Both the position numbers and the translations under genes were made by a program. Below are positions 1-64,000 of a stretch of 64,000 bases of DNA, in pieces. Each line of letters opens with the position of its first letter. Position 1 is the first letter of the stretch. The stretch lies in NCBI GenBank assembly GCA_003054695.1, contig QAZA01000045.1:558001-622000 (forward strand), in the 5' to 3' direction. Source of the DNA: Verrucomicrobia bacterium LW23 (lineage in GTDB: Bacteria > Verrucomicrobiota > Verrucomicrobiia > Methylacidiphilales > UBA1321). A model generated the notes under the pieces. That model had not been told where the DNA came from. It saw only the letters and a program-made list of their open reading frames with translations, and made no database searches.

Positions 1-60
1 GAGCAGGAAAAGCAGCGCTATGGTAATGGTACGGGAGCCGGATTGACCGCGTCGTTTCAT
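1..60 (-). CDS. Partial secreted or membrane protein (N-terminus only)
   Basis: The first 60 bases, read on the minus strand, give a 20-residue start: MKRRGQSGSRTITIALLFLL. It has a basic n-region followed by a hydrophobic stretch, as in a signal peptide or first membrane helix. The frame stays open to the window edge, so the rest of the gene lies outside. An in-frame upstream ATG at 141 would add a Pro/Ser/Thr-rich 27-residue extension, so the start is uncertain. No Shine-Dalgarno sequence is visible before either start. The family cannot be judged from this length. Confidence 0.5.
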   Translation of the reverse strand, partial: MKRRGQSGSRTITIALLFLL

Positions 61-416
61 GGAGTGGCGTTTCGCAGGTAGGGGACCAGGCGACGAAGGC
101 GTGGTGGCGGGGGTAGGCGGGCTGGCGGGTTGGACAGGCATGGCGGTGGTTCTCGCGCAAGGCGTTCTGGTTAAGCGATTTGCGGTGGCGGTGGAGAGCT
201 TTGTCCAGGGCGGGCCAGTGGCGTGGGGCCTTGCGTTTCGGTGCGGTTGCGAGAAATACCCACATAACCTTACCACACTGATGTCGCGTTGTCCCTTGCA
301 GAGTTGCCGTCAGGGCGAAGCAGTTAAATATCTTTTATAGTTTACCTGTTAATTGCGGCCAACCAAGGTGGCGGCGTGGCGGTTGGCGGATGAAGTCCCC
401 AATACCACTTCAACAC
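61..416. other. Intergenic region, no gene recognised
   Basis: These 356 bases lie between the divergent partial gene at the left edge and the 3' end of the ABC transporter gene. A 93-codon plus-strand frame here has no recognisable protein features. No strong terminator or promoter was found. Confidence 0.4.
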
Positions 417-2459
417 CTAATCGGCCCATTGGTTGCGGTTGCATCCTAAAAAAGCGATGACGAGCGAAATAAGGACGTGGGAAACCAGCACCCATCCGCA
501 GATAAACAGCGTGAGGCTGGAGAGATCGGTCGTCGTCACCTGCTTCACGGCATCGTAATAGCGGGTGTCTTTCATGGTAACGAGCATGCCCGCCCAGCTC
601 CAGAAGCTGGCGATAAACGGCTGCGTAAAGATGCGGAAGCCCTCCGGCAACGCCAGTACGGCGCCGGAGAGCGGCAGCTGGAAGCCGACCAGGTAGACGG
701 AAAGGAGCGAGGCCTGCTCGGTCGTCCGCGACCACGCGGAGATGGCCAGGCACACGGCGGTCATCGCGCCGTTGACGAGCAGCAGCATGGTGAGCTGGTC
801 GAGCAGGTCGCCGGGAAATCGACATATAAACTTCACAAAGATGGTCATCACCGCCGACTGCACCCACACCAGCACCACCAGAAAGAACACCTTACTGGCC
901 AGGTAGGACGACGTGCGCAGGCCAGCCAGCTTTTCCTTCTCCAGAATAAGCCGCTCGGACACCACCTCGCGTGCAGAATTATTGCTGCCCATCAACGTCA
1001 GCAGGATGACCTGAAACATCACCAGGCCCGAGACGAGGCTGCCAACCTTGATGGTGTGCGCCGCGTACTCGCTGTTCTCCTTGATTTGCTGCAGCAGGTT
1101 AATCTCGCTCTGCATGGAGATGTTTTTCATGTTCGTCAGGCCGTCCAGCGCAAACAGCGCCACCAGGCAGGGGAACAGGATCAGCAGCACGCCCTGCAGA
1201 CTCATTTGCTCGGAGTCGCGCAAAAACAGCAGCCAGCGGCGGCGCGTAAGCGTGATAAACTGCGAGATCGCGCCCGGCAGCGGGCTGGGGCGGGATTGAC
1301 GCTCCTGCTGCTGGGAAGCAATCTCCTCCTCCACGGCGGCGCGCTCCTCGGGCGTCTCCTGGGCGGCCAGCGCGGCCTCCATCTCCTCGGCGGGCTCCGC
1401 CACAGCGGCTGCGTAGGCCGAGGCGGGCGCCGGGCGCGTGGGCGGGGCGCTGGAGGTGAGCATGGGCGGCGTGCTGCGGCCGGCCAGTTTGCGGGAGAGC
1501 GCGGTGGAGAGGGGGCTGTCGCCGTTGCCACTGCTCGCGGCAAAACGGCCGCCAGGCGACATCCCGGTGGAGAAGGGCGGCTCGGGCTCGGGCGGCATGT
1601 CCTGCACCTCGCCGACAAAGGGGGTGGAGTTGCTCTCCCACAACGTGTTCCAGCCCTCCGGCGTGGCGATGTCGGGCGCGGTGGCAAAGCGGCTTTCCAG
1701 CCACTGCGCCTCCCAGGCTTCGGCTTCCTGCTCCTCCAGGCGGTCGTACGCGGCTTCGGGATGCTCGATGTTGAAGTAGCCGAGCATGTGGTCCGGCGCG
1801 CCGTGAAAGACCAGGCGGCCGCGTTTGAGCACCGTAATGGTGTCGTACTGATCGATGTGCTTGAGGCTGTGGGTAATATTAAGCACCAGGCGGTCGCCGT
1901 CGCGGGAGATATCGCGCATCAGGCGCGTAATGTCGGTCTCGCTCTTGGGGTCCAGACCGCTCGTCACCTCGTCGCACAGCAGCAGGGCGGGGTTGCTCGT
2001 CATCTCCAGGGCCAGGGCCAGGCGGCGGCGCTCACCGCCGCTGAGCACTTTGCTGGGGCGATCGACCAGGTGGGCCAGGCCGGTGCGCTGAATAATATGG
2101 CCCAGGCGTTCGTCGCGCTCCGCCCGGCGGCGCAGGCGGCTGCGCAGGCTGAGCATGAATTCCAGGCTCTCGCGCACCGTAAGTGTCTCATGCGCAATGT
2201 TAAACTGCGGCACGTAGCCCAGCTCGCTCGGCTCGATATCGCCCTCGGTCATCACATTGCGGCCGTCCCAGATAATCTCGCCTTCGCTGGGGTGATGCAG
2301 GCCGGCAATCAGCTTAAGCAGCGTGCTTTTGCCGCAGCCGGACGGCCCGATAACCGCGCCGAGCGTGCCCCGCTGAAAGTTGAGCGAAACCTGGTTGAGC
2401 AGGCGTTGCGGCTCGTCGCCCGTGTGGAGCTCAACGCTCACTTTTTCAAGCTGAAGCAT
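417..2459 (-). CDS. ABCG-type ABC transporter, fused ATPase and membrane domains
   Basis: This 680-residue half-transporter has its ATPase domain first and its membrane domain second, the order of the ABCG/White family. The ATPase domain occupies residues 1-230, with Walker A GPSGCGKS at 38-45, signature LSGGERRRL, and Walker B LLLCDE followed by a D-loop (SGLD). A long Pro/Ala/Glu-rich linker of about 150 residues follows. An ABC-2-type domain with about six hydrophobic segments fills residues 450-680. The start is placed at MLQLEKVS because an upstream 40-codon extension is Arg/Ser-rich and not conserved-looking. There is no Shine-Dalgarno sequence; the leader is pyrimidine-rich on the coding strand. 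The substrate is unknown; lipid or drug export at the inner membrane is typical of the family. Confidence 0.88.
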   Translation of the reverse strand: MLQLEKVSVELHTGDEPQRLLNQVSLNFQRGTLGAVIGPSGCGKSTLLKLIAGLHHPSEGEIIWDGRNVMTEGDIEPSELGYVPQFNIAHETLTVRESLEFMLSLRSRLRRRAERDERLGHIIQRTGLAHLVDRPSKVLSGGERRRLALALEMTSNPALLLCDEVTSGLDPKSETDITRLMRDISRDGDRLVLNITHSLKHIDQYDTITVLKRGRLVFHGAPDHMLGYFNIEHPEAAYDRLEEQEAEAWEAQWLESRFATAPDIATPEGWNTLWESNSTPFVGEVQDMPPEPEPPFSTGMSPGGRFAASSGNGDSPLSTALSRKLAGRSTPPMLTSSAPPTRPAPASAYAAAVAEPAEEMEAALAAQETPEERAAVEEEIASQQQERQSRPSPLPGAISQFITLTRRRWLLFLRDSEQMSLQGVLLILFPCLVALFALDGLTNMKNISMQSEINLLQQIKENSEYAAHTIKVGSLVSGLVMFQVILLTLMGSNNSAREVVSERLILEKEKLAGLRTSSYLASKVFFLVVLVWVQSAVMTIFVKFICRFPGDLLDQLTMLLLVNGAMTAVCLAISAWSRTTEQASLLSVYLVGFQLPLSGAVLALPEGFRIFTQPFIASFWSWAGMLVTMKDTRYYDAVKQVTTTDLSSLTLFICGWVLVSHVLISLVIAFLGCNRNQWAD

Positions 2460-2774
2460 ATGGCGGAAGGAAAGGGGAAGGGATGCGAGAGAGGAGAGGA
2501 AGGAAGGTGCTGCTGAAAGAGGCGCGCAAGCGTGCGTGCGTGCGCGACGCGCGAGAGCGAGCGCTCGCGACGTTGCCACCCCGCGCGATCGAGGCCCGAT
2601 GCAGTACTAACCCACATGTAAGCCGACAGTTGCGCGGAAACGTAAGCAAAAGCATTCTACCCGCCGCCAATGCCGCAGGATGTGGAGATGCTGTTGCCCG
2701 GCCTAAGCTTCAGGGTTATCCCATATCTTACCGAATAGCGACAATCGCATTCGCATCGCCCTAAAATGATAGTT
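2460..2774. other. Leader of the ABC transporter gene
   Basis: No gene is recognised here. Next to the ABC start the minus strand is almost pure pyrimidine. Further up is a GC-rich stretch with iterated GTGC/GCGC and a perfect 12-bp palindrome, GCGAGCGCTCGC, at 2557-2568. This could be an operator or an mRNA hairpin; neither is shown. Confidence 0.35.
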
Positions 2775-2873
2775 ATGAAAGGCAAAAGACGCAAGCGCGA
2801 TATCCGAAGATTGCTGCGCAGCGCCCGCAACCGCAACCAGGTTGGCGACCTGCGCAACGCCACGCGTGACTAA
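2775..2873 (+). CDS. Possible 32-aa highly basic peptide
   Basis: ATG at 2775 opens a 32-codon frame ending in TAA at 2871-2873. The product starts MKGKRRKRDIRRLL and has about 12 Arg/Lys residues, with a calmer DLRNATRD tail. A TAAAAT hexamer lies just upstream at 2762-2767. No Shine-Dalgarno sequence is present. The peptide could bind nucleic acid or ribosomes, but a chance frame in GC-rich DNA is equally possible. Confidence 0.25.
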   Translation: MKGKRRKRDIRRLLRSARNRNQVGDLRNATRD

Positions 2874-2945
2874 CAGGAACGCCAGGCAAAATACCGCGCC
2901 GGCCAGCCGCCGGCGGGCGGGCAGGGCGGTGGCGGAGGAGAATAC

Positions 2946-3030
2946 TTAAACACCGATTACACGGAAGGGGAGGGAGCGAAGGGAAACTTGCTGCGTCCCC
3001 ATCCGCGTAACCTGTGTGATTCGCGGTTAA
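2946..3030. repeat. Weak inverted repeat between small ORF and STAS gene
   Basis: The arm at 2946-2965 (TTAAACACCGATTACACGGA) faces a degenerate complement at 3001-3030. The sequence resembles the TTAACCGC...TACACGG class of intergenic repeat. It lies downstream of the STAS gene and may act in transcript ending. Confidence 0.35.
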
Positions 3031-3059
3031 CTACTCCCCCTCCACCGCGCAAACTGCGC

Positions 3060-3557
3060 TTAATCGTCCCCGGGCACGCCGAGGTCTTCTTTGAGGTAGG
3101 CCACCACGTCCTTGAACTTGGGCAGGTTGCGTGGGTCGAGGTTGATGAGATTGTTGTGGGCTTCCAGCATGTTCAGGCCGCTCTCCCGCTTGGTGGGGGC
3201 GCCGGCGGGCAGTTCTTCCATCTTCACGGGCTCCTCCGGGGCGGGGGCGTTGATGGAGAGGATGCGGTCCAGGCCGAGGTTCTGGAAGAGCTCCATGTTG
3301 CGGGGCGTTACCTTCACAATTTTGACTTTGCCCTGGTGCTCGCGCACTTTGGTGCCAAGGCCGGCCAGGGTGCCGAGAAAGGTGCTGTCGAGGTAGGTGC
3401 ACTCCTCCATGTCGACGGTCCACTGGTACACGCCGTCGGCGACGAGCTTCTGGCAGAATGTTTTGACAGAGCTTGCGTTCTGGAAGGATCCGCGCCCGAT
3501 GACGTGGATGAAAGCCTGGGCGCCTTCCCTGGATACAAGTATTTTCGAATTATCCAC
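3060..3557 (-). CDS. STAS-domain protein, anti-sigma-factor-antagonist-like
   Basis: A 165-residue cytosolic protein. Residues 1-100 fit a STAS fold: alternating strands, then VDMEECTYLDSTFLGTLAGL around residues 48-67. D57-S58-T59 occupies the position of the phosphorylated Ser/Thr in SpoIIAA/RsbV-type antagonists. A 60-residue C-terminal extension (from PAPEEP) lies outside the STAS core. By family, it would bind an anti-sigma kinase or related partner in a phosphorylation-controlled switch; no kinase or phosphatase gene is adjacent. Start ATG at 3557 gives the complete domain. Confidence 0.8.
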   Translation of the reverse strand: MDNSKILVSREGAQAFIHVIGRGSFQNASSVKTFCQKLVADGVYQWTVDMEECTYLDSTFLGTLAGLGTKVREHQGKVKIVKVTPRNMELFQNLGLDRILSINAPAPEEPVKMEELPAGAPTKRESGLNMLEAHNNLINLDPRNLPKFKDVVAYLKEDLGVPGDD

Positions 3558-3593
3558 AGTACCCTCTACTATAACGCGCGGCAGGGGGGCGAG

Positions 3594-4241
3594 TCAACGC
3601 GGGAGAACGATCCCCGAGCGGGAACGTTCCGCCGCGCGCGTCGCCGGCCAGGCGTCCACCCACCCCTTCAGCCACCCAAACCGCAGCGCCGCAAGCAGTA
3701 GCAGCACGGGCGCGGCCGCCCCGGCCAGCGCGCCGGCGGCATACAATGTGAGCGTCCGCACGCCGTAGGAAGCGACGGGCATGGGGCCGATAGCCAGGCT
3801 GCGCACTTTGTTGCGGTACTGGTTGGGCCAAAGACTGAGGCGGCCGTAGTGGGGGTGAAGACAGGTATAGGTCTTGTCGAAATTCTCGGGAACCACGAAG
3901 TAGCGTTGACCTGTGGTAAAGCAGTAGACGACATAGCGCTGGCCTTCCTTCGGCGCCCGGTTGCTCCTTTTGGCGAGCCACATGACGTGGGGCTCCTCCA
4001 CAAACCCGGAGGCAAACAGGGGCGCGCCGGGCGATGCGCTGTTTTTCCACGTCTCCAGCACGCGCAGCCGCGGCTCCTTCCTCCCGTCCACCTCCGCCAC
4101 GCACAGCACAATACCCGTGCTTTCGCTGACAAGTTCGGGCAGGCTGTAGTCTACCTTGCTGCCAAGCTCCGCCCGGGCGGGGCTGGCTGTGGCAAGCAGC
4201 ATCAGCATCCACAGCAAGGCTGCAACGCGACGGATTGTCAT
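3594..4241 (-). CDS. Exported protein of unknown function with C-terminal membrane helix
   Basis: A 215-residue protein. Residues 1-24 form a signal peptide (basic MTIRR, hydrophobic core, cleavage after ASPARA). The mature part contains Cys residues (VLCVAEV, VVYCF, YTCLHPH) and aromatic-rich strands, then one hydrophobic helix at about 170-190 and an Arg-rich tail. This suggests a protein anchored in the inner membrane with its domain in the periplasm. No family is recognised. It lies 36 bases upstream of the STAS gene on the same strand, so the two may be co-transcribed. Confidence 0.65.
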   Translation of the reverse strand: MTIRRVAALLWMLMLLATASPARAELGSKVDYSLPELVSESTGIVLCVAEVDGRKEPRLRVLETWKNSASPGAPLFASGFVEEPHVMWLAKRSNRAPKEGQRYVVYCFTTGQRYFVVPENFDKTYTCLHPHYGRLSLWPNQYRNKVRSLAIGPMPVASYGVRTLTLYAAGALAGAAAPVLLLLAALRFGWLKGWVDAWPATRAAERSRSGIVLPR

Positions 4242-4305
4242 CCCACAAGCCTACCAGCGGCGCGCGCGCATGCGATGAAAATCGGTGCGGAAGGGGGATG
4301 GGGAT

Positions 4306-4571
4306 TGTTTAACCACGGAGCACACGAAGCACACGGAATTTACGGAGGGGACGAAAGGGAAGTGGTTTGGATACTGCGAGCGCTTCCCTTTCTTAAACTT
4401 GGTGTCCTGGTGACTTGGTGGTTAAAATTTTTTAGGACATAGAGTGAGTCGCGAAGCAAATTAACCACCAAGTCACCAGGACACCAAGTTTCGGAGGAAG
4501 CAGCTGCCCCACCTTCTATTGTCGTCCCCTCCGTAGATTCCGTGTGCTTCGTGTGCTCCGTGGTTCAACCA
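4306..4571. repeat. Nested long inverted repeats (two repeat families)
   Basis: Outer arms at 4306-4355 and 4519-4571 are near-perfect complements built on CCACGGAGCACACGAAGCAC. Inner arms at 4389-4425 and 4461-4497 are built on ACTTGGTGTCCTGGTGACTT and its complement. The element fills the gap upstream of the exported-protein gene and downstream of the MFS gene. Related single or paired copies occur at 19376, 27191, 33098, 45311 and 59231. No transposase is present. Confidence 0.85.
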
Positions 4572-4584
4572 TCCCCTCCCCTCC

Positions 4585-6033
4585 TTACTCCGGCGCCACG
4601 TAGCCCTTCGGCCCGCCCAGCGCCATAAAGCGGCGGTGGACGAAGAATCCCATGCCGAGCGCCATGACGCACATGAAGGCGCCGACGGCGAAGGTGTACT
4701 CAAAGTGCCGGCCGGGGAAGTCGTGCAGCATGCCGCTCATGCCGCCTTTGCCGGCGGTGCTGCTGAGGATGGGATAGCCCCAGCCCGACATGTCCACCAT
4801 CGCCCCCAGCATCAGCGGAAACACAATGCCCACCAGGGAGCCGAGGATGCCCGCCGCCGACGCAAACTGCGCATAGCTGCTGCGCGGAAACAGCCGCTGC
4901 CCCAGGCTGGCCGCGCTGGTAAAGATGCACCCGCTGATGACGTTGTGTACAAAGATGGCCACCCAAAAGGTATCGTGCGTGGTGGCGTACATGGCGCCCC
5001 ATATGCAGGAGAGGCCGTACAGCGCCACCGTAATCATCGTAAGGCGCAGCGGGTGAATGAGATCCGCCAGCCAGCCCAGCGGCAGGCCCAGGCAGAAGGA
5101 GATGGCGTAGCACATCGTCTGGATCTTGCCGAAATCCTCCATGCTCATGCCCACGCTTTGGCGGTAGTTGTTGGCCAGCAGGTTAACGGGCCCGGCCGTC
5201 AGCCCGTTAAACAGCAGCATAAAGAAGATGGTGAGGTAGTAACGGTTGCTGAAGCACAGCTTCCCGTACTCCTGCGCCTGCGCCCAAAAGCCCTTGCGGT
5301 TGGGATCGATGGGCGGCGGCTCCGGGTAGGTGCCCTCCTTAATGTTAAGGCACGTGAGGAAAAACGCCGAGCCGTAAAAAGTGCCTATGGAGATGAACAG
5401 CAGGGCGTAGTGGGTGGGGATAAGCCCCATAATCCACCAGCCCACAATCATCCCGTCAATAAGGCTGACCATGCGGAACATGCCGTGAAAGCGGCCGAGC
5501 AACTCCGGCGGCACCACGTCGTTCAGCAGCCCGCCAAACACCGCTCCGCTGGCAATGGCCGCAAACTCAAACACCGCCCAGGCCACGGCAAAGCAAAAGA
5601 TGGAGATGCCCACCTCGCTCAGCCCCGGCACCGCGGCATGCACCGTGCTGGAGATCCACGGCGTCAGGCCCAGGAAAATCATGCCCAGCGCGGAGAGGGG
5701 CGTGGTGATGAGCAGAAACGGAATGCGCCGGCCGCGCGGCCCCCGGTGGCGGTCGGACATGACGCTGATGATGGGCACCAGGATGAGCCCCAGCGCGGCG
5801 GGAAAACTGCTCATGAGGAGCAGAAACACCAGGTTGGCACTGGGCAATCCGCTCAGCAGCGTACCCAGGTACCACTGCGCCATGGGGGTAACCGAGCGCT
5901 CGCGCATGGCCCACGCAAAGTCCCCCAGCAACAGCCACACAAACAGCGCCGCCAGCCCGCCCGCCGTGTAAGTCAGCGTGCCCACATGCCACAGGCGCGG
6001 CGTTGCGGAGGGAGGCGGGGAAGTGGAATGCAT
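4585..6033 (-). CDS. MFS transporter, GPH/SLC45-like sugar symporter
   Basis: A 482-residue membrane protein with about 12 hydrophobic segments. After the third segment comes SDRHRGPRGRRIPFLL, the loop 2-3 motif of MFS carriers in the form common in glycoside-pentoside-hexuronide and sucrose-type symporters. A Gly-rich repeat of this pattern (LPLGWLADLIHPLR) follows in the second half. Start ATG at 6033 (MHSTSPPPS) is preceded by a C/T-rich leader and leaves a short cytosolic N-terminus; the longer frame to 6174 reads low-complexity sequence. It would import a sugar or glycoside across the inner membrane. Substrate not predictable. Confidence 0.8.
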   Translation of the reverse strand: MHSTSPPPSATPRLWHVGTLTYTAGGLAALFVWLLLGDFAWAMRERSVTPMAQWYLGTLLSGLPSANLVFLLLMSSFPAALGLILVPIISVMSDRHRGPRGRRIPFLLITTPLSALGMIFLGLTPWISSTVHAAVPGLSEVGISIFCFAVAWAVFEFAAIASGAVFGGLLNDVVPPELLGRFHGMFRMVSLIDGMIVGWWIMGLIPTHYALLFISIGTFYGSAFFLTCLNIKEGTYPEPPPIDPNRKGFWAQAQEYGKLCFSNRYYLTIFFMLLFNGLTAGPVNLLANNYRQSVGMSMEDFGKIQTMCYAISFCLGLPLGWLADLIHPLRLTMITVALYGLSCIWGAMYATTHDTFWVAIFVHNVISGCIFTSAASLGQRLFPRSSYAQFASAAGILGSLVGIVFPLMLGAMVDMSGWGYPILSSTAGKGGMSGMLHDFPGRHFEYTFAVGAFMCVMALGMGFFVHRRFMALGGPKGYVAPE

Positions 6034-6186
6034 GGGCAGGGGGAGGAGAAGGGAAGGAGGAAGCCGGCCAAAGGGCGGTGAAGCGGCGGGCGCCGATGCC
6101 GTTGCAGGAATACGTCGGCAAGAGGCGGAATGGTACACGTAGCCAGAGTAGAAAACAACGAATTCACAATTCAATCTGTTGAATAT

Positions 6187-6201
6187 TGAGATTGATTCTC
6201 A
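6187..6201. promoter_or_regulatory. Palindrome TGAGATTGATTCTCA, possible Fur-type operator
   Basis: A perfect TGAGA-N5-TCTCA palindrome lies about 150 bases upstream of the MFS start. It resembles the core of Fur boxes (TGAGAATGATTCTCA type). The local DNA is unusually AT-rich for the window, consistent with a promoter. Another dimeric regulator could equally bind such a site. Confidence 0.3.
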
Positions 6202-6342
6202 TAAGTGCGCGCGTGAATGTAAGGCCAAATAACTGTGCGAACGGGCCCAAGAGTGGGCTCAATACAGGTGATATCCGTCAGGTTGAGGACCAGGTAGAGT
6301 GTCTAAAACCGGCGAGTACGCCTTCCTGGATCATCATGTCTT

Positions 6343-6509
6343 TTCCCCCGTTGCGTACGTTGCGCTTCTGCTTCTGCCCGTTGCGACCGTTGCGTGAAAA
6401 TCCGTTAAGGACCTCGCCCCAGTAATAGAGTGAAGCGATCCGTGGAGCAGATTTTCACGCAACGGTCGCAACGGGCAGAAGCAAAAGCGCAACGAACGCA
6501 ACGGGGGAA
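6343..6509. repeat. Long inverted repeat, GTTGCGACCGTTGCG family
   Basis: Arms of about 60 bases at 6343-6402 and 6450-6509 are near-complementary and rich in the TTGCG/CGCAA pentamer. A second copy with the same pentamers but a different centre lies at 24990-25142. From 6202 to 6342 and 6510 to 6745 I see no gene, only one arm-like CATTCGTGAGATTCGTGG near 6630. Confidence 0.85.
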
Positions 6510-6745
6510 CTTACGCGGGCCCTGCTCTAAACTGCGCCTGGATTCACAAACTTTCCCCGCTCGTTCGTTCCATCGCAGGCACAGCGTGTGGCCTGCCGCA
6601 ACAGGTATGCCGTCTCCCCTCTCTCTCTCCATTCGTGAGATTCGTGGTTAAGCTGCCTTTTGTCGCCAACTCCTTCACCCCTCCACCTTCCCCCGGCGAA
6701 ATCCAGTTTACATCCCCGCAAATTGAGGGAAGCTACCCTGTATAT

Positions 6746-7447
6746 ATGAAGCGCGAGATCCGGCATTCCTTCGTTGCGATGGCCCTGGCCATCATTCTGG
6801 TGCCCGTACTGGGCGCCGCCCCCGCCGCAGCCCAGGACAAGAAAGGACCGCCGCCCCCCGGCGCCGCCATGGCCACGCCGCTGGACGGTAAAGGCAAGCA
6901 AAAGGCGCCCAAGCCGCCGCCCGGGCCGGAGATCCACACCACCATCTTTATCGGCAAACCCGCGCCGGATGTGTGGAAAGCCCTGGTTACCAAGGACATT
7001 GTTGACCAGTATTACATGATGCCCCTGCTGACGCTTGACGGTAAAGTGGGCGGCAAAATTGCCTACGGCATGAGCGGCGTGGAGGCTATCACGGGCAAAG
7101 TCGTCAAGTGGCAGGAGCCCGACGCGGCCGGCACGGCGGACGCCATCCTGGTCCACACCTTCAAGTTCGACGGCACTACCGACCCCGAGACGACCGTCAG
7201 CTACACAGTCAAGCCGATCGGCAAAGACATGTGCGCCCTGTCCATCTCCCACACCGGCTACAAAGCCGAGAATGAGACCTTTGCCGAAGCGGCCGGCGGC
7301 TGGCCCGTCATCCTCTCCTCCCTCAAAACGCTGATGGAAACCGGCAAACGCCTCCCCTGGCCCACCGGCCCCTCCGGCGGCGGCGCCCCCGCCCCCAGCA
7401 CCGACGTGCCCACCAGCGAGGACAAGGATAAACCGTCCGGCAAGTAA
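6746..7447 (+). CDS. Exported SRPBCC (AHSA1-like) protein
   Basis: A 233-residue protein starting MKREIRHSF at ATG 6746. Residues 1-28 form a signal peptide ending APAAAQ. A Pro/Gly/Lys-rich spacer follows to about residue 70. Residues 72-210 look like an SRPBCC/AHSA1 fold: the sequence IHTTIFIGKPAPDVWKALV is the typical first strand and helix, and WPVILSSLKTLMETG is the C-terminal helix. The tail is Pro/Gly/Ser-rich. The family binds hydrophobic ligands and is normally cytosolic, so export is unusual. No neighbouring gene suggests a ligand. Confidence 0.75.
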   Translation: MKREIRHSFVAMALAIILVPVLGAAPAAAQDKKGPPPPGAAMATPLDGKGKQKAPKPPPGPEIHTTIFIGKPAPDVWKALVTKDIVDQYYMMPLLTLDGKVGGKIAYGMSGVEAITGKVVKWQEPDAAGTADAILVHTFKFDGTTDPETTVSYTVKPIGKDMCALSISHTGYKAENETFAEAAGGWPVILSSLKTLMETGKRLPWPTGPSGGGAPAPSTDVPTSEDKDKPSGK

Positions 7448-7515
7448 GTTTCCCGCCCCGGGGTACCTGGACCGGTTCACATCTGGAATTGGTCTTGCTG
7501 TAAGTTACTCGCTTT

Positions 7516-7762
7516 TGCCGTACGAACAGGCAGGGCGACGCGCCTGGCGATTTTCGCGCAAAGGGCGCTAAGGACGCAAAGTTCGCGAAGGGGGGGGAAG
7601 ATGGCAGGACAACTACATCTCACGTGTCTGCAGAGAATGGATAAACTGGAATAGCAAATTTCCTGTCCCTTGCCATCCCCCTTCCCCCCTTCGCGAACTT
7701 TGCGTCCTTAGCGCCCTTTGCGCGAAAAACGCCAGGCGTGTTGCTATCCCAATTCGTACGGC
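7516..7762. repeat. Long inverted repeat, GGGCGCTAAGGACGCAAAG family
   Basis: Two arms of roughly 95 bases (7516-7610, 7667-7762) are near-complementary, including the flanking GCCGTACGAA / TTCGTACGGC. Most of the gap between the SRPBCC gene and glgA is this element. Both genes converge here, so it could help end transcription from both sides. Confidence 0.85.
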
Positions 7763-7795
7763 ACTACGTAAAGACTTTTGCGGAGAGGGTCCGAA

Positions 7796-7822
7796 GGACG
7801 CAAAGGACGCAAAGGACGCAAA
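7796..7822. repeat. Three tandem copies of GGACGCAAA
   Basis: The 9-mer GGACGCAAA is repeated exactly three times, next to the long inverted repeat that contains the same AAGGACGCAAAG word. It looks like a decayed or expanded fragment of the same repeat family. Confidence 0.8.
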
Positions 7823-7920
7823 GCGGGGAAGGGGAGCGAAGGAGGCCGGAACCCTTTGGTGGCCAGGATCTTACCCTCGTCGCCGCCGCCTCCTCCTCAT
7901 CATCCCCCCGGCTCGACGCC

Positions 7921-9348
7921 TTACGGCGTCATCGCCTTCTCATATACCCGCTCGTACCCGGCGGCGGCGCCGTCCCAGCTAAAGCGCTTGCTCATCGCGG
8001 CCAGGCGAAGGGCTTCCAGCTTCGGCTTGTCGGCGTACACGGCCAGCGCGCGCTGCACGGCTTTGCGCAGGGCGTTGGTCTCGTACGGGGCAAACTTGAA
8101 GCCGGTGCCTTGCCCGGTGTGCTCGTTGTAGTTCTCCACGCTGTCCGCCAGGCCGCCTGTCTCGTGTACGATGGGCGGGGTGCCGTTAGCCATGGCGTAG
8201 AGCTGCGTCAGGCCGCACGGCTCAAACACGCTGGGCATCAGCAGGAAGTCGCTGCCCGCCACAATCTCGTGCGCCAGCGTCTCGGAGAACGCGATCTTGA
8301 TGCCGACCTTGCCGGGATGCTTGCGCGCAAACTCGCGGAAGTAGTCCTCGTAGAACGAGTCGCCGCTGCCAAGGATGATGACGCGCACATCCTGCGCAAT
8401 CAGCTCGTCCATCAGGCTGGTGACAAGATCAAAACCCTTCTGGTTGGCCAGGCGCGATACCATGCCCAGCACCGGGCCGTCGCCCGCCGGCAGCTTAAAG
8501 GCCGAGAGCAGCGCCTTCTTGCACGCCTCCTTGCCCGCCAGCGCGCGGGTGGAGAAATTCTGCGCCAGGTACTCGTCCGTTGCGGGATTCCACTTCGTGT
8601 AGTCCGCGCCGTTCATAATGCCGCTAAGCTTGTGCGCGTTCTCCCGCAGCACGCCGTCCAGCCCGCAGCCAAACTCCAGCGTCTGGATCTCCCGCGAGTA
8701 GCGCGGGCTGACGGTGGTGACCTGATGCGCCAGGTTAATGCCCGCCTTCATCAGGTTAAGCCGCCCATAAAACTCCACGCCGGGGGGGGAGAAATACTCG
8801 CCCGGCAGGTTGGTCAAATCAAAGTCGAACGCCCAAAAGCTGCCCTGAAAGGCCAGGTTATGGATGGTAAATACCGTGCGATACGGCAGCCGCTGCGCCC
8901 GCACAATGGCCGGCACCAGGCCCGTCTGCCAGTCGTTCAAATGCAAAATCTGCGGCACGGGGCGGATGTATTTGCCCAGCTCCACCACCACTTTGCTAAA
9001 AAAGATAAAGCGGCTGGCGTTGTCCGAGTAATCGCCCGTGGCCGTGCCGTACAGGTTGGATCGATCGTAATACTCCTCCTTCTCCACCAGGTACAGCCGC
9101 ACGCCGCGGTCCGTAACGGCGGTGTGGATGCGCGCCGTATGCGGCACCGCGCCCATCGGCACGGTAATGCTCAGGTCGGTCGCCGTCACATTCTCCAGCA
9201 GTTGCCGCGCGGAGCGATAGTACGGCAGCACCACGCTGACACTGTGGCCGCGCGCCCGCAACGCGGCGGGGAGCGCGGCGGATACGTCGCCCAACCCGCC
9301 CGTTTTGGCATAGGGCGAGAGCTCGCTGGCAGCAAAAAGGATGTTCAT
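7921..9348 (-). CDS. glgA: Glycogen synthase (ADP-glucose, GT5)
   Basis: A 475-residue enzyme, the usual GlgA length, that transfers glucose from ADP-glucose to alpha-1,4-glucan in the cytosol. The N-terminus MNILFAASELSPYAKTGGLG carries the ADP-glucose-binding KTGGL motif at residues 15-19. Later hallmarks are LHLNDWQTGLVPAI, FTIHNLAFQG and, in the second Rossmann lobe, MPSVFEPCGLTQLYAMANGT with the catalytic Glu. Start ATG at 9348 matches the family; the frame continues upstream to 9837 but reads non-homologous sequence. The leader is C/T-rich with no Shine-Dalgarno sequence. No other glycogen gene is adjacent. Confidence 0.95.
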   Translation of the reverse strand: MNILFAASELSPYAKTGGLGDVSAALPAALRARGHSVSVVLPYYRSARQLLENVTATDLSITVPMGAVPHTARIHTAVTDRGVRLYLVEKEEYYDRSNLYGTATGDYSDNASRFIFFSKVVVELGKYIRPVPQILHLNDWQTGLVPAIVRAQRLPYRTVFTIHNLAFQGSFWAFDFDLTNLPGEYFSPPGVEFYGRLNLMKAGINLAHQVTTVSPRYSREIQTLEFGCGLDGVLRENAHKLSGIMNGADYTKWNPATDEYLAQNFSTRALAGKEACKKALLSAFKLPAGDGPVLGMVSRLANQKGFDLVTSLMDELIAQDVRVIILGSGDSFYEDYFREFARKHPGKVGIKIAFSETLAHEIVAGSDFLLMPSVFEPCGLTQLYAMANGTPPIVHETGGLADSVENYNEHTGQGTGFKFAPYETNALRKAVQRALAVYADKPKLEALRLAAMSKRFSWDGAAAGYERVYEKAMTP

Positions 9349-9697
9349 GAGTGAATGTGTGAGGGAGGAGGCGCGGAAAAGGGCTGGTAAGGTTGTGCGG
9401 GCGAGCGTGAGTGCGGGCCAATGGCGGGGCGAGCCGGCCGAAGCCCACGCGACGTTGCTTCCGCCAGAGTGGTTGAGTTGGCGGGCAAGAATCAAGGGAA
9501 AAGCGGCGCAATGCCCCATTGAGGCGCGATTTTCAGCGCGGCCCGCCCCGTAAGCGCCGCGGCATGGCGCCGCAGCGCACTCCCGCGCATTGTCTCCGAA
9601 ATAGCCGAGCATTGCAATGGCAACGGCGTTGCCCACAGCGGAAAAGGGCAGGAAAACGGGCCATTGACAGCGATGCTTTAGGAGATTCATTATTAGT
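9349..9697. other. Divergent intergenic region, no gene recognised
   Basis: This region separates glgA from the divergent small exported protein. It is GC-rich until the last 40 bases, which are AT-rich. A TTGACA at 9665-9670 and an AGGAG at 9681-9685 precede the next start. I see no RNA gene or coding frame here. Confidence 0.4.
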
Positions 9698-10117
9698 ATG
9701 AAAACATATCCTATCACCAAAATAATACCCGTTCCTCTCATCGCAACAACACTCGCCGCCGCCTTTGCCCTGGCCACGCCCGCCATGGCCGGCCCCTCGC
9801 TCTCCCCCGTGCAGGAGGTCAAGGGAAACCGCACCACCCTGGAGGAGGCGCTGCACTACGCCCAGGTCTCCGAAGGATGGAACCAGGTGGCCATGATACC
9901 CGAAAGCGACGAAAGCCTGTGGGCATGGGTTGTGGGCGGGCAGATCATCAAATGGGAGGTGCGCAATACCGCCGGGCGGCCGCTGCCCACCGAGATCGCG
10001 CTGTCGGAAAATCCCTCCAACCTGCGCATTGTGTGGCGCGCGACCAATCAGTCGCCCCTCAAGTTTATTGAGGAGCCCGCATGGGTCATCCGCCCCGAAA
10101 CGGCACCGGATTTCTAA
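9698..10117 (+). CDS. Small exported protein of unknown function
   Basis: A 139-residue protein with a signal peptide (residues 1-31; MKTYPITKI, hydrophobic stretch, cleavage after ATPAMA). The mature 108 residues contain several Trp (EGWNQ, LWAWVVGG, IKWEV, IVWRA, PAWVI) spaced as in a small beta-rich domain. AGGAG about 13 bases before the ATG may serve as ribosome-binding site. It lies 36 bases before the convergent helicase stop. No family recognised. Confidence 0.6.
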   Translation: MKTYPITKIIPVPLIATTLAAAFALATPAMAGPSLSPVQEVKGNRTTLEEALHYAQVSEGWNQVAMIPESDESLWAWVVGGQIIKWEVRNTAGRPLPTEIALSENPSNLRIVWRATNQSPLKFIEEPAWVIRPETAPDF

Positions 10118-10153
10118 AGACCAATCCAAGCAAAGCCCGGTTAAGAAAAGCCT

Positions 10154-12865
10154 CTAAGCCGCGCCGTCGCCCTGGCCCCGGCTCCAGAAATCGCGCAGGA
10201 TGGCGCCGACATCCCGGGCCGAGCGCGCCCGTGCGATGTTCCACCACGGCGGAAAAAGCTCGCTGTATCGGCTTTCGCGAAAGCGCGAGTCGATCAGCAC
10301 CACCACGCCCCGGTCCGTATCGGACCGGATGACGCGCCCGGCGGCCTGCTGCACCTTCGTCATGCCCGGGAACAGGTAGGCGCAGGCAAAGCCCACGTCG
10401 CGCGAGGCGGCCGGGAATGGCGGTGCGTCTGCGCCGACGGCGCTGCCCTGGTGCTGTCGCGGCACGGCCTGGCTTTGGAAGTAGTTGCGTATCAACTCTC
10501 TCTCCAGGCTAAGCTGCGGCAGGCCGGGGCCGACAATGACGGCGCCGTGCAGACGGTCGCCGATAAGATCGATGCCCTCGCCAAAGATACCGCCCATGAC
10601 CGCAAAGCCGACGAGCGGACGGGTGTGATCGTGCCGGAACGACGCCAGGAATGATTCGCGGCTCGCCTCGCTCATCTGGTTCTCCTGCAACAGGATATCG
10701 ATGACGGGGACATGGGATGTCCCTGCGGTTGCAGATGTTGCGGCTATCTCGCGAAATGCCGCGGCTACATCGCGCAAATACAGGTAGCTGGGGAAGAAGA
10801 CCAGGTAGTTGCCTGGGCGCGCAAGTATCGTGGCATAAATCATTTGCGCAACGTCGGGGATGGTTGCCGCGCGGTGCTTGAACGTTGTCGCCACCCGGTC
10901 CGCCACCACCACCTCCAGGTGCTCCGGAGGGAACGGGGAGGGGAGCCGCAGCGTGGTGTGCGCGGCGCCGCCACCCAGCAGTTTGTGATAGAACGGCAGC
11001 GGCGTAAGCGTGGCCGAAAAGAAGATGGCCGAGGTGCCGCGCGCGAGTGCCTCGCCGAGAAGTTTGGAGGGATCCAGGCAGAAGAGCTTGAGGTACGCTT
11101 CGTCAGGCGCCTCCCTATCCTGTTGCAGGATAGCCACATAGCGCTCATCAAAGCCCTCGGCCGTGCGCAGGAATGTGGTGATCTCGAAGTAGTGCTGCAT
11201 CAGCAACTCGCGAAAGGGTGCGGGTGTGTTGGCGGCCAGCCACGGCTCGGCTACCTCCAGCACGCGCTGCAGCGAAGTGCGCACCGTCTCCGGCAGCTCG
11301 GAGACAATGCGGGAGGGCGGGTCGTCGCGGGTGGGCGCGAGGTCGTGCGTCAGCGGGGCGGCTGGGTCGGTAATGAGCTCGCGCAGGCGGCGCGACGCGC
11401 TGTCAATCGCGCGGGCCACCTGGGGCAGATCCTTGCGCACAGCGCGGGAGAGATCCCGCAACTGCGAGCCTCGGATCTCGGCAGAAAACATTTCCCGCGC
11501 GCGGTCGGGGAGATTGTGCGCTTCGTCCACCAGAAAGACAAAACGTCGCCCTGGCGCGCTGGGGCCGGTTTCCTCCTGAAAATAGCGGCGCAGATAAGCA
11601 CTCGGGTCGAACGCGTAGTTGTAATCGCAGATGATCAGGTCCGCAAAGAGCGAGGCGTCGAGCGAGAACTCGAACGGGCAGATGCCATGGCGGCGCGCGA
11701 TCTCCTCCGTTGCTGAGCGCGTAAGCTCCTCCACAGTAAGGACTTCGCGCAGCGCGGGCTTGAGGCGGTCGTAGTAGCCCAGCGCCAGGGGGCAGGTGCG
11801 CGGGTCGCACCGGTTGCCTTGCGGGTCCACGCACAGCTTCTCCTTGGCGGTAAGGGTGACGGCGCGCATGCGCAGCCCGGCGCGTCGCAAATCCGCGGCG
11901 GCTTTCTCGGCCACCGTGCGGCCGATGGTACGCGCGGTGAGGTAGAAGAGGCGGTCCGCGAGGCCGGACGGGCAAGGGGGAGGGACATTGCGTGTCCCCG
12001 GCGTCTCGCCGGTTGCGGAAACTGTTGATGATGCGGGGGTTGTCGCATGCCCGGCCAGCGCTTTTATGGCGGGAAACATCACAGATATCGTCTTGCCGAT
12101 CCCCGTCGGCGCCTCCGCAAAAAGCCGGCCGCCGGAGGCGATGGCCCGGTAGGCGGCGACAGCCAGCGCGCGCTGGCCGGGGCGGTAGGCGAAGGGGAAT
12201 TGCAGCGCGCGGATCGAGTCGTCGCGCGTGCGGCGCCATTCCACTTCCGCGCGCGCCCACTCCATGTACTCGCCTGCCACGCGCTCAAAATTGTCCGCAA
12301 GTTCCTGCGCCGTACATACTTTTCGAAATTCCACGGGGATGTCGAGATCGAGCTGCAGGTAGGTCAGGCGCAGCTCAATACGGTCGATCCGCACCGCATC
12401 CGCACTGGCAGGGACATTCTGTGTCTCTGGGACACGCAATGTCCCACTCGCTTTCCCTGCGGATTGCACGCAGATAATGTGCCCGTAGATTTCTGCCTGC
12501 GCCCAGTGCAGCGGGTCGGGCTCGCCGTCCCAGCCGGCCGTCACGGTCTTGATTTCCTCCAGCACGGCGGGTGCGGGCGTGCGGCGCAGGCAGTCGATGC
12601 GGCCGCGGATGAGGAGGCTGAATGTCTCGCCGGGCACGCGGATGCTTACAGCCACCTCGGTCTCAAAGTCGGTGCGCAGCTTTTGCAGGCGCTGATGGCC
12701 GCGCGTGCCTTCCAGCGCGCGGTTGGAGCCCTGGAACAGGCCGGAGCCCGCCAGGTCGCCGCTACGCAACACAAAATGCACCAGATCTCTCACGGAGAGA
12801 GCGACTTCCGGCAACGCGGGCGTTGCGGCTGCGGCCTCTCCCGGCTCCGCCTTTCGCGCGGCCAT
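10154..12865 (-). CDS. DinG/XPD-type helicase with N-terminal PD-(D/E)XK nuclease domain
   Basis: A 903-residue protein. Residues 28-130 carry the RecB/AddB/Cas4-type nuclease set: H57, D91 (GRID), E104-I-K106, and Q123-x3-Y127. Then comes an XPD/DinG superfamily 2 helicase: Walker A EAPTGIGKT, four Cys for an iron-sulfur cluster (LCVDPQGNRC, RTCP, GICPFE), DEAH box VDEAHNL, and motif VI QAAGRVIRSDTDRG. It would unwind DNA 5'-3' and cut single strands. The ATG overlaps the aat stop (TAATG), so translation is probably coupled. Three linkers hold palindromic inserts read as GTxxVP (listed separately). It lacks the exonuclease fold found on some Gram-positive DinG proteins. Confidence 0.88.
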   Translation of the reverse strand: MAARKAEPGEAAAATPALPEVALSVRDLVHFVLRSGDLAGSGLFQGSNRALEGTRGHQRLQKLRTDFETEVAVSIRVPGETFSLLIRGRIDCLRRTPAPAVLEEIKTVTAGWDGEPDPLHWAQAEIYGHIICVQSAGKASGTLRVPETQNVPASADAVRIDRIELRLTYLQLDLDIPVEFRKVCTAQELADNFERVAGEYMEWARAEVEWRRTRDDSIRALQFPFAYRPGQRALAVAAYRAIASGGRLFAEAPTGIGKTISVMFPAIKALAGHATTPASSTVSATGETPGTRNVPPPCPSGLADRLFYLTARTIGRTVAEKAAADLRRAGLRMRAVTLTAKEKLCVDPQGNRCDPRTCPLALGYYDRLKPALREVLTVEELTRSATEEIARRHGICPFEFSLDASLFADLIICDYNYAFDPSAYLRRYFQEETGPSAPGRRFVFLVDEAHNLPDRAREMFSAEIRGSQLRDLSRAVRKDLPQVARAIDSASRRLRELITDPAAPLTHDLAPTRDDPPSRIVSELPETVRTSLQRVLEVAEPWLAANTPAPFRELLMQHYFEITTFLRTAEGFDERYVAILQQDREAPDEAYLKLFCLDPSKLLGEALARGTSAIFFSATLTPLPFYHKLLGGGAAHTTLRLPSPFPPEHLEVVVADRVATTFKHRAATIPDVAQMIYATILARPGNYLVFFPSYLYLRDVAAAFREIAATSATAGTSHVPVIDILLQENQMSEASRESFLASFRHDHTRPLVGFAVMGGIFGEGIDLIGDRLHGAVIVGPGLPQLSLERELIRNYFQSQAVPRQHQGSAVGADAPPFPAASRDVGFACAYLFPGMTKVQQAAGRVIRSDTDRGVVVLIDSRFRESRYSELFPPWWNIARARSARDVGAILRDFWSRGQGDGAA
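10708..10724. repeat. Palindrome GGGACATGGGATGTCCC inside helicase gene
   Basis: A 17-nt element with perfect 7-bp arms. On the helicase strand it reads GTSHVP within an insert between AATSATA and VIDILLQ. It is the most diverged of the in-gene copies but is in the same frame as the others. Confidence 0.8.
11982..11998. repeat. Palindrome GGGACATTGCGTGTCCC inside helicase gene
   Basis: A 17-nt element with 6-bp arms. It is read as GTRNVP in a roughly 25-residue Thr/Ser/Pro-rich insert after the Walker A region and before the conserved LFYLTART. It is followed by GGTTGCGG, as at the other copies. Confidence 0.85.
12411..12445. repeat. Double palindrome of the same family inside helicase gene
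   Basis: Two copies lie side by side: GGGACATTCTGTGTCTC (12411-12427) and GGGACACGCAATGTCCC (12429-12445). The second is the inverted form of the copy at 11982. The helicase reads them as GTLRVPETQNVP, an insert just after the QxxxY motif of the nuclease domain. Confidence 0.85.
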
Positions 12866-13560
12866 TAGGTCTCGATGGCTGGGGCTGCGGGCGGGCCGGG
12901 CTCCGGGTAAAAGGAGGTGCGGGAGGCCAGGGCGCGTTCCAGGCGGCGCAGGTACTCGGAGCGGCGCACCTCGATGGCGCCGAGGCGAGCGGTTAGTGGC
13001 GAAAGCACTTGCGTATCAAAGAGTTCGAAGTTGCGGCTGCGCAGGTAATCGAACAGAAAAACTAGGGCGACCTTGGAGGCATCCGTCACGCGGTAAAACA
13101 TCGATTCCCCCGCGAAAAAGCCGTTGATGGCGATGCCGTAGACCCCGGCCACCAGTTCGTCATTTTGCCAGGCCTCCACGCTGTGGGCGTAGCCGGCTTT
13201 GTACAGCTCGGTGTAGGCCTGGATGAACTGCGGGCTGATCCACGTTGTCTCCCGCCCCGGCGCGCGGCGGGCGCAGTTGCGGATGACGCCTTCAAAATCT
13301 TTGTCGATGGTGAGGATGAACTCCTTCTTTTTGATCTTGTCGGCCAGGCGGCGGTGGGGACGGAAGGTGGCGAGTTCGAAGATGGCGCGGGGGTCAGGCG
13401 ACCACCATGTAAGCGGCTCATCGGTCCACGGAAATATGCCGGACCGATAAGCGAGAAGAAGGCGCCGAACGGAGAGGTCCCCACCGATGGCGAGGAGACC
13501 TTCCTTGTTGGTACAGCTGACGTCGGGGAACTGGAGGTGATCGGATCGCAGGATAGTCAT
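12865..13560 (-). CDS. aat: Leucyl/phenylalanyl-tRNA--protein transferase
   Basis: A 231-residue cytosolic enzyme that adds Leu or Phe from aminoacyl-tRNA to proteins with N-terminal Arg or Lys, marking them for ClpAP (N-degron pathway). Family signatures are all present: GLLAIGGDLSVRRLLLAYRSGIFPW near residues 21-45, WWSPDPRAIF, GYAHSVEAW, LVAGVYGIAINGFFAGESMF and FELFDTQ. Length and start (MTILRSDHLQFP) agree with the family. Its TAA overlaps the ATG of the downstream helicase by one base. Confidence 0.95.
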   Translation of the reverse strand: MTILRSDHLQFPDVSCTNKEGLLAIGGDLSVRRLLLAYRSGIFPWTDEPLTWWSPDPRAIFELATFRPHRRLADKIKKKEFILTIDKDFEGVIRNCARRAPGRETTWISPQFIQAYTELYKAGYAHSVEAWQNDELVAGVYGIAINGFFAGESMFYRVTDASKVALVFLFDYLRSRNFELFDTQVLSPLTARLGAIEVRRSEYLRRLERALASRTSFYPEPGPPAAPAIET

Positions 13561-13620
13561 GCGGTCACCGTAATGTGTGAGCGCGGGAGGCGGAAGACAC
13601 CCCCGCCCGGGCGCGTCTCC

Positions 13621-13956
13621 TTAGATGAGGCCTGTGAGCAGTATAACAAGCAGATGCAAAACTGCAACGATGGCGCTGAAGATCGTGATAAAGCCCGCGG
13701 GCATGAACTTGCCGGTGCTTTGGTAGCGCTTGCCCATCACCATGGCCAGCACGCCGGCCAGCAAAATCACGCCAATGCGCACGCCCGCCAGGTGGTAAAA
13801 GCCGTACAAAAACAGGGCGATTGCACCGCTTACCACGCCGGCCACAAGTGAGGGTGTGCTTTTGGCTTTAAGGTAGCCGACAAGCCCCCCGAGCGGGAGC
13901 GAAATTCCGTACAGCAGCAGGCTGACCTTGGCGATTGTACCTATAGTGGCGAGCAT
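13621..13956 (-). CDS. TMEM14-family small membrane protein
   Basis: A 111-residue protein with four hydrophobic segments and a Gly-rich character, the layout of the TMEM14/UPF0136 family. Recognisable are GGLVGYLKAKSTPSLVAGV after the first helix and the KFMPAGFITIFSAIVAVLH C-terminal helix with conserved MPAG. The bacterial function is unknown; eukaryotic members sit in mitochondrial or ER membranes. Start ATG at 13956. It lies 60 bases upstream of aat on the same strand and may belong to its operon. Confidence 0.8.
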   Translation of the reverse strand: MLATIGTIAKVSLLLYGISLPLGGLVGYLKAKSTPSLVAGVVSGAIALFLYGFYHLAGVRIGVILLAGVLAMVMGKRYQSTGKFMPAGFITIFSAIVAVLHLLVILLTGLI

Positions 13957-14190
13957 ATGGCCTGCAATCTACGCGGCATACGCCCGGCCTCCAAGCAGGA
14001 AAATCCGCGAGTGCGTGGCCGCGGCGTGTTCAGAGAGAACTGGGGGAGCAGGGCGCTGGTGCGGATCGGCCATGTCACCCAAAGCGCCACCCCGCATTTG
14101 GTGCGCCGCAGCCGTTTGTGCACATGAAGTAAAAAATTCGCAAGATCTGCCCTTTCCTGCGGGCGCGCTATCCCGTAGCTTTAGCGTGTC

Positions 14191-16524
14191 ATGCCCAAGA
14201 TTCAGCTTAAGCTTCGGCACAAGATTCTTCTTCTGGCCCTGTTCTCGGCGTTATTGCCGACGATGAGCGTCCTGTGGTGGGTGTGGATGCAGGAGGACGT
14301 GGCGCAAAAGGCCGTCCAGGTGGGCATCGACAAGCTCGGCTCGGAGCTGGTGGAGCGCTCCGCGCGCGATCTTTACAACCAGGTAAGCGTGGCCGAGCGC
14401 ATGATGGCGCAGCAGCAACGGCGCTATATCGACGTGGCGCAGCGCCTGTTGCGCGAGGCCGGCGGCATTAGCGAGGGGCGCGAGGAGATGACCGTGCGCG
14501 GCGTTAACCAGGCGACGGGCGAGGCGCGTAACGTGACGGTAAAGCAACTGCTGCTGGGCGGCAAACCGCTGATCATTAACGACGACCCGGGGGTTGAGAC
14601 ACCTTTTGTTGACGACGCCGCCAGGTTGCTGCAGGCCGATGTGGGCATCGCCGTGCGCATCAAGGGCTCCGACGACATGTTGCGCATCGCCACCACCCTT
14701 AAGGACAAAGGCCGCATGGTGCGCACCATCATCCCCGCGGAGCTGTATGGCCGGGATTACGTGCCTGTAACGACGGTGGTGCGGCAGCGGCGCCTGTATG
14801 TCGGTCCGTCCGCCTCGCATATTCCCGGCTCCTGGTACCAGGGCGCTTATCAGCCGCTGGAGGATTCGCTGGGCGACATCCTTGGCATGCTAATGGTGGG
14901 CAACCGGCTGATTGAGGAAGTGGTGGACCTGAAAAAGGTGACGGCCGGCCGCATTGGCAAAGAGGGCTTCAGCCTCATCCTCAACGGCAAGGATCCGTCG
15001 CGGCGTGGCAAACTGGTGGTGCGCCCGCCCGACCGCGGGTTAGAGTTTGACCCGGGAATTGAGGCTGTCGACGCCAGCAAGTTCCGGTTTGTGGAGGAGA
15101 TTATCAACAAGGCCATTACGTCAAGCAGCTCCGTGGCCGGCACCGTGCACTACCAGATGGCGGGGCCCGGCGGCGAGCTGCTGGACCGGACGGCCCGGTA
15201 TCTCTACTTTGCCCCGTGGGACTGGGTGATTGTGGCGGTGGGCTGCGAGGAGGACTTTAGCCAGACGCGTACCAAGGTGCACTCGCACATGACGGCCCTG
15301 TGGTGGAACACGTTCTGGGGCGGGCTTGCCTGCGTCCTTATCGCGGGTGTCGCAGCTTCGGTCCTCTCCCGCGTTATCGCCGGCCCCATAGCGCTGATCA
15401 CCCGCATTACGGCCGAGGTGGCGGGTGGCAACCTGGTGCGTGCGCATCAGCTGGCCGGCATGCAGCAGGCGGATGAACTCGCGCCGTCTGCCCACGCGCG
15501 CCCGCCGGGCGAACCGTTGCCCGATGGCACCGCGGCCCTGCCCCCGCCGCCGGGCGTGGAGGATGAATCGGCCGCCACCGTGCTGAGCGCCTGCACGATG
15601 GGCCGCCACTGGTACGACGACGAGAGCGCCGAGCTGATGGTTGCCACGCACCACATGTTGCGGCACCTCAGCAACCTGCTGGGCCAGGTGCAGCGCCTTA
15701 GCGTGGGCCTGCGCTCCACCAGCACGCAGATTGCCTCCGCCGCACGGCAGCAGGCGACATCCTTTGCGGGCTTTACCACCAGCACCAAACAAATCTCCGC
15801 GTCGGCGGAGGAGATCAGCACCAACGCCGACCAGCTCGTCGAGACGATGCGCACGGTAAAGGAGGTTTCCTCCCAGACAGCCGCCACGCTGGAGGACGGC
15901 AAATCCAACCTTACCGGCGTGGGCGAAGCCATGCGCGACATCGAGCGGGCGACGGACTCCATTTCGTCGCGCCTCAACGTCATCAGCCAAAAGGCGGGCA
16001 GCATCGGCAGCGTGGTCATGGTCATCAACAAAGTGGCGGACCAGACCAACCTGCTCGCGCTCAACGCCAGCATCGAGGCCGCCAAGGCGGGAGACGCGGG
16101 CCTGGGCTTTGGCGTGGTGGCGCGGGAGATCCGCACCCTGGCCAACCAGGTCGCCGTGTCCGTGCGCGATATCGAGCACATGGTCAGCGAGATGCAAAGC
16201 GCGGTAACCAACGGCGTGCAGGAGGTACAAACCTTTACCCGCAAAGTCGGCGACTCCGTCGAGAAGTCCGCCCAGGTCTCCGGCGCGTTCAGCAGCTCCA
16301 TCGAGGAAGTGCAAAAGCTCTCCCCGCGCTTTAAGGAGGTGCACCAGGGCATGCGCAATCAGGCCGACAGCGCCCGGCAAATCAGCACCGCCATGGCGCA
16401 GCTTAAGGAAGGCGCCGCGCAATCCGCAGCCAGCCTCCAGGAATTCAGCCACGCCGCCACCAACCTGAAGATCTCCCTCGACACACTGCAGCGCGAAGTC
16501 TCCCGCTTTAAGGCGCGGGAGTGA
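14191..16524 (+). CDS. Methyl-accepting chemotaxis protein with large periplasmic Cache-type sensor
   Basis: A 777-residue receptor. One membrane helix is at residues 11-33 and a second at about 372-392 (WGGLACVLIAGVAASVL); about 335 residues between them form a periplasmic domain resembling the Cache3-Cache2 double sensor. A HAMP-like piece follows (AGPIALITRITAEVAGGNLV). A Pro-rich insert lies at about 430-455. The signalling coiled coil ends at the hairpin tip QTNLLALNASIEAAKAGDAG near 618-637, with small departures from the canonical tip. It should control CheA through CheW at the inner membrane. No che or flagellar gene is adjacent. Confidence 0.9.
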   Translation: MPKIQLKLRHKILLLALFSALLPTMSVLWWVWMQEDVAQKAVQVGIDKLGSELVERSARDLYNQVSVAERMMAQQQRRYIDVAQRLLREAGGISEGREEMTVRGVNQATGEARNVTVKQLLLGGKPLIINDDPGVETPFVDDAARLLQADVGIAVRIKGSDDMLRIATTLKDKGRMVRTIIPAELYGRDYVPVTTVVRQRRLYVGPSASHIPGSWYQGAYQPLEDSLGDILGMLMVGNRLIEEVVDLKKVTAGRIGKEGFSLILNGKDPSRRGKLVVRPPDRGLEFDPGIEAVDASKFRFVEEIINKAITSSSSVAGTVHYQMAGPGGELLDRTARYLYFAPWDWVIVAVGCEEDFSQTRTKVHSHMTALWWNTFWGGLACVLIAGVAASVLSRVIAGPIALITRITAEVAGGNLVRAHQLAGMQQADELAPSAHARPPGEPLPDGTAALPPPPGVEDESAATVLSACTMGRHWYDDESAELMVATHHMLRHLSNLLGQVQRLSVGLRSTSTQIASAARQQATSFAGFTTSTKQISASAEEISTNADQLVETMRTVKEVSSQTAATLEDGKSNLTGVGEAMRDIERATDSISSRLNVISQKAGSIGSVVMVINKVADQTNLLALNASIEAAKAGDAGLGFGVVAREIRTLANQVAVSVRDIEHMVSEMQSAVTNGVQEVQTFTRKVGDSVEKSAQVSGAFSSSIEEVQKLSPRFKEVHQGMRNQADSARQISTAMAQLKEGAAQSAASLQEFSHAATNLKISLDTLQREVSRFKARE

Positions 16525-16565
16525 GGGAAGGCATGGCGCTGAAAATCTGTTCGATGGATGGCTGG

Positions 16566-16905
16566 TGCATCGGCAAAGATCTATTTTAGGATTATGGCGG
16601 TTCAAGAAAAGCTGTTCGCAAGCTCTGACAACCTCAGCGAGGTTGTGTAACCTAGCCCAGGGTTCCCCGAGCGAAGCGAGAGAACCCTGGGTGAAGGCGC
16701 GAAATCGAACGACCCCAACGCGGGTCGCATCCCTTTGCGACGCAGATGGATACTACCCGCGTTGGGGTTGATCTGAAACTGCCGCTTACCCAGGGTTCTC
16801 TCGCTTCGCTCGGGGAACCCTGGGCTAGGTTATAGAACCTCTTCGAGGTACTCGGGAAATTACGCGTCCATGCACGTCTAATCCTAAAATAGATCTTTGC
16901 CAACG
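16566..16905. repeat. Very long nested inverted repeat (CCCAGGGTTCCCCGAGCGAA family)
   Basis: The strongest arms are 16639-16698 and 16781-16841, with AGCCCAGGGTTC and GAACCCTGGG cores around GAGCGAAGCGAG. Inner arms at 16711-16732 and 16748-16772 use ACCCCAACGCGGG. The outermost arms (16566-16594, 16877-16905), reading GGCAAAGATCTATTTTAGGA and its complement, make the symmetric unit about 340 bases. A second copy of the core lies at 59398-59570. From 16906 to 17137 I see no gene. Confidence 0.9.
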
Positions 16906-17137
16906 CACTAGCCCAGGGACGGAAAGATCCCGCCACAAGGCCAAATGACTGTACGAATTGGTGGGAATCGGTACAATTATCTCCCCCCGCTGCGGGAGGG
17001 AAAAGGCAGGGGAATGAGCCCGGGAACGCGACTTTTGGGAAAAGTGCGTTAAATTGCAACCGGGCTTGTGCCGATCGTTCCTGATTATGCCGGGGGAGCG
17101 ATTGCGCATCAAAGCAACAAGCTTTTCTCAAGGCGCA

Positions 17138-17165
17138 TTGATTTCACATTCAGATTCATTACATT
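17138..17165 (+). promoter_or_regulatory. Candidate sigma-70 promoter for the response regulator gene
   Basis: TTGATT at 17138-17143 and TACATT at 17160-17165, spaced by 16 bases, lie in a locally AT-rich stretch 85 bases before the response regulator start. Each hexamer matches four of six consensus positions, so support is weak. Confidence 0.25.
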
Positions 17166-17249
17166 CCGATTGTCTAACTCGCTTGAATCTATACCATCTT
17201 CGCTTCGCACGGTACAAATTACCCTGCCGCCACCTCTAGTGTAAGCAAT

Positions 17250-17882
17250 ATGGCCCCTCCTCCCCCATCCAAGTATCGCGTTGTCATCTGCGAGGACATG
17301 CGCCTGTTTCGGCACCTGCTGGGCCACTATCTGCTGCACCACCCCAATTTTATCATTATTGCCGAGGCGGCGGACGGTCGCGACGCGCTGGAAAAGTGCC
17401 TGCGCCTGACGCCGGACCTGGTATTGCTGGATCTGCAACTGCCTGATATGCATGGCTTTGAGATCCTGAAGGAGCTCAAGCAGAAAATCCCGCAGTCCCG
17501 CGTCATCATCATCACCACCGCGGCGGACGAAAAGACGTTTAACGAGGCCATGCGCCTGGACGCGGACGGCTTTATCGAGAAGGACATGCCGATCGAGACG
17601 ATTGCCCACGCCCTGCACGAGGTGATGGAAGGTCGCACTTTCGTCAGCCCCACCTTTGCCCCGCAACCCATTGAGCGCGAGCTACGTAGCGAACGCGCGC
17701 TCACCTCGCGCGAGCGCGAGGTGATGGTGCTGCTGGCCGCCAACAAAACGCGCGCCCAGGTAAGCGAGGAGCTTAAAATCTCCCTCAACACGCTGCTCAA
17801 GCACATCACCCGCATCAAGTCCAAGACGGGCCTGGCCCAGCCCGAGCAGTTTCAAGTCTACCTGGAAGAGAATCCGGAGTAG
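17250..17882 (+). CDS. NarL/FixJ-type response regulator
   Basis: A 210-residue transcription factor. The receiver domain has the acidic pair E15-D16, phosphoacceptor D61 (LVLLDLQLP), T90 and K111. The C-terminal LuxR-type helix-turn-helix is at about 148-200 (ALTSREREVMVLLAANKTRAQ, then SLNTLLKHITRIKSKTGL). Phosphorylation by a histidine kinase would allow dimer binding to DNA; no kinase gene is adjacent. The stop is separated by two bases from the GTG start of the next MFS gene, so the two are an operon and the regulator may control that transporter. Confidence 0.92.
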   Translation: MAPPPPSKYRVVICEDMRLFRHLLGHYLLHHPNFIIIAEAADGRDALEKCLRLTPDLVLLDLQLPDMHGFEILKELKQKIPQSRVIIITTAADEKTFNEAMRLDADGFIEKDMPIETIAHALHEVMEGRTFVSPTFAPQPIERELRSERALTSREREVMVLLAANKTRAQVSEELKISLNTLLKHITRIKSKTGLAQPEQFQVYLEENPE

Positions 17883-17884
17883 GC

Positions 17885-19351
17885 GTGGCGGATGTTGCGC
17901 ATAAGCAGGGCTGCGCGAGCGCCGGTGGCTTTTCGCGCGAGCTGACGTTTAAGCTGGAGTGCCGGCGCGCCGTGGCCGCGGGTATCCTCGAGACGGCCTT
18001 CACCACGTTTCTCTTGCTCATTGCCGTGCGCCATTTTGGTGCGGGCAGCATCGCCAAGGGCCTGCTGGCCACGGGCGGCGCGGGCGGACAGCTGCTGGCG
18101 CCGGTGGCGGTATACGTCGCGTCTCAGCAGGGGTGGACGGCCAGCCGCGCGGCCTCGATGCTGCTCTCCGTGGCGGCCGGGTGCTTCTTTTTCAGCGCCA
18201 TGACGCCCGGCGTGGAAGTATTTGTGGCGCTGTGTGTTATCGGCATGATCAGCGCCTCCATGGCGGTGCCGTTTTTTACCCAGATTGTGCAGGACAACTA
18301 CCCGGAGCACGAGCGCGGGCGCCTTTTCTCCGCCACCAGCATGATCCGCATTGCCAGCACGGCCATCTTTAGCCTGGCGGCCGGCGCGGCGCTGTGGGGG
18401 CGGCTTTCGTGGTTCCCCGTGTTGCTGCTGATTTACGCCGCGGCGTTTGGGCTGTCCGCGTGGTACATCTCCCGCTGCCCCAGCCGCGTGATTGGCGACG
18501 ACATTGAGCACCGCGAAGACGACGCCGCGCCCGTCCCCCCCGATTTCGAGCGCGATCGTGAATCCGCCCAGGCGCTGCGCATGGCCGACGAGGCCGTGCA
18601 TGCCGGCGACACCGACGAGGCGCGCGAGGCCGGGCAGGCCGCCGGCGTGGTGGCCGTGTCGCCCATGCATACCGACCGCAAGGAGGAGGAGGCCGCCGCC
18701 GCCGCGTCGCCGCAACGGAAGCAGCGCGGCTTCTGGTCGGCGTGGTCCGTCGTGGCGGAGGACCCCGTGTTCCGGCTCACGCTTATCTCCTGGATGTTTA
18801 TGGGCATCAGCAACTTAATGATGCTGAGCCTGCGTGTAGAGTACCTGGCGGCCGAGCGCTACGGGCTGCACCTGGACGAAGTGTCGATCGCCCTGCTGAA
18901 CAGCGTGTTGCCCAGCATTGCCCGCTTTTCGCTCAGCTCGGTGTGGGGGCGGCTGTTTGATACGATGAACTTCTTCCTCATGCGCATCATCCTCAACGGG
19001 TGCTTTGCGCTGTCGATTCTCACCTTCTTTACCGGCACCAGCACTCTGGGGCTCGTCGTCGGCTCGCTCATCTTCGGCGTGGCCACGGCAGGCGGGGATG
19101 TAACGTGGTCGCTTTGGGTCACCAAGTTTGCACCCGCGCACCGCGTGGCGGACTACATGGCGGTGCACACCTCGCTCACAGGCCTGCGCGGCATCCTGGC
19201 ACCGCTCATCGCCTTTACCAGCGTGGAGTTCTTCAGCGTGCAAACCATGGCCCTCGTCGCCGGCGGCCTCATCCTGGTCGCCTCCATCCTGCTAGTGCCC
19301 GAGATGCTGAGCGAACGCAAAGCGCGCGCGGCCGGCAAGGGGCGGTGGTAG
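17885..19351 (+). CDS. MFS-type membrane protein coupled to response regulator
   Basis: A 488-residue protein with about 11-12 hydrophobic segments and an MFS-like layout. A large hydrophilic central loop (about residues 205-285) is acidic and then basic (DDIEHREDDAAP, HTDRKEEEAAAAASPQRKQR). Start is GTG at 17885, with GGAG at 17876-17879 inside the end of the upstream gene, which favours translational coupling. The second half has the conserved-looking GVATAGGDVTWSLWVTKFAP. Probably a solute carrier at the inner membrane; substrate unknown. Confidence 0.7.
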   Translation: MADVAHKQGCASAGGFSRELTFKLECRRAVAAGILETAFTTFLLLIAVRHFGAGSIAKGLLATGGAGGQLLAPVAVYVASQQGWTASRAASMLLSVAAGCFFFSAMTPGVEVFVALCVIGMISASMAVPFFTQIVQDNYPEHERGRLFSATSMIRIASTAIFSLAAGAALWGRLSWFPVLLLIYAAAFGLSAWYISRCPSRVIGDDIEHREDDAAPVPPDFERDRESAQALRMADEAVHAGDTDEAREAGQAAGVVAVSPMHTDRKEEEAAAAASPQRKQRGFWSAWSVVAEDPVFRLTLISWMFMGISNLMMLSLRVEYLAAERYGLHLDEVSIALLNSVLPSIARFSLSSVWGRLFDTMNFFLMRIILNGCFALSILTFFTGTSTLGLVVGSLIFGVATAGGDVTWSLWVTKFAPAHRVADYMAVHTSLTGLRGILAPLIAFTSVEFFSVQTMALVAGGLILVASILLVPEMLSERKARAAGKGRW

Positions 19352-19375
19352 GGACGCTGCAGGGGCAGCCTCGGC

Positions 19376-19438
19376 CCTTTTCCCTTTCGTCCCCTCCGTC
19401 AGTTCGTGTGCTTTGTGTGCTCCGTGGTTAAACAATCC
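19376..19438. repeat. Single-arm CGTGTGCTTTGTGTGCTCCGTGG repeat
   Basis: A one-sided copy of the CACGGAGCACACGAAGCAC family, next to TTTCGTCCCCTCC as in the copy at 45311. It lies in the short gap before tyrS. No matching second arm is seen nearby. Confidence 0.75.
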
Positions 19439-19534
19439 CGTTGCGCATTGTGCCGCGTTTTATGGCTTGGATGGCGGCGCCTTTCCGCGCTAGAGTTCTT
19501 CCCCTCTTCTCTACTCTTACACCCGCTCTTCGCC

Positions 19535-20884
19535 ATGAATTCCGCACCCCACGCCGCCCCCACCCTCTCCGGTTCCGCCATCCTGGACGACCTGGAGTAC
19601 CGCGGCCTGCTGTTTGACTGCACGCACCGCGAGGAGCTGGCCAAACGCCTCGACGCCGGCCCCATTACCTTGTACTGCGGGTTTGATCCGACGGCCGACA
19701 GCCTGCACGTGGGTAACATGGTGCCACTGTTGGCGTTGCGTCGCTTTCAGCTGGCCGGCCACAGGCCCCTGGCCCTGGCAGGCGGCGCCACGGGTCGCAT
19801 CGGCGATCCCTCCGGCCGTGCCACGGAGCGTCAACTGCTTACGCCGGAGATACTTGCGCACAATGTGGCGTGCGTTAAGGAGCAGCTCAAGCGTCTGCTC
19901 GACTTCTCCGACGGCATCGCCAACCCCGCCCAGCTGGTGGATAATGCCGACTGGATCGCGCCGATCAGCTTCCTGGACTTTTTGCGCGACTTTGGCAAGC
20001 ACTTCACCGTCAACCACATGATGGCCAAGGAGAGCGTGCGCGCCCGCATGGAGGACCGCGACACCGGCCTGAGCTTTACGGAGTTCAGCTACATGCTCAT
20101 TCAGGCCGCCGACTTTCTGCACCTGCACCGCACCCACGGCTGCGAGCTGCAACTGGGCGGCAGCGACCAGTGGGGCAACATCACCGCCGGGCTGGACCTG
20201 TGCCGCAAGAAGGCCGAGGCCCAGGTGTTTGGCCTTACCCTGCCGCTGATTACCAACGCGGACGGCAGCAAGTTTGGCAAAAGCGTGGCCGGCGCGGTGT
20301 GGATGGACCCCGCCAAAACCAGCGTCTACCGCTTCTACCAGTTCTGGATCCGCACGGACGACCGGGACGTGATCCGCTTTCTCAAGTACTTTACCTTTAT
20401 GGGGCGCGCGGAGATCGAAGCCCTTGAGGCGCAACACGCTGCGCATCCCGACCGCCGCGACGCGCACAAGGCGCTGGCCTTTGCCGTTACGGAGCTGGTC
20501 CACGGCCGCGACGAGGCGAGCATGGCCAGCCTGGCCAGCGTCGTTCTGTTTGGCGGCGAGATGGATCGCCTGCCGGAGAACGCGCTGCAAAAGCTCTCGC
20601 AGGAGATCCCGTGCACGGATATCGAAGCCGCGCGCCTTACCGCCCCCTCCGCCGCCGCGGAAGGCGCCGCGCCCGGCGTCGGGCTTATCGACGCGCTGGT
20701 GGAGACGGGCCTGTGCCCCAGCAAAGGCCAGGCGCGCAAGGACATCCAGGGCAACGGCATCTACGTCAACAACGTGCGGGAGAACAACCCCGCCCGCGTC
20801 CTCGCCGCAGACGCCTTCGCCTACGGCAAATTCCTGCTGCTACGCAAGGGCAAGGCCAACTACGCCATGCTGCGCGCCGGTTAA
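19535..20884 (+). CDS. tyrS: Tyrosyl-tRNA synthetase
   Basis: A 449-residue class I synthetase that charges tRNA-Tyr. The HIGH-type motif is HVGN at residues 58-61 (after YCGFDPTADSL) and the KMSKS-type motif is KFGKS at 246-250. The tyrosine-binding segment ELQLGGSDQWGNI and a C-terminal S4 RNA-binding domain (KGQARKDIQGNGIYVNN) are present. Start ATG at 19535 (MNSAPHAAPTLSG) has a C/T-rich leader and no Shine-Dalgarno sequence; an upstream extension of 43 codons is Cys/Trp-rich and unlikely. Confidence 0.96.
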   Translation: MNSAPHAAPTLSGSAILDDLEYRGLLFDCTHREELAKRLDAGPITLYCGFDPTADSLHVGNMVPLLALRRFQLAGHRPLALAGGATGRIGDPSGRATERQLLTPEILAHNVACVKEQLKRLLDFSDGIANPAQLVDNADWIAPISFLDFLRDFGKHFTVNHMMAKESVRARMEDRDTGLSFTEFSYMLIQAADFLHLHRTHGCELQLGGSDQWGNITAGLDLCRKKAEAQVFGLTLPLITNADGSKFGKSVAGAVWMDPAKTSVYRFYQFWIRTDDRDVIRFLKYFTFMGRAEIEALEAQHAAHPDRRDAHKALAFAVTELVHGRDEASMASLASVVLFGGEMDRLPENALQKLSQEIPCTDIEAARLTAPSAAAEGAAPGVGLIDALVETGLCPSKGQARKDIQGNGIYVNNVRENNPARVLAADAFAYGKFLLLRKGKANYAMLRAG

Positions 20885-21179
20885 AGGCCGCCCCCTTTTA
20901 CGACCTTTGCGAAGACCTTACCCGATTTCACGCAAAGGGGGGGGAGAGGGGGGAGATGGAAATGGGAATGTAAAAGGGGAGTGGAATGACACAGAACGGG
21001 CGGCCGGCATTTGTGTGCTTTGCCGCGCAGACTGAGGCCCGATCGACGGCAATCGCCTCATTTTCTGCCGCGATGTGCCGATGTGCATAAATGTACCCAC
21101 CTTTTGCGTCAGGAATTGACCCGTGCCATATCAGCTATGGACATAGCGGGCCGGCGCTTTGTCGTCTATGTTGCTACAA

Positions 21180-23138
21180 ATGAACTCAAAGCATGCCCTT
21201 TTGGCTGCTGCAATCTCCCTGTGGATGGGGCTGGGCCTCGGGCCCGCCGTCGTCCGTGCGGAAGATGCCGCGCCGCCCATGACTGTCGTGGACTTTACGT
21301 CCAAGCCGTCGGGCCTCACCTCTTCGTCCGCGCAAGTGACGACCGAGGCCAAGCCCGATCCTTCCTCCGCAGCCACCCCCTGCCTGTGGATTACGATCGC
21401 CTCCGGTAACGAGGGCTATCCCGGCGTCAAGTTTGCGCCCCCCGGCGGCAACTGGGATCTCTCCAAGTACGGCCACATCCAGATGCGCGTGACCAACACC
21501 AGCGAGAAGAAGTCGGTCATCTCCCTGCGCGTCGACAACCCCGACGACTGGAAACTCAATCCGTGGAACGCCGAGAATCTCTACCTGGAGCCAGGCGCCA
21601 GCGGCGACCTGAAGGTTTACTTTGGCTACAGCTTTGGCAAGCCAGGCTGGAAGCTCCGCCCCGAAAACATCAGCTCCATCCAGGTATTTACCGGCAAGGT
21701 GGCAGAGGGCGAACGCTCTTTCCGTATCGAGAAGATCGAAGCGGCCGGCCTGCCCAACGAGGGCCCGCCCATTAACCCCGCCAACATCCGCATTGTGCCC
21801 AAGGACGGCTTTATGGTCGGCGGCGCGGCGGAAGCGCTGAAGCCCGATCAACTGGAAGGCAAAGGCGGCGCTACCCTCAACGCCGATGTCAACAAGGTGA
21901 AGGTGGAGCTGACCAGCAGCAAGGATTCCGCCGGCGTCATCAAGCCGCCGAAGGGCCGCTGGGATCTGCGCCAGGGCAACGAGGTTGTGCTGAAAGTGCG
22001 CAACAACGGCTCCGTGCCGGTCACCCCCAAAGTCGCGCTCTCCAGCAACGGCGGGCCGACGAGCGCCGTCACCAGCGCCGCGCCCATCGCCCCCGGCGCC
22101 ACGGCCGACGTCGCCGTAACATTCCTGCCCAGGAATCCGACCGCACTCGGGCCCAGCAACGCCGGCGCCGGCAAGAAGGTGGAGGCACTGCCCGATACCG
22201 GCACCAAGTTCACCAGCGACACGATCTCCGGCATCCGCATCACCTCCGTGGACAACGTGGCGGCCAACCTCACGATCGAAAGCGCCAGGCTGGAGACAAA
22301 GATTGCGCAGCTGCCCGACTGGCTGGGCAAGCGCCCGCCCGTCCCCGGCGACTGGGTGCCGACCTTTACGGAGGAGTTTGACGGCAAGGAGCTGGACGCC
22401 TCCCTCTGGCACGTCAAAGGCCCCAACTACTACGACAAACGCAGCGCCTACAGCCCCAACAACCTGGTGCTGAAGGACGGCACCGCCAGCCTGCGCTACG
22501 AGAAGAAAAAGTCCTTCCACAACGACGACCCCAAAAACAAGGAGTTTGAGTACACCACCGGCTACCTCTCCAGCTACGGCAAGTGGGTGCAGCGCTACGG
22601 CTACTTTGAGTGCCGCCTGAAGCCCCCGACAGCCCCCGGCCTCTGGCCCGCCTTTTGGCTAATGCCCGATCGCGGCCTGAAGCACGCCCCCGAGCAGTGG
22701 AAACGCGCCGCCACCGAGAACGGCGGCATGGAGTTCGACATCTACGAAGCGCTCACCCGCTGGGGCCCGCACCGCTACAATGTGGCCATGCACTGGGACG
22801 GCTACGGCAAAAACCACAAGGCGGCCGGCAGCACCGCCATCTACGTCCAGCCGGATAAAGATGGCTTTCTGACCTGCGGCCTGCTGTGGCTGCCGGGCGA
22901 GGCCGTGTTTTACTGCAATGGCATAGAAGTGCTGCGCTGGAAAGACGAGCGCGTCTCCAACGTGGAGAGCAACCTCCTCTTCACCCTGCCCAGCGGCGGC
23001 TGGGACAACAACGCCCTGGACGACAAGCAGCTCCCCGCCGACTTCGTCCTGGACTACGTCCGCGTGTGGCAACGCAAGGACCTGGCCTCCCCCGTGGATG
23101 GCAAACAGGTCGCGCCCGAAGGTTCCATCGCCCAGTAA
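21180..23138 (+). CDS. Secreted GH16 glycoside hydrolase with two N-terminal beta domains
   Basis: A 652-residue secreted enzyme. A signal peptide covers about residues 1-28 (MNSKHALLAAAIS...VRAEDA). Two similar beta-sandwich-like domains follow (about 35-190 and 205-370); both contain a GxWDL step followed by a strand with V(T/R)N (GNWDLSKYGHIQMRVTNTS and GRWDLRQGNEVVLKVRNNG). The GH16 domain (about 385-635) has E518-F-D520-I-Y-E523, matching the ExDxxE catalytic motif with nucleophile and acid/base Glu. GH16 enzymes cut beta-1,3 or beta-1,4 glucans and galactans. ATG at 21168 is an alternative start. A strong terminator follows at 23163. Confidence 0.88.
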   Translation: MNSKHALLAAAISLWMGLGLGPAVVRAEDAAPPMTVVDFTSKPSGLTSSSAQVTTEAKPDPSSAATPCLWITIASGNEGYPGVKFAPPGGNWDLSKYGHIQMRVTNTSEKKSVISLRVDNPDDWKLNPWNAENLYLEPGASGDLKVYFGYSFGKPGWKLRPENISSIQVFTGKVAEGERSFRIEKIEAAGLPNEGPPINPANIRIVPKDGFMVGGAAEALKPDQLEGKGGATLNADVNKVKVELTSSKDSAGVIKPPKGRWDLRQGNEVVLKVRNNGSVPVTPKVALSSNGGPTSAVTSAAPIAPGATADVAVTFLPRNPTALGPSNAGAGKKVEALPDTGTKFTSDTISGIRITSVDNVAANLTIESARLETKIAQLPDWLGKRPPVPGDWVPTFTEEFDGKELDASLWHVKGPNYYDKRSAYSPNNLVLKDGTASLRYEKKKSFHNDDPKNKEFEYTTGYLSSYGKWVQRYGYFECRLKPPTAPGLWPAFWLMPDRGLKHAPEQWKRAATENGGMEFDIYEALTRWGPHRYNVAMHWDGYGKNHKAAGSTAIYVQPDKDGFLTCGLLWLPGEAVFYCNGIEVLRWKDERVSNVESNLLFTLPSGGWDNNALDDKQLPADFVLDYVRVWQRKDLASPVDGKQVAPEGSIAQ

Positions 23139-23162
23139 GCAAGGCGGATGTCGGATCACACA

Positions 23163-23197
23163 TCCCCTTCCGGATTCCGCCGGAAGGGGATTTTTTT
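23163..23197 (+). terminator. Intrinsic terminator after GH16 gene
   Basis: An 11-bp perfect stem TCCCCTTCCGG (23163-23173) with its complement at 23180-23190, a 6-nt loop, then seven T (23191-23197). It lies 24 bases after the GH16 stop and is the clearest terminator in the window. Confidence 0.93.
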
Positions 23198-23416
23198 GCG
23201 CCAGATTGAGACAAAACTGCGCCGACAATTCGGGATGCCATCCTGAACGGGTGCCCGCGCTAAGCCTAATCCCGTAAAATCGCACGCACGCTTCTGTTGC
23301 CACGTGGCTTGCGTCGCGCCAAAAAACAAGGAAATTAGTGCGGAAAAGGTTCATCTTGCTCCGCCGCTGCGCGGAAAATCAAGCGGAATGTGCATTTTTA
23401 GATTGTTTCTTTGTCG

Positions 23417-24814
23417 ATGTCTTCTATCAATGATGGGATGATCGTGACCATTGAAGACGTGGCCGCGTGCAGGAAGCGGCTCAAGATTGAAGTGCCCGCA
23501 GACCGTGTCACGGCGGCTTTGGATAAGACTACAGACGAATTTCAGCGCCAGGCGCGCATCCCGGGGTTTCGCCCCGGCAATGCCCCGCGCAATATCGTGC
23601 GTAAGCGTTTTGCCAAGGACATTGAGTCCGAAATGCAGCGCACCCTCGTGCAGGAGGCCTACAAGGAAGCCGTGCGCGAGCAGAAGCTCAAAGTCGTCAG
23701 CGACCCGGTGATTGAGGAAGTCAAGTTCCAGAGCGGCGACAACGTTTCCCTCTCCTTCTCCAGCGTCGTGGACCTGGCCCCGGAGTTTGCGCTGCCCGAC
23801 TACAAGAACATTGCCCTGGACAAGCAGGACGACACCGTCTCCGACGAAGAGCTGGAGAAGGCCGTGGAGCAGATGCGTGAGTCGCGCGCCGACTTCCAGG
23901 ACGTGGTGGAGCCCCGCCCCCTGGCGATGGGCGATTTCGCCATCATCGGCTTTACCGCCACCCACTTTGGCCAGCCGCTCCATGATATCGAGCCGAGCGC
24001 CCGCCACCTCTCCGAGAACCCCAATCACTGGCTGCTGATGAAAGAGGGCCAGGCAACCATCCCCGGCCTGGCCGAGGCGATTGTGGGCATGAACATCGGC
24101 GACAAGTGGAGCAAGCTGATCACCTTCCCCGACGATTACGCGCGCAAGACGCTGGCCGGCAAGGAGTTCCAATACAATGTGGAGCTCAAGCAGATCAAAA
24201 CCCGCGTGCTGCCGGAGCTGAATGACGAGCTGGCCAAGACCATCTCCGAAGGCCAGCTCAACACCCTGGACGAGCTGAAGGCCCGCCTGCGCACCAACAT
24301 GGTGCAGCAAAAGCGCACCGCCAACCGCCGCAAACTGCGCGATCAGCTGTACAACGCCCTCCTCTCCCAGGTGCAGTGCGACCTGCCCGAGAGCCTGGTG
24401 GAGCAGGAGCGCGAGGATATCGTCTCCAACATCATGCAGCAAAATCAACAGCGCGGCATGCCCGCCTCCCTGCTGGAGCAGAAGAAGGCCGAGCTGATGG
24501 AAAGCGCCGGCAAGAACGCCGCCGACAGCGTGAAGATCAACTTCATCCTGGGCCGCATTGCCGACCAGGAGAAAGTGGAGCCCGATCGGAGCGACCTGAT
24601 CAACGCCGCCATCGCCATGGCCCCGCAGTACGGCATGGAGCCCGCAAAGTTCCTGGAGCAGCTGCAGAAGAACAACGCCATCGGCGGCCTCTACCGCGTG
24701 GTTGCCCGCGAAAAGACGGTGGACTTTCTCCTGCGCGCCAACGGCGTCGTGCCCGAGCCGGACGCCCCCGTCCTCTCTGAGGAAACGCTGGCCGAAGCCG
24801 CGCCGGTCGCCTGA
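23417..24814 (+). CDS. tig: Trigger factor chaperone (peptidyl-prolyl isomerase)
   Basis: A 465-residue ribosome-associated chaperone. The N-terminal ribosome-binding domain contains GFRPGNAPRNIVRKRF (residues about 48-63), the position of the GFRxGKxP signature with N replacing K. The middle FKBP-like PPIase domain is about 150-245, and the long helical C-terminal domain extends beyond. Start ATG at 23417 (MSSINDGM) was chosen over TTG at 23411. Translation should occur next to the peptide exit tunnel, where the protein binds nascent chains. It is followed by an intrinsic terminator, and no clpP is next to it, unlike many genomes. Confidence 0.93.
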   Translation: MSSINDGMIVTIEDVAACRKRLKIEVPADRVTAALDKTTDEFQRQARIPGFRPGNAPRNIVRKRFAKDIESEMQRTLVQEAYKEAVREQKLKVVSDPVIEEVKFQSGDNVSLSFSSVVDLAPEFALPDYKNIALDKQDDTVSDEELEKAVEQMRESRADFQDVVEPRPLAMGDFAIIGFTATHFGQPLHDIEPSARHLSENPNHWLLMKEGQATIPGLAEAIVGMNIGDKWSKLITFPDDYARKTLAGKEFQYNVELKQIKTRVLPELNDELAKTISEGQLNTLDELKARLRTNMVQQKRTANRRKLRDQLYNALLSQVQCDLPESLVEQEREDIVSNIMQQNQQRGMPASLLEQKKAELMESAGKNAADSVKINFILGRIADQEKVEPDRSDLINAAIAMAPQYGMEPAKFLEQLQKNNAIGGLYRVVAREKTVDFLLRANGVVPEPDAPVLSEETLAEAAPVA

Positions 24815-24854
24815 GTTCACCCCGGCCAGGCCGCGCGCCTGGCCAGGAAACACT

Positions 24855-24892
24855 AAGCGCCTGCAACACGTTGTTGCGGGCGCTTTTGTTTT
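24855..24892 (+). terminator. Intrinsic terminator after tig
   Basis: AAGCGCCTGCAACA (24855-24868) pairs with TGTTGCGGGCGCTT (24872-24885) with one wobble, giving a 14-bp stem and 3-nt loop, followed by TTGTTTT. Confidence 0.88.
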
Positions 24893-24989
24893 GGTCTTAT
24901 AGGGTACCAGGGCGATTTACGCCCAGCTGCATCAAGTGTGACTAATGTACAAAGCTGACCCGGTAAGTTAGAGCAAGGCCTGCTCAAGT

Positions 24990-25142
24990 TTCCCCCGTTG
25001 CGTACGTTGCGTTTCAGTTCGTTGCGACCGTTGCGTGAAATTCTGCCCCGCGGATCGCTTCACCCTGTAGCCGGGCAAAGTGCTGCCGGATTTCCACGCA
25101 ACGGTCGCAACGAACTGAAACGCAACGTACGCAACGGGGGAA
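24990..25142. repeat. Long inverted repeat, second copy of GTTGCGACCGTTGCG family
   Basis: Arms 24990-25041 and 25089-25142 are near-complementary and share both ends with the copy at 6343-6509; the inner pentamers differ (GTTTCAGTTC instead of CTTCTGCTTC). A GAGCAAGGCCTGCTC word just outside is also similar to flanking bases of the first copy. Confidence 0.87.
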
Positions 25143-25309
25143 TGGATCGATTGTCAGAGCAGGCCTATTGGCAAGCTTTGGATTCTCATTCGGATCCTCT
25201 ATCTTACTGATTGCAACTGTGCTTAAACCGCTCTGGAGCAGAGAGATCATTTGCGGATGCAGACGATACAGAGGGCTCTGAACCCAGTCCGAAGCGCCAT
25301 AGGCGCGAT

Positions 25310-25460
25310 AGCCTATAGCCCAGGGCGTAAGCCCTGGGTAAGGACGAAAATCCGCAGCGTTCTGTAGGAACGCAACCTCGCCAGGCTGAGCGGTTGCGTC
25401 CCGACAGGATGCGATACTTTTATGATGCTCACCCGGGGCTTACGCCCTGGGTTACAGGCT
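25310..25460. repeat. Inverted CCCAGGGCGTAAGCCCTGGG repeats
   Basis: A complete hairpin AGCCCAGGGCGTAAGCCCTG starts at 25318, and a second, inverted hairpin at 25431-25454 (CCGGGGCTTACGCCCTGGG) closes the element. Between them lies CGTTCTGTAGGAACGCAACC. The rest of 25143-25516 has no recognised gene. Confidence 0.8.
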
Positions 25461-25516
25461 TTTGCGCGTTTGGCGCTTCAGAGTATGTTTGTGTCTACAC
25501 TCGCTTTGAAACCGCC

Positions 25517-27040
25517 CTATGCCCCCCTCACGCCCCACTTGCGGGGCACACGCTTTTCGATGTCCGCCAGCAGATCAGCCGGGAAGGACACCTCGTCCGG
25601 CCAACCCCGGGTGTAGCCTTCGCCGGGGATTTTGGTGGTGGCGTCGAAGCCGATGTGGGTGCCGATGTTGGGGACGGTGGGCGCGTGATCCAGGGCGTCG
25701 CAGGGGCCCTTCGTAATAATGCTGTCGCGGCCCGGATCGATGTTGGCGCAGAGGTGAAAGAGCACGTCGCTGGTATTGTGCACGTTTACGTGCGCGTCGA
25801 CGACGATGATGATCTTGGTGAACATCATCTGCCCCATGCCCCATAGCCCGTGCATAATCTTGTAAGCCTGGTAGGGGTACTGCTTTTTGATGCTGACAAA
25901 CACCAGGTTGTGGAAAACGCCCTCCGCGGGCAGCGCAATGTCCACAATCTCGGGGAAGTTCATGCGGAAAATCGGCATGAAAATGCGCACACTGGCGTGG
26001 CCGATGTAGAAGTCCTCCATCGGCGGCTTGCCCACAATGGTGGCCGGGTAAATGGCGTCCTCGCGGTGCGTGATGGCGGTGATGTGGAACGTCGGGTAGG
26101 CGTCGATGGGCGTGTAGAAGCCGGTGTGATCGCCAAAGGGCCCCTCGGGGCGCAGCGCTTCGGTGGGGTCCACGTAGCCTTCCAGCACAAAGTCCGAGTT
26201 GGCAGGCACTTCCAGATCAATTGTCTCGCACTTGACGAGGCCGACGCTGCGCTTGCGCAAAAAGCCGGCCAGCAGCAGCTCGTCCAGGCCGTCCGGCAGC
26301 GGCGCGGTGGCGCAAAACGGCATCACGGGGTCGCCGCCCAGGCACACGGCCACGGGCATGCGCTGCCCGGTCTCGAAGTACCGCTTGCCATGGCGAGCGG
26401 CCACTTTGTGGATCTGCCAGTGCATGCCGGTGCTGGTGCCGGTGTAGACCTGCATGCGGTACATGCCAATGTTGCGCTCGCCCGTGTCGGGATCGCGTGT
26501 AAACACCTGGGGCAGCGTGATAAACGGCCCGCCGTCCTGCGGCCAGCACTTGAGGATGGGCAGGTTGGCCAGACTAAACGCAGTGTCCGCGCTGACGCCC
26601 GTGCCCGATCCGCCAGGGCCGCCATCAAAGCGATGGATAACCTCCTTGCACGGGCCGGTGGGGATGCGCCATGGCTTGGCGTGGATCACGTCCACGCCGT
26701 TGACGAGCAGGTCCCACGCCTCGCCGAGCGTTTTCGGCGGCTTGGCTTTCATCAGCGCGCCCAGCTGTTTGGCCACCTCCTCCACACTCTCCACGTTCAG
26801 GGAAATCGCCATGCGCCGGTAGGAGCCCAGCGCGTTAATCAGGACGGGGAACCGCGACGTTTTGCCATTGGGCAGCACCGGCCGCTCGATAAGCAGCGCC
26901 TTGCCCCCATGCGGCGCCTTCATTTCGCGATCCGCCACGACTGAGATTTCAAGGTCCGTACGCAGCGGCTCCGTAATGCGAATCAGTTCGCCCTCGGCAT
27001 CGAGGCGCTCGACAAAGTCGCGTTGAGAGGAATAAGCCAT
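25517..27040 (-). CDS. UbiD-family decarboxylase
   Basis: A 507-residue prenylated-FMN-dependent (de)carboxylase, full family length. Start MAYSSQRDFVERLDAEGELIR matches the family N-terminus; the ATG is at 27040. Characteristic segments are PFGDHTGFYTP, AITHREDAIYPATIVGKPPMED and the C-terminal IGFDATTK. Members decarboxylate 4-hydroxy-3-polyprenylbenzoate in ubiquinone synthesis or act in the futalosine menaquinone route; which applies here cannot be told. The enzyme needs UbiX-made cofactor, whose gene is not in the window. Confidence 0.9.
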   Translation of the reverse strand: MAYSSQRDFVERLDAEGELIRITEPLRTDLEISVVADREMKAPHGGKALLIERPVLPNGKTSRFPVLINALGSYRRMAISLNVESVEEVAKQLGALMKAKPPKTLGEAWDLLVNGVDVIHAKPWRIPTGPCKEVIHRFDGGPGGSGTGVSADTAFSLANLPILKCWPQDGGPFITLPQVFTRDPDTGERNIGMYRMQVYTGTSTGMHWQIHKVAARHGKRYFETGQRMPVAVCLGGDPVMPFCATAPLPDGLDELLLAGFLRKRSVGLVKCETIDLEVPANSDFVLEGYVDPTEALRPEGPFGDHTGFYTPIDAYPTFHITAITHREDAIYPATIVGKPPMEDFYIGHASVRIFMPIFRMNFPEIVDIALPAEGVFHNLVFVSIKKQYPYQAYKIMHGLWGMGQMMFTKIIIVVDAHVNVHNTSDVLFHLCANIDPGRDSIITKGPCDALDHAPTVPNIGTHIGFDATTKIPGEGYTRGWPDEVSFPADLLADIEKRVPRKWGVRGA

Positions 27041-27190
27041 GCGGCACAATGCCAAAACGCTGGGGAAAAGCAATGCCTGCCGTTACATATTTTTCGGAAA
27101 TTTCTGAAACAGATACAGGCGTTGCCGAGATAAGCGATTTCCCCCTTCAACTTAGCGTCCATTGTGTGACAGGAATTGAATGAGGGGAAT

Positions 27191-27227
27191 TTAACCACCA
27201 AGGCACGAAGGCACCAAGTTTCGGAGG
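27191..27227. repeat. Single-arm ACCAAGGCACGAAGGCACCAAG repeat
   Basis: This copy closely matches the inner arm of the nested element at 4461-4497, ending in the same AAGTTTCGGAGG. It lies between the divergent ubiD-type gene and ilvD. The rest of 27041-27331 shows no gene. Confidence 0.8.
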
Positions 27228-27331
27228 CTTCCCTCCCCATTAGCCCTGCTCATATCCTCTGCTCCCCTCGCACCGCTGCTTGCATGGCGCCTGGTTTTGC
27301 GGCATAATGCCCGTTTTCCGCAATCCCTGTT

Positions 27332-29131
27332 ATGAGCACCCTCACCACAACCGTTGATTCCACCGTTTCCACCGACAGCGCCCCCGCGGCGCCGGTAGCG
27401 ACGGGCGTTCCTGCGACCCCGTCTGCGGGCGGCACTTCGCTGCACCGCGTGTTTTCGTCGCAGATGGTAGACGGGATTGAGCGGGCGCCGAGCCGGGCGA
27501 TGTTGTATGCGGTGGGCTTTAAGCCGGATGACTTCAAGAAGTCGCAGATCGGCATTGCCTCCACGTGGAGCATGGTGACGCCGTGCAACATGCACATCGA
27601 CGAACTGGCGCGCGAGGCGGCGGCGGCGACGGACGCGGCGGGCGGCAAGGCCGTCATCTTCAACACCATCACCATTTCGGACGGCATCAGCATGGGCACC
27701 GAGGGGATGAAGTATTCCCTGGTCTCGCGCGATGTTATCGCGGATTCCATCGAGACGGTGGTTGGCTGCGAGGGCTTTGACGGCTTTGTGGCCATCGGCG
27801 GCTGCGACAAGAACATGCCGGGCTGCGCGATTGCCATGGCGCGCCTTAACCGCCCCAGCGTGTTTGTGTACGGCGGCACGATTCTCCCCGGCTGCCTCAA
27901 CAAGCGCAACCTGGATGTGGTCTCCGTGTTCGAGGCGGTGGGCCAGCGCGCCAACAACAAGATTGACGACGAGCAGCTGACGGCTATCGAGCGCTGCGCC
28001 ATACCGGGCGCCGGCAGCTGCGGCGGCATGTACACGGCCAACACCATGGCCTCGGCCATTGAGGCGCTCGGCCTCAGCCTGCCCAACAGCTCCGCGCAAA
28101 ACGCGGTGAGCGAGGAGAAAAAGGACGACTGCCGCCGCGCCGGCGAGGCCGTGCTGAACCTCCTCACGCTCGGCATCCGCCCCAGCGACATCCTCAGCAT
28201 GAAGTCGTTTGAGAACGCCATTACCGTGGTGACGGCCCTGGGCGGCAGCACCAACGCCGTGCTGCACCTGCTGGCCCTGGCCAGCGCGGCCGGCATCCCC
28301 CTCACCATCGACGACTTTACCCGCGTGGGCAAACGCGTGCCCGTACTGGCGGACCTGAAACCCAGCGGCCGCTTTGTGATGGCCGAACTGGTGCGCATCG
28401 GCGGCGTTACCCCGCTGATGAAAACGCTGCTGGACGCCGGCCTGCTGCACGGCGACTGTCTCACCGTCACCGGCAAAACGCTGGCCGAAAACCTGGCCAA
28501 CATCCAGCCCTACCCGCTGGACCAGGAGATCGTGCGCCCGCTCACCAACCCCATCAAGAAGGACAGCCATCTGGTGGTGCTGTACGGCAACCTGGCGCTC
28601 AACGGCGGCGTGGCCAAAATCTCCGGCAAGGAGGGGCTGAAGTTTACCGGTCGCGCCCGCGTGTTTGACAGCGAACCGCTGGCCATGCACGCCATCCTGG
28701 ACGGCAAAATCGTCAAGGGCGACGTCATCGTCATCCGCTACGAAGGGCCGAAGGGCGGCCCCGGCATGCGCGAAATGCTCTCCCCCACCAGCGCCATCAT
28801 GGGCGCCGGCCTGGGCAAGGATGTCGCGCTCATCACCGACGGCCGTTTCTCCGGCGGCACGCACGGCTTCGTCGTGGGCCACATCTCGCCCGAGGCCTAC
28901 GTGGGCGGCAACATCGCGCTGATTGAAGAAGGCGACACCATCACCATCGACGCCGAAACCTCCCGCCTGGACGTCGCCGTAAGCGACGAAGTACTGGCCC
29001 AACGCCGCGCAGGCTGGAAGCAGCCCACCCCCCGCTACACCCGCGGCGTCCTCGCCAAGTACGCCCACCTCGTCACCTCCGCCCACCTCGGCGCAGTTAC
29101 GGATTTGAATCTGAAGCTGACGGCGGAGTAG
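27332..29131 (+). CDS. ilvD: Dihydroxy-acid dehydratase
   Basis: A 599-residue iron-sulfur enzyme of branched-chain amino acid and pantothenate synthesis; it dehydrates 2,3-dihydroxy acids to 2-keto acids. Signatures present are [14 protein letters not shown] (cluster Cys), [17 protein letters not shown] (second Cys motif) and [20 protein letters not shown] near the C-terminus. A Thr/Ser/Pro-rich 35-residue N-terminus precedes the conserved core. Start ATG at 27332 has no Shine-Dalgarno sequence. No other ilv gene is near. Confidence 0.95.
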
Positions 29132-29141
29132 AAAGGCTGCA

Positions 29142-29171
29142 GCGCCCTGCTCCCCATCGGGAGTGGGGCGC
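29142..29171. terminator. Hairpin between convergent ilvD and ParA cassette
   Basis: GCGCCCTGCTCCC (29142-29154) can pair with GGGAGTGGGGCGC (29159-29171) with one or two mismatches around a CATC loop. There is no T-run. It sits between two converging genes and may slow or end transcription from both sides. Confidence 0.5.
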
Positions 29172-29176
29172 CTGCC

Positions 29177-29794
29177 TCAATAAAGCGTGTTTTCGTAGCT
29201 GCGCTGGGAGTAGTGAATAATGTGGGGTAGCAACGACTTTTTGGTGGCTTTAGGACTGTGCTTGATACCAACGGCCCTGGCCAGCATTCGGGCCTGCTCG
29301 TCTGTATAATTAAGCTCAATCTCAAGCCGGATCTCATCCTCGGACTTTGCCCCGAGATTGCGGAAGGTGGTGCGCAGCCTTTCTATTGAGCTGGTGTCCG
29401 GTTTCGGCGATTTGCACGTCCGCACAAATATCTCGACAATCTCCACCGCTTTCGCGGCCACTCCACGGGCGACTGCAACTTCTACAAATTTGATGCGGGA
29501 CGTGACCGGAGTGGCTTTTGCGCCGCCGGGCAGGGCCATTTCCAACTTCTTCGCGATATCCTTAAGCGCTTTTGGCGGAAGCACATCCGCGTTCGCTTCC
29601 AGCAGCGCTGTAAGCCGTGCTCCATCCGGAGAAGACTTCTTGAGGGCGGTGTCCAGGATGGCCTCCATCTTCTCCACTTGCGCCATCAAAGCATGCAGCA
29701 CTTTCGCGGGAGCATCCCCTGAAAGCAACGTATAGTTTTCCTGCAACAGAGTTCCCAGCTTTACAACACGTGTAGCCGCGTCCTGGTATTTCAT
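29177..29794 (-). CDS. Unknown 205-aa protein coupled to ParA-like ATPase
   Basis: A soluble, helix-rich 205-residue protein of unrecognised family. The N-terminal 65 residues predict long helices (VVKLGTLLQENYTLLSG, VLHALMAQVEKMEAIL). The C-terminal 40 residues (YTDEQARMLARAVG...SLLPHIIHYSQ) resemble a SAP-like or Rho-N-like helix-extension-helix used for nucleic-acid binding. Its ATG overlaps the stop of the ParA-like gene by four bases (ATGA), so the two are translated together. Base composition is visibly lower in GC than in flanking genes. A DNA-binding partner for the ATPase (ParB-like role) is an inference only. Confidence 0.6.
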   Translation of the reverse strand: MKYQDAATRVVKLGTLLQENYTLLSGDAPAKVLHALMAQVEKMEAILDTALKKSSPDGARLTALLEANADVLPPKALKDIAKKLEMALPGGAKATPVTSRIKFVEVAVARGVAAKAVEIVEIFVRTCKSPKPDTSSIERLRTTFRNLGAKSEDEIRLEIELNYTDEQARMLARAVGIKHSPKATKKSLLPHIIHYSQRSYENTLY

Positions 29795-30732
29795 AAAAGT
29801 GGCGAATGTAGCGTAACTTCAAAATGCTTGATGAAAGCCGACGTAAGCATCGAATAGTCGACGGCCCCTATCGAATCAGGACGATGTAGAATAACAGGCT
29901 TATGCTCGGACACCGTTTCATTCATCCTGACGTCGGTGCGAATGGGTGGATCCAATACAATACATTGAGGGTGAACCACCTGTTGATCAATTAAATCATA
30001 TAGCTTGGTATACAGTTCGCTGATAGCCGTATCGAAGGCTATGCCAATACGGTTGTATCGATTAATCGTTACTGCAGCGATCGGGCACCCCTGGAAACGC
30101 GAACGTACGATCGTTGTCGCGTCAGTCTTGTCTTTAACGAGTTCGCAAAATGCGTTGAACGCCGAGATAGAGAGGTAATCCGGATTCGTCGGGACAACGA
30201 GATAGTCCGCTGCATAGATGCCCGCCTGCGCAATGTAATAGATGTTTGGCGGGCAATCAATCAGTATATAATCGTACCTGTTAAGCAGTGGCTCCAGGGC
30301 TTTTCTGAGGCTGGGCTTTATGTTGTATTGAAATACGTGTGGAGCAATCCCTCCTTCAAGTCGCATAAGGTCAATCGAGGCCGGGAGCAAGTCCAACAAT
30401 GGGATCAACTCAGCACGGGATTTATCGTAAGGAACACCTCGCTTGATTGCGCTTTCCATCTCAAACGATTTCGTTCCTCTAAAGCTGTCATGAAAGATCT
30501 GATACGTTGTTACGTGAGGTCGATACGGAAATTCGGGATCTCGCTTCTTATCGATCGCGTTGAACTCGGTAGGCCGTAAGAGGCTGTAAGTCGTGCTGCA
30601 TTGGGCGTCCAGATCCACCAGGAGGACGCGTCTTCGGTGCAGGTGTGCCAGACATGCTCCGATATTGACGACATTCGACGATTTGCCTACGCCTCCCTTA
30701 AAGTTAATAAAGGCAATTACTTTGGCGCTCAT
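29791..30732 (-). CDS. ParA/Soj-like Walker-type ATPase
   Basis: A 313-residue ATPase. It has the deviant Walker A KGGVGKSS with signature Lys K12 and K17, Walker A' VLLVDLDAQCSTT, and Walker B YILIDCPPNIYYI. These are the marks of ParA/MinD-type switches that dimerise with ATP and bind DNA or membrane. It lacks the C-terminal amphipathic helix typical of MinD and the N-terminal HTH of plasmid P1-type ParA. The gene is AT-richer than neighbours (several 60-base lines below 50% GC), suggesting transfer. It forms a two-gene unit with the downstream 205-aa protein. Chromosomal parAB is unlikely because no parB-like gene is here. Confidence 0.82.
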   Translation of the reverse strand: MSAKVIAFINFKGGVGKSSNVVNIGACLAHLHRRRVLLVDLDAQCSTTYSLLRPTEFNAIDKKRDPEFPYRPHVTTYQIFHDSFRGTKSFEMESAIKRGVPYDKSRAELIPLLDLLPASIDLMRLEGGIAPHVFQYNIKPSLRKALEPLLNRYDYILIDCPPNIYYIAQAGIYAADYLVVPTNPDYLSISAFNAFCELVKDKTDATTIVRSRFQGCPIAAVTINRYNRIGIAFDTAISELYTKLYDLIDQQVVHPQCIVLDPPIRTDVRMNETVSEHKPVILHRPDSIGAVDYSMLTSAFIKHFEVTLHSPLL

Positions 30733-31021
30733 GCAGTGCGATTATGGTAGCCAACGGAACCCAGGAGATCAAGGTTGAAAAGCTTGTAATGTACGGTGGG
30801 GTTAGATGTATAAGCAAAGAGAGCATCAACCGGGAATTCCATTCAGCCACGCAACAACAAATCCGCGCGCATGGCGCTTTGCAAGTGGCGTTCGTTTCGC
30901 TATACATCCGTCCTTAATCCGCGCATACTGCTATGCGACGGGCTCTGGCTCTGGCGCAACGGGTTGCGTGCGTGGGGCCGGCCCCGAGCTTCCTTGAGCT
31001 TCCCCACTTCCACGCCACTGC

Positions 31022-33070
31022 ATGACTGCTCCTCAACGCCGCACCGCTTCCGGCCAGGGCCCGGCCGGACCTGCCGGAGCGCTCTCGCCTGCGGTTGGCG
31101 GTGGGGGGGCGGCGGCACCGGCCGGTGCGGAGAAGGCGGGGCGGCGGCGCAATGCGGCTATTGTGGGCATTGCGGTTATTGGCTCGCGCATGATGGGGCT
31201 GGTGCGCGAGGCGATTGTGTCGCGCCTGTTTGGCAGCAGCATGTTTGCGGATGCCTACTACGCGGCGTTTCAGCTGCCCAATCTGCTGCGCGATCTTTTT
31301 GCGGAAGGCGCTCTCAGCACGGCGTTTACGACGACCTTCTCTAAGATTCAGGAGAAAGACGGCGCGGCCAGTGCGTGGGATCTGGCGCGGCTGGTGCTTA
31401 CCTTTATTATTGTGGTGGTGGGCGGCCTGTGCGTGCTGGGCATGATCTTTGCCCCCCAGCTGGTCTACATCACCAACCCCGGCTTTGCGGAGACGCCCGG
31501 CAAGCTGGAGGCGGCAGCGCTGTACACGCGGGTCATGTTCCCGTTCATCCTGTTTGCCTCCATGGGCGCGGTGGTGATGGGCATCCTGAATGCGCGGCAT
31601 ATTTTCGGCATCCCGGCCTCCGCGTCCACGGTGTTTAACATTGTGTCGGTGGTGCTCGGGGTAACCCTTGCTTATACTTTCGAGCCGCAGGAGAACTTCT
31701 GGCGTCCTCACTTTGGCGAGGTGGGGATGCTGTGGTTCTCAGTGGGCGTACTTATCGGCGGCCTGGCGCAGCTGGGCATTCAGTTGCCCTGGCTGTTTAT
31801 GCAGGGTTTCCGCTACCGCTGGCAGCTGGATTTTAGGGACAGCCGGCTGATTGCCGTGCTGAAGCTGGCCGTGCCGGCGGCCATTGCGGGCGCGGCGGTG
31901 CAGGTTAACGTGCTGGTTAACGGCGTGTTTGCGTCGTCCATACCCGGCGGGCGTGTGTGGCTGAACTGCGCGTTTCGGCTGATGCAGTTTCCCATCGGCG
32001 TCTTCGGCGTGGCCATTGCGACAGTGACGCTGCCCGCCGTGGCCAAGCAGCAGGCCAGGCAGGACTTACGGGGCTTTGGCACCACGGTGCAGGAGTCGCT
32101 GCGGTTAGCGTTCTTCCTGACGCTGCCCGCGGCCGTGGGGTTGGCGGTGCTGGCGCGGCCGCTGATCCACATCATTTACGGCGGCCTCAATTTCCATAGC
32201 TACGATGTGATGTACGCGGCGCACGCTCTGCAGGCTTACACGGTGGGGCTGAGCGCTTATGCGGCGATCAAGGTGCTGGTGCCGTGTTTTTATGCGCTGG
32301 ATCAGCCCAGCACACCGTTCAACGTCAGCATGTTAGGTATTCTGTTCAATCTCATCTTCAACCTCATCTTTACGTTTTACCTGAACATGGGCGTGGTGGG
32401 GCTGGCGCTGAGCACCGCGCTTATCGCGCAGATCAATTTCCTGCAGCTGCTGTGGGCGCTGAACAAGCGGGTGGATTGCGGCAGAGGGGAGATGTGGCTG
32501 CCCTACTTCATGAAGGTGAGCTGCGCCACGGTGGCATGCGGAGCCATGGCGGCCGGCGTGGAGCTGGTGACGCGCCCCACCTCGCAGCCCATCGTCGGCT
32601 GCATCGCCGCGCTAATCCTGTGCATTATGCTGGGCGCCGGCGCCTACTTTGTGGTGAGCGTGTGGATGGGCCTGCCGGAGGCGACCGATATGGCCAACAT
32701 GGTCGGCCGCAAGCTCGGCTTTCAGATGAAAAATCGCACCCGCCCGCGTGTGGCCGCGGGCATCGCCGCCTCGCCCGAGCCCGCCCACGTGCCGGCACCC
32801 GCCCCGGCCTACCCCGGGCCCAACGCGCCGACATCCGCTGCCGCGGGCGCTCCGCCCCGGCCGTTTGGGCAGCAGAGCGCCGCCGTCCAGCACGGCCAGG
32901 CCGGTGCCCCCGCGGGCGGCACGGCTCCGCAAGATGGCGGGCATGGCGCCGCGTATGGCAGCCATGCCAGTCAGCCGTACAATCCTGCATTGCGCCCGTC
33001 GCCGCATCCGCGCCGGCCGCCGGAGCATCGCCGCCGCCGCCGCCCGGGTCCGCCGGGGCGACGCAGGTAG
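31022..33070 (+). CDS. murJ: Lipid II flippase with extended tails
   Basis: A 682-residue MOP-superfamily membrane protein with about 14 hydrophobic segments between residues 45 and 560. Family hallmarks are GLVREAIVSRLFGSSMFADAYYAAFQLPN and LRDLFAEGALSTAF in the first 100 residues. MurJ flips lipid II across the inner membrane for peptidoglycan synthesis. A 40-residue Gly/Ala/Pro-rich N-terminal extension and a C-terminal tail of about 110 residues rich in Pro, Ala, Gly and Arg are unusual; family members are typically about 510-550 residues. The gap 30733-31021 before it has no recognised gene. Confidence 0.9.
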   Translation: MTAPQRRTASGQGPAGPAGALSPAVGGGGAAAPAGAEKAGRRRNAAIVGIAVIGSRMMGLVREAIVSRLFGSSMFADAYYAAFQLPNLLRDLFAEGALSTAFTTTFSKIQEKDGAASAWDLARLVLTFIIVVVGGLCVLGMIFAPQLVYITNPGFAETPGKLEAAALYTRVMFPFILFASMGAVVMGILNARHIFGIPASASTVFNIVSVVLGVTLAYTFEPQENFWRPHFGEVGMLWFSVGVLIGGLAQLGIQLPWLFMQGFRYRWQLDFRDSRLIAVLKLAVPAAIAGAAVQVNVLVNGVFASSIPGGRVWLNCAFRLMQFPIGVFGVAIATVTLPAVAKQQARQDLRGFGTTVQESLRLAFFLTLPAAVGLAVLARPLIHIIYGGLNFHSYDVMYAAHALQAYTVGLSAYAAIKVLVPCFYALDQPSTPFNVSMLGILFNLIFNLIFTFYLNMGVVGLALSTALIAQINFLQLLWALNKRVDCGRGEMWLPYFMKVSCATVACGAMAAGVELVTRPTSQPIVGCIAALILCIMLGAGAYFVVSVWMGLPEATDMANMVGRKLGFQMKNRTRPRVAAGIAASPEPAHVPAPAPAYPGPNAPTSAAAGAPPRPFGQQSAAVQHGQAGAPAGGTAPQDGGHGAAYGSHASQPYNPALRPSPHPRRPPEHRRRRRPGPPGRRR

Positions 33071-33097
33071 CCGTGGCGAGAATCTGATTCCTCCGAG

Positions 33098-33136
33098 GGG
33101 ATTTTCACCACCAAGGCACAAAGACACAAAGGAGGA
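33098..33136. repeat. Single-arm ACCACCAAGGCACAAAGACAC repeat
   Basis: A one-sided copy of the ACCAAGGCACGAAGGCACC family in the gap between murJ and the GYF-like gene. No second arm was found. Confidence 0.7.
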
Positions 33137-33235
33137 ACAGAAAGGGGCGTTGCCCCGCGCCGGGTCGGCGTATCGGTTCTCGACCAAAGCCGTTTGCTCT
33201 GCCAGAGTTGCGGATGCCTACCCCATAAGAAATCC

Positions 33236-33949
33236 ATGAACGAGAAGTATGTGCTCTGGATCGACAACGCAGCGTGCGAGCCGCTGACAAAGGCGGAGAT
33301 TGTCGTGTTGCTGTACGAGCAAAAAGTAACGCCCGATACGCTGTGCAGCGGCAACGCGGGCGAGTCGTGGATTCCCGTGCACCAGATGCTGGCGGCGAAA
33401 GCCGAAAGGCCGAGCGCTGCATCCGCCGCCGCGCAGATGCCGACCCCGGCCGCCCCCCCAGCGCAGGCCCAGGCCCCGGCCCAGTCGCCAGCCGCAATCC
33501 CGCCTCGCCCGCAGCCGGCCGCTCCGCTTCGCGATACGTCCGCGGCAGCCTGGCGGTTGGACGGGAACGCGGCGTCGTACTGGGGAATCGGTCGCACCAC
33601 GTGGATCGCCGGGCTTTGCGCGCTTGCAGCCCTTGCGTTGCTGATCCTCGCCTTCGCCTCCGGCGCTTTTACCTCGGCCCAGTCGCTGCGCCTTCAGGAG
33701 GAAGAGAAGAAGCGCGACGCCGTCCACTCCCTGGTGGTGCGCCACGTCACCGCCCAGCTTCGCCCGCCCGTCGGCTCCCAGGTCGTCTTTCCCAACAAAA
33801 ACGAGATGGGGATCCGCAGCGATTCCAGTATCCAGTACGTGCGCGGCTGGGTGCTCTCGCCCGGCCCGTCGGGCGCCATGCAGCGGGCGGAGTTTACGTG
33901 CGTGGTGGAGAATGGCGTGGTGTCCGAGCTGATTATGAAGCAGCGGTAG
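33236..33949 (+). CDS. GYF_2-like domain membrane protein
   Basis: A 237-residue protein. Residues 1-52 resemble the GYF_2 domain (KYVLWIDNAACEPLTKAEIV...SWIPVHQML: leading strand, acidic turn, helix, and W-x-P near the end). A Pro/Ala/Gln-rich linker follows to about residue 110, then a membrane helix at about 122-145 (AGLCALAALALLILAFASGAF) and a mixed C-terminal domain ending in a strand-rich segment. Such domains bind proline-rich peptides in other systems. The gene is downstream of murJ, which ends in a Pro-rich tail, so an interaction is possible but not shown. Confidence 0.6.
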   Translation: MNEKYVLWIDNAACEPLTKAEIVVLLYEQKVTPDTLCSGNAGESWIPVHQMLAAKAERPSAASAAAQMPTPAAPPAQAQAPAQSPAAIPPRPQPAAPLRDTSAAAWRLDGNAASYWGIGRTTWIAGLCALAALALLILAFASGAFTSAQSLRLQEEEKKRDAVHSLVVRHVTAQLRPPVGSQVVFPNKNEMGIRSDSSIQYVRGWVLSPGPSGAMQRAEFTCVVENGVVSELIMKQR

Positions 33950-34221
33950 CGTCCCCGGGCCAGGCCGCTGCGGTGCTTTGGGATTGCCAAAGCGGGCTTC
34001 ACTATTCATGCTTTTAACGCGGAGTCCGAGACCAGATAACTCTGCGAGTTGGTCGGGGCACTCGCGCGGCAGGAAAATCGGCAGGCCGCGCCAGGGTCGC
34101 GTGCAAGTCGGGCGGTTGTCGCACGTCCGTGAAGAAGAGCGCAAGTGGCCCCTTGCCATTTCTCTGGCCTGCCGGCACCGCTCTCATCCCTCCTTCCCTT
34201 CTTTCTACCGGACCTCCACCT

Positions 34222-37017
34222 ATGCCACTCATCGACGGCACCATACCGCGCCCCGTCGGCGCGCAGTTTGATTCTCCGGACAAAGATTACGGCAATCACC
34301 CGCTGGGCCGCTTTGGCACGCTGGGCAACCGCCAGGTGCAGGTGGTGGACTCCGACAATCTCGTACCGCGCAGCTCCAACCACGGGCGGTGGGATGGCTT
34401 TTGCCGCTCCGTCTCCAACTTCTTCTCGCGTGTGGCGGAGGTGTTTATGTCCGCGCCCGCCGCCTCGGCCAGCAAGTTTAACCGCACGCAAAAGGAGTTT
34501 TGCCGCCAGTTTGATAACGTGATGGGCGAGCTCTTCTCCACCAACCCGCAGCAGGGGCGCCTGAGCAACGAGAGCCGCCTTTTCGAGCGCCTGAACAAGA
34601 TGCGCGATCTGGCCGCCGAGATGCGCCGGCAGAATCCCGACTTCGACTTCCGCGGCCTGGTGCAGTCCCGCGCCGCGGCCAACCTGGCCAAACTCGCCCC
34701 GGGCGAGCATGGCGACCGCCAGGAGCTGCAGGACAAACTGCGCATGCTCGACCTCGATCAGTTGCAGCTGGACCTTGCCGAGGATCACGCCGCGCGCGTC
34801 AACCGCATCTTTGTGGAGCTTGGCGGGGACGGCGACGAAGTGCGCCCGCAGGAGGTGTTTGACGAGCTCGCCCCCGTCTTTGCCATGCTGCACGAGATCA
34901 AAGGCCAGGTGCTTGTGGGCGTGATGGCCGATCCCTCCAAAGCCACCGACGAGCAGCTCCTGCAGTTCATCCGCCACGGCAGCGTGCAGGTGCAGCAGGA
35001 GAACGAGGACGTGGGCGTGGGGATGGAAGTCGGCTTCCGCGTGGTGGAGCTTCGGCGCGATGCCAAAGAGGAACTGGCCCGCCGCGCCGGCAACTACCGC
35101 ACGGAGAACATCGACCGCCGCCTGGAGATGGCCGTGGAGAAGCTGCGCGCCGGCAACCCCCGCTGGATGGACGACTTTGACGTGGCCCGCAACAACACCG
35201 GCGCCGCCATGGGCAAGCTGGAGAACTTTGGCCTGCTGCAAGGCCCCCGCACCGCCGGCAAAACCCAGGCGCTGCTGGTCGATTCCCTCTCCCGCCTGCC
35301 CGAGGCGGACCAGCGCCTGCTGCTGCGCAACCTCTCCGGCACCGAGCTGGCCCGCATCGTCGGCGCCTCCGACTACCAGCCGCCGGAGGGCGCCACGCCC
35401 GAGGCCCACGCGGGCGTCCGCAACCTGGCCCGCCTGGAGCAGGAGTTCCGCCTCTCGGAGTTCAAAGGCAAAGTCGCCGGCATCATGATCTCCCCCCGCG
35501 AGCAACCGGTGAGCCGCGACACAATTATCGAGCTGGCCGGCAAACTCCGCGACCTCGAAGCGCTGGGCCTGGAGAACCAGCCCGGCGTGCAGGAGGCCCG
35601 CACCAGCCTCGCCGGCCGCCTGCGCACGCAGTCGCTGGAGAGCCTCAACGTCGGCGGGCTCTCCCTCCGGGACGCCGAAGCCCTCGCGCTGGCCCTCCAG
35701 ACGCTAGGCGCCGGTGCCGGCACGGAGAACGGAGCCATCGCCCGCGCCCTGGCCGAGCGGGTGCTGACCCCGCACCGCGGCGCGCAGATGGACGGCGGCA
35801 TCCGCGAGATGGTGGGCATGGTGCGTGAGGAAGCCCCCGAGTTCCGCATCATCGACAAGTTCATCAACATCCAGAACAGCGCCTCCGTGCACGTCAAGAA
35901 AATGGTGGAGCTCGGCGTCATCGCCGGCCCCGCCACGGAGGCCATGGCCAACGCCGTCATCCGCGACGGCCTCGCCCGCCTCTCGCCCGACGAGCGGCTT
36001 GTCGCCCTGCGCGGCATCTCCTCCAAGGACCTGCAGAGCCTGATCAGCGCGCCCGACTTTGCCGTAACTGGCGGCGTGCCCGGCGAGCAGCTGGAAAGCA
36101 TGAAGCTGGCGCTGACCACTGAACGCGCCCGCCGCATGGAGGCCGCCGAAGGCGTGCTCGAGTCCGTCCGCCTGGACTGGGCCCAGGGCAACGTCTCCCC
36201 CCTGCAGATTATCTCCGCCCAAAACGCGCTCAAGGAGCTGGCCGCACTGGACGTGGACATGGTCATCGCCGAGCGCCGCCAGGTGCTGGTGGGCCTGCTC
36301 AACAACTCCGACCTCACCCGCCTGAACCTGGGCGATATCCCCGACACCTCCCTCAAACCGCTCATCTCCGCCCTGCGCTCCTTTGAGACGCCCGACGTGG
36401 AGACCCCCGCCAGCGAGCTGCGCGCCCGCGTTCAGGAGGAGCAGCGCCGCCGCGTGGCGGAAAGCGAAAACGTCTACCGCACACCCGTCGGCCCCGCCAT
36501 TACCGGCGGCCGCACCGGCAACGTGCAGCAGCTGCTTGCCGGCCTTAACCAGCTGTTTGTCGCCGAAGGCGTGCTGGAAGTGACCCGCGCGCGCCTGGAC
36601 CAGTCCAACGACGCCGGCGCCCTGCAGGACCTTCGGGAACGCGCCATCTCCAGCCAGGTGGACCAGCTGGGCACGGAGGAGCTGACCGAGCTGCACCGCC
36701 AGCTCTCCGCGCCCGGCACGCGCGAGCTGAGCGGGGCCATGCGGGAGATCGCGAACCAGGTGGCCGAGCTGCCGCTGGACGGCGGTGTATCCACCACCAT
36801 GCAGCGCCGCCTGACGGCCCTGGGCAGCTACCTGCACACGCTCAACCAAAAGGTGGAGGCCCGCCTGCGCGAGCGCGCCGTCCCCTTCACCCCCACCCCG
36901 CCCGTCGGCGACGGCGCGCTGGGTCGCCTCGACGGCACCTCCCTCGGCGCCATCCACAACGTCCTCGGCCTCACTATCGACACCAGCAGCGGCGCGCCCG
37001 TGGTCCGGCTGGCCTAA
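34222..37017 (+). CDS. Unknown 931-aa cytosolic protein with internal duplication
   Basis: No family recognised. No signal peptide or membrane helix is visible; predicted almost all alpha-helical with many Leu/Arg/Glu. Two segments of about 90 residues are clearly related: one from K332 (KLENFGLLQGP...LPEADQRLLLRNLSGTELAR) and one from K560 (KMVELGVIAGP...LSPDERLVALRGISSKDLQS). Shorter echoes of the L-x2-(D/E)L-x2-L motif recur elsewhere (SDLTRLNLG, EELTELHRQ). The N-terminal 70 residues are polar and probably disordered. Start ATG at 34222 has a C/T-rich leader. Helical repeat proteins of this size can be scaffolds or secreted effectors; neither is established. From 33950 to 34221 no other gene is seen. 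Confidence 0.7.
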   Translation: MPLIDGTIPRPVGAQFDSPDKDYGNHPLGRFGTLGNRQVQVVDSDNLVPRSSNHGRWDGFCRSVSNFFSRVAEVFMSAPAASASKFNRTQKEFCRQFDNVMGELFSTNPQQGRLSNESRLFERLNKMRDLAAEMRRQNPDFDFRGLVQSRAAANLAKLAPGEHGDRQELQDKLRMLDLDQLQLDLAEDHAARVNRIFVELGGDGDEVRPQEVFDELAPVFAMLHEIKGQVLVGVMADPSKATDEQLLQFIRHGSVQVQQENEDVGVGMEVGFRVVELRRDAKEELARRAGNYRTENIDRRLEMAVEKLRAGNPRWMDDFDVARNNTGAAMGKLENFGLLQGPRTAGKTQALLVDSLSRLPEADQRLLLRNLSGTELARIVGASDYQPPEGATPEAHAGVRNLARLEQEFRLSEFKGKVAGIMISPREQPVSRDTIIELAGKLRDLEALGLENQPGVQEARTSLAGRLRTQSLESLNVGGLSLRDAEALALALQTLGAGAGTENGAIARALAERVLTPHRGAQMDGGIREMVGMVREEAPEFRIIDKFINIQNSASVHVKKMVELGVIAGPATEAMANAVIRDGLARLSPDERLVALRGISSKDLQSLISAPDFAVTGGVPGEQLESMKLALTTERARRMEAAEGVLESVRLDWAQGNVSPLQIISAQNALKELAALDVDMVIAERRQVLVGLLNNSDLTRLNLGDIPDTSLKPLISALRSFETPDVETPASELRARVQEEQRRRVAESENVYRTPVGPAITGGRTGNVQQLLAGLNQLFVAEGVLEVTRARLDQSNDAGALQDLRERAISSQVDQLGTEELTELHRQLSAPGTRELSGAMREIANQVAELPLDGGVSTTMQRRLTALGSYLHTLNQKVEARLRERAVPFTPTPPVGDGALGRLDGTSLGAIHNVLGLTIDTSSGAPVVRLA

Positions 37018-37024
37018 GACCAAT

Positions 37025-37092
37025 GAGCAGGTGCAATCAGCAGATCTGAGAACCTCGAAGAGGTTGACCGATCGTAGTGTATGCACCTGCTC
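37025..37092. repeat. Nested hairpin with AACCTCGAAGAGGTT core between convergent genes
   Basis: Outer arms GAGCAGGTGCA (37025-37035) and TGCACCTGCTC (37082-37092) enclose the perfect palindrome AACCTCGAAGAGGTT (37051-37065). It lies between two convergent genes and may act as a bidirectional terminator or attenuating structure. The core also occurs in degenerate form at 16631, 16836, 43746 and 59552. Confidence 0.8.
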
Positions 37093-37102
37093 GTGAATCG
37101 CT

Positions 37103-38101
37103 CTAGCTCACCTTCTCCCACGTGCCGCTCCTGGCGCTGGCATAGGCGGCGGACATGATGGCGACGGCGTCGAGCGAGGCGGCGAGGTCGGCTTGCAGCT
37201 CCTCGGGCGTCAGCTTGCCTTGCAGCACGGCCGCCAGGCGGTCCACGCGCGTGGGTTCGCCGGCGGGGGCGGGCTCAATCGGCTCGGCGGGCTTGCCGGG
37301 GCGGCCGAGGACGTAGCCGGTGGGGGTGTTCCAGATGGCGCCTGTCTCGCCGACGACCTCAAGGCCGCCGATGCCGCCCGTCTGCGTCCAGGCGGCCTCC
37401 ACCGTGCCGAGCGTGCCGTTGGCAAAGCGAAGCTGGGCAATGCCGAAGTCGTCCACCGCCGGGTAAATGCCGGCGTGGTTGCCGATCTCCGCCCACACCT
37501 GGCTGACGGGGCCAAAGAACGTGCGCACCAGGTGAATGGCGTGCGTGCCCATATCCATAAATGCGCCGCCGCCAGAGAGCTCTCCATTCGTAAACCATTG
37601 CAGGTCAGGGTTATCGAACCAGCGCCCGTAGGCGGCGTGGTGGGCGTTGCGGTAGCGGATACGTGTGATTTTGCCCAGCGGCTCCGTCGCCAGCAATTGG
37701 CGCACGGCCAGCAGCCCGGGCATCCGGGGCTGAAAGTAGCCGGAGAAAAGCACGGCGTTGGGGTGGGCGGCCAGAAGCTCGCGCACGCGCGCCAGGTCGG
37801 CCTCGTTGGTTACGATCGGCTTCTCGCAAAACACCGGCTTGCCCACGGGCAATGCGCGCTCCAGCAGCGGCAGGTGGCGCGTGTTCTCGGCGCAAATGAT
37901 AAAGCCGTCCACGTCGGGCCGGGCCAGCAGATCGTCCAGCGAGGGCACGAAAGGCGCCCTGGCGGACTCCGCATAGCGCTGGCCGCGGTCGGCAATGTCG
38001 TCCCACACGGCGGCAACTTTGCGGCCGTCGGTGGCTTCCGTTATGTTTTTGATGAAGTCGCGCGTGTGAATGTGCGCGGTGGAGATGAAGGCGATGTTCA
38101 T
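37103..38101 (-). CDS. Gfo/Idh/MocA-family oxidoreductase
   Basis: A 332-residue NAD(P)-dependent dehydrogenase. The N-terminal Rossmann fold begins MNIAFISTAHIHTRDF, lacking the classical GxGxxG and carrying a variant STAHIH turn. The EKP motif (VFCEKPIVTN) and the C-terminal substrate domain with GGAFMDMGTHAIHLVRTFFG (catalytic His region) are intact. Members oxidise sugars, inositols or reduce related ketones. Fits the glycan-use theme of the window; substrate unknown. Start ATG at 38101. Confidence 0.88.
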   Translation of the reverse strand: MNIAFISTAHIHTRDFIKNITEATDGRKVAAVWDDIADRGQRYAESARAPFVPSLDDLLARPDVDGFIICAENTRHLPLLERALPVGKPVFCEKPIVTNEADLARVRELLAAHPNAVLFSGYFQPRMPGLLAVRQLLATEPLGKITRIRYRNAHHAAYGRWFDNPDLQWFTNGELSGGGAFMDMGTHAIHLVRTFFGPVSQVWAEIGNHAGIYPAVDDFGIAQLRFANGTLGTVEAAWTQTGGIGGLEVVGETGAIWNTPTGYVLGRPGKPAEPIEPAPAGEPTRVDRLAAVLQGKLTPEELQADLAASLDAVAIMSAAYASARSGTWEKVS

Positions 38102-38540
38102 TGGGGTAGGTAGCCCTCCGGAGCCAGCCTGCCTGGCGGCGCGCGCCCTGCAAACGCAAGGTGCACGCGGTGAGGCCGTTACGGCAAATCCGGAAAAGCG
38201 CTGGAGCGCGAGCGCCGATTGTCGCGATCACGCGTCCATCCCGCATAACTAACAGGATGCGCGCGGGAGGAAAGACAGAAGTGCGGCGGTGCAGGGCGCC
38301 AGGCACTCGCACAATGGAATGGCCGGCACATGCCCTTTTCCCAAATCCGTTGCGGAAAAAAGGGGCGTAGCGCCGGCCTTTCCGCTCTTTTCCATTGACC
38401 AAATGGCGGCGCGCCGTTTTGCTTTCTCCTTTCCAATTGCGTGCACTTTGCGGTTAACTAGGGCCTCTCTTTTTACCGCGCTGCCTTGCAGACACTCGCA
38501 CGCACCCGCAGCAGCCTCCCTTCTCTCTTCTCCTTTTCCC
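38102..38540. other. Divergent intergenic region before MoxR gene
   Basis: These 439 bases separate the Gfo/Idh gene from the MoxR gene. Open frames here look like shadows. The last 70 bases before the MoxR start are nearly pure C/T on the plus strand. A TTGCGGTTAACTAG word near 38451 resembles an end of the TTAACC-type repeats. No promoter is convincing. Confidence 0.4.
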
Positions 38541-39485
38541 ATGCCACATCCCGTTATTGAGCGCTACGAAGCCGTACGCAACGAAATCAAGAAAGTCATC
38601 ATCGGCCAGGGGCCGCTTATCGACCTCGCGCTCATCGGTTTTCTCTCCGGCGGCCACATCATTCTCGAGGGCGTGCCCGGCCTGGCCAAGACGCTCTTTG
38701 CCAAGTCGCTGGCCGCCAGCCTGGACCTGAACTTCCGCCGCATCCAGTTTACGCCCGACCTGATGCCGTCGGATCTCATCGGCACCAACGTTTTCCTTCC
38801 GGACAAGCAGCAGTTCCGCTTTATCCAGGGCCCGGTGTTTACGGATATTCTGCTGGGCGATGAAATCAACCGCACGCCGCCCAAAACGCAATCCGCCCTG
38901 CTGGAGGCGATGGAAGAACGCCAGGCCACGGTGGACGGCCAGCTGTACAAGCTGCCGGATCACTTCTTCGTTATCGCCACGCAAAACCCGATTGAGTATG
39001 AAGGCACCTTTCCGCTGCCCGAGGCGCAGGTGGATCGCTTCCTGTTCAAGATCAAGCTGGGCTATCCCTCTGCGGATGAGGAGCTTGCGTTGCTAAAGCA
39101 CGGCGGCAGCAGCAGTGCGGAGCTCTCGCAGGTCATCAAAGCCACCTCCACCGCCGAGGATCTGGCGACCGTGCGCAAGGCCGTGGACGCCGTAACGGTG
39201 CGCGACAACATCTACGACTACCTCCTGCGCCTCGTCAACACCACCCGCCAGAGCCCCCAGGTTGCCCTGGGCGCAAGCCCCCGCGCCGCCCTTGGCTGGC
39301 TGCGCGCCGCCAAGGTGCGCGCCTGCCTCCAGCAACGCGACTTCGTCACCCCCGACGACCTCAAATTCCTCGCCGCTCCCGTCCTGCGCCACCGCCTGGT
39401 GCTCAAGGCCGAGGCGGAAATCGAAGGCGTCAACGTGGAGCAGGTCATCACGCAAATCATGGCCACGGTGGACGTGCCGCGCTAA
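38541..39485 (+). CDS. MoxR-family AAA+ ATPase
   Basis: A 314-residue AAA+ chaperone-like ATPase. Walker A is GVPGLAKT at residues 44-51, Walker B is LLGDEINRTPPKTQSALLEAM, sensor 1 is ATQNPIEYEGTFPLPEAQ-type (FVIATQNP) and a lid domain follows. Start ATG at 38541 begins MPHPVIERYEAVRNEIKKV, the usual family N-terminus, and is preceded by a C/T-only leader. MoxR proteins normally sit with DUF58 and VWA genes, which together process or insert proteins in the envelope. None is adjacent here, although a VWA protein lies at 59.6 kb. Confidence 0.92.
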   Translation: MPHPVIERYEAVRNEIKKVIIGQGPLIDLALIGFLSGGHIILEGVPGLAKTLFAKSLAASLDLNFRRIQFTPDLMPSDLIGTNVFLPDKQQFRFIQGPVFTDILLGDEINRTPPKTQSALLEAMEERQATVDGQLYKLPDHFFVIATQNPIEYEGTFPLPEAQVDRFLFKIKLGYPSADEELALLKHGGSSSAELSQVIKATSTAEDLATVRKAVDAVTVRDNIYDYLLRLVNTTRQSPQVALGASPRAALGWLRAAKVRACLQQRDFVTPDDLKFLAAPVLRHRLVLKAEAEIEGVNVEQVITQIMATVDVPR

Positions 39486-39509
39486 AGCGGCCGTCCTGCC
39501 CAACTGCCC

Positions 39510-41153
39510 CTACCGCGCCGGGCCTTTGCCTGTGCTTGCGGCCGACGCCGCCGGCAGCGGGCGGGGCTGGCGCACGGGCGGGGGAAGCGGGCTTGTCCTG
39601 GCGAGAGCATCGTTGCTGGCGGAGGCGTTGGCATCCACTTGCGCTTTGGTGGGTTTGGCGGCAACTTCGGCCGAGGCGGGCAGGTACTTGGTGTCCCAGC
39701 CGCCTCCAAGGGCCTGGATGAGTTGCACGGTGGCGTTGAGGCGGCGCGTGCGGATGAGGACGGCGTTGAGCCTGTTGTTGAGCACAACTGTCTGCGCAAC
39801 AAGCACTTGCAGGTAGCCCTGGACGCCGGCCTTGTACTGGTCCGTCGCCACCTCAAGCGAGCGCTGCGAGGACTCCACCGCTTTGTCCTGCGCCGCCGCC
39901 GCCTCGCGCAAAATGCGGATCTGCGACAGCGCGTCTTCCACCTGCTGAAAGGCGGTCAGCACCGTCTGGCGGTAGAGCGCCACGGTGCTCTGGTACTCGG
40001 CCTTGGCCGCGTCGCGCGTTGCCTCGCGCGCGCCGCCGTCAAACAGGGTTTGGGCGAGGGTGGCGCCGACACTCCAGGCAAAGCTCTCCCAGTTCACAAG
40101 CTGCTCCAGCTTAAAGCTTTGCGGGCCGCCGGTGGCGCCCAGGGTAAGCGAGGGAAAGTAAGCCGCTATCGCCACGCCGATGTTTGCGTTGGCAGCCGCC
40201 ACACGCCGCTCCGCCGCCGCAATGTCGGGGCGCCGCTCCAGCAAGTCCGACGGCACGCCGGCCGGGATGGTGGGCAGGCGCGGCGCGGGCGCGGTGCGCT
40301 TGAGCGAGAACATGGCGGGCGGCTTGCCGATGAGCACCGCGACGGCGTGCTCGTATTGCGCGCGCTCCACGCCCAGGTCGATGAGCCGCACCCGGGTGGT
40401 GTCCAGCTGCGTCTCGGCCTCCGCCACGTCGGATTTACTGGCGATGCCGCCCTCCTGGCGGTCCCTGGTCAGCTTCAGGTAATACTCGTAGCTGGCCACC
40501 GTCTCCTCCAGCACGGAGCGCTGGGCGTCCAGCCCGCGGATGGCGAAATAGTACTGCGCGAGGGTGGAGTGGTAGCTGAGGCGCAGGCTCTCCATATCCG
40601 CGTACAGCGCCTGGGCGCTGGCCGTGTTGCTTTCAATATCGCGCCGCACGACTCCCCACAGGTCAACCAGATACGTGGCCTGGATCGGCAAGCCGTAGGC
40701 GCCGTGCTCGCCATTGCTGGAGGCGTGCTGGCCGAGCGTGTTGGTGCGGCTGCCGCGCGCGTGGCTGGCCTCGGCGCCCACGCCTACGGTCGGGAAAAGC
40801 GACGACTTGCTGAAACGCACGGACGCCGTGGCGGCGCGGTACTGGGCCTCCGCGGCCATCAGGTTCTGGTTGTTGAGGTTAACCTGGACCATCAGCGCGT
40901 TGAGCTGCGGATCGCCATACACCTCCCACCACGGCCCGCGCGGGCAATCGTTGCACGGACGCGCGCCGCGCCACCCAAAGGCGCGACTCTTCTCGTCCAG
41001 CGGACCCTCCTTGTACCGCGCCGTGGTGTGCGCGTCGGGCTTCACGTAATCGGGCCCCACGGAGGTGCACCCCGCCGGCACCAGCAGCGCGCCCGCAAGA
41101 AGGAGCGCAGCTGCTGCGGCACGGGCGCGAAGGCGGACGGATGGGGACATCAT
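39510..41153 (-). CDS. NodT-family outer-membrane efflux lipoprotein (TolC-like)
   Basis: A 547-residue outer-membrane channel subunit. The signal peptide ends at PAGC, giving lipidation on Cys about residue 29, followed by SVGPDYVKPDA, the classic N-terminus of NodT/OprM-type proteins. Two OEP repeats with long helices follow (VAEAETQLDTTRVRLIDLG; AYRQTV-type second half), including NIGVAIAAYFPSLTLGATGG. The C-terminal 70 residues are Pro/Ala-rich. It would form the outer-membrane exit of a tripartite RND or ABC export system, but no pump or adaptor gene is adjacent. Confidence 0.9.
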   Translation of the reverse strand: MMSPSVRLRARAAAAALLLAGALLVPAGCTSVGPDYVKPDAHTTARYKEGPLDEKSRAFGWRGARPCNDCPRGPWWEVYGDPQLNALMVQVNLNNQNLMAAEAQYRAATASVRFSKSSLFPTVGVGAEASHARGSRTNTLGQHASSNGEHGAYGLPIQATYLVDLWGVVRRDIESNTASAQALYADMESLRLSYHSTLAQYYFAIRGLDAQRSVLEETVASYEYYLKLTRDRQEGGIASKSDVAEAETQLDTTRVRLIDLGVERAQYEHAVAVLIGKPPAMFSLKRTAPAPRLPTIPAGVPSDLLERRPDIAAAERRVAAANANIGVAIAAYFPSLTLGATGGPQSFKLEQLVNWESFAWSVGATLAQTLFDGGAREATRDAAKAEYQSTVALYRQTVLTAFQQVEDALSQIRILREAAAAQDKAVESSQRSLEVATDQYKAGVQGYLQVLVAQTVVLNNRLNAVLIRTRRLNATVQLIQALGGGWDTKYLPASAEVAAKPTKAQVDANASASNDALARTSPLPPPVRQPRPLPAASAASTGKGPAR

Positions 41154-41426
41154 GGCTGGTGTTTAAACGCGCGCGGCGGTGAAAAGGTTGCGGAGCCCTT
41201 TCTTTATAAGTGAATGCGAAAGCTTCACAACAATTTTAGTTATTATGTTAGAACGAGTGTAAGAATAGCCAAGCAATTGCATTAAAGAAGTTTACGGTCT
41301 AATTATATAGATATACAAATGCACATTGATACACTTTTACATACTTTCGACACACACGCCAAATGGTATCACTGAAAGCAAAAAGTGGATGAATCAAGGA
41401 CACGCAAGGTCCCCGCCCCTCCCGGT

Positions 41427-41749
41427 CCGACTATCTCCACTTAGCGGCTTTGTCCCCCTTCGTGCGAAACTGAATTCCTCCCCTCCCTCTGCTGATTCCG
41501 GCTTCGGCGACCGAGCAACACAGTTTAAGGATTGTTTCGCACGAAGGGGGACAAAGCCGCTAAGCCGGAACGATTCAGATGGGAGTGGCGCAGTGGCGCA
41601 AAAGCTTGCGCTTACAAGACTTTGCGCACGACGAGGCGTATCCTCATGGTCATACGTTGAAGAGTGCGCAATGGCTTGTAGGGCAAGATCTTGCGCCAAT
41701 GGGCTACTCCCATCTGAATCGTTCCGGCTAAGTAAGTGGAGATAGTCGG
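41427..41749. repeat. Composite inverted repeat able to form a three-way junction
   Basis: An outer 17-bp perfect stem (CCGACTATCTCCACTTA 41427-41443 with 41733-41749) encloses two large hairpins placed side by side. Hairpin 1 has a perfect 27-bp stem (41444-41470 with 41534-41560). Hairpin 2 has a roughly 24-bp stem with one gap (41561-41585 with 41707-41730). The preceding 41200-41350 is strongly AT-rich. The GCGGCTTTGTCCC word is shared with the element at 45111. Frames inside the element are not convincing genes. Confidence 0.9.
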
Positions 41750-41815
41750 ATGGGGATGGAGGCAGGACGCCTTACGCCTTGCACATCGCCCCGGCCGGCG
41801 GCATGCTGCCGTGCA

Positions 41816-42553
41816 GTGACTTACCTTCAGTTCCACTGCCTCTTTAACCTGCCGCTGCTGGCCGTGCTGGCGTGGCTTAACCCGGCGTGGACGTGGCACG
41901 AGGCGACAATGCTGGGGGCGGTGCTGGGCATCGTGATGGTGTTTACCACCCCGTGGGACAACGCCGCCGCCGCGTGGGGAATCTGGGGCTTTCCGCGCGA
42001 GAAGTACACGCTGCGCATCGGCTGGCTGCCGGTGGAGGAATACGCGTTCTTTCTCCTGCAGACACTCGCCGTCATCCTTTCCCTGCGCGCCTGGCTGGCT
42101 GCCGCCCCGGCCTGGCGCACCGGCCTGCAGCTGGCGTGGGCGGACTTTCCCGCCTGCCCGGCGTGCGCCGGCGCGGCCGTGGCGGTGTGGATTGCCTCCG
42201 GCCTGTGGCTGTGGCGGCGGCACGCGGCGGGGGGCATTGCGCGGCGGTGGAACTACGCGTTGCACCTGCTGTACTGGTTTGCGCCCGTGTTGGCCCTGCA
42301 GTGGATAGCCGCCCCGCAAGTGCTTGCGCCGCATACGCTTTTGCTGGCCCTTGTCACCCTCGTCTTCGGTACCTACTACACGGCGGCCGATCTGGCGGCC
42401 GTGCGCGGCGGCACCTGGCATTTTGACGAAGCGCAAATTACCGGCTGGAAGCTCCGCGGGATCCTGCCCTGGGAGGAGATCGCCTTCTTCTTCTTGACGT
42501 CCCTGCTTATCGCCCAAAGCTGGCTGCTGCTGGCCCCGCCCTGGGCCAGGTAG
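41816..42553 (+). CDS. Lycopene cyclase, one-chain CrtYcd type
   Basis: A 245-residue polytopic membrane protein with about seven helices and two related halves. Each half carries the (P/W)xEE signature of heterodimeric lycopene cyclases: GWLPVEEYAFFLLQTL in the first and GILPWEEIAFFFLTSL in the second. FTTPWDNAAAAWGIW is the other conserved block. The two subunits (CrtYc and CrtYd) are therefore fused, as in Bacteroidota, archaea and fungi. Start is taken at GTG 41816 (VTYLQFH), which matches the family N-terminus; an upstream ATG at 41750 would add 22 Cys/Pro/Arg-rich residues overlapping the repeat. It cyclises lycopene ends to beta-ionone rings. Confidence 0.85.
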   Translation: MTYLQFHCLFNLPLLAVLAWLNPAWTWHEATMLGAVLGIVMVFTTPWDNAAAAWGIWGFPREKYTLRIGWLPVEEYAFFLLQTLAVILSLRAWLAAAPAWRTGLQLAWADFPACPACAGAAVAVWIASGLWLWRRHAAGGIARRWNYALHLLYWFAPVLALQWIAAPQVLAPHTLLLALVTLVFGTYYTAADLAAVRGGTWHFDEAQITGWKLRGILPWEEIAFFFLTSLLIAQSWLLLAPPWAR

Positions 42554-42751
42554 CGGCGAATCCCCAAATCTTTTTCCATCCGTAGCGCGATGGCCAAAGC
42601 GGTGCTAGATTTCCGGCGGCGGGCCTTCGCCGAGGCACATTACAGTCAAGTCAGTCATGCGTTAGTTTGCTTCACATCCGGCCCGCCGCAGGACAGTAAA
42701 GTATAGATTTATCCATGCATCAACATCCTCATATTCAAGGAGATACATCCT

Positions 42752-43654
42752 ATGTCCCAATCCTTTCAGTCAGATCTTTCGGAGCCCCTTGGCCGCGTTA
42801 CCAGTGCGCGCCGTAAAGTGCTGGTGACGGGCGCCGCAGGCAACATCGGTCGCTACTTTGCGCGGCATGCCGGGCATAAGTACGACATGCGCCTGATGGT
42901 GCGCGAGCTGGACGCCGACGCCGAGCAGCTGCGCGAGTTCGGCGAGGTCGTCGTCGCCAACCTGGGGGACCTCGACTCCATGCGCAAAGTGTGCGAAGGC
43001 GTCGATACCGTGCTGCATATGGCCGGCGTGCCGGACCCGAGCGCCACGTGGGGCGAGCTGTTGCAGGGCAACATCGTGGGCACCTACCACCTGATGGTGG
43101 CCGCCAAAGCCGCCGGCTGCCGCCGCGTGGTGCTGGCCTCGTCCATCCACGCTGTCTCCGGCTACCCGGCCGACGTTCAGGTAAAGACGAGCGATCCCGT
43201 GCACCCGGGCGACCTGTATGGCGTTACCAAGTGCTTTGCCGAGGCGCTGGGCCGCTACATGGCCACGCAGGAGGGCATGAGCGTGCTTACCATCCGCATC
43301 GGCGCCTTTCAGCCGCTGGAGGCCGCGCAGCATCACGAGTACTCGCTGCCGATGCTGGACGCGTTTATCTCCGAGCGCGACATGCAGCAACTGCTGGAGA
43401 AAGCCATTGATGTGGAAGGGCTTACGTTCGGCATCTTTCACGGCCTCAGCGACAACCGCTTCAAGCGCCTCGATATCTCCGACACCCGCGAACTCCTCGG
43501 CTACCAGCCCCAGGACGACTCCGTGCGCGAAAGCCCGCATCTGCGCCCCCTGCAGCTGCACGAGCAAATCGCCTCGCACAACGTCAAAGACCGCCGCCAG
43601 GAAAGCGGTCTGCGCGAGGAGCTGAGCAAGGCGTCCGCGGCCGCGGCGGGGTAA
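42752..43654 (+). CDS. NAD-dependent epimerase/dehydratase (extended SDR), uronate-dehydrogenase-like
   Basis: A 300-residue protein. The Rossmann motif is GAAGNIGR (residues about 27-34), the active-site pair is in YGVTK (Y-x3-K), and LASSIHAVSGYP holds the catalytic Ser. The overall pattern, with HxVSGYP and IGAFQP, resembles uronate dehydrogenases and related sugar SDRs. A helical Arg/Glu-rich C-terminal tail follows. The gene has a textbook ribosome-binding site (AAGGAG, 9 bases before ATG), uncommon in this window. Substrate not certain. Confidence 0.82.
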   Translation: MSQSFQSDLSEPLGRVTSARRKVLVTGAAGNIGRYFARHAGHKYDMRLMVRELDADAEQLREFGEVVVANLGDLDSMRKVCEGVDTVLHMAGVPDPSATWGELLQGNIVGTYHLMVAAKAAGCRRVVLASSIHAVSGYPADVQVKTSDPVHPGDLYGVTKCFAEALGRYMATQEGMSVLTIRIGAFQPLEAAQHHEYSLPMLDAFISERDMQQLLEKAIDVEGLTFGIFHGLSDNRFKRLDISDTRELLGYQPQDDSVRESPHLRPLQLHEQIASHNVKDRRQESGLREELSKASAAAAG

Positions 43655-43740
43655 CGGGATGCGCCGAAACCTGGAGGCTGGTGCATGCACTGGTATTGAA
43701 ACCGTGCCAGAGCTGTTTAAGCACAGGTGTAGCCAGGAGG

Positions 43741-43770
43741 TCCGAGAACCCGGCGAGGTTGATAGATCGC
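43741..43770. repeat. Degenerate AACCTCG-AGGTT repeat
   Basis: GAGAACCCGGCGAGGTTGAT followed by AGATCG parallels GAGAACCTCGAAGAGGTTGA followed by CCGATCG at 37049. Both lie between converging genes. Confidence 0.65.
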
Positions 43771-43797
43771 CGTGAAAACACATGTCCTTGATCCATC

Positions 43798-43962
43798 CTA
43801 GCGGAAAAAGCATGCGTACACCGCCAGGGCAAAAATCAGGGCCACCGCTGCAAAGCGACGCGGCGCAAGGGCTTGCGCACCGTGTTGGAGGTAATCCAGC
43901 CGCATCATGCACGCAAAAAGGCCCAGGCCGGCGGCGAACTTGATGGCCCAGGTATCGCTCAT
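43798..43962 (-). CDS. Small 54-aa membrane protein
   Basis: Start ATG at 43962 gives MSDTWAIKFAAGLGLFACMM, then RLDYLQHGAQALAPRR and a second hydrophobic helix ending VYACFFR. Two short membrane helices with a basic turn are predicted. A longer in-frame start at 44118 reads Arg/Pro-rich sequence and overlaps the cdsA promoter region, so the short form is preferred. Function unknown. It is divergent from cdsA. Confidence 0.5.
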   Translation of the reverse strand: MSDTWAIKFAAGLGLFACMMRLDYLQHGAQALAPRRFAAVALIFALAVYACFFR

Positions 43963-44125
43963 CGCATCACGAGTAGGTATCTGCGGCTGGCTGCGGATTC
44001 GCTGCAAGGCGACGCGTTTTCGCCTTGCCAGCGCGGGCGAGATGGGGTTATGTCCGCAACGTCCCGCGCTGTCGCATGCGCCCACATGGGCTGGCCGGCG
44101 TGGGCGCCCGTACGGCAATCCCTAC

Positions 44126-45022
44126 ATGGTAGATACCCGCATATTGCTTTGGCGATCGCTTTCGTCGCTGATTCTGTGGACCCTGGTGCTGACCATGGTT
44201 ATCCTGGATTGGCGCACGGGCTGCTGGCTTGTCATCGCCAGCTTTGGCCTGCTGGCGCAGCGCGAGTTTTACCGCGCGGAGCAAACCAAGGGGCATATCG
44301 TCTACTCCAAGTTTGGCCTGTTTTGCGGCTTCCTCCTCTTTCTCAACAGCTGGTACTTTTTGGTATGGAAGGGGTTAGGCGAGGGCGACCCGCATTCCCT
44401 GCGCGTGGTGGAGACGGTGTGGTGGGTGGAGGGCGTCATCGTGGTGTTTTGCATCATCGGCTCGCTAATCCGCCTGGTGGTAAGCGGCGAGCCCAAGCCG
44501 CAACCTATTGTCAGCCTGGCGCTTACGATTTTCGGGTTCCTCTACGTTCCGTACCTCTTCAATTTCGTCGCCAAAATCGCCTTCTGGCCGGATCCGGTGA
44601 ACGAAACGCGCATTGTGCTTGTCTACCTGCTGGCCGTCACAAAATTCTCGGACTTAGGGGCTTACGTCACGGGCATTCTGCTCGGCCGCCACAAAATGAT
44701 TCCGCGCGTCAGCCCTGGTAAAACGTGGGAGGGCTTTGCGGGCGGCATCGCCATCTCTCTCGGCGTCAGCCTCGCGCTCGTTTGGTACTTCCCCGTGCAA
44801 CTGCAGGGCATTGGCATGTGGGGCGCCCTGCTTCTGGGCATTGTCCTGCCCCTCATCAGCGTCGTGGGCGACCTGGCCGAGTCGGTCATCAAACGCGACG
44901 CCGCCATTAAGGACAGCGGCCGCAGCATCCCCGGCATCGGCGGCGCCCTCGATCTCGTCGACAGCATCCTCTTCACCGCGCCGGTTCTTTTCTTCTACCT
45001 CTACAGCAAAGCGCATTTGTAG
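44126..45022 (+). CDS. cdsA: Phosphatidate cytidylyltransferase
   Basis: A 298-residue inner-membrane enzyme making CDP-diacylglycerol from phosphatidate and CTP, with about eight membrane helices. The signature region ESVIKRDAAIKDSGRSIPGI continues GGALDLVDS. The K-R-D-x3-K-D core is intact, but the usual PGHGG His is Ile (PGIGG) and the final Asp-Arg is Val-Asp. TKFSDLGAYVTGILLGRHKM is the second conserved block. Start ATG at 44126 (MVDTRILLW) excludes a 73-codon non-conserved extension. dxr lies downstream on the same strand, the common cdsA-dxr order, but a long repeat separates them. Confidence 0.9.
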   Translation: MVDTRILLWRSLSSLILWTLVLTMVILDWRTGCWLVIASFGLLAQREFYRAEQTKGHIVYSKFGLFCGFLLFLNSWYFLVWKGLGEGDPHSLRVVETVWWVEGVIVVFCIIGSLIRLVVSGEPKPQPIVSLALTIFGFLYVPYLFNFVAKIAFWPDPVNETRIVLVYLLAVTKFSDLGAYVTGILLGRHKMIPRVSPGKTWEGFAGGIAISLGVSLALVWYFPVQLQGIGMWGALLLGIVLPLISVVGDLAESVIKRDAAIKDSGRSIPGIGGALDLVDSILFTAPVLFFYLYSKAHL

Positions 45023-45110
45023 GGGAGTGGACGAAAGGGGGAGGAGGATAGGAGAGTGGCTGCAGTTCAGGTTAAGCAGGGATGTGATAAACAATGGAGT
45101 TCCACTCCGT

Positions 45111-45243
45111 TCCCCCTTAGCGGCTTTGTCCCTCTTAGCGTGATAAAATCCGACTATCTCCTTTGCCGCTTTGCCGCTCGTGCAAGGAGATCGGGGAAGC
45201 AGATTTTATCACGCTAAGGGGGACAAAGCCGCTAAGGGGGGGA
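45111..45243. repeat. Long inverted repeat with CCTTAGCGGCTTTGTCCC arms
   Basis: Arms 45111-45150 and 45202-45243 are near-perfect complements ending at TGATAAAATC / GATTTTATCA. The GCGGCTTTGTCCC word also forms hairpin 1 of the element at 41427, so the two elements are related. It sits between cdsA and dxr. Confidence 0.88.
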
Positions 45244-45310
45244 AAGGGGAGCTTCGGTTACGTCCACCTGTCCGTAAACTGTCCTGTCCAAGATCATACT
45301 ACTATCCCCC

Positions 45311-45369
45311 GCCCCCTTTCGTCCCCTCCTCAATTTCGTGTGCTTTGTGTGCTTCGTGGTTAAATCCTC
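45311..45369. repeat. Single-arm CGTGTGCTTTGTGTGCTTCGTGG repeat
   Basis: It matches 19376-19438 over about 50 bases, including TTTCGTCCCCTCC and GTGGTTAAA. It lies just upstream of dxr in the same orientation relative to the gene as the copy before tyrS. Confidence 0.8.
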
Positions 45370-45440
45370 CCCTCCATCCCCTCTCCCCCCGCTTTTGCGC
45401 TTGGCAAACGGGGGCGAACCGGGTTGAAGTCTAGGGCTGT

Positions 45441-46628
45441 ATGAATTCGCCGTCCCCGCGCCGCAAGCGACTTGTTATTCTTGGCTCCACCGGTTCCATC
45501 GGCTTGAGCGCCCTGAAGGTGGCGCGGGATTTGCCGGAGCGCGTGGAGGTTATCGCACTGGCCGCCAACAAGCAGGGCTCCGTGCTGGCCGAGCAGGCGC
45601 GCGAGTTCTCCCCGCAGGCCGTCGCTCTTTTCGATGAATCCGGCCTGGACGACGTGCGCGGCGCGCTTCCCGAGGGCACAAAGCTGGCCCCTGCCGGCGT
45701 GCAGGGCCTTATCGACCTGGCCACGCTGCCCGAGGCCGACATGGTGCTCGTCGCGATCGTCGGCACCGCCGGCCTCGCCCCCGCCCTGGCTGCCATCCGC
45801 GCCGGCAAGGACCTCGCCATCGCCAGCAAGGAAATCCTGGTAATGGCCGGCGAGGAAGTGACGCGCGAAGCCGCCAAACACGGCGTCAAACTGCTGCCCG
45901 TGGACAGCGAGCACAACGCCATCTTTCAGTGCCTGGCCGCCGAGCCCGCGCGCCACATCCGCCGCCTCATCCTCACCGCCAGCGGCGGCCCCTTCCGCCG
46001 CACCCCCGCCGAGGAGCTGCCCAACGTGCGCCTGGAGCAGGCGCTGAAGCACCCCACGTGGAAGATGGGCCGCAAAATCACCATCGACAGCGCCACGCTC
46101 TTCAACAAAGGCCTGGAGATGATTGAAGCGCGCTGGCTGTTTGGCGTGGAGATGGATCGCGTTGATGTTGTGGTACATCCGCAAAGCATCATCCACTCCC
46201 TGGTGGAGTTTGTGGACGGCAGCCAGCTGGCCCAGCTGAGCCACAGCGACATGTGCTTCCCCATCCAGTACGCCGTAACCTGGCCGGACCGCCTGCCCAA
46301 CTGCCTGCGCCCGTTAAACTTGGCCGAACTGGGCAGCCTCACCTTCGAGGCGCCGGACCCCGTCCGCTTCCCCGCCCTGCGCCTGGCGCGCGAAGCCGGC
46401 GAACGCGGCGGCACCCTCCCCGCCGTCCTCAACGCCGCCAACGAGGTCGCCGTCCCCGCCTTTTGCGAAGGCCGCATCAGCTTCCCGCGCATCTGGGGCC
46501 TGGTGGAGGACGTGATGCGCGCGCACGAGAACATCGAGGCGCCCACCCTGGAGCAGATCATCCGCGCCGACGCCTGGGCGCGCACAACGGCGGAGGCACT
46601 GCTGCCCGAAGGCGCCGGCGTGGCGTAA
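45441..46628 (+). CDS. dxr: 1-deoxy-D-xylulose 5-phosphate reductoisomerase
   Basis: A 395-residue NADPH enzyme of the MEP isoprenoid pathway, converting DXP to MEP. The NADPH motif LGSTGSIGLSAL is at about residues 14-25. Metal and substrate residues lie in ASKEILVMAGE, PVDSEHNAIFQCL and ASGGPFRRTP; the C-terminal ATWKMGRKITIDSATLFNKG-type block (HPTWKMGRKITIDSATL) is intact. Start ATG at 45441 matches the family. It supplies precursors used by shc, CrtYcd and quinone enzymes elsewhere in the genome. Confidence 0.96.
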   Translation: MNSPSPRRKRLVILGSTGSIGLSALKVARDLPERVEVIALAANKQGSVLAEQAREFSPQAVALFDESGLDDVRGALPEGTKLAPAGVQGLIDLATLPEADMVLVAIVGTAGLAPALAAIRAGKDLAIASKEILVMAGEEVTREAAKHGVKLLPVDSEHNAIFQCLAAEPARHIRRLILTASGGPFRRTPAEELPNVRLEQALKHPTWKMGRKITIDSATLFNKGLEMIEARWLFGVEMDRVDVVVHPQSIIHSLVEFVDGSQLAQLSHSDMCFPIQYAVTWPDRLPNCLRPLNLAELGSLTFEAPDPVRFPALRLAREAGERGGTLPAVLNAANEVAVPAFCEGRISFPRIWGLVEDVMRAHENIEAPTLEQIIRADAWARTTAEALLPEGAGVA

Positions 46629-46658
46629 GTTGTTGCAAAAAAAGATGTTGAGGGGATT

Positions 46659-47699
46659 TTACCCGGCACTCTCCTCCGCCCCCTTGCCCACGCGGGTAAA
46701 GTAGAAGGTCACGGCCGTCAGCTGCACGATGCCAAAGAGAATCTTGACGGCGTAGGGTAGCACGGGCTCGTGGAACTGCGAGAAGAACGCCTCCACGATG
46801 CCGGCCCAGATGAGCAGGATGGCCATGCCGCCGAGCAGCGTCAGCATGTCCGGCAGCACGGCGCGCATGCGCTGGGAGAAGACGGCGCGCTGGCCCCAGC
46901 CGACGATGGCGCTGCCGAGCAGCAGGCCCACCTGGCCGGCCACGATGATCGCCGGGATTTCCACGCTGCCGTGCGGCAGCAGCCAGCCGATGAGAAAGAC
47001 GCCCTGGCCGTCCCAGATAAAGTCCGCCGCCACCAGGCCGAGGATGACGCCGTTAAAAAACAGCGCGATGAGGGTGCCGACGCCCCAGAGCATGCCGGTC
47101 GCCGCCGTTACCAGGCCCACGCGGATGTTGTTCGTCCAGTAAAACGCGGTGGCGCGTGTCATGCTGCCGGCGGTGCGGCCGTGGCCGGGGCTGGCTTCCT
47201 CCTCGCGCACGCGCTCGGTCGGCGTTTGCTCCAGGTGGCCAAACTGGCCGGGGATGAGGATGTGCTTGGCTTCGGGCTCCATCCACAGCATCAGCGCGCC
47301 AAACAGGCTGCCCAGCAAAAACATGCCGCAGCTGATATAGAACGCCATGATACGCCGCCGGAAGGTGATCGGCAGCGTCTCCGTAAGGTAGCGGACGAGC
47401 GCGTGCACTATGCCGCGGATGGACCGGATGTCGCGGGAGGTGCTCTCGCGGTTATCGTGAATCTCCGCATAGGCTGCAGCCACAAGGCCTTCCAGATAAT
47501 CGCGCAGCTGACCACTATGCACGCTGTTGCTCACACGTGCAAGGCCGTCGCACGTGCGCTCGTACAGGGCATGGAGCTCACGCACTTCGTCCAGAGTCAG
47601 TTTGCGACCTGGGCTTACCCGCGCGCGAATGAGAAGTTCATCCAGCCGCGCCCAGGTTGGGCGCTCATTGCGGACAAAGCGGTCTAGGTCGATGAGCAT
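46659..47699 (-). CDS. SpoIIM-like (stage II sporulation protein M) membrane protein
   Basis: A 346-residue protein with a soluble N-terminal helical region (residues 1-110) and about six membrane helices. The family motif LLPHGSVEIPAIIVAGQVGLLLG is present, preceded by LIALFFNGVILGLVAADF. In Firmicutes SpoIIM works in engulfment; outside spore formers the function is unknown, and the gene often occurs with RDD, MoxR and DUF58 genes. Here it stands alone opposite recA. Start ATG at 47699. Confidence 0.85.
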   Translation of the reverse strand: MLIDLDRFVRNERPTWARLDELLIRARVSPGRKLTLDEVRELHALYERTCDGLARVSNSVHSGQLRDYLEGLVAAAYAEIHDNRESTSRDIRSIRGIVHALVRYLTETLPITFRRRIMAFYISCGMFLLGSLFGALMLWMEPEAKHILIPGQFGHLEQTPTERVREEEASPGHGRTAGSMTRATAFYWTNNIRVGLVTAATGMLWGVGTLIALFFNGVILGLVAADFIWDGQGVFLIGWLLPHGSVEIPAIIVAGQVGLLLGSAIVGWGQRAVFSQRMRAVLPDMLTLLGGMAILLIWAGIVEAFFSQFHEPVLPYAVKILFGIVQLTAVTFYFTRVGKGAEESAG

Positions 47700-48127
47700 C
47701 GCGAGAGAGAATTAAGCACGGACGTGAGGAGAAAGCCAGCGCGGCGGAGGGTGATCACTATCTGTTTCAGAGGGGATGCCCGTGCAATGAAAATAATTTC
47801 ACTAAATTTCTTGCCATTCCGCAAGCAAAAAGTAGTGTGTGGATGTGTTCGGACGAGTAGCGGTGACCTGATCACCTGTGTGAGCGATCGCTATAGGTTC
47901 TGACCACCACGAGCGGCACCCTTATCACCCCGCGCGTTCTCCGTTCGCCCGGCCTACTCCCCCCCCATTTGCTCAACCGCAAACGCACTTAACGTCGCCC
48001 CATTGCCATGCAAACGCTAATCGATCCCACCGAAGTCGTTGATGATGTGCAAAGTACGGACATTTCCCAACCCGCCGCTGTTTTGCCTTTAGCTCCACAC
48101 GCACACACGCTACCTTCATCCCCACTT
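47700..48127. promoter_or_regulatory. Divergent region upstream of recA
   Basis: It contains an inverted repeat GGTGA-N5-TCACC at 47862-47876 and a second TGATCA word near 47750. AT-rich bases at 47785-47830 could hold promoters. A TGTTC half-site at 47846 has no matching GAACA four bases away, so I see no complete TGTTC-N4-GAACA LexA box. The 60 bases before the recA start are C/A/T-rich. The frame from 48008 upstream of recA is a possible 40-residue extension but reads low-complexity sequence. Confidence 0.4.
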
Positions 48128-49207
48128 ATGGCCGCCAAAGCTGATACCAAAGAATCCAGGACTGAGACTCGCGCCGAGGGCAAGGCGCCCGCCGCCCCCG
48201 CAGTGAACAACGTCGCCCGCGACCGCAACCTCGAAGCGGCCATCCAGTCGATCGCCAAAGAATACGGCGACGGCGCCATTATGCGCCTGGGCGACGACGG
48301 CGCCAAGCTGCGCGTCGAGTCGATCCCCACCGGCTGTATCAGCATCGACAACGCCCTGGGTTGCGGCGGCTTTCCCAAAGGGCGCATCATCGAGATTTTC
48401 GGCCCGGAATCATCCGGCAAAACCACGCTGACCCTGACGGTGCTGGCCCGCGCACAGCAAATGGGCGGCGTCGGCGCCTTTGTGGACGTGGAGCACGCGC
48501 TTGACCCCGCCTACGCTAAACGCCTGGGCGTCAACATGAACGAGCTGCTCGTCTCCCAGCCGGACAGCGGTGAAGAAGCGCTCACCATTGTGGAGATGCT
48601 CATCAAATCCAACGCCGTCGACGTCGTCGTACTCGACTCCGTCGCCGCGCTCGTCACCAAGGCGGAGCTGGAGGGTAACATGGGCGACGCCACCGTCGGC
48701 AGCCAGGCGCGCCTGATGAGCCAGGCCATGCGCAAACTTACCAGCGCCATCAGCAAAGCCAAAACGGTCTGCATCTTCACCAACCAGATTCGTGAGAAAA
48801 TTGGTGTGATGTTTGGCAACCCCGAGACGACGCCGGGCGGCAAAGCGCTCAAGTTCTACGCGTCGGTCCGCATCGATATCCGCCGCACCGCCGCCATCAA
48901 GCAGCCGGACGGCGCTGTGCTGGGCAACCGCACCAAGGTTAAAGTGGTGAAGAACAAGGTCGCCGCGCCCTTCCGCGAGGCCGAGTTCGACATCATGTAC
49001 AACGAGGGCATCAGCAGCGAAAGCAGCCTGCTCGAGCTGGCCACCGAACACGGCGTGCTGGACAAGAAAGGCGCGTGGCTCTACTTCGAAGGCGCCCAGG
49101 TAGCCAACGGCCGCGATGCCGCCAAGGAAGAGCTCAAAAAGAATCGGGAACTCTTCAACCGCATCCTGGAAGCCACCAAAGCCAAGCTGGCCGCCCTGGG
49201 CTATTGA
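48128..49207 (+). CDS. recA: Recombinase RecA
   Basis: A 359-residue DNA strand-exchange ATPase and SOS co-protease. Walker A is GPESSGKT at residues 92-99, Walker [11 protein letters not shown], loop L1/L2 region [19 protein letters not shown] and [20 protein letters not shown] are intact. The polymerisation motif is shifted by a 30-residue Ala/Lys/Thr-rich N-terminal extension. Start is placed at ATG 48128 ([10 protein letters not shown]); ATG 48008 would add 40 residues. The C-terminal domain ends in helices rather than the usual strongly acidic tail. Confidence 0.95.
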
Positions 49208-49343
49208 GAGTGACGGATGGGGCGGCATCGGCTCATCTCGCACAACTCAGACTAATCCAGACTAGACGGCGGGCGCAAGCACGGGTACTTTCGACGGTTT
49301 CGTCTCGTTACACACCGTCCCAATCCCCAAGCTTTCGCCCGCC

Positions 49344-51323
49344 ATGCCCCTCCTTCAGCTCAAAAACATCACGCTCCGCTACAGTGCCGCGCCGCTTCTG
49401 GATGGCGCGGACTTTCAGGTGGATGCGGGGGAACGCGTCTGTTTGCTCGGGCGCAACGGCGCGGGCAAAACGTCGCTCATGCGCATCATCAGCGGGGAGG
49501 AAACGCCGAACGATGGCGAGATTATCCGGCAGCCGGGGACGATCATCACCCGGCTGACGCAGGAAATTCCCGCCGACGTGGACGCGCCTGCCGCCGCGGC
49601 CAACGGGTCGTCGCCGACCGTGCTGGACGTGGTGCGCGGCGGGCTGAGCCCCGAACGCCATGAGGAAGAGTGGGAGTCCGACATCCGCATCGACGAGCTT
49701 CTTGCCGAGATGAAACTGCCTGCGGAGCAACGCTTTGCGGCGCTTTCCGGCGGCATGAAGCGCCGCGTGCTGCTGGCGCGTGCGCTGGCAGGTCTGCCCG
49801 ACGTTCTGCTGCTGGACGAGCCGACCAACCACCTCGATCTCGAGTCGATCCTGTGGCTGGAAAACGTGCTCCTCACCCGCAACATCACCCTCTTCTTCGT
49901 CACGCACGATCGCACCTTCCTGCGCCGCCTGGCCACCCGCATTGTGGAGCTGGACCGCGGCCGCCTCACCAGCTGGGCGTGCGACTACGACACGTTTCTG
50001 GACCGTAAAGCCGCCGCGCTGGAGGCCGAGGAGAAGCAGTGGGCCGCCTTTGACAAGAAGCTGGCCCAGGAGGAAGCATGGCTTCGTCAGGGCATCAAGG
50101 CGCGACGCACCCGCAACGAGGGGCGCGTACGCGCGCTGATGGCCATGCGCAACGAGCGCAGCCAGCGCCGCACCCGCGAGGGCACCGCGCGCATCGAGAT
50201 GCAATCTGGGCAGCTCTCCGGCCAGAAAGTCATTGAGGTTAAAGATGTTACGTTCTCTTACCCCGCAAGCGCGGAGGCCGCGGGCGCTGCTGTCGCCTCC
50301 CCCGCAGGCGCGGTGCAAAGCGGGCCGGTGATTCGCGACCTGACCACCACCATCTGGCGCGGCGATAAAGTTGGCATTATCGGGCCCAACGGCGGTGGCA
50401 AGACTACTCTGCTCAAGCTGCTGCTGGGCGAGATGCAGCCCGACGAAGGCGAGATCAAACGCGGCACCAATCTGCAAGTTGTTTATCTGGACCAGCTTAG
50501 AGGGCAGATTGACGACAGCAAAACCGTGGCCGAGAACGTGGCGGGCGACGCCGAGACGGTCACGTTCCAGGGTCGCGCGCGGCATATCCACAGCTATTTG
50601 CAGGACTTCCTCTTCCGCAGCGATCGCGTGCGCATGCAGGCCCGCATGCTCAGCGGCGGCGAGCGCAACCGCCTGCTTCTGGCCCGCCTGTTCCTCCAAC
50701 CCGCCAACGTGCTGGTGCTGGACGAACCGACGAACGACCTGGACGCCGAGACGCTGGAGCTCCTGGAGGAACTGCTCGTCGACTTCAACGGCACTCTCCT
50801 GCTCGTTTCCCACGATCGCGCTTTCCTGGACAACGTCGTCACCAGCACGCTCGTCTTCGAGGGCGACGGCTACGTGATGGAGTACTCCGGCGGCTACGAG
50901 GACTGGCTTCGCCAGCGTGCCGTCCTCCCCCGGGCCATGCTTCCGCCCTCCCCCCAGGCGCTCAGCGCCGTGGCCGGCCTGCCCAACCTGGCGGCCGCGG
51001 AACGCATTGAGGCGGCAACGTCTCCCGCCGGCACTGCCGTTGCCGCGCCGGCCGGTGGCAAATCCGCAAAAGGGCGCAAGTTCCTCAACCGCGAGCGCCG
51101 CGAGCTGGAGGAGCTGCCCGGCACTATTGAGAAGCTTGAAGCCGAACACGTAGCCCTGGGCGCAAAGCTTTGGGATCCAGAAGTTTATCAAAAGCAGCCC
51201 GACAAGGTGCCGCAGATGAAGGCCGAACTCGAAACGCTCTCCGGCAAAATCGAAACCGCCTATGCGCGCTGGGAGGAGCTGGAGGAGCTCCGCAAACAGT
51301 GCGATGGCGAAAGCGCGGCGTAA
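49344..51323 (+). CDS. uup: ABC-F ATPase, Uup type
   Basis: A 659-residue soluble protein with two ABC ATPase domains and no membrane segment. Walker A: GRNGAGKT (first) and GPNGGGKT (second). Signatures: LSGGMKRR and LSGGERNR. Walker B: LLLDEPTNHLD and LVLDEPTNDLD. The linker between domains is helical and basic (KARRTRNEGRVRALMAMRNERSQRR), and a C-terminal coiled coil of about 80 residues follows an Ala-rich spacer, as in Uup. ABC-F proteins act on the ribosome or, for Uup, on DNA-repair intermediates; it lies downstream of recA. Start ATG at 49344, C/T-rich leader. Confidence 0.88.
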   Translation: MPLLQLKNITLRYSAAPLLDGADFQVDAGERVCLLGRNGAGKTSLMRIISGEETPNDGEIIRQPGTIITRLTQEIPADVDAPAAAANGSSPTVLDVVRGGLSPERHEEEWESDIRIDELLAEMKLPAEQRFAALSGGMKRRVLLARALAGLPDVLLLDEPTNHLDLESILWLENVLLTRNITLFFVTHDRTFLRRLATRIVELDRGRLTSWACDYDTFLDRKAAALEAEEKQWAAFDKKLAQEEAWLRQGIKARRTRNEGRVRALMAMRNERSQRRTREGTARIEMQSGQLSGQKVIEVKDVTFSYPASAEAAGAAVASPAGAVQSGPVIRDLTTTIWRGDKVGIIGPNGGGKTTLLKLLLGEMQPDEGEIKRGTNLQVVYLDQLRGQIDDSKTVAENVAGDAETVTFQGRARHIHSYLQDFLFRSDRVRMQARMLSGGERNRLLLARLFLQPANVLVLDEPTNDLDAETLELLEELLVDFNGTLLLVSHDRAFLDNVVTSTLVFEGDGYVMEYSGGYEDWLRQRAVLPRAMLPPSPQALSAVAGLPNLAAAERIEAATSPAGTAVAAPAGGKSAKGRKFLNRERRELEELPGTIEKLEAEHVALGAKLWDPEVYQKQPDKVPQMKAELETLSGKIETAYARWEELEELRKQCDGESAA

Positions 51324-51686
51324 GCAACGTGCTCCTGCCATTCCATTCCGAGTGGCACATTTTTCCCCATTGCGGAAATTTGTGCAAGGCAGCGGCTTTG
51401 GATCGTCTGAGCCAAAGCTGAAGAGCAGAGGCGGGCAGCTTTTGCCTGAATTTTTGGCCCACGACGCCGAAAGTTAAGAGTGGTGCAGTTTGTGCTTGTG
51501 TTGAAACTACCCCACCGCTTTGATGCTCCGAACCATTGCTTCCATCCAAAGATCGCGTTGCCTGCATCATCCCATACTCTTCCCCTCGCATTTTCACTTT
51601 TTGCTTGAGAAATACCTGATTCCTCTCGAAATAGGAGGCCCGCTATTCGCGTGCCATCCCCTTATTCCCAGAGAGAGAGCTATCCT

Positions 51687-53687
51687 ATGAGCGCCGGCGC
51701 ACAACCCAGCCCCAAGACTATTGCCGTACCGAAACAGGCCTTCCGCGTGGCCCTTGCCCCTGCGGAAGTAACTGCGCCGGAGCTGGATGCCGCTATTTCG
51801 CGCACGCACGACTACCTGCTGGGCCTGCAGAAGCCCGACGGCCACTGGGTGGGCGAACTGATTGTGGACTCCACCCTGTGCGCGGATTACATCCTGTTTA
51901 TGCACTGGTGGGGCGCGGTCAACTTCACCAAACAGGCCAAGTGCGTCAAACATCTGCTGGATCGCCAGCTGGCCGACGGCGGCTGGAACATTTACGTGGG
52001 TGGGCCGAGCGAGCTGAATGCCACGGTAAAGGCCTACTTTGCCCTCAAGCTGGCCGGGTTTCATGCGGACGACACGCTGATGCGCAAGGCGCACAGCACC
52101 ATCCTGCGCCTGGGGGGCATCCCGCGCACGATGACCTACACGCGCCTGCTGCTCTCGCTCTTTGGGCAGTTTCCGTGGAGGCACCTGCCGATCATCCCCA
52201 GCGAGATGATTTTGCTGCCTAACTGGTTGTACATCAACATCTACGACTTCTCCGCATGGAGCCGCACAATGCTGATTCCGCTGGCCGTCATCAACCACTG
52301 CCGCCCCGTGCGCCACGTGCCGGCGGAGGCGCAACTGCACGAGCTGTACCCCTACGGTACGGAGCACGACAACTTCTCCCCGCGCTGGGACAAGAAAGTG
52401 CTGACATGGCGCAACTTCTTCCTGCGCTGGGACGCCGCGCTCAAGTTCGTCGACACCTTGCCGTGGAAGCCGTTCCGCAGCCTGGCCCTGCAGAAATGCG
52501 AGGAGTGGCTGGTGGAGCGCATCGACAGCCGCAGCGACGGCCTGGGCGCTATTTTCCCGGCCATGATGTACACGTGCATTGCGCTGAAGGCGCTGGGTTA
52601 TAGCGACGACCATCCTGTTCTGCGCAAAACACTTAAGGATTTTGACGACCTGCATGTGGACGACGTCGCCAACGACGATTTCCGCATTCAGCCCTGCTTC
52701 TCGCCCATCTGGGACACGGCCATTACCAGCGTGGTGCTGACCGAAAGCGGCATGAGCGGCGACCACCCGGCGCTGAAGAAAGCGGCGGATTACATCCTGA
52801 GCAAGGAAGTGCGCAAGACCCGCGGAGACTGGGCGATCAATAATCCGTATCCCATCAACTCCGGCTGGGCGTTTGAGTACAACAACGAGTTTTATCCCGA
52901 CGTCGACGACACCTTCAAGGTGCTGCTCGCGCTGGGCAACATCAAGACGGACGACGAGGAGAACAAGAAGATTGTGATGGAGCGCGCCCTCAAGTGGGCC
53001 ATCTCCTTCCAGTGCCAAAACGGCGGCTTTGCGGCGTTTGACAAGGACGTGACCAAGAAGTGGCTGGACGAAGTGCCCTTTGCGGACCACAACGCGATTC
53101 TCGATCCCCCCTGCTCGGATATCACCAGCCGCGGCCTGGAGGTGTTTGGCCGCATGGGCATGAAGCGCACGGACCCCGTGGTGCAGCGGGCCATCAAGTT
53201 TATCAGGGACACGCAGCTCAGCGACGGCTCCTGGCTCGGCCGCTGGGGCATCAACTACATTTACGGCACCTTCCTGGTACTGCGCGGCCTGCAGGCCATT
53301 GGCGAGGACATGAACCAGGACTGGATTCTGCGCGGCCGCGACTGGCTGGAAAGCTGCCAGAACGAGGACGGCGGCTGGGGCGAAAGCGCCGCCAGCTACG
53401 ACGACCCGCGCCTTAAGGGCCAGGGCCCCACCACACCCAGCCAAACGGGCTGGAGCCTCATCGGCATCCTGGCGTGCGGCAACATCCACCGCCCCAGCGT
53501 GCAGCGCGGCATCCACAATCTGCTCAGCACCCAGCTGCCGGATGGCAGCTGGAAGGAAGACTACATTACCGGCACGGGCTTCCCCAAAGTCTTCTATCTC
53601 AAGTACGATATGTACCGCATTAACTGGCCTCTGCTGGCGCTCGGGGAGTACCGACGGCAGGCCGACCAGCTCGCACTATCCCAATGA
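51687..53687 (+). CDS. shc: Squalene-hopene cyclase
   Basis: A 666-residue monotopic membrane enzyme cyclising squalene to hopene/hopanol. The catalytic DxDDT motif is D405-V-D407-D408-T409. At least five QW-type repeats are seen (QKPDGHWVGEL, QLADGGWNIY, QLSDGSWLGRWG, QNEDGGWGES, QLPDGSWKED), stabilising the double alpha-barrel. Two starts compete: ATG at 51687, used here, and GTG at 51651, which has a perfect AGGAGG 12 bases upstream. The TGA overlaps the ATG of the next gene by four bases, a hopanoid operon arrangement. Confidence 0.96.
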   Translation: MSAGAQPSPKTIAVPKQAFRVALAPAEVTAPELDAAISRTHDYLLGLQKPDGHWVGELIVDSTLCADYILFMHWWGAVNFTKQAKCVKHLLDRQLADGGWNIYVGGPSELNATVKAYFALKLAGFHADDTLMRKAHSTILRLGGIPRTMTYTRLLLSLFGQFPWRHLPIIPSEMILLPNWLYINIYDFSAWSRTMLIPLAVINHCRPVRHVPAEAQLHELYPYGTEHDNFSPRWDKKVLTWRNFFLRWDAALKFVDTLPWKPFRSLALQKCEEWLVERIDSRSDGLGAIFPAMMYTCIALKALGYSDDHPVLRKTLKDFDDLHVDDVANDDFRIQPCFSPIWDTAITSVVLTESGMSGDHPALKKAADYILSKEVRKTRGDWAINNPYPINSGWAFEYNNEFYPDVDDTFKVLLALGNIKTDDEENKKIVMERALKWAISFQCQNGGFAAFDKDVTKKWLDEVPFADHNAILDPPCSDITSRGLEVFGRMGMKRTDPVVQRAIKFIRDTQLSDGSWLGRWGINYIYGTFLVLRGLQAIGEDMNQDWILRGRDWLESCQNEDGGWGESAASYDDPRLKGQGPTTPSQTGWSLIGILACGNIHRPSVQRGIHNLLSTQLPDGSWKEDYITGTGFPKVFYLKYDMYRINWPLLALGEYRRQADQLALSQ

Positions 53688-54391
53688 TCTGCTTTGCGTT
53701 TGCGGTACCCCACGAGGCGGAGGACTTCCTCTCAAGCATTGAGGGCAAGGAGTCCTTCACAATCGGCATTACCCGCTTTACGGTGGGTAAGCTGGGGCAT
53801 CGCAACGTCGTCGTCGCGATCATCGGCATGGGCGGGCAGAATGCCCACGACAGCATCCGGCGCGTCTTCCAGTATTTTCGCATCAAATGCGTGGTTCTGG
53901 CCGGCTACGGCGGCGCGCTGACGCCCCAGCTGAAGAAGGGGCAAGTCATTATCAGCACCAACTTTACGAACAGCGAGATTCTGAGCCACGTGCGCCTGCT
54001 CAGCGGGTTCGACTTCGCCAAAGTCTGCACGGCCGAAGAGGTCGTCGCCACGCCCGAACGCAAGGCCCAGTACCTGCAAGCCACGGATTGCCAGGTGGTA
54101 GACACGGAAAGCGTTGTGGTTGCAGAGATTATGCACGAGCGTGAGCTCCCGCTCGTCGTCGTCCGCGGCATCAGCGACGAAGCGCAGGAAATCATGCCCA
54201 ACGGCGCCCTGCAAGCCGCCTGGGACCCGGCGACCAACCGCGCCACACCGTGGAAGCTGATGAAATATTTCGCCGGCCACCCGGGGGAAATCAAACCATT
54301 CCGCGAGTTCATCAACGCCCTCCCCCCCGTCCGCAAAAACATGACCGACTTTGTGCTGACGCTGACCGAGGAGCTGCCCAAGAACTGGTAG
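53684..54391 (+). CDS. hpnG: Phosphorylase-superfamily protein, hopanoid-associated (HpnG-like)
   Basis: A 235-residue cytosolic protein of the purine/uridine phosphorylase superfamily. Visible parts are VVAIIGMGGQNAHDSIRR (phosphate/ribose-binding Gly loop), VLAGYGGALTPQLKKGQVII, and VDTESVVVAEIMHERELPLV, in which DTES matches the family's purine- and ribose-binding Glu region, followed by VVRGISDEA. Its ATG overlaps the shc stop (ATGA), so it probably acts on the hopanoid side chain: HpnG removes adenine from adenosylhopane to give ribosylhopane. No hpnH (radical SAM) gene is in the window, which leaves the role partly open. Confidence 0.8.
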   Translation: MICFAFAVPHEAEDFLSSIEGKESFTIGITRFTVGKLGHRNVVVAIIGMGGQNAHDSIRRVFQYFRIKCVVLAGYGGALTPQLKKGQVIISTNFTNSEILSHVRLLSGFDFAKVCTAEEVVATPERKAQYLQATDCQVVDTESVVVAEIMHERELPLVVVRGISDEAQEIMPNGALQAAWDPATNRATPWKLMKYFAGHPGEIKPFREFINALPPVRKNMTDFVLTLTEELPKNW

Positions 54392-54460
54392 CCCCACGCG
54401 TTCAGTCCACAGAGCACGACCCTCCCAACAGATCTCCACCCGATCCACCTGATCCCCGCC

Positions 54461-54607
54461 ATGAACCTGCTCACCGATATCCTCTCCAGCCGCGTCGGCA
54501 ACGCCATTGTCGTAGGCCTGATCATCGCCATCATCGTCCTCCTGGCGCGCCACTACATGACCAACAGCAAAAAGTACGACGATGACAGCGCAAACGGGAA
54601 GAAGTAG
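54461..54607 (+). CDS. 48-aa single-pass membrane peptide downstream of shc-hpnG
   Basis: ATG at 54461 starts MNLLTDILSSRVGNAIVVGL, followed by IIAIIVLLARHYM and a polar, Lys/Asp-rich tail (NSKKYDDDSANGKK), stop TAG 54605-54607. One membrane helix with a charged cytosolic tail is predicted. It begins 69 bases after hpnG on the same strand, so co-transcription is likely. It could be a small partner of the cyclase or an unrelated membrane peptide. Confidence 0.5.
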   Translation: MNLLTDILSSRVGNAIVVGLIIAIIVLLARHYMTNSKKYDDDSANGKK

Positions 54608-54680
54608 CGCCTGAAGCTTCTCGATCTGCTCCGGGAACGGCGAAACCCGGATGCTCGCATAAGGAGATAGCCCGAGCAGG

Positions 54681-54811
54681 GTGCTCCGACAACAGCGGAG
54701 CCGCGCGTTTGCGAAAGAGCTTTGCGCGGGGCATAGTCCACCGAGAAGGCAGAGCCGCGCATTTGCAGCAGTGTTTACACGGGGCGTAGTGCTCCGAGAA
54801 CGGCGGAGCCG
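54681..54811. repeat. Degenerate tandem repeat, about 2.5 units of 53-55 bases
   Basis: Units at 54681-54735, 54736-54788 and a partial 54789-54811. Each unit has CCGA-AA-GC-GAGCCGCGC, TTTGC and CGGGGC(A/G)TAGT. Identity between units is roughly 70-80% by eye. No spacers of fixed length are seen, so this is not a CRISPR array. Confidence 0.75.
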
Positions 54812-55290
54812 TTCCACAACCTGGCCCCGGGGTTGCCGGCAGCATTCTGATGCGAGGATTATTCCCGGGACGGTCGGAATCGGAAACTTGACGCGAAGCG
54901 TTCTTCCGTCGATCCACTCGCACTCGCACTCGCTTTTGGCATGAGCGAGGCTCCCTCTGTGGCGCTCAACATGGCGCTGCCAGGGCGAATCCCGGGGGGG
55001 ATGCTAGCCGGTGGTTCCCGCTCGCAGGCTTACTCCATCACCGCGCCTCCGACGCTTTCGGAGGAGAGACAGTTCTCCATCCATCGGGCGAGTTAACGAC
55101 GCGGCCAAACGCCGTTGGTGCTGCGGAATGTCTCGCCTTGTATACATGTGCACCTTAGCGCTCTCGTGCTTTTATCGATATATTTGCATTGACGACGAGT
55201 CTGTATGCTGGCACACTCTCTCTGATCAATCGTGTGACCATTCGCCTCCCGGCGCTTTGCCAATTTCCCTTTGCTTCCTCTCCTCGCGCT
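54812..55290. other. Long leader region of the secreted-protein gene
   Basis: No gene recognised. A perfect 7-bp hairpin CCTCCGA-CGCTT-TCGGAGG is at 55046-55064. From 55118 to 55215 the DNA is AT-richer (ATATATTTGCATTGACG near 55177), a plausible promoter area. The last 40 bases before the next ATG are C/T-rich. No riboswitch class was recognised. Confidence 0.35.
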
Positions 55291-55986
55291 ATGTCTATCT
55301 CTCTCTCCTTGATACGGCGGCCGTTGCCGTGTGCGGTTGCTCTGGCTGCGCTGGCGTTGTTTGCCGCGTGGGCGGGGCCGGCGGTGGTTGGCACGGCGCA
55401 TGCCTTTCGCGTGGTTAAAGACGTAAACAGCGGCAAACCGTGGCAGCAGGAGGTTGTCATCTTTGAGAAAGGCAAGCCGCACGACCACCTGGAGCTGGTG
55501 GACGCCAACGAAAGCGCCCAGTTCTCCTACGCGGAGGATGGCGCCCTGGTCATCCGCATTACGGGCAGCAAGGCGATCAAGCCGACCATCCGCTGGAAAC
55601 CCGGCGGCCCCGGTAATTTGCCGGAAAGCTTTGACGCCAAAGCGTTTACCGCCGTCGTCATTACCGGCAAGCTTACCGGCGCCGCCAAGGTGACCCATCC
55701 CAACGGCAAAGTAATGGACAACCGGCCGGACAACCTCTGGTTCGGCCCCTCGCTCGTCAACCACAAGGGAGAGCGCGTCGGTTACTCTAACCTGGCGGAT
55801 GCCACCGAGGACGAGAAGACGCCGACGGAGACGACGACCATGGTGCTGCCCACCATGCTCTTTCATGCCCTCTCCACCAACGATGCGAGCGCCATCAAGG
55901 GCATCCTCTGGCCCTGGGACGCAACCCGCGCGAATACCAGCCGGGACTTCACGCTGGTTATCGACAAGATCGCCTTCGTCAAATAG
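55291..55986 (+). CDS. Secreted protein of unknown function, carbohydrate-binding-like
   Basis: A 231-residue protein with a long signal peptide (about 1-36; MSISLSLIRRPL, cleavage near VGTAHA). The mature part has strand-rich segments with aromatic residues (GKPWQQEVVIFEK, ALVIRITGSKAIKPTIRWKPGG, TAVVITGKLTG, DNLWFGPSLVN, ILWPWDATRANTSRDFTLVIDKI). The pattern ...FTLVIDKIAFVK at the end is like the last strand of carbohydrate-binding beta sandwiches and the repeated domains of the GH16 protein at 21.2 kb. It starts a pair with the heparinase-type lyase 72 bases downstream. No family named with certainty. Confidence 0.6.
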   Translation: MSISLSLIRRPLPCAVALAALALFAAWAGPAVVGTAHAFRVVKDVNSGKPWQQEVVIFEKGKPHDHLELVDANESAQFSYAEDGALVIRITGSKAIKPTIRWKPGGPGNLPESFDAKAFTAVVITGKLTGAAKVTHPNGKVMDNRPDNLWFGPSLVNHKGERVGYSNLADATEDEKTPTETTTMVLPTMLFHALSTNDASAIKGILWPWDATRANTSRDFTLVIDKIAFVK

Positions 55987-56058
55987 CCCGCCCCTGCCGT
56001 CGAGCCGCGCTCTCGCGGCGCTCCTGCCTGCTCCCTCCCTTTCATCCGCCTTACTGCC

Positions 56059-58257
56059 ATGCGCCTTTCCCTGTCCCGCTCCGCAGCCATTGCCTGCTTT
56101 TCCGCGATTTCCCTCGCGGCCGGTCTCTCCTCAGTCTCCACGGCAACGCTCTGCGCGGCCGATGCCAAGGCGCCGGCCAAGGTGGATTACGCGGGCAACC
56201 TCGCCAGAGTCCCCGCTACCGACCCAGCCGTGAAGGACGCGCCGGCGCTCAGCCCGGCTGTTGTCGGCAAGCACCCGCGCCTGCTGTTTACGGACGCCGA
56301 GATCGAGAAGCTCAAGACGGCCATCGCGAGCGATCCGCTGCTGAAGGAAGCCTCGGACGCCTCCATCGCCGTGGCCAAACGCGCCAAACCCGGCAAGGAG
56401 CGCCCGCTGGGCATCTTCCTCAACGACACCCCGGCGCTTGCCGGCAGCAATGGCTCCACCGTACAGTTGGCGTATGCCTACGCGCTGACGAAAGACGCCG
56501 CCATCCTCGCCAACATCAAGGAGTGGCTGACGGTACTGCTGGAGCAGGAGCACTGGGCCGACACCGCCGAGCTGGACAGCAACATGGGCGCCGCATGTAA
56601 CATGCTGATGGCCGGAGCTTTGTACGATGCAGCGTACAACGAGCTGGAGCCCGAGTTCCGCGCCAGATTCGCCGCCAAGCTGCTGCTGCATGCGCGCCGC
56701 ATGCATTACTTGGGCCACAAGCAGCTTTCGCTCATGCCCATCAAGTACTGGCAGCAGGATCCACAGCCCAATCACCGCTGGTACCGCGCGCGCGGCCTGG
56801 CCGCGTGCGTGCTGCCCATTGCGGACGAAGCCGGGCTGGATACCGCCTACCTGCGCGCGGAGCTGAAGAAGGAGATGGACTTCCTCATCAAGTGGTATCC
56901 GCACGACGGCGATTGCCACGAAGGCGCGGGCTACCAGGTCTTCGGCTTCCGCTCGCTGGTCGACGCCTCCGGCATGATGGACCGGTGCATGGGCACCAGC
57001 TACCTCAAGGCGCCAGGCTTTGCCAACGCGTGGGCGCAGCAGATGTACTACTGGCTGCCCGGCCGCGGCAGTAACATCGGCTTTGGTGACGACATGAACG
57101 GCTCCGCCCCGTTTGGCTACGACGAGGCCGCGTTTTTCATCAGTCCGGCCATCAGCCGCGACAAGAACGTGCAGGCCGGCCTGATGCGCCGCTACAAAAT
57201 GAAGGCAGTGCGCAAGGACGGCCGTCCGTACGTCCCCACCTGGGCGCTGATGGCCTACTACGACCCAACCGTCGGCGAAGGCGACTACAAGGCGCTGCCC
57301 CTGCACCGCCTGTTTGCCGACCTGAGCGCCGCAACCATGCGCGACAGCTGGGAGACGGACAGCGTCGTCTTTACCTTCAAGTGCGGACCCTACGGCGGCT
57401 TCGGCCTCAATCACTACCGGCAGACGGTGAACCCGGATGGCAAGCAGCAGTACATTAACGTGGCGCACGATGACCCCGACGCGAACTCCTTTGCACTGGG
57501 CAAGGGGGAGCACTTTATCTTCCACCCCGGCTTCTACTCCTTCCGCAAGCTTACGTCGCTCAACAATACGGTGATTGTGGATGGCAAGGGCCAGAAGAAC
57601 GAAGGCAGCGACTACACGCAGCCGATCCCCGGCATCGACATGCGCACCATCTCGTACCTTACCGGCTGGAAGCCCGCCGCCGACAAGAGCGGCCGCGTCA
57701 TCATCGAGGGAGAGACTGGCGCCGCCTACATCAACGGCCTCACCCGCTTCCGCCGCACCGCCGCATGGATGCCCAGCGAATACGTGCTGCTGCTCGACGA
57801 CATCCGCGCGCCCGAGCCCCGGGAGATTACCTGGCTGGCGGCAGCCGAGCGCGCCAAATTCGAGAAGCCCGAGGAAGGCCTGTGCTACGCCTATACCAAA
57901 AAGGGCGGCCGCGTGGACTTCCAGATGCTGGCGACCAGGCCGCTCGACGGCGCTATCGACTACTGCTTCATGGACGGCCGCTTTGGCAGCGCGCTCATCC
58001 ACCAGTTCCAGTTCACCGCCAGGTCGGACGCCGTCAAATACGCCTGCCTCATCGATGCCTGGGGCAAAAAGCCCCGCATGACGCTGACGGAGGCCGGCGA
58101 CGTGGTTACCCTGGTCGTCAAGTCCGAGGCCTTTACGGATACCTGGACGTGGACCCCCGCCAAAGACAACACCACCCCCAGCACCCTGGAGTGCAAACGC
58201 GCCGGCGCCACCCTCATCAGCCTGACAGAGAAGGATAAAGCGCCGCTGGGGGATTGA
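56059..58257 (+). CDS. Secreted heparinase II/III-type polysaccharide lyase
   Basis: A 732-residue exported protein. Signal peptide about 1-34. The N-terminal two thirds (60-400) is helical with a toroid-like pattern: LLFTDAEIEKLK, SNMGAACNMLMAGALYDAAY, and WHRARG-type NHRWYRARGLAACVLPIADEAG; H and Y residues fit lyase catalysis. The C-terminal third (420-700) is beta-rich, with YGGFGLNHYRQ and LNNTVIVDGKGQ, as in the heparinase II/III-like domain. The family cleaves uronic-acid glycans such as heparin, alginate or oligoalginate by beta-elimination. It pairs with the upstream secreted protein. Confidence 0.75.
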   Translation: MRLSLSRSAAIACFSAISLAAGLSSVSTATLCAADAKAPAKVDYAGNLARVPATDPAVKDAPALSPAVVGKHPRLLFTDAEIEKLKTAIASDPLLKEASDASIAVAKRAKPGKERPLGIFLNDTPALAGSNGSTVQLAYAYALTKDAAILANIKEWLTVLLEQEHWADTAELDSNMGAACNMLMAGALYDAAYNELEPEFRARFAAKLLLHARRMHYLGHKQLSLMPIKYWQQDPQPNHRWYRARGLAACVLPIADEAGLDTAYLRAELKKEMDFLIKWYPHDGDCHEGAGYQVFGFRSLVDASGMMDRCMGTSYLKAPGFANAWAQQMYYWLPGRGSNIGFGDDMNGSAPFGYDEAAFFISPAISRDKNVQAGLMRRYKMKAVRKDGRPYVPTWALMAYYDPTVGEGDYKALPLHRLFADLSAATMRDSWETDSVVFTFKCGPYGGFGLNHYRQTVNPDGKQQYINVAHDDPDANSFALGKGEHFIFHPGFYSFRKLTSLNNTVIVDGKGQKNEGSDYTQPIPGIDMRTISYLTGWKPAADKSGRVIIEGETGAAYINGLTRFRRTAAWMPSEYVLLLDDIRAPEPREITWLAAAERAKFEKPEEGLCYAYTKKGGRVDFQMLATRPLDGAIDYCFMDGRFGSALIHQFQFTARSDAVKYACLIDAWGKKPRMTLTEAGDVVTLVVKSEAFTDTWTWTPAKDNTTPSTLECKRAGATLISLTEKDKAPLGD

Positions 58258-58270
58258 CCAGCGTGACGGC

Positions 58271-59167
58271 TCAGCTCCCCGTCGGGACGGCCGGCTGCTT
58301 CTTCTCTGCCGGGGCAGATTGCTGGGGCGCGGGGGGCAGGGGATCGGGCTTTTGCGGGATGGCGGGCTCGCCGGCGGCGGGGGGGCCCAGCTGCTCGTAG
58401 AAGCGCTGGATGGCCTGGTCGCGCGTGCCGTCTTTGGCGGTGACGAGGACGGTGATGACGCGCGTGGGCGCGCCTTCCTTTACGGCCATGCCGGTAAACC
58501 AGAAGATCTTATCGAACGAGCCCGACTTGGCGTAGACTTTGTAGCCGGCGCGGCCGGGCCACTCCATGGTTTTCAGCGTCTCCTCCATGGTGTGCGGTTT
58601 GAGGGGCAGGCGAGCGGCGGCAAATTCCCGCATAAAGGTGTGCTGTTGCGCGGGGGAGATGTAGATGATGCGACCGCCGTGGCCCCAGTCTTTGGCGTTG
58701 GCTTTCATCGGCGCGGCGTCGTCGCCCACGGCGTTGCCAAAGCCGCAGCGTTTGGCCATGTCCACCACGGTTTGCGGGGAGAGGCGCTCCATCAGGTGCA
58801 GGTAGTACTCGTTGCTGCTGAAGAACATCGCCTCGCGTCCGTTGAGGTCGGTCTTGCCGGCCAGCTTTTCGCGGTCGGGAGCTTTAAGTACGGTGTAGGC
58901 GTTGGCCACCTCGTTCTCAACCGCGGCGAAGGTGATGATGATTTTGAAGGTGGAGGCCGGCGAGTAGGTTTTTGCTATTTCCTTAAGATCGCCCTGTATT
59001 TTTGGTTCGCTGGAGCCGGGAACCTCCGATGTCAGAATGAGATCCGCAAAAGCGGATGACGCGCCCGCGCCGTGGAGCGCGAGCATAGACGACGCGATGG
59101 CCGCCATGCCCAGCCGTCGCCATCGCGCGGTGCGGAAGCTGAAGTGTTGAGGAGAGAAGCGTTTCAT
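58271..59167 (-). CDS. Class D beta-lactamase-like (OXA-type) serine hydrolase
   Basis: A 298-residue exported protein; signal peptide about 1-41. Class D hallmarks are in order: S72-T-F-K75 (nucleophile and carbamoylated Lys), S-S-N replacing S-x-V, F-G-N (replacing Y-G-N) in RCGFGNAVG, the block YISPAQQHTFMREFAAARLPL equal to the OXA LxISxxxQxxFLxxLxxxxLP region, and K-S-G with downstream WFTGM. The usual FWLE Trp position reads GHGG. A C-terminal Pro/Gln/Lys-rich tail of 35 residues is extra. Either a divergent beta-lactamase or a related penicillin-binding enzyme. Start ATG 59167. Confidence 0.8.
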   Translation of the reverse strand: MKRFSPQHFSFRTARWRRLGMAAIASSMLALHGAGASSAFADLILTSEVPGSSEPKIQGDLKEIAKTYSPASTFKIIITFAAVENEVANAYTVLKAPDREKLAGKTDLNGREAMFFSSNEYYLHLMERLSPQTVVDMAKRCGFGNAVGDDAAPMKANAKDWGHGGRIIYISPAQQHTFMREFAAARLPLKPHTMEETLKTMEWPGRAGYKVYAKSGSFDKIFWFTGMAVKEGAPTRVITVLVTAKDGTRDQAIQRFYEQLGPPAAGEPAIPQKPDPLPPAPQQSAPAEKKQPAVPTGS

Positions 59168-59230
59168 CCCCAAAACCTACCACACCGCGGCGGTGCGACA
59201 AGGCGTCGCACCACCGCCATAAGGTACGTT

Positions 59231-59351
59231 CCCCTCCGCCCCTTAGTGTCTTCGTGCCTCTGTGGTGAACAATCCCCTGACCCCATTTCCGCAGATTGGC
59301 GGAGGGGGAAATTTTAACCACAAAGACACGAAGGCACTAAGGGGCGGAGGG
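59231..59351. repeat. Inverted repeat with CCTTAGTGTCTTCGTGCCTC arms
   Basis: Arms 59231-59270 and 59312-59351 are near-complementary and belong to the ACCACAAAGACACGAAGGCAC family seen at 27191 and 33098. It lies upstream of the beta-lactamase-like gene. Confidence 0.85.
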
Positions 59352-59397
59352 AGACCGAGGTAGACAGCTCGTGCTCGTGATACGTATTTCTGACTCG

Positions 59398-59570
59398 GAA
59401 CCCTGGGTTAGCGCGAGTAGAAGCACGACCCCAACGTGAGTCGTATCCCTCTCCGGTTCAAAGGGATACAACCCGCGTTGGGGTTGTTCGGATTGCCTGC
59501 CTTTCCCAGGGTTCCCTCTCTTCGTTCGGGGAACCCTGGGCTAGGATATACAACCTCTTTGAGGTTGTCT
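59398..59570. repeat. Nested inverted repeat, second copy of CCCAGGGTTCCC family
   Basis: It shares GAACCCTGGG, ACCCCAACG...ATCCCT, GGGATACAACCCGCGTTGGG, the second CCCAGGGTTCCC and a terminal AACCTCTTTGAGGTT palindrome with the element at 16566-16905. The left outer arm is shortened. It lies downstream of the VWA gene. Confidence 0.88.
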
Positions 59571-59603
59571 GAATAACCTGCCTGCACCCGTACTGAATCC
59601 CCC

Positions 59604-62600
59604 CTACCGCCCGCGCTGGGCGTTCAGCTCGGCCGCTTTGCTCACGAGCATGAGGAACTCGATGCGGTAGGGGGAGCTTCCCACGGTGTTGCTGGTGAGG
59701 GTGCGCACCATATCGAAGCTGGCTTCCCCCTTGTAGGCGCTGTCGCGCAGAAGCATGCCGAACGTGGCGACGCCGGTGGCGAAGCGGAACTCGGAGCTCG
59801 CTTCCTCGATGGCTATGCCGGTGTCCACCACGCCTACTTCCATCTTGTCGCTTACGCTGCCTTCCGGCGTTTTCCAGCGCATCTTTAGCGTCAGCAACTC
59901 CGGGTTGGCCTGGGCGGCGGGGGAGATGGCGGGGACGACGGGCTTGAGCGGCGCGGCGTTGGTGGCGGGGGCGGCGCCGTACTTCAGCGGGTCGACGGGC
60001 GGCGCGGGGATGTCGGCGCCGGGCACCTGGCCGCCGGTGGGTACGATCTCGTACAGGGCGGTGATGGTGTGGCCGCTGCCGATCTCGCCGGCGTCCTTGC
60101 GGTCGTCGTTAAAGTCCTGAGCGGCCAGCATGCGCTTCTCATAGCCCACCAGGCGGTAGGCCAGCACGCGGGCGGGGTTGAACTCCACCTGGATTTTGAC
60201 GTCCTTGGCAATGGTGATGAGCGTGCCGTCGGCCTGCTCCACCAGGGCCTTTTGCGCTTCGGCCAGCGTATCCACGTAGGCGTAGTTGCCGTTGCCGGCG
60301 TTGGCCAGCTGCTGCATCATGCTGTCGCGCAGGTTGCCCATGCCGAAGCCCAGTACGGTGAGGAAGACGCCGGTTTTGGCTTTGGCGGTAATCAGCTCCA
60401 CCAGCGCCTGCGTGCTTACGGTGCCGACGTTGAAGTCGCCGTCCGTGGCCAGGATAACGCGGTTGATGCCGCCGGGGATGAAGTTGTCCTGCGCCAGCTT
60501 GTACGCCAGCTCGATGCCCTGCGCGCCGTTGGTGCTGCCACCGGCCTTGAGGTTGCGCAGCGCGGCCAGGATCGTCTCCTTCTTCTCGCACGAGGTGCTG
60601 GGGAGCACCACGCCCGAGCTGCCGGCATACACTACCAGGGCAATGCGGTCCTTCTCCAGCAGGCGCTCCACCAGCATGTGCAGGGAGTCCACCACCAGCG
60701 GCAGTTTGCGCGGGTCGTTCATGGAGCCGGAGACATCGATGAGGAAGACCAGGTTGGCGGCGGGCCGTTCGGCGTCGCTGACGACCTTGCCTTTGATGCC
60801 GATGCGCACCAGGCGGCGATCTTTGTTCCACGGGCAGGAGGCGACCTCCACGTGGGTGGCAAAGGGCGGCGCGGCGGGCGTGTTGACGACGCCGGCTACC
60901 TCGTTAACGCGGCGCACCAGGTGGGGGAAGTCGGTGCCGTCCCACTCGCGCTTTTCCCCCGCGGCCAGCGGGGCGGGCACGGCCAGCATGTGGTTCACGA
61001 GCGCGACGATGCTCAGCGGCGCGGGCTGCTGCATCCCGGCCACGGCGCTGGCCAGCTCCGGCGAAACCTCGCGCTTCATCACACGGCGCGGCTCGGGGGC
61101 GGCCACGGCGGCGGGCGGGGCGTAGGCGTAGGGGAAGTAGTTGATCATCTCCTCAATGCGCACCGCGTCCACCGGCGGCAGCTGGCCGGAGGTAAGGAAG
61201 CGCCGGATGTTGGCGTACGAGGCCGTGTCGACATCGATGGAGAATGTCGAGAGCGGGTCCGTGCCGGCCAGCATGAATTTGTTCTCCTCGCGGTGGTCGT
61301 AGCTCTCGCCGCCGGTGCGATCGGGGGATACCCCGCCCATCGCCCTGCGATCGCTGCCATTCTTGAACTTCTCCCGCCCGCCGGAGGTTTGGGTGTAGAA
61401 GGCCGCTTCGTCCCGGGCGGGAGCCAGGCCCCGCGCAGCTGCCTGCGAGTCGCTGCGGAACGTGGGTGAGGGAGTGCCGGCAGGGATAAGGGCACCGCCG
61501 GTAACGTAGTTTTGCGGAGGAACCACCTGGCCGGTGTTGCCCTTCAGCAGATCGTCCAGGTTGTTAGGTGTTACGCCCCCCACCGGAGAGGAACCGGCCG
61601 CGTTGAGCGAGCTGCCCGGTGTAAACTGGTAGGTGTACGAGGTATCGACATACCCGCTAAGCACCACGCCTTTCTGCGCCGTCTCCACATACACTCCGTT
61701 GTCTTCCGCAACCTTCTTGAGGTCGAGGCCTGGCTGGGACGGGCTGGGACCAGTGCGGGCAATCGACTCATTAGGGCGCGGCCGGTAGTTCTGGATGTTG
61801 CCATCGGCCGGAACCGTGAAGGAGGGGCCGGTGGTTGTAGTCACGCTATCCGCACGCGTGGTCGACTCGGAGTTGATGATATCGCCCGTGCTTGCGAGAG
61901 TGCTGCTGCGCACATTGAAGACCGGCTGATCCACCACGCCATTGGCTACCACGGGTGCCTGCTGCCTGCGACCCGAGGCGGTGAGCTGCACAACATCCTC
62001 GCCGAAATGGAGGGTCGCCACGGCGCTTTCGTCATCTGTCCACGCCACAATCCGCTGCAACCGTCCGTCGGCCAGGTACTCGTAAGTCGTTACGCCGCCC
62101 TGGCTGTTGGGGTACGGAAGCAGCGGCGGCATGCGGGTTGTGCCGGTGAGATTTCCGTTCGCGTCGTACGTGTAGACGGACCACGCATCTACGGGCAGCG
62201 CACCCGGCTGCATGACGCCTGCCAGCAGCGTCGTCGCATCCCGCATCGCGGGCAGCGTCAGCTCGTCCAGCCTGGCGGCGGGGAGCATCAGCGGCGTGGC
62301 GTTGGCAGAGGTTGCGGCCAGGCGATCAGCGCCGCCACGCGACGGATCGATCGGCGCGCCATAGAGGGTGCGCAGCTGCGGCATCTGCAGAGTTGCTTCG
62401 AGATCCATCGCCAGCGCCTTCTCCTCGTCGCCCGGGAAGAACGGCACCGCGGGGCGCGGGCCGCCGGCGGGGGCGGCGTAGGGCGAGAGCGCCAGGAAGG
62501 TGCCAGTGCCGGGCAGGGCAGGCTGCAGCCAGGCGAATGCGGCGGGATCGCCGGCGCTGAAGTGCCATGCAGTATCCACCATGGCGGCCAGCCCGGGCGT

Positions 62601-63797
62601 CCGCAGCGGCTCGGCGGGGTAGGTGACGAGCAGCGTCTCCTCCGTCGCGGCCGCGCCGCCCTCGGCATGGCCTTGCGCATCGCCCTGGGGGGCCGCCGGC
62701 ACAGTGCCGGTCTCCGCACGCAGCGCGGGCAGGGACACCGGGCCGGGCGGGGCCGTCTCGGTAACCGGCGCGCTGTCGGGCAGACTTTCCGGCGCGGTGG
62801 CGGCGATCGGGCCGACCTCCAGCTCCCCGGCGCCGGGCGCGGTGCGGGCGCCGGCCAGGGCTGTGGGGCGCGGCTTGGAGCGCTCGTGGACCGTCTGGAT
62901 GGTGGCGTAGTGCCGGGCCACACGGCGGCTCAGTTCTTCCGAGACAAGCGACCAGATTCCCACGGCCAACGCTACGGCTACACCCATCAGCGCCACGTCG
63001 GACCACACCGAAGTGCGGCGGCGGTTGCCGGGGACGCTGCCGCCGTCGCCGAGAGGCTGGGCGTTCTCCACCGGGCCGCACTGGCCGCCATGGCCCGGCG
63101 CTTTTGCTGTTGCCTGCGCGGGCGCGAGGGAGCGCACAGGCGCAGCAGCCCCGCCAGGCGACGTTGATGCCTGGCCGTGGGAAGGCCCATGCGCAACAGG
63201 CGCACTGCCAGCGCCTGGCAACGCGCTCTCCCCGGCCTTACCGGGCGATATCGACGCCGCAGCCAAAACGCCGGGCTCCGCCGCAGCGGCCGCCGCCTCG
63301 GTAGCGCCTGGCGCTTTGGCCCTGGCGGCCTCCATCTCCTCGCGGCGCGCTTCCTCCAGCGCCTTGTTGAACTCGCCCGCCCAATCCGGACCGGGCGTCG
63401 CGTTCCCGGCCGCGGCGGGCGGCTTGGCGGCCCCGTTGAGGTAGTGCGGGGCGGTTCCATTACGGTAATGCGCGGGGGCGGCGCCGTTCAGCGCATCGGG
63501 CTTTGCCCCCGGCTTGACAGTAAAGGCGGTGGCGGCCTCGCGCAGGGCGTCAAGCTGGGCCTCGGTAAGGCAAAGGCTATCCGTGCCGATTCCGCCAGCG
63601 GACGCGGCGGATGCCGGGGTGGCGGCGGGATTGAGCTCCTGCTCCAGCAGGGCGGCGGTGGCGGCAAGCGTTTCAAACTCGGCGCGGGCGGCGGGATCGT
63701 CGGCCAGCAGCGCCTCCAGCTCGCGGCGGTCCTCATCGCAATGCAACTCGTGCAAGGCGCGGGCGGTAAAGCGGGGATCGTTGTGTGAGAAATTCAT
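59604..63797 (-). CDS. Large VWA-domain membrane protein with anti-sigma-like N-terminus (YfbK-like core)
   Basis: A 1397-residue protein. Residues 1-60 look like the cytosolic anti-sigma-type N-terminus (FTARALHELHCDEDRRELEALLADDP). A Pro/Ala/Gly-rich stretch leads to one membrane helix at about 266-288. The periplasmic part includes YDANGNLTG and LADGRLQRIVAW (about 540-590) and a porin-like SGYVDTSYTYQF (about 712-723). The C-terminal 570 residues are YfbK-like: FSIDVDTASYANIRRFL and a VWA domain with MIDAS D1021-V-S-G-S, then a conserved extension. A good Shine-Dalgarno (GGGAG) precedes ATG 63797. E. coli YfbK is about 575 residues, so the first 800 are extra. Confidence 0.82.
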   Translation of the reverse strand: MNFSHNDPRFTARALHELHCDEDRRELEALLADDPAARAEFETLAATAALLEQELNPAATPASAASAGGIGTDSLCLTEAQLDALREAATAFTVKPGAKPDALNGAAPAHYRNGTAPHYLNGAAKPPAAAGNATPGPDWAGEFNKALEEARREEMEAARAKAPGATEAAAAAAEPGVLAAASISPGKAGESALPGAGSAPVAHGPSHGQASTSPGGAAAPVRSLAPAQATAKAPGHGGQCGPVENAQPLGDGGSVPGNRRRTSVWSDVALMGVAVALAVGIWSLVSEELSRRVARHYATIQTVHERSKPRPTALAGARTAPGAGELEVGPIAATAPESLPDSAPVTETAPPGPVSLPALRAETGTVPAAPQGDAQGHAEGGAAATEETLLVTYPAEPLRTPGLAAMVDTAWHFSAGDPAAFAWLQPALPGTGTFLALSPYAAPAGGPRPAVPFFPGDEEKALAMDLEATLQMPQLRTLYGAPIDPSRGGADRLAATSANATPLMLPAARLDELTLPAMRDATTLLAGVMQPGALPVDAWSVYTYDANGNLTGTTRMPPLLPYPNSQGGVTTYEYLADGRLQRIVAWTDDESAVATLHFGEDVVQLTASGRRQQAPVVANGVVDQPVFNVRSSTLASTGDIINSESTTRADSVTTTTGPSFTVPADGNIQNYRPRPNESIARTGPSPSQPGLDLKKVAEDNGVYVETAQKGVVLSGYVDTSYTYQFTPGSSLNAAGSSPVGGVTPNNLDDLLKGNTGQVVPPQNYVTGGALIPAGTPSPTFRSDSQAAARGLAPARDEAAFYTQTSGGREKFKNGSDRRAMGGVSPDRTGGESYDHREENKFMLAGTDPLSTFSIDVDTASYANIRRFLTSGQLPPVDAVRIEEMINYFPYAYAPPAAVAAPEPRRVMKREVSPELASAVAGMQQPAPLSIVALVNHMLAVPAPLAAGEKREWDGTDFPHLVRRVNEVAGVVNTPAAPPFATHVEVASCPWNKDRRLVRIGIKGKVVSDAERPAANLVFLIDVSGSMNDPRKLPLVVDSLHMLVERLLEKDRIALVVYAGSSGVVLPSTSCEKKETILAALRNLKAGGSTNGAQGIELAYKLAQDNFIPGGINRVILATDGDFNVGTVSTQALVELITAKAKTGVFLTVLGFGMGNLRDSMMQQLANAGNGNYAYVDTLAEAQKALVEQADGTLITIAKDVKIQVEFNPARVLAYRLVGYEKRMLAAQDFNDDRKDAGEIGSGHTITALYEIVPTGGQVPGADIPAPPVDPLKYGAAPATNAAPLKPVVPAISPAAQANPELLTLKMRWKTPEGSVSDKMEVGVVDTGIAIEEASSEFRFATGVATFGMLLRDSAYKGEASFDMVRTLTSNTVGSSPYRIEFLMLVSKAAELNAQRGR

Positions 63798-63827
63798 GGT
63801 AGTCTCCCTTTCCGGTAAAGTGACGGC

Positions 63828-64000
63828 TCAGACGAGCGTCAGCGGTTTCCTCCGGCTCGGGTTAGGTGCGGGCGATGTCGAGGGCGGCGTTGGGCTGGGC
63901 GGGCGGGCTCCCGGGGCAGAGGCGGATGCGCGACTCTCTCCAAGGGCAAGATCCTCGCGCAGCTCCTCTCGGAGCCGCTGCAGCGCGGTGTGAAGCAGCA
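63828..64000 (-). CDS. C-terminal end of a sigma-70-type (ECF) factor, partial
   Basis: The minus strand reads an open frame from the window edge to TGA at 63828-63830: LLHTALQRLREELREDLALG, then a Pro/Ser/Ala-rich tail ending RRKPLTLV. The first part resembles the end of the region 4 helix of ECF sigma factors (xxRALxRLREEL). It lies 30 bases upstream of the VWA gene, whose N-terminus is anti-sigma-like, so a sigma/anti-sigma operon is likely. Only about 57 residues are visible. Confidence 0.5.
   Translation of the reverse strand, partial: LLHTALQRLREELREDLALGESRASASAPGARPPSPTPPSTSPAPNPSRRKPLTLV

Follow-up and report, generated by a model that had tools for sequence, protein, structure and literature searches.

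An 18-bp palindromic repeat family, probably mobile, within and between the genes of a verrucomicrobial bacterium

The window analyzed here, a stretch of 64,000 nucleotides in the draft genome of Verrucomicrobia bacterium LW23, contains a helicase gene in which a short palindrome, GGGACA-N5-TGTCCC, recurs in frame, raising the question of what these copies are and whether they came into the gene as added DNA. The exact pattern is present at three sites of the window (elements 1, 2 and 3b in Table 1), while 0.01 sites are expected in a shuffled window; one more copy, element 3a, has a single arm mismatch corresponding to a common C>T variant and makes up a doublet with element 3b. The first-pass annotation had placed the copies correctly, apart from the first one, which starts at 10707 instead of 10708. 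All of them belong to the same 903-aa minus-strand reading frame, whose translation yielded the peptides that had been announced: GTSHVP, GTRNVP and, for the doublet, GTLRVPETQNVP (residues 141–152); similar doublets occur elsewhere in the genome. The claim that copies in opposite orientation are both read as GTxxVP was also correct: elements 2 and 3b are exact reverse complements, loop included. A related word, proposed near 41398, lies at 41397 and was dismissed, as it has two mismatches and the window is expected to hold 2.6 sites with up to two mismatches by chance. Directly upstream of the helicase gene, with a one-base overlap, is a gene for leucyl/phenylalanyl-tRNA protein transferase (12865–13560).

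Table 1. Coordinates in the window of the helicase gene, its palindromic elements and the insertions around them
Feature	Position	Strand	Description
XPD/DinG-type helicase gene	10154–12865	minus	903 aa; Pfam DEAD_2, HBB, Helicase_C_2
Element 1	10707–10723		GGGACATGGGATGTCCC; translated GTSHVP, residues 715–720
Element 2	11982–11998		GGGACATTGCGTGTCCC; translated GTRNVP, residues 290–295
Element 3a	12411–12427		GGGACATTCTGTGTCTC; one arm mismatch (common C>T variant); translated ETQNVP
Element 3b	12429–12445		GGGACACGCAATGTCCC; 18 bp from 3a; translated GTLRVP
Insertion around element 1	10706–10738	minus	11 residues, 710–720, TSATAGTSHVP; missing in 82 orthologues (alignment)
Insertion around element 2	11969–12052	minus	28 residues, 272–299; missing in 82 orthologues (alignment)
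Insertion around doublet	12392–12460	minus	23 residues, 136–158; missing in 82 orthologues (alignment)

The alignment of the helicase with its orthologues showed that the copies are located in extra segments. None of the 82 aligned orthologues, including two from the same family (42% identical), contained a GTxxVP peptide, and thus the same inserts in unrelated lineages, which the first-pass annotation had named as evidence against its own reading, were not found, while its prediction that orthologues would be free of the inserts was borne out. In the AlphaFold model of the helicase (25 input sequences, mean pLDDT 80.6) the pLDDT dropped below 50 at residues 139–155, covering the doublet, and at residues 274–299, covering the 11982 copy; the 10707 copy was modeled as a coil with a helix on one side and a strand on the other.

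The palindrome is not restricted to this gene. The 6.61-Mb genome (56 contigs) contains 149 exact copies against none of a reversed control pattern, which is far beyond chance. Within the flanked stretches retrieved for all 149 sites (1.12 Mb including the window), 223 copies with no more than one mismatch were found against two for the control, and the total with the degenerate copies, counted within these stretches, reached about 240, in line with the many copies predicted from the window. The 8-mer CAGGGACA had a partner arm (up to three mismatches) in 198 of its 223 occurrences and the remainder was close to chance level, so there was no sign of half-decayed copies. Other overrepresented palindromes of similar size gave weak matches only.

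In other genomes the palindrome is rare. Approximately 645 genomes of the phylum had zero to three copies each; with the 12-base pattern, none of the other genomes among 116 exceeded three copies and all 11 genomes of the same family had none. A stricter pattern was run against two samples that overlap, 388 genomes from the phylum and 384 from the class, and gave 65 copies here and at most one in any other genome. Phages were considered as possible carriers and rejected: IMG/VR yielded no doublets and a single isolated copy. Searching the literature for the element sequence returned no matches. All the numbers for the family come from one draft genome of one strain.

The extended consensus is CAGGGACAT-NNN-ATGTCCCTG, with near-invariant arms, a free loop and an arm-to-arm gap that is always 5. 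The units are either single (100 of 157 loci) or tandem, with the largest arrays consisting of six units, and the members of doublets are separated by 1 bp. At tandem distance there were 35 exact inner-arm pairs, spaced by 18 bp in 33 cases and by 19 bp in two; the units are thus almost always in a register that keeps the reading frame. Duplication of one unit, direct or inverted, was rejected as the origin of doublets: the loops of neighbors are mostly unrelated, with few identical pairs in either orientation, which also makes the copy lineages untraceable. Among the arm variants, a G>A/C>T change of the second base, giving TGTCTC, is the commonest. G-T and A-C variants were about equally frequent on the sense strand (8 and 12, respectively, in same-strand spacers), which leaves selection for an RNA hairpin unsupported and argues for recognition as DNA.

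Homology between unrelated sites ends at the palindrome of 17–21 bp or at the doublet of 35 bp. The GGTTGC/GGATTGC words noted after the helicase copies are indeed there, although outside the element: genome-wide, the flanks share no such 6-mer, GTTGC alone being slightly overrepresented (126 occurrences, 85 expected), and the possibility that such a word is part of a longer element was discarded because there is no common flank motif past the extended arms. Flanking direct repeats of 4–6 bp, as expected for a target-site duplication, were absent from the palindrome sites, and an excess of 2–3 bp repeats falls where tandem units would place it.

According to a home-made, self-trained gene finder, 76 of the exact copies are within predicted genes, 67 are intergenic and six are at gene edges. 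The intergenic copies are located preferentially at the 3′ ends of genes and are scarce at divergent promoters: their density per kb of spacer was 0.87 between convergent, 0.52 between same-strand and 0.15 between divergent genes. The copies are also clustered, with a neighbor within 1 kb at 33 of 118 loci against 4.5 expected. Inside genes, the exact copies are distributed over the GTxxVP, GHxMS and third frames as 47/24/5 (chi-square P about 3e-8), or 81/34/10 with the degenerate copies added, so that GTxxVP is the main reading, as claimed for the helicase, while roughly 30% of the in-gene copies are read as GHxMS. Since the intergenic copies are open in 86–95% of cases in every frame, this bias points to selection at the protein level and not to stop codons. 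The conserved entity, however, is the DNA, as 46 of 55 GTxxVP peptides are encoded by the element's own codons against 0.24 expected. The predicted enrichment in linkers was confirmed in 36 proteins: 13 of 59 element positions fell inside Pfam envelopes instead of the expected 22.4 (P = 0.004), matching the low-confidence and coil positions in the helicase model.

Loops and linkers of conserved proteins, including the helicase, MutS, UvrA, a UvrD-like protein, a U32 peptidase and acetoacetyl-CoA synthetase, harbor the in-gene copies, and about six added residues are apparently tolerated in a surface loop. Acetoacetyl-CoA synthetase has two elements and was compared with four orthologues (57–66% identical): the gain at the first site is six residues, or three when measured against one of these orthologues, and the net gain at the second site is three. 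In the U32 peptidase a triple array contributes 18 residues to a loop of variable length, in which one orthologue has its own long unrelated insert; a structure search with this protein returned no relatives. The pseudouridine synthase has extra residues around its copy, and in MutS a copy is located within a stretch of 112 residues between aligned blocks that are 15 residues apart in E. coli. Several of the helicase and MutS inserts exceed the length of the palindrome, and the linkers may already have been long when the copies entered them.

Paralogous loci gave a similar picture at the DNA level. The genome contains three related prophage-like regions, L150 and L195 (near 9700–10330) and L163 (5920–6490). 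The first two (91% identical to each other in the stretch compared) carry three palindromes where L163 (62–64% identical) has a few bases, which makes L163 an empty site. Between L150 and L195 the arms are nearly unchanged, while the loops and the intervening spacers have diverged. Four Rhs-linked paralogues (74–82% identical) likewise kept the twelve core arm bases with varying loops. These Rhs-type loci (the 3.2–3.5-kb contigs L147, L171 and L178, and L157), which are probably collapsed Rhs repeats, have in common a palindrome whose stem is longer, GGGAGGGACAT...ATGTCCCTCCC.

Among the host genes, those for DNA repair proteins and helicases were in excess, with 8 of 41 compared to 1 of 40 neighbors matched for length (Fisher P = 0.016), in a post hoc classification of our own that would give a weaker contrast with a serine recombinase counted in the controls. 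Seven of the eight hosts are MutS, a double-length UvrA, UvrD/AddA-like, uracil-DNA glycosylase, SNF2, HrpA-type helicase and the XPD/DinG-type helicase of the window, and the eighth is a weak match to DNA ligase. The UvrA protein (L194:1782–7913; ~2040 aa) has UvrA-type segments that match twice, as if two copies were fused. Separately, a 20-kb stretch of lower G+C (0.57) in L159, encoding PglZ, a large serine recombinase and a fusion of primase-polymerase with DNA polymerase A, looks like a defense island or a mobile element.

The explanation that we favor, with somewhat better than even confidence, is a species-specific, non-autonomous, REP-like mobile family that invades genes in frame. 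Single copies or tandem units of 18 bp would have entered coding sequence as well as short gaps between genes. Since the length of the unit is divisible by three and stops are rare in all of its frames, an insertion would add approximately six residues, GTxxVP or GHxMS, and leave the gene unbroken. Selection would then eliminate the copies located in conserved domains, in promoters and in the third frame, which brings in Cys, and loops, linkers and gene 3′ ends would be the places where they remain. The loop drifts, whereas the arms and the 5 bp between them do not change, which indicates that the arms are recognized as DNA, probably as the site of a dimer. If the family is actively mobile, the trans-acting enzyme reading the arms would most simply be a dimeric protein, probably belonging to the same machinery that multiplies the copies; no autonomous copy or flanking transposase was found for the family. 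What the comparisons establish is a lineage-specific family that reached genes and spacers as added DNA, is filtered according to frame, domain and promoter, and has constrained arms. The palindrome might, though this is doubtful, represent minimal selfish DNA of a kind of its own: a symmetric, untagged, frame-preserving unit of 18 bp that enters genes and spacers equally readily and whose enzyme recognizes only the two 9-bp arms.

The main rival explanation sees in the palindromes operators or chromosome-organizing sites of a dimeric DNA-binding protein, kept for the benefit of the host with no need of selfish spread, the in-gene copies being in linkers merely as linkers can afford them. The two readings differ in the cause they expect for the arm constraint. 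The constraint itself is what a dimer site would show: the arms are near-invariant and exactly spaced around a free loop, they are conserved across diverged paralogues, and their G-T and A-C variants have no strand bias, as for a signal at the DNA level. Such sites would hardly be expected, however, to avoid divergent promoter regions and to be intragenic in half of the cases, to arrive as added DNA and not by point mutation, or to be clustered and arrayed in tandem at 18 bp while the 11 genomes of the same family have none, and we regard this explanation as unlikely. Spread of the motif by biased DNA uptake or recombination, a molecular drive of the DUS/USS type acting on sites born by point mutation, is very improbable. 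The palindromes resemble uptake sequences in their stable consensus, free loop, location in unconstrained regions of proteins and preferred frames; against this, there are just ~240 of them in 6.6 Mb, strongly clustered and in exact 18-bp tandem arrays, and they are present as inserted DNA.

The palindromes might also be ordinary REPs whose movement depends on a RAYT (Y1 tyrosine transposase) encoded in the same genome. They fit REPs in their size and number, in their bias toward the 3′ ends of genes and in being present inside genes (PMC3733652), and the genome has five Y1_Tnp matches. However, the tag expected beside the stem was not above controls (GTAG at 8 and CGTC at 19 of 480 flanks, with control counts of 10 and 28), the palindrome-free relatives commonly have Y1 genes too, and none of the Y1 genes found here has a palindrome beside it, which leaves this route unsupported and in our view improbable. 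One Y1 (RAYT-like) gene (L187:6042–6497) has a different inverted repeat on its two sides, gtagcccagggtaag / cttaccctgggctac, which seems to represent a TIR-type family of its own. Finally, GTxxVP might be a functional peptide with the palindrome as its by-product, or a product of chance. An autotransporter-like pair, L163/L177, does encode GTLTVP within 98%-identical paralogous sequence, which means that a small number of exact matches may be due to chance; but the same rare codons shared by most GTxxVP peptides, the intergenic location of about half of the copies and the orthologues lacking the peptide already refute this for the family, and its probability is negligible.

Within a single lineage, the repeated insertion of a tiny palindrome can thus lengthen conserved proteins, DNA repair enzymes included, in steps of six residues. 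The family is a clean, countable system, in which frozen arms next to free loops make it directly testable what recognizes such repeats.

The parallel with the Rickettsia palindromic elements, drawn in the first-pass annotation, holds for the way of working: in both cases palindromic repeats are found in frame in conserved genes as well as between genes, and the host protein tolerates them. The element is a different one, unrelated in sequence and lineage: the Rickettsia elements have 105–146 bp (PMC2229807), compared to 17–21 bp here, adding 6, 12 or 18 residues, which lowers the known size of gene-invading palindromes. REPINs and their RAYTs also involve short palindromic families that are clustered and spread within a genome; they consist of two REPs in inverted orientation, have clusters next to the RAYT and lie outside genes almost without exception (of 1067 16-mers, 14 overlap genes; PLoS Genet 2011, PMC3116915), while here there are no inverted pairs around a spacer and most loci have a single unit. 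In contrast to MITEs, the palindromes have no target-site duplication. They may resemble the small dispersed repeats of cyanobacteria, which Elhai et al. in 2008 reportedly described as very small, numerous and proposed to be mobile. The closest precedent is a group of GTAG/CGTC-tagged palindromes of 20–40 bp, the REPs found inside genes in Opitutus terrae and in other species (Di Nocera et al., 2013; PMC3733652). Those repeats differ in having a tag, a head and a tail, an associated tyrosine transposase (for the GTAG type, a RAYT gene with the repeat on its flanks) and a lower intragenic share than the approximately one half found here, while the present family has a symmetric stem and a fixed 18-bp tandem register. 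Both are short palindromes between convergent or same-strand genes, occurring as singles, dimers and groups, and both appear as extra residues when inside genes. The tagged REPs likewise tend toward DNA repair genes, O. terrae having the highest number of intragenic GTAG copies, among them those in both of its uvrA genes (PMC3733652), and the repair-gene hosts found here agree with that report: uvrA, UvrD/REP helicase, ligase and pseudouridine synthase are hosts in common. The present family is a new, unusually small relative of these known gene-invading palindromic repeats, found in one species and missing from its relatives.
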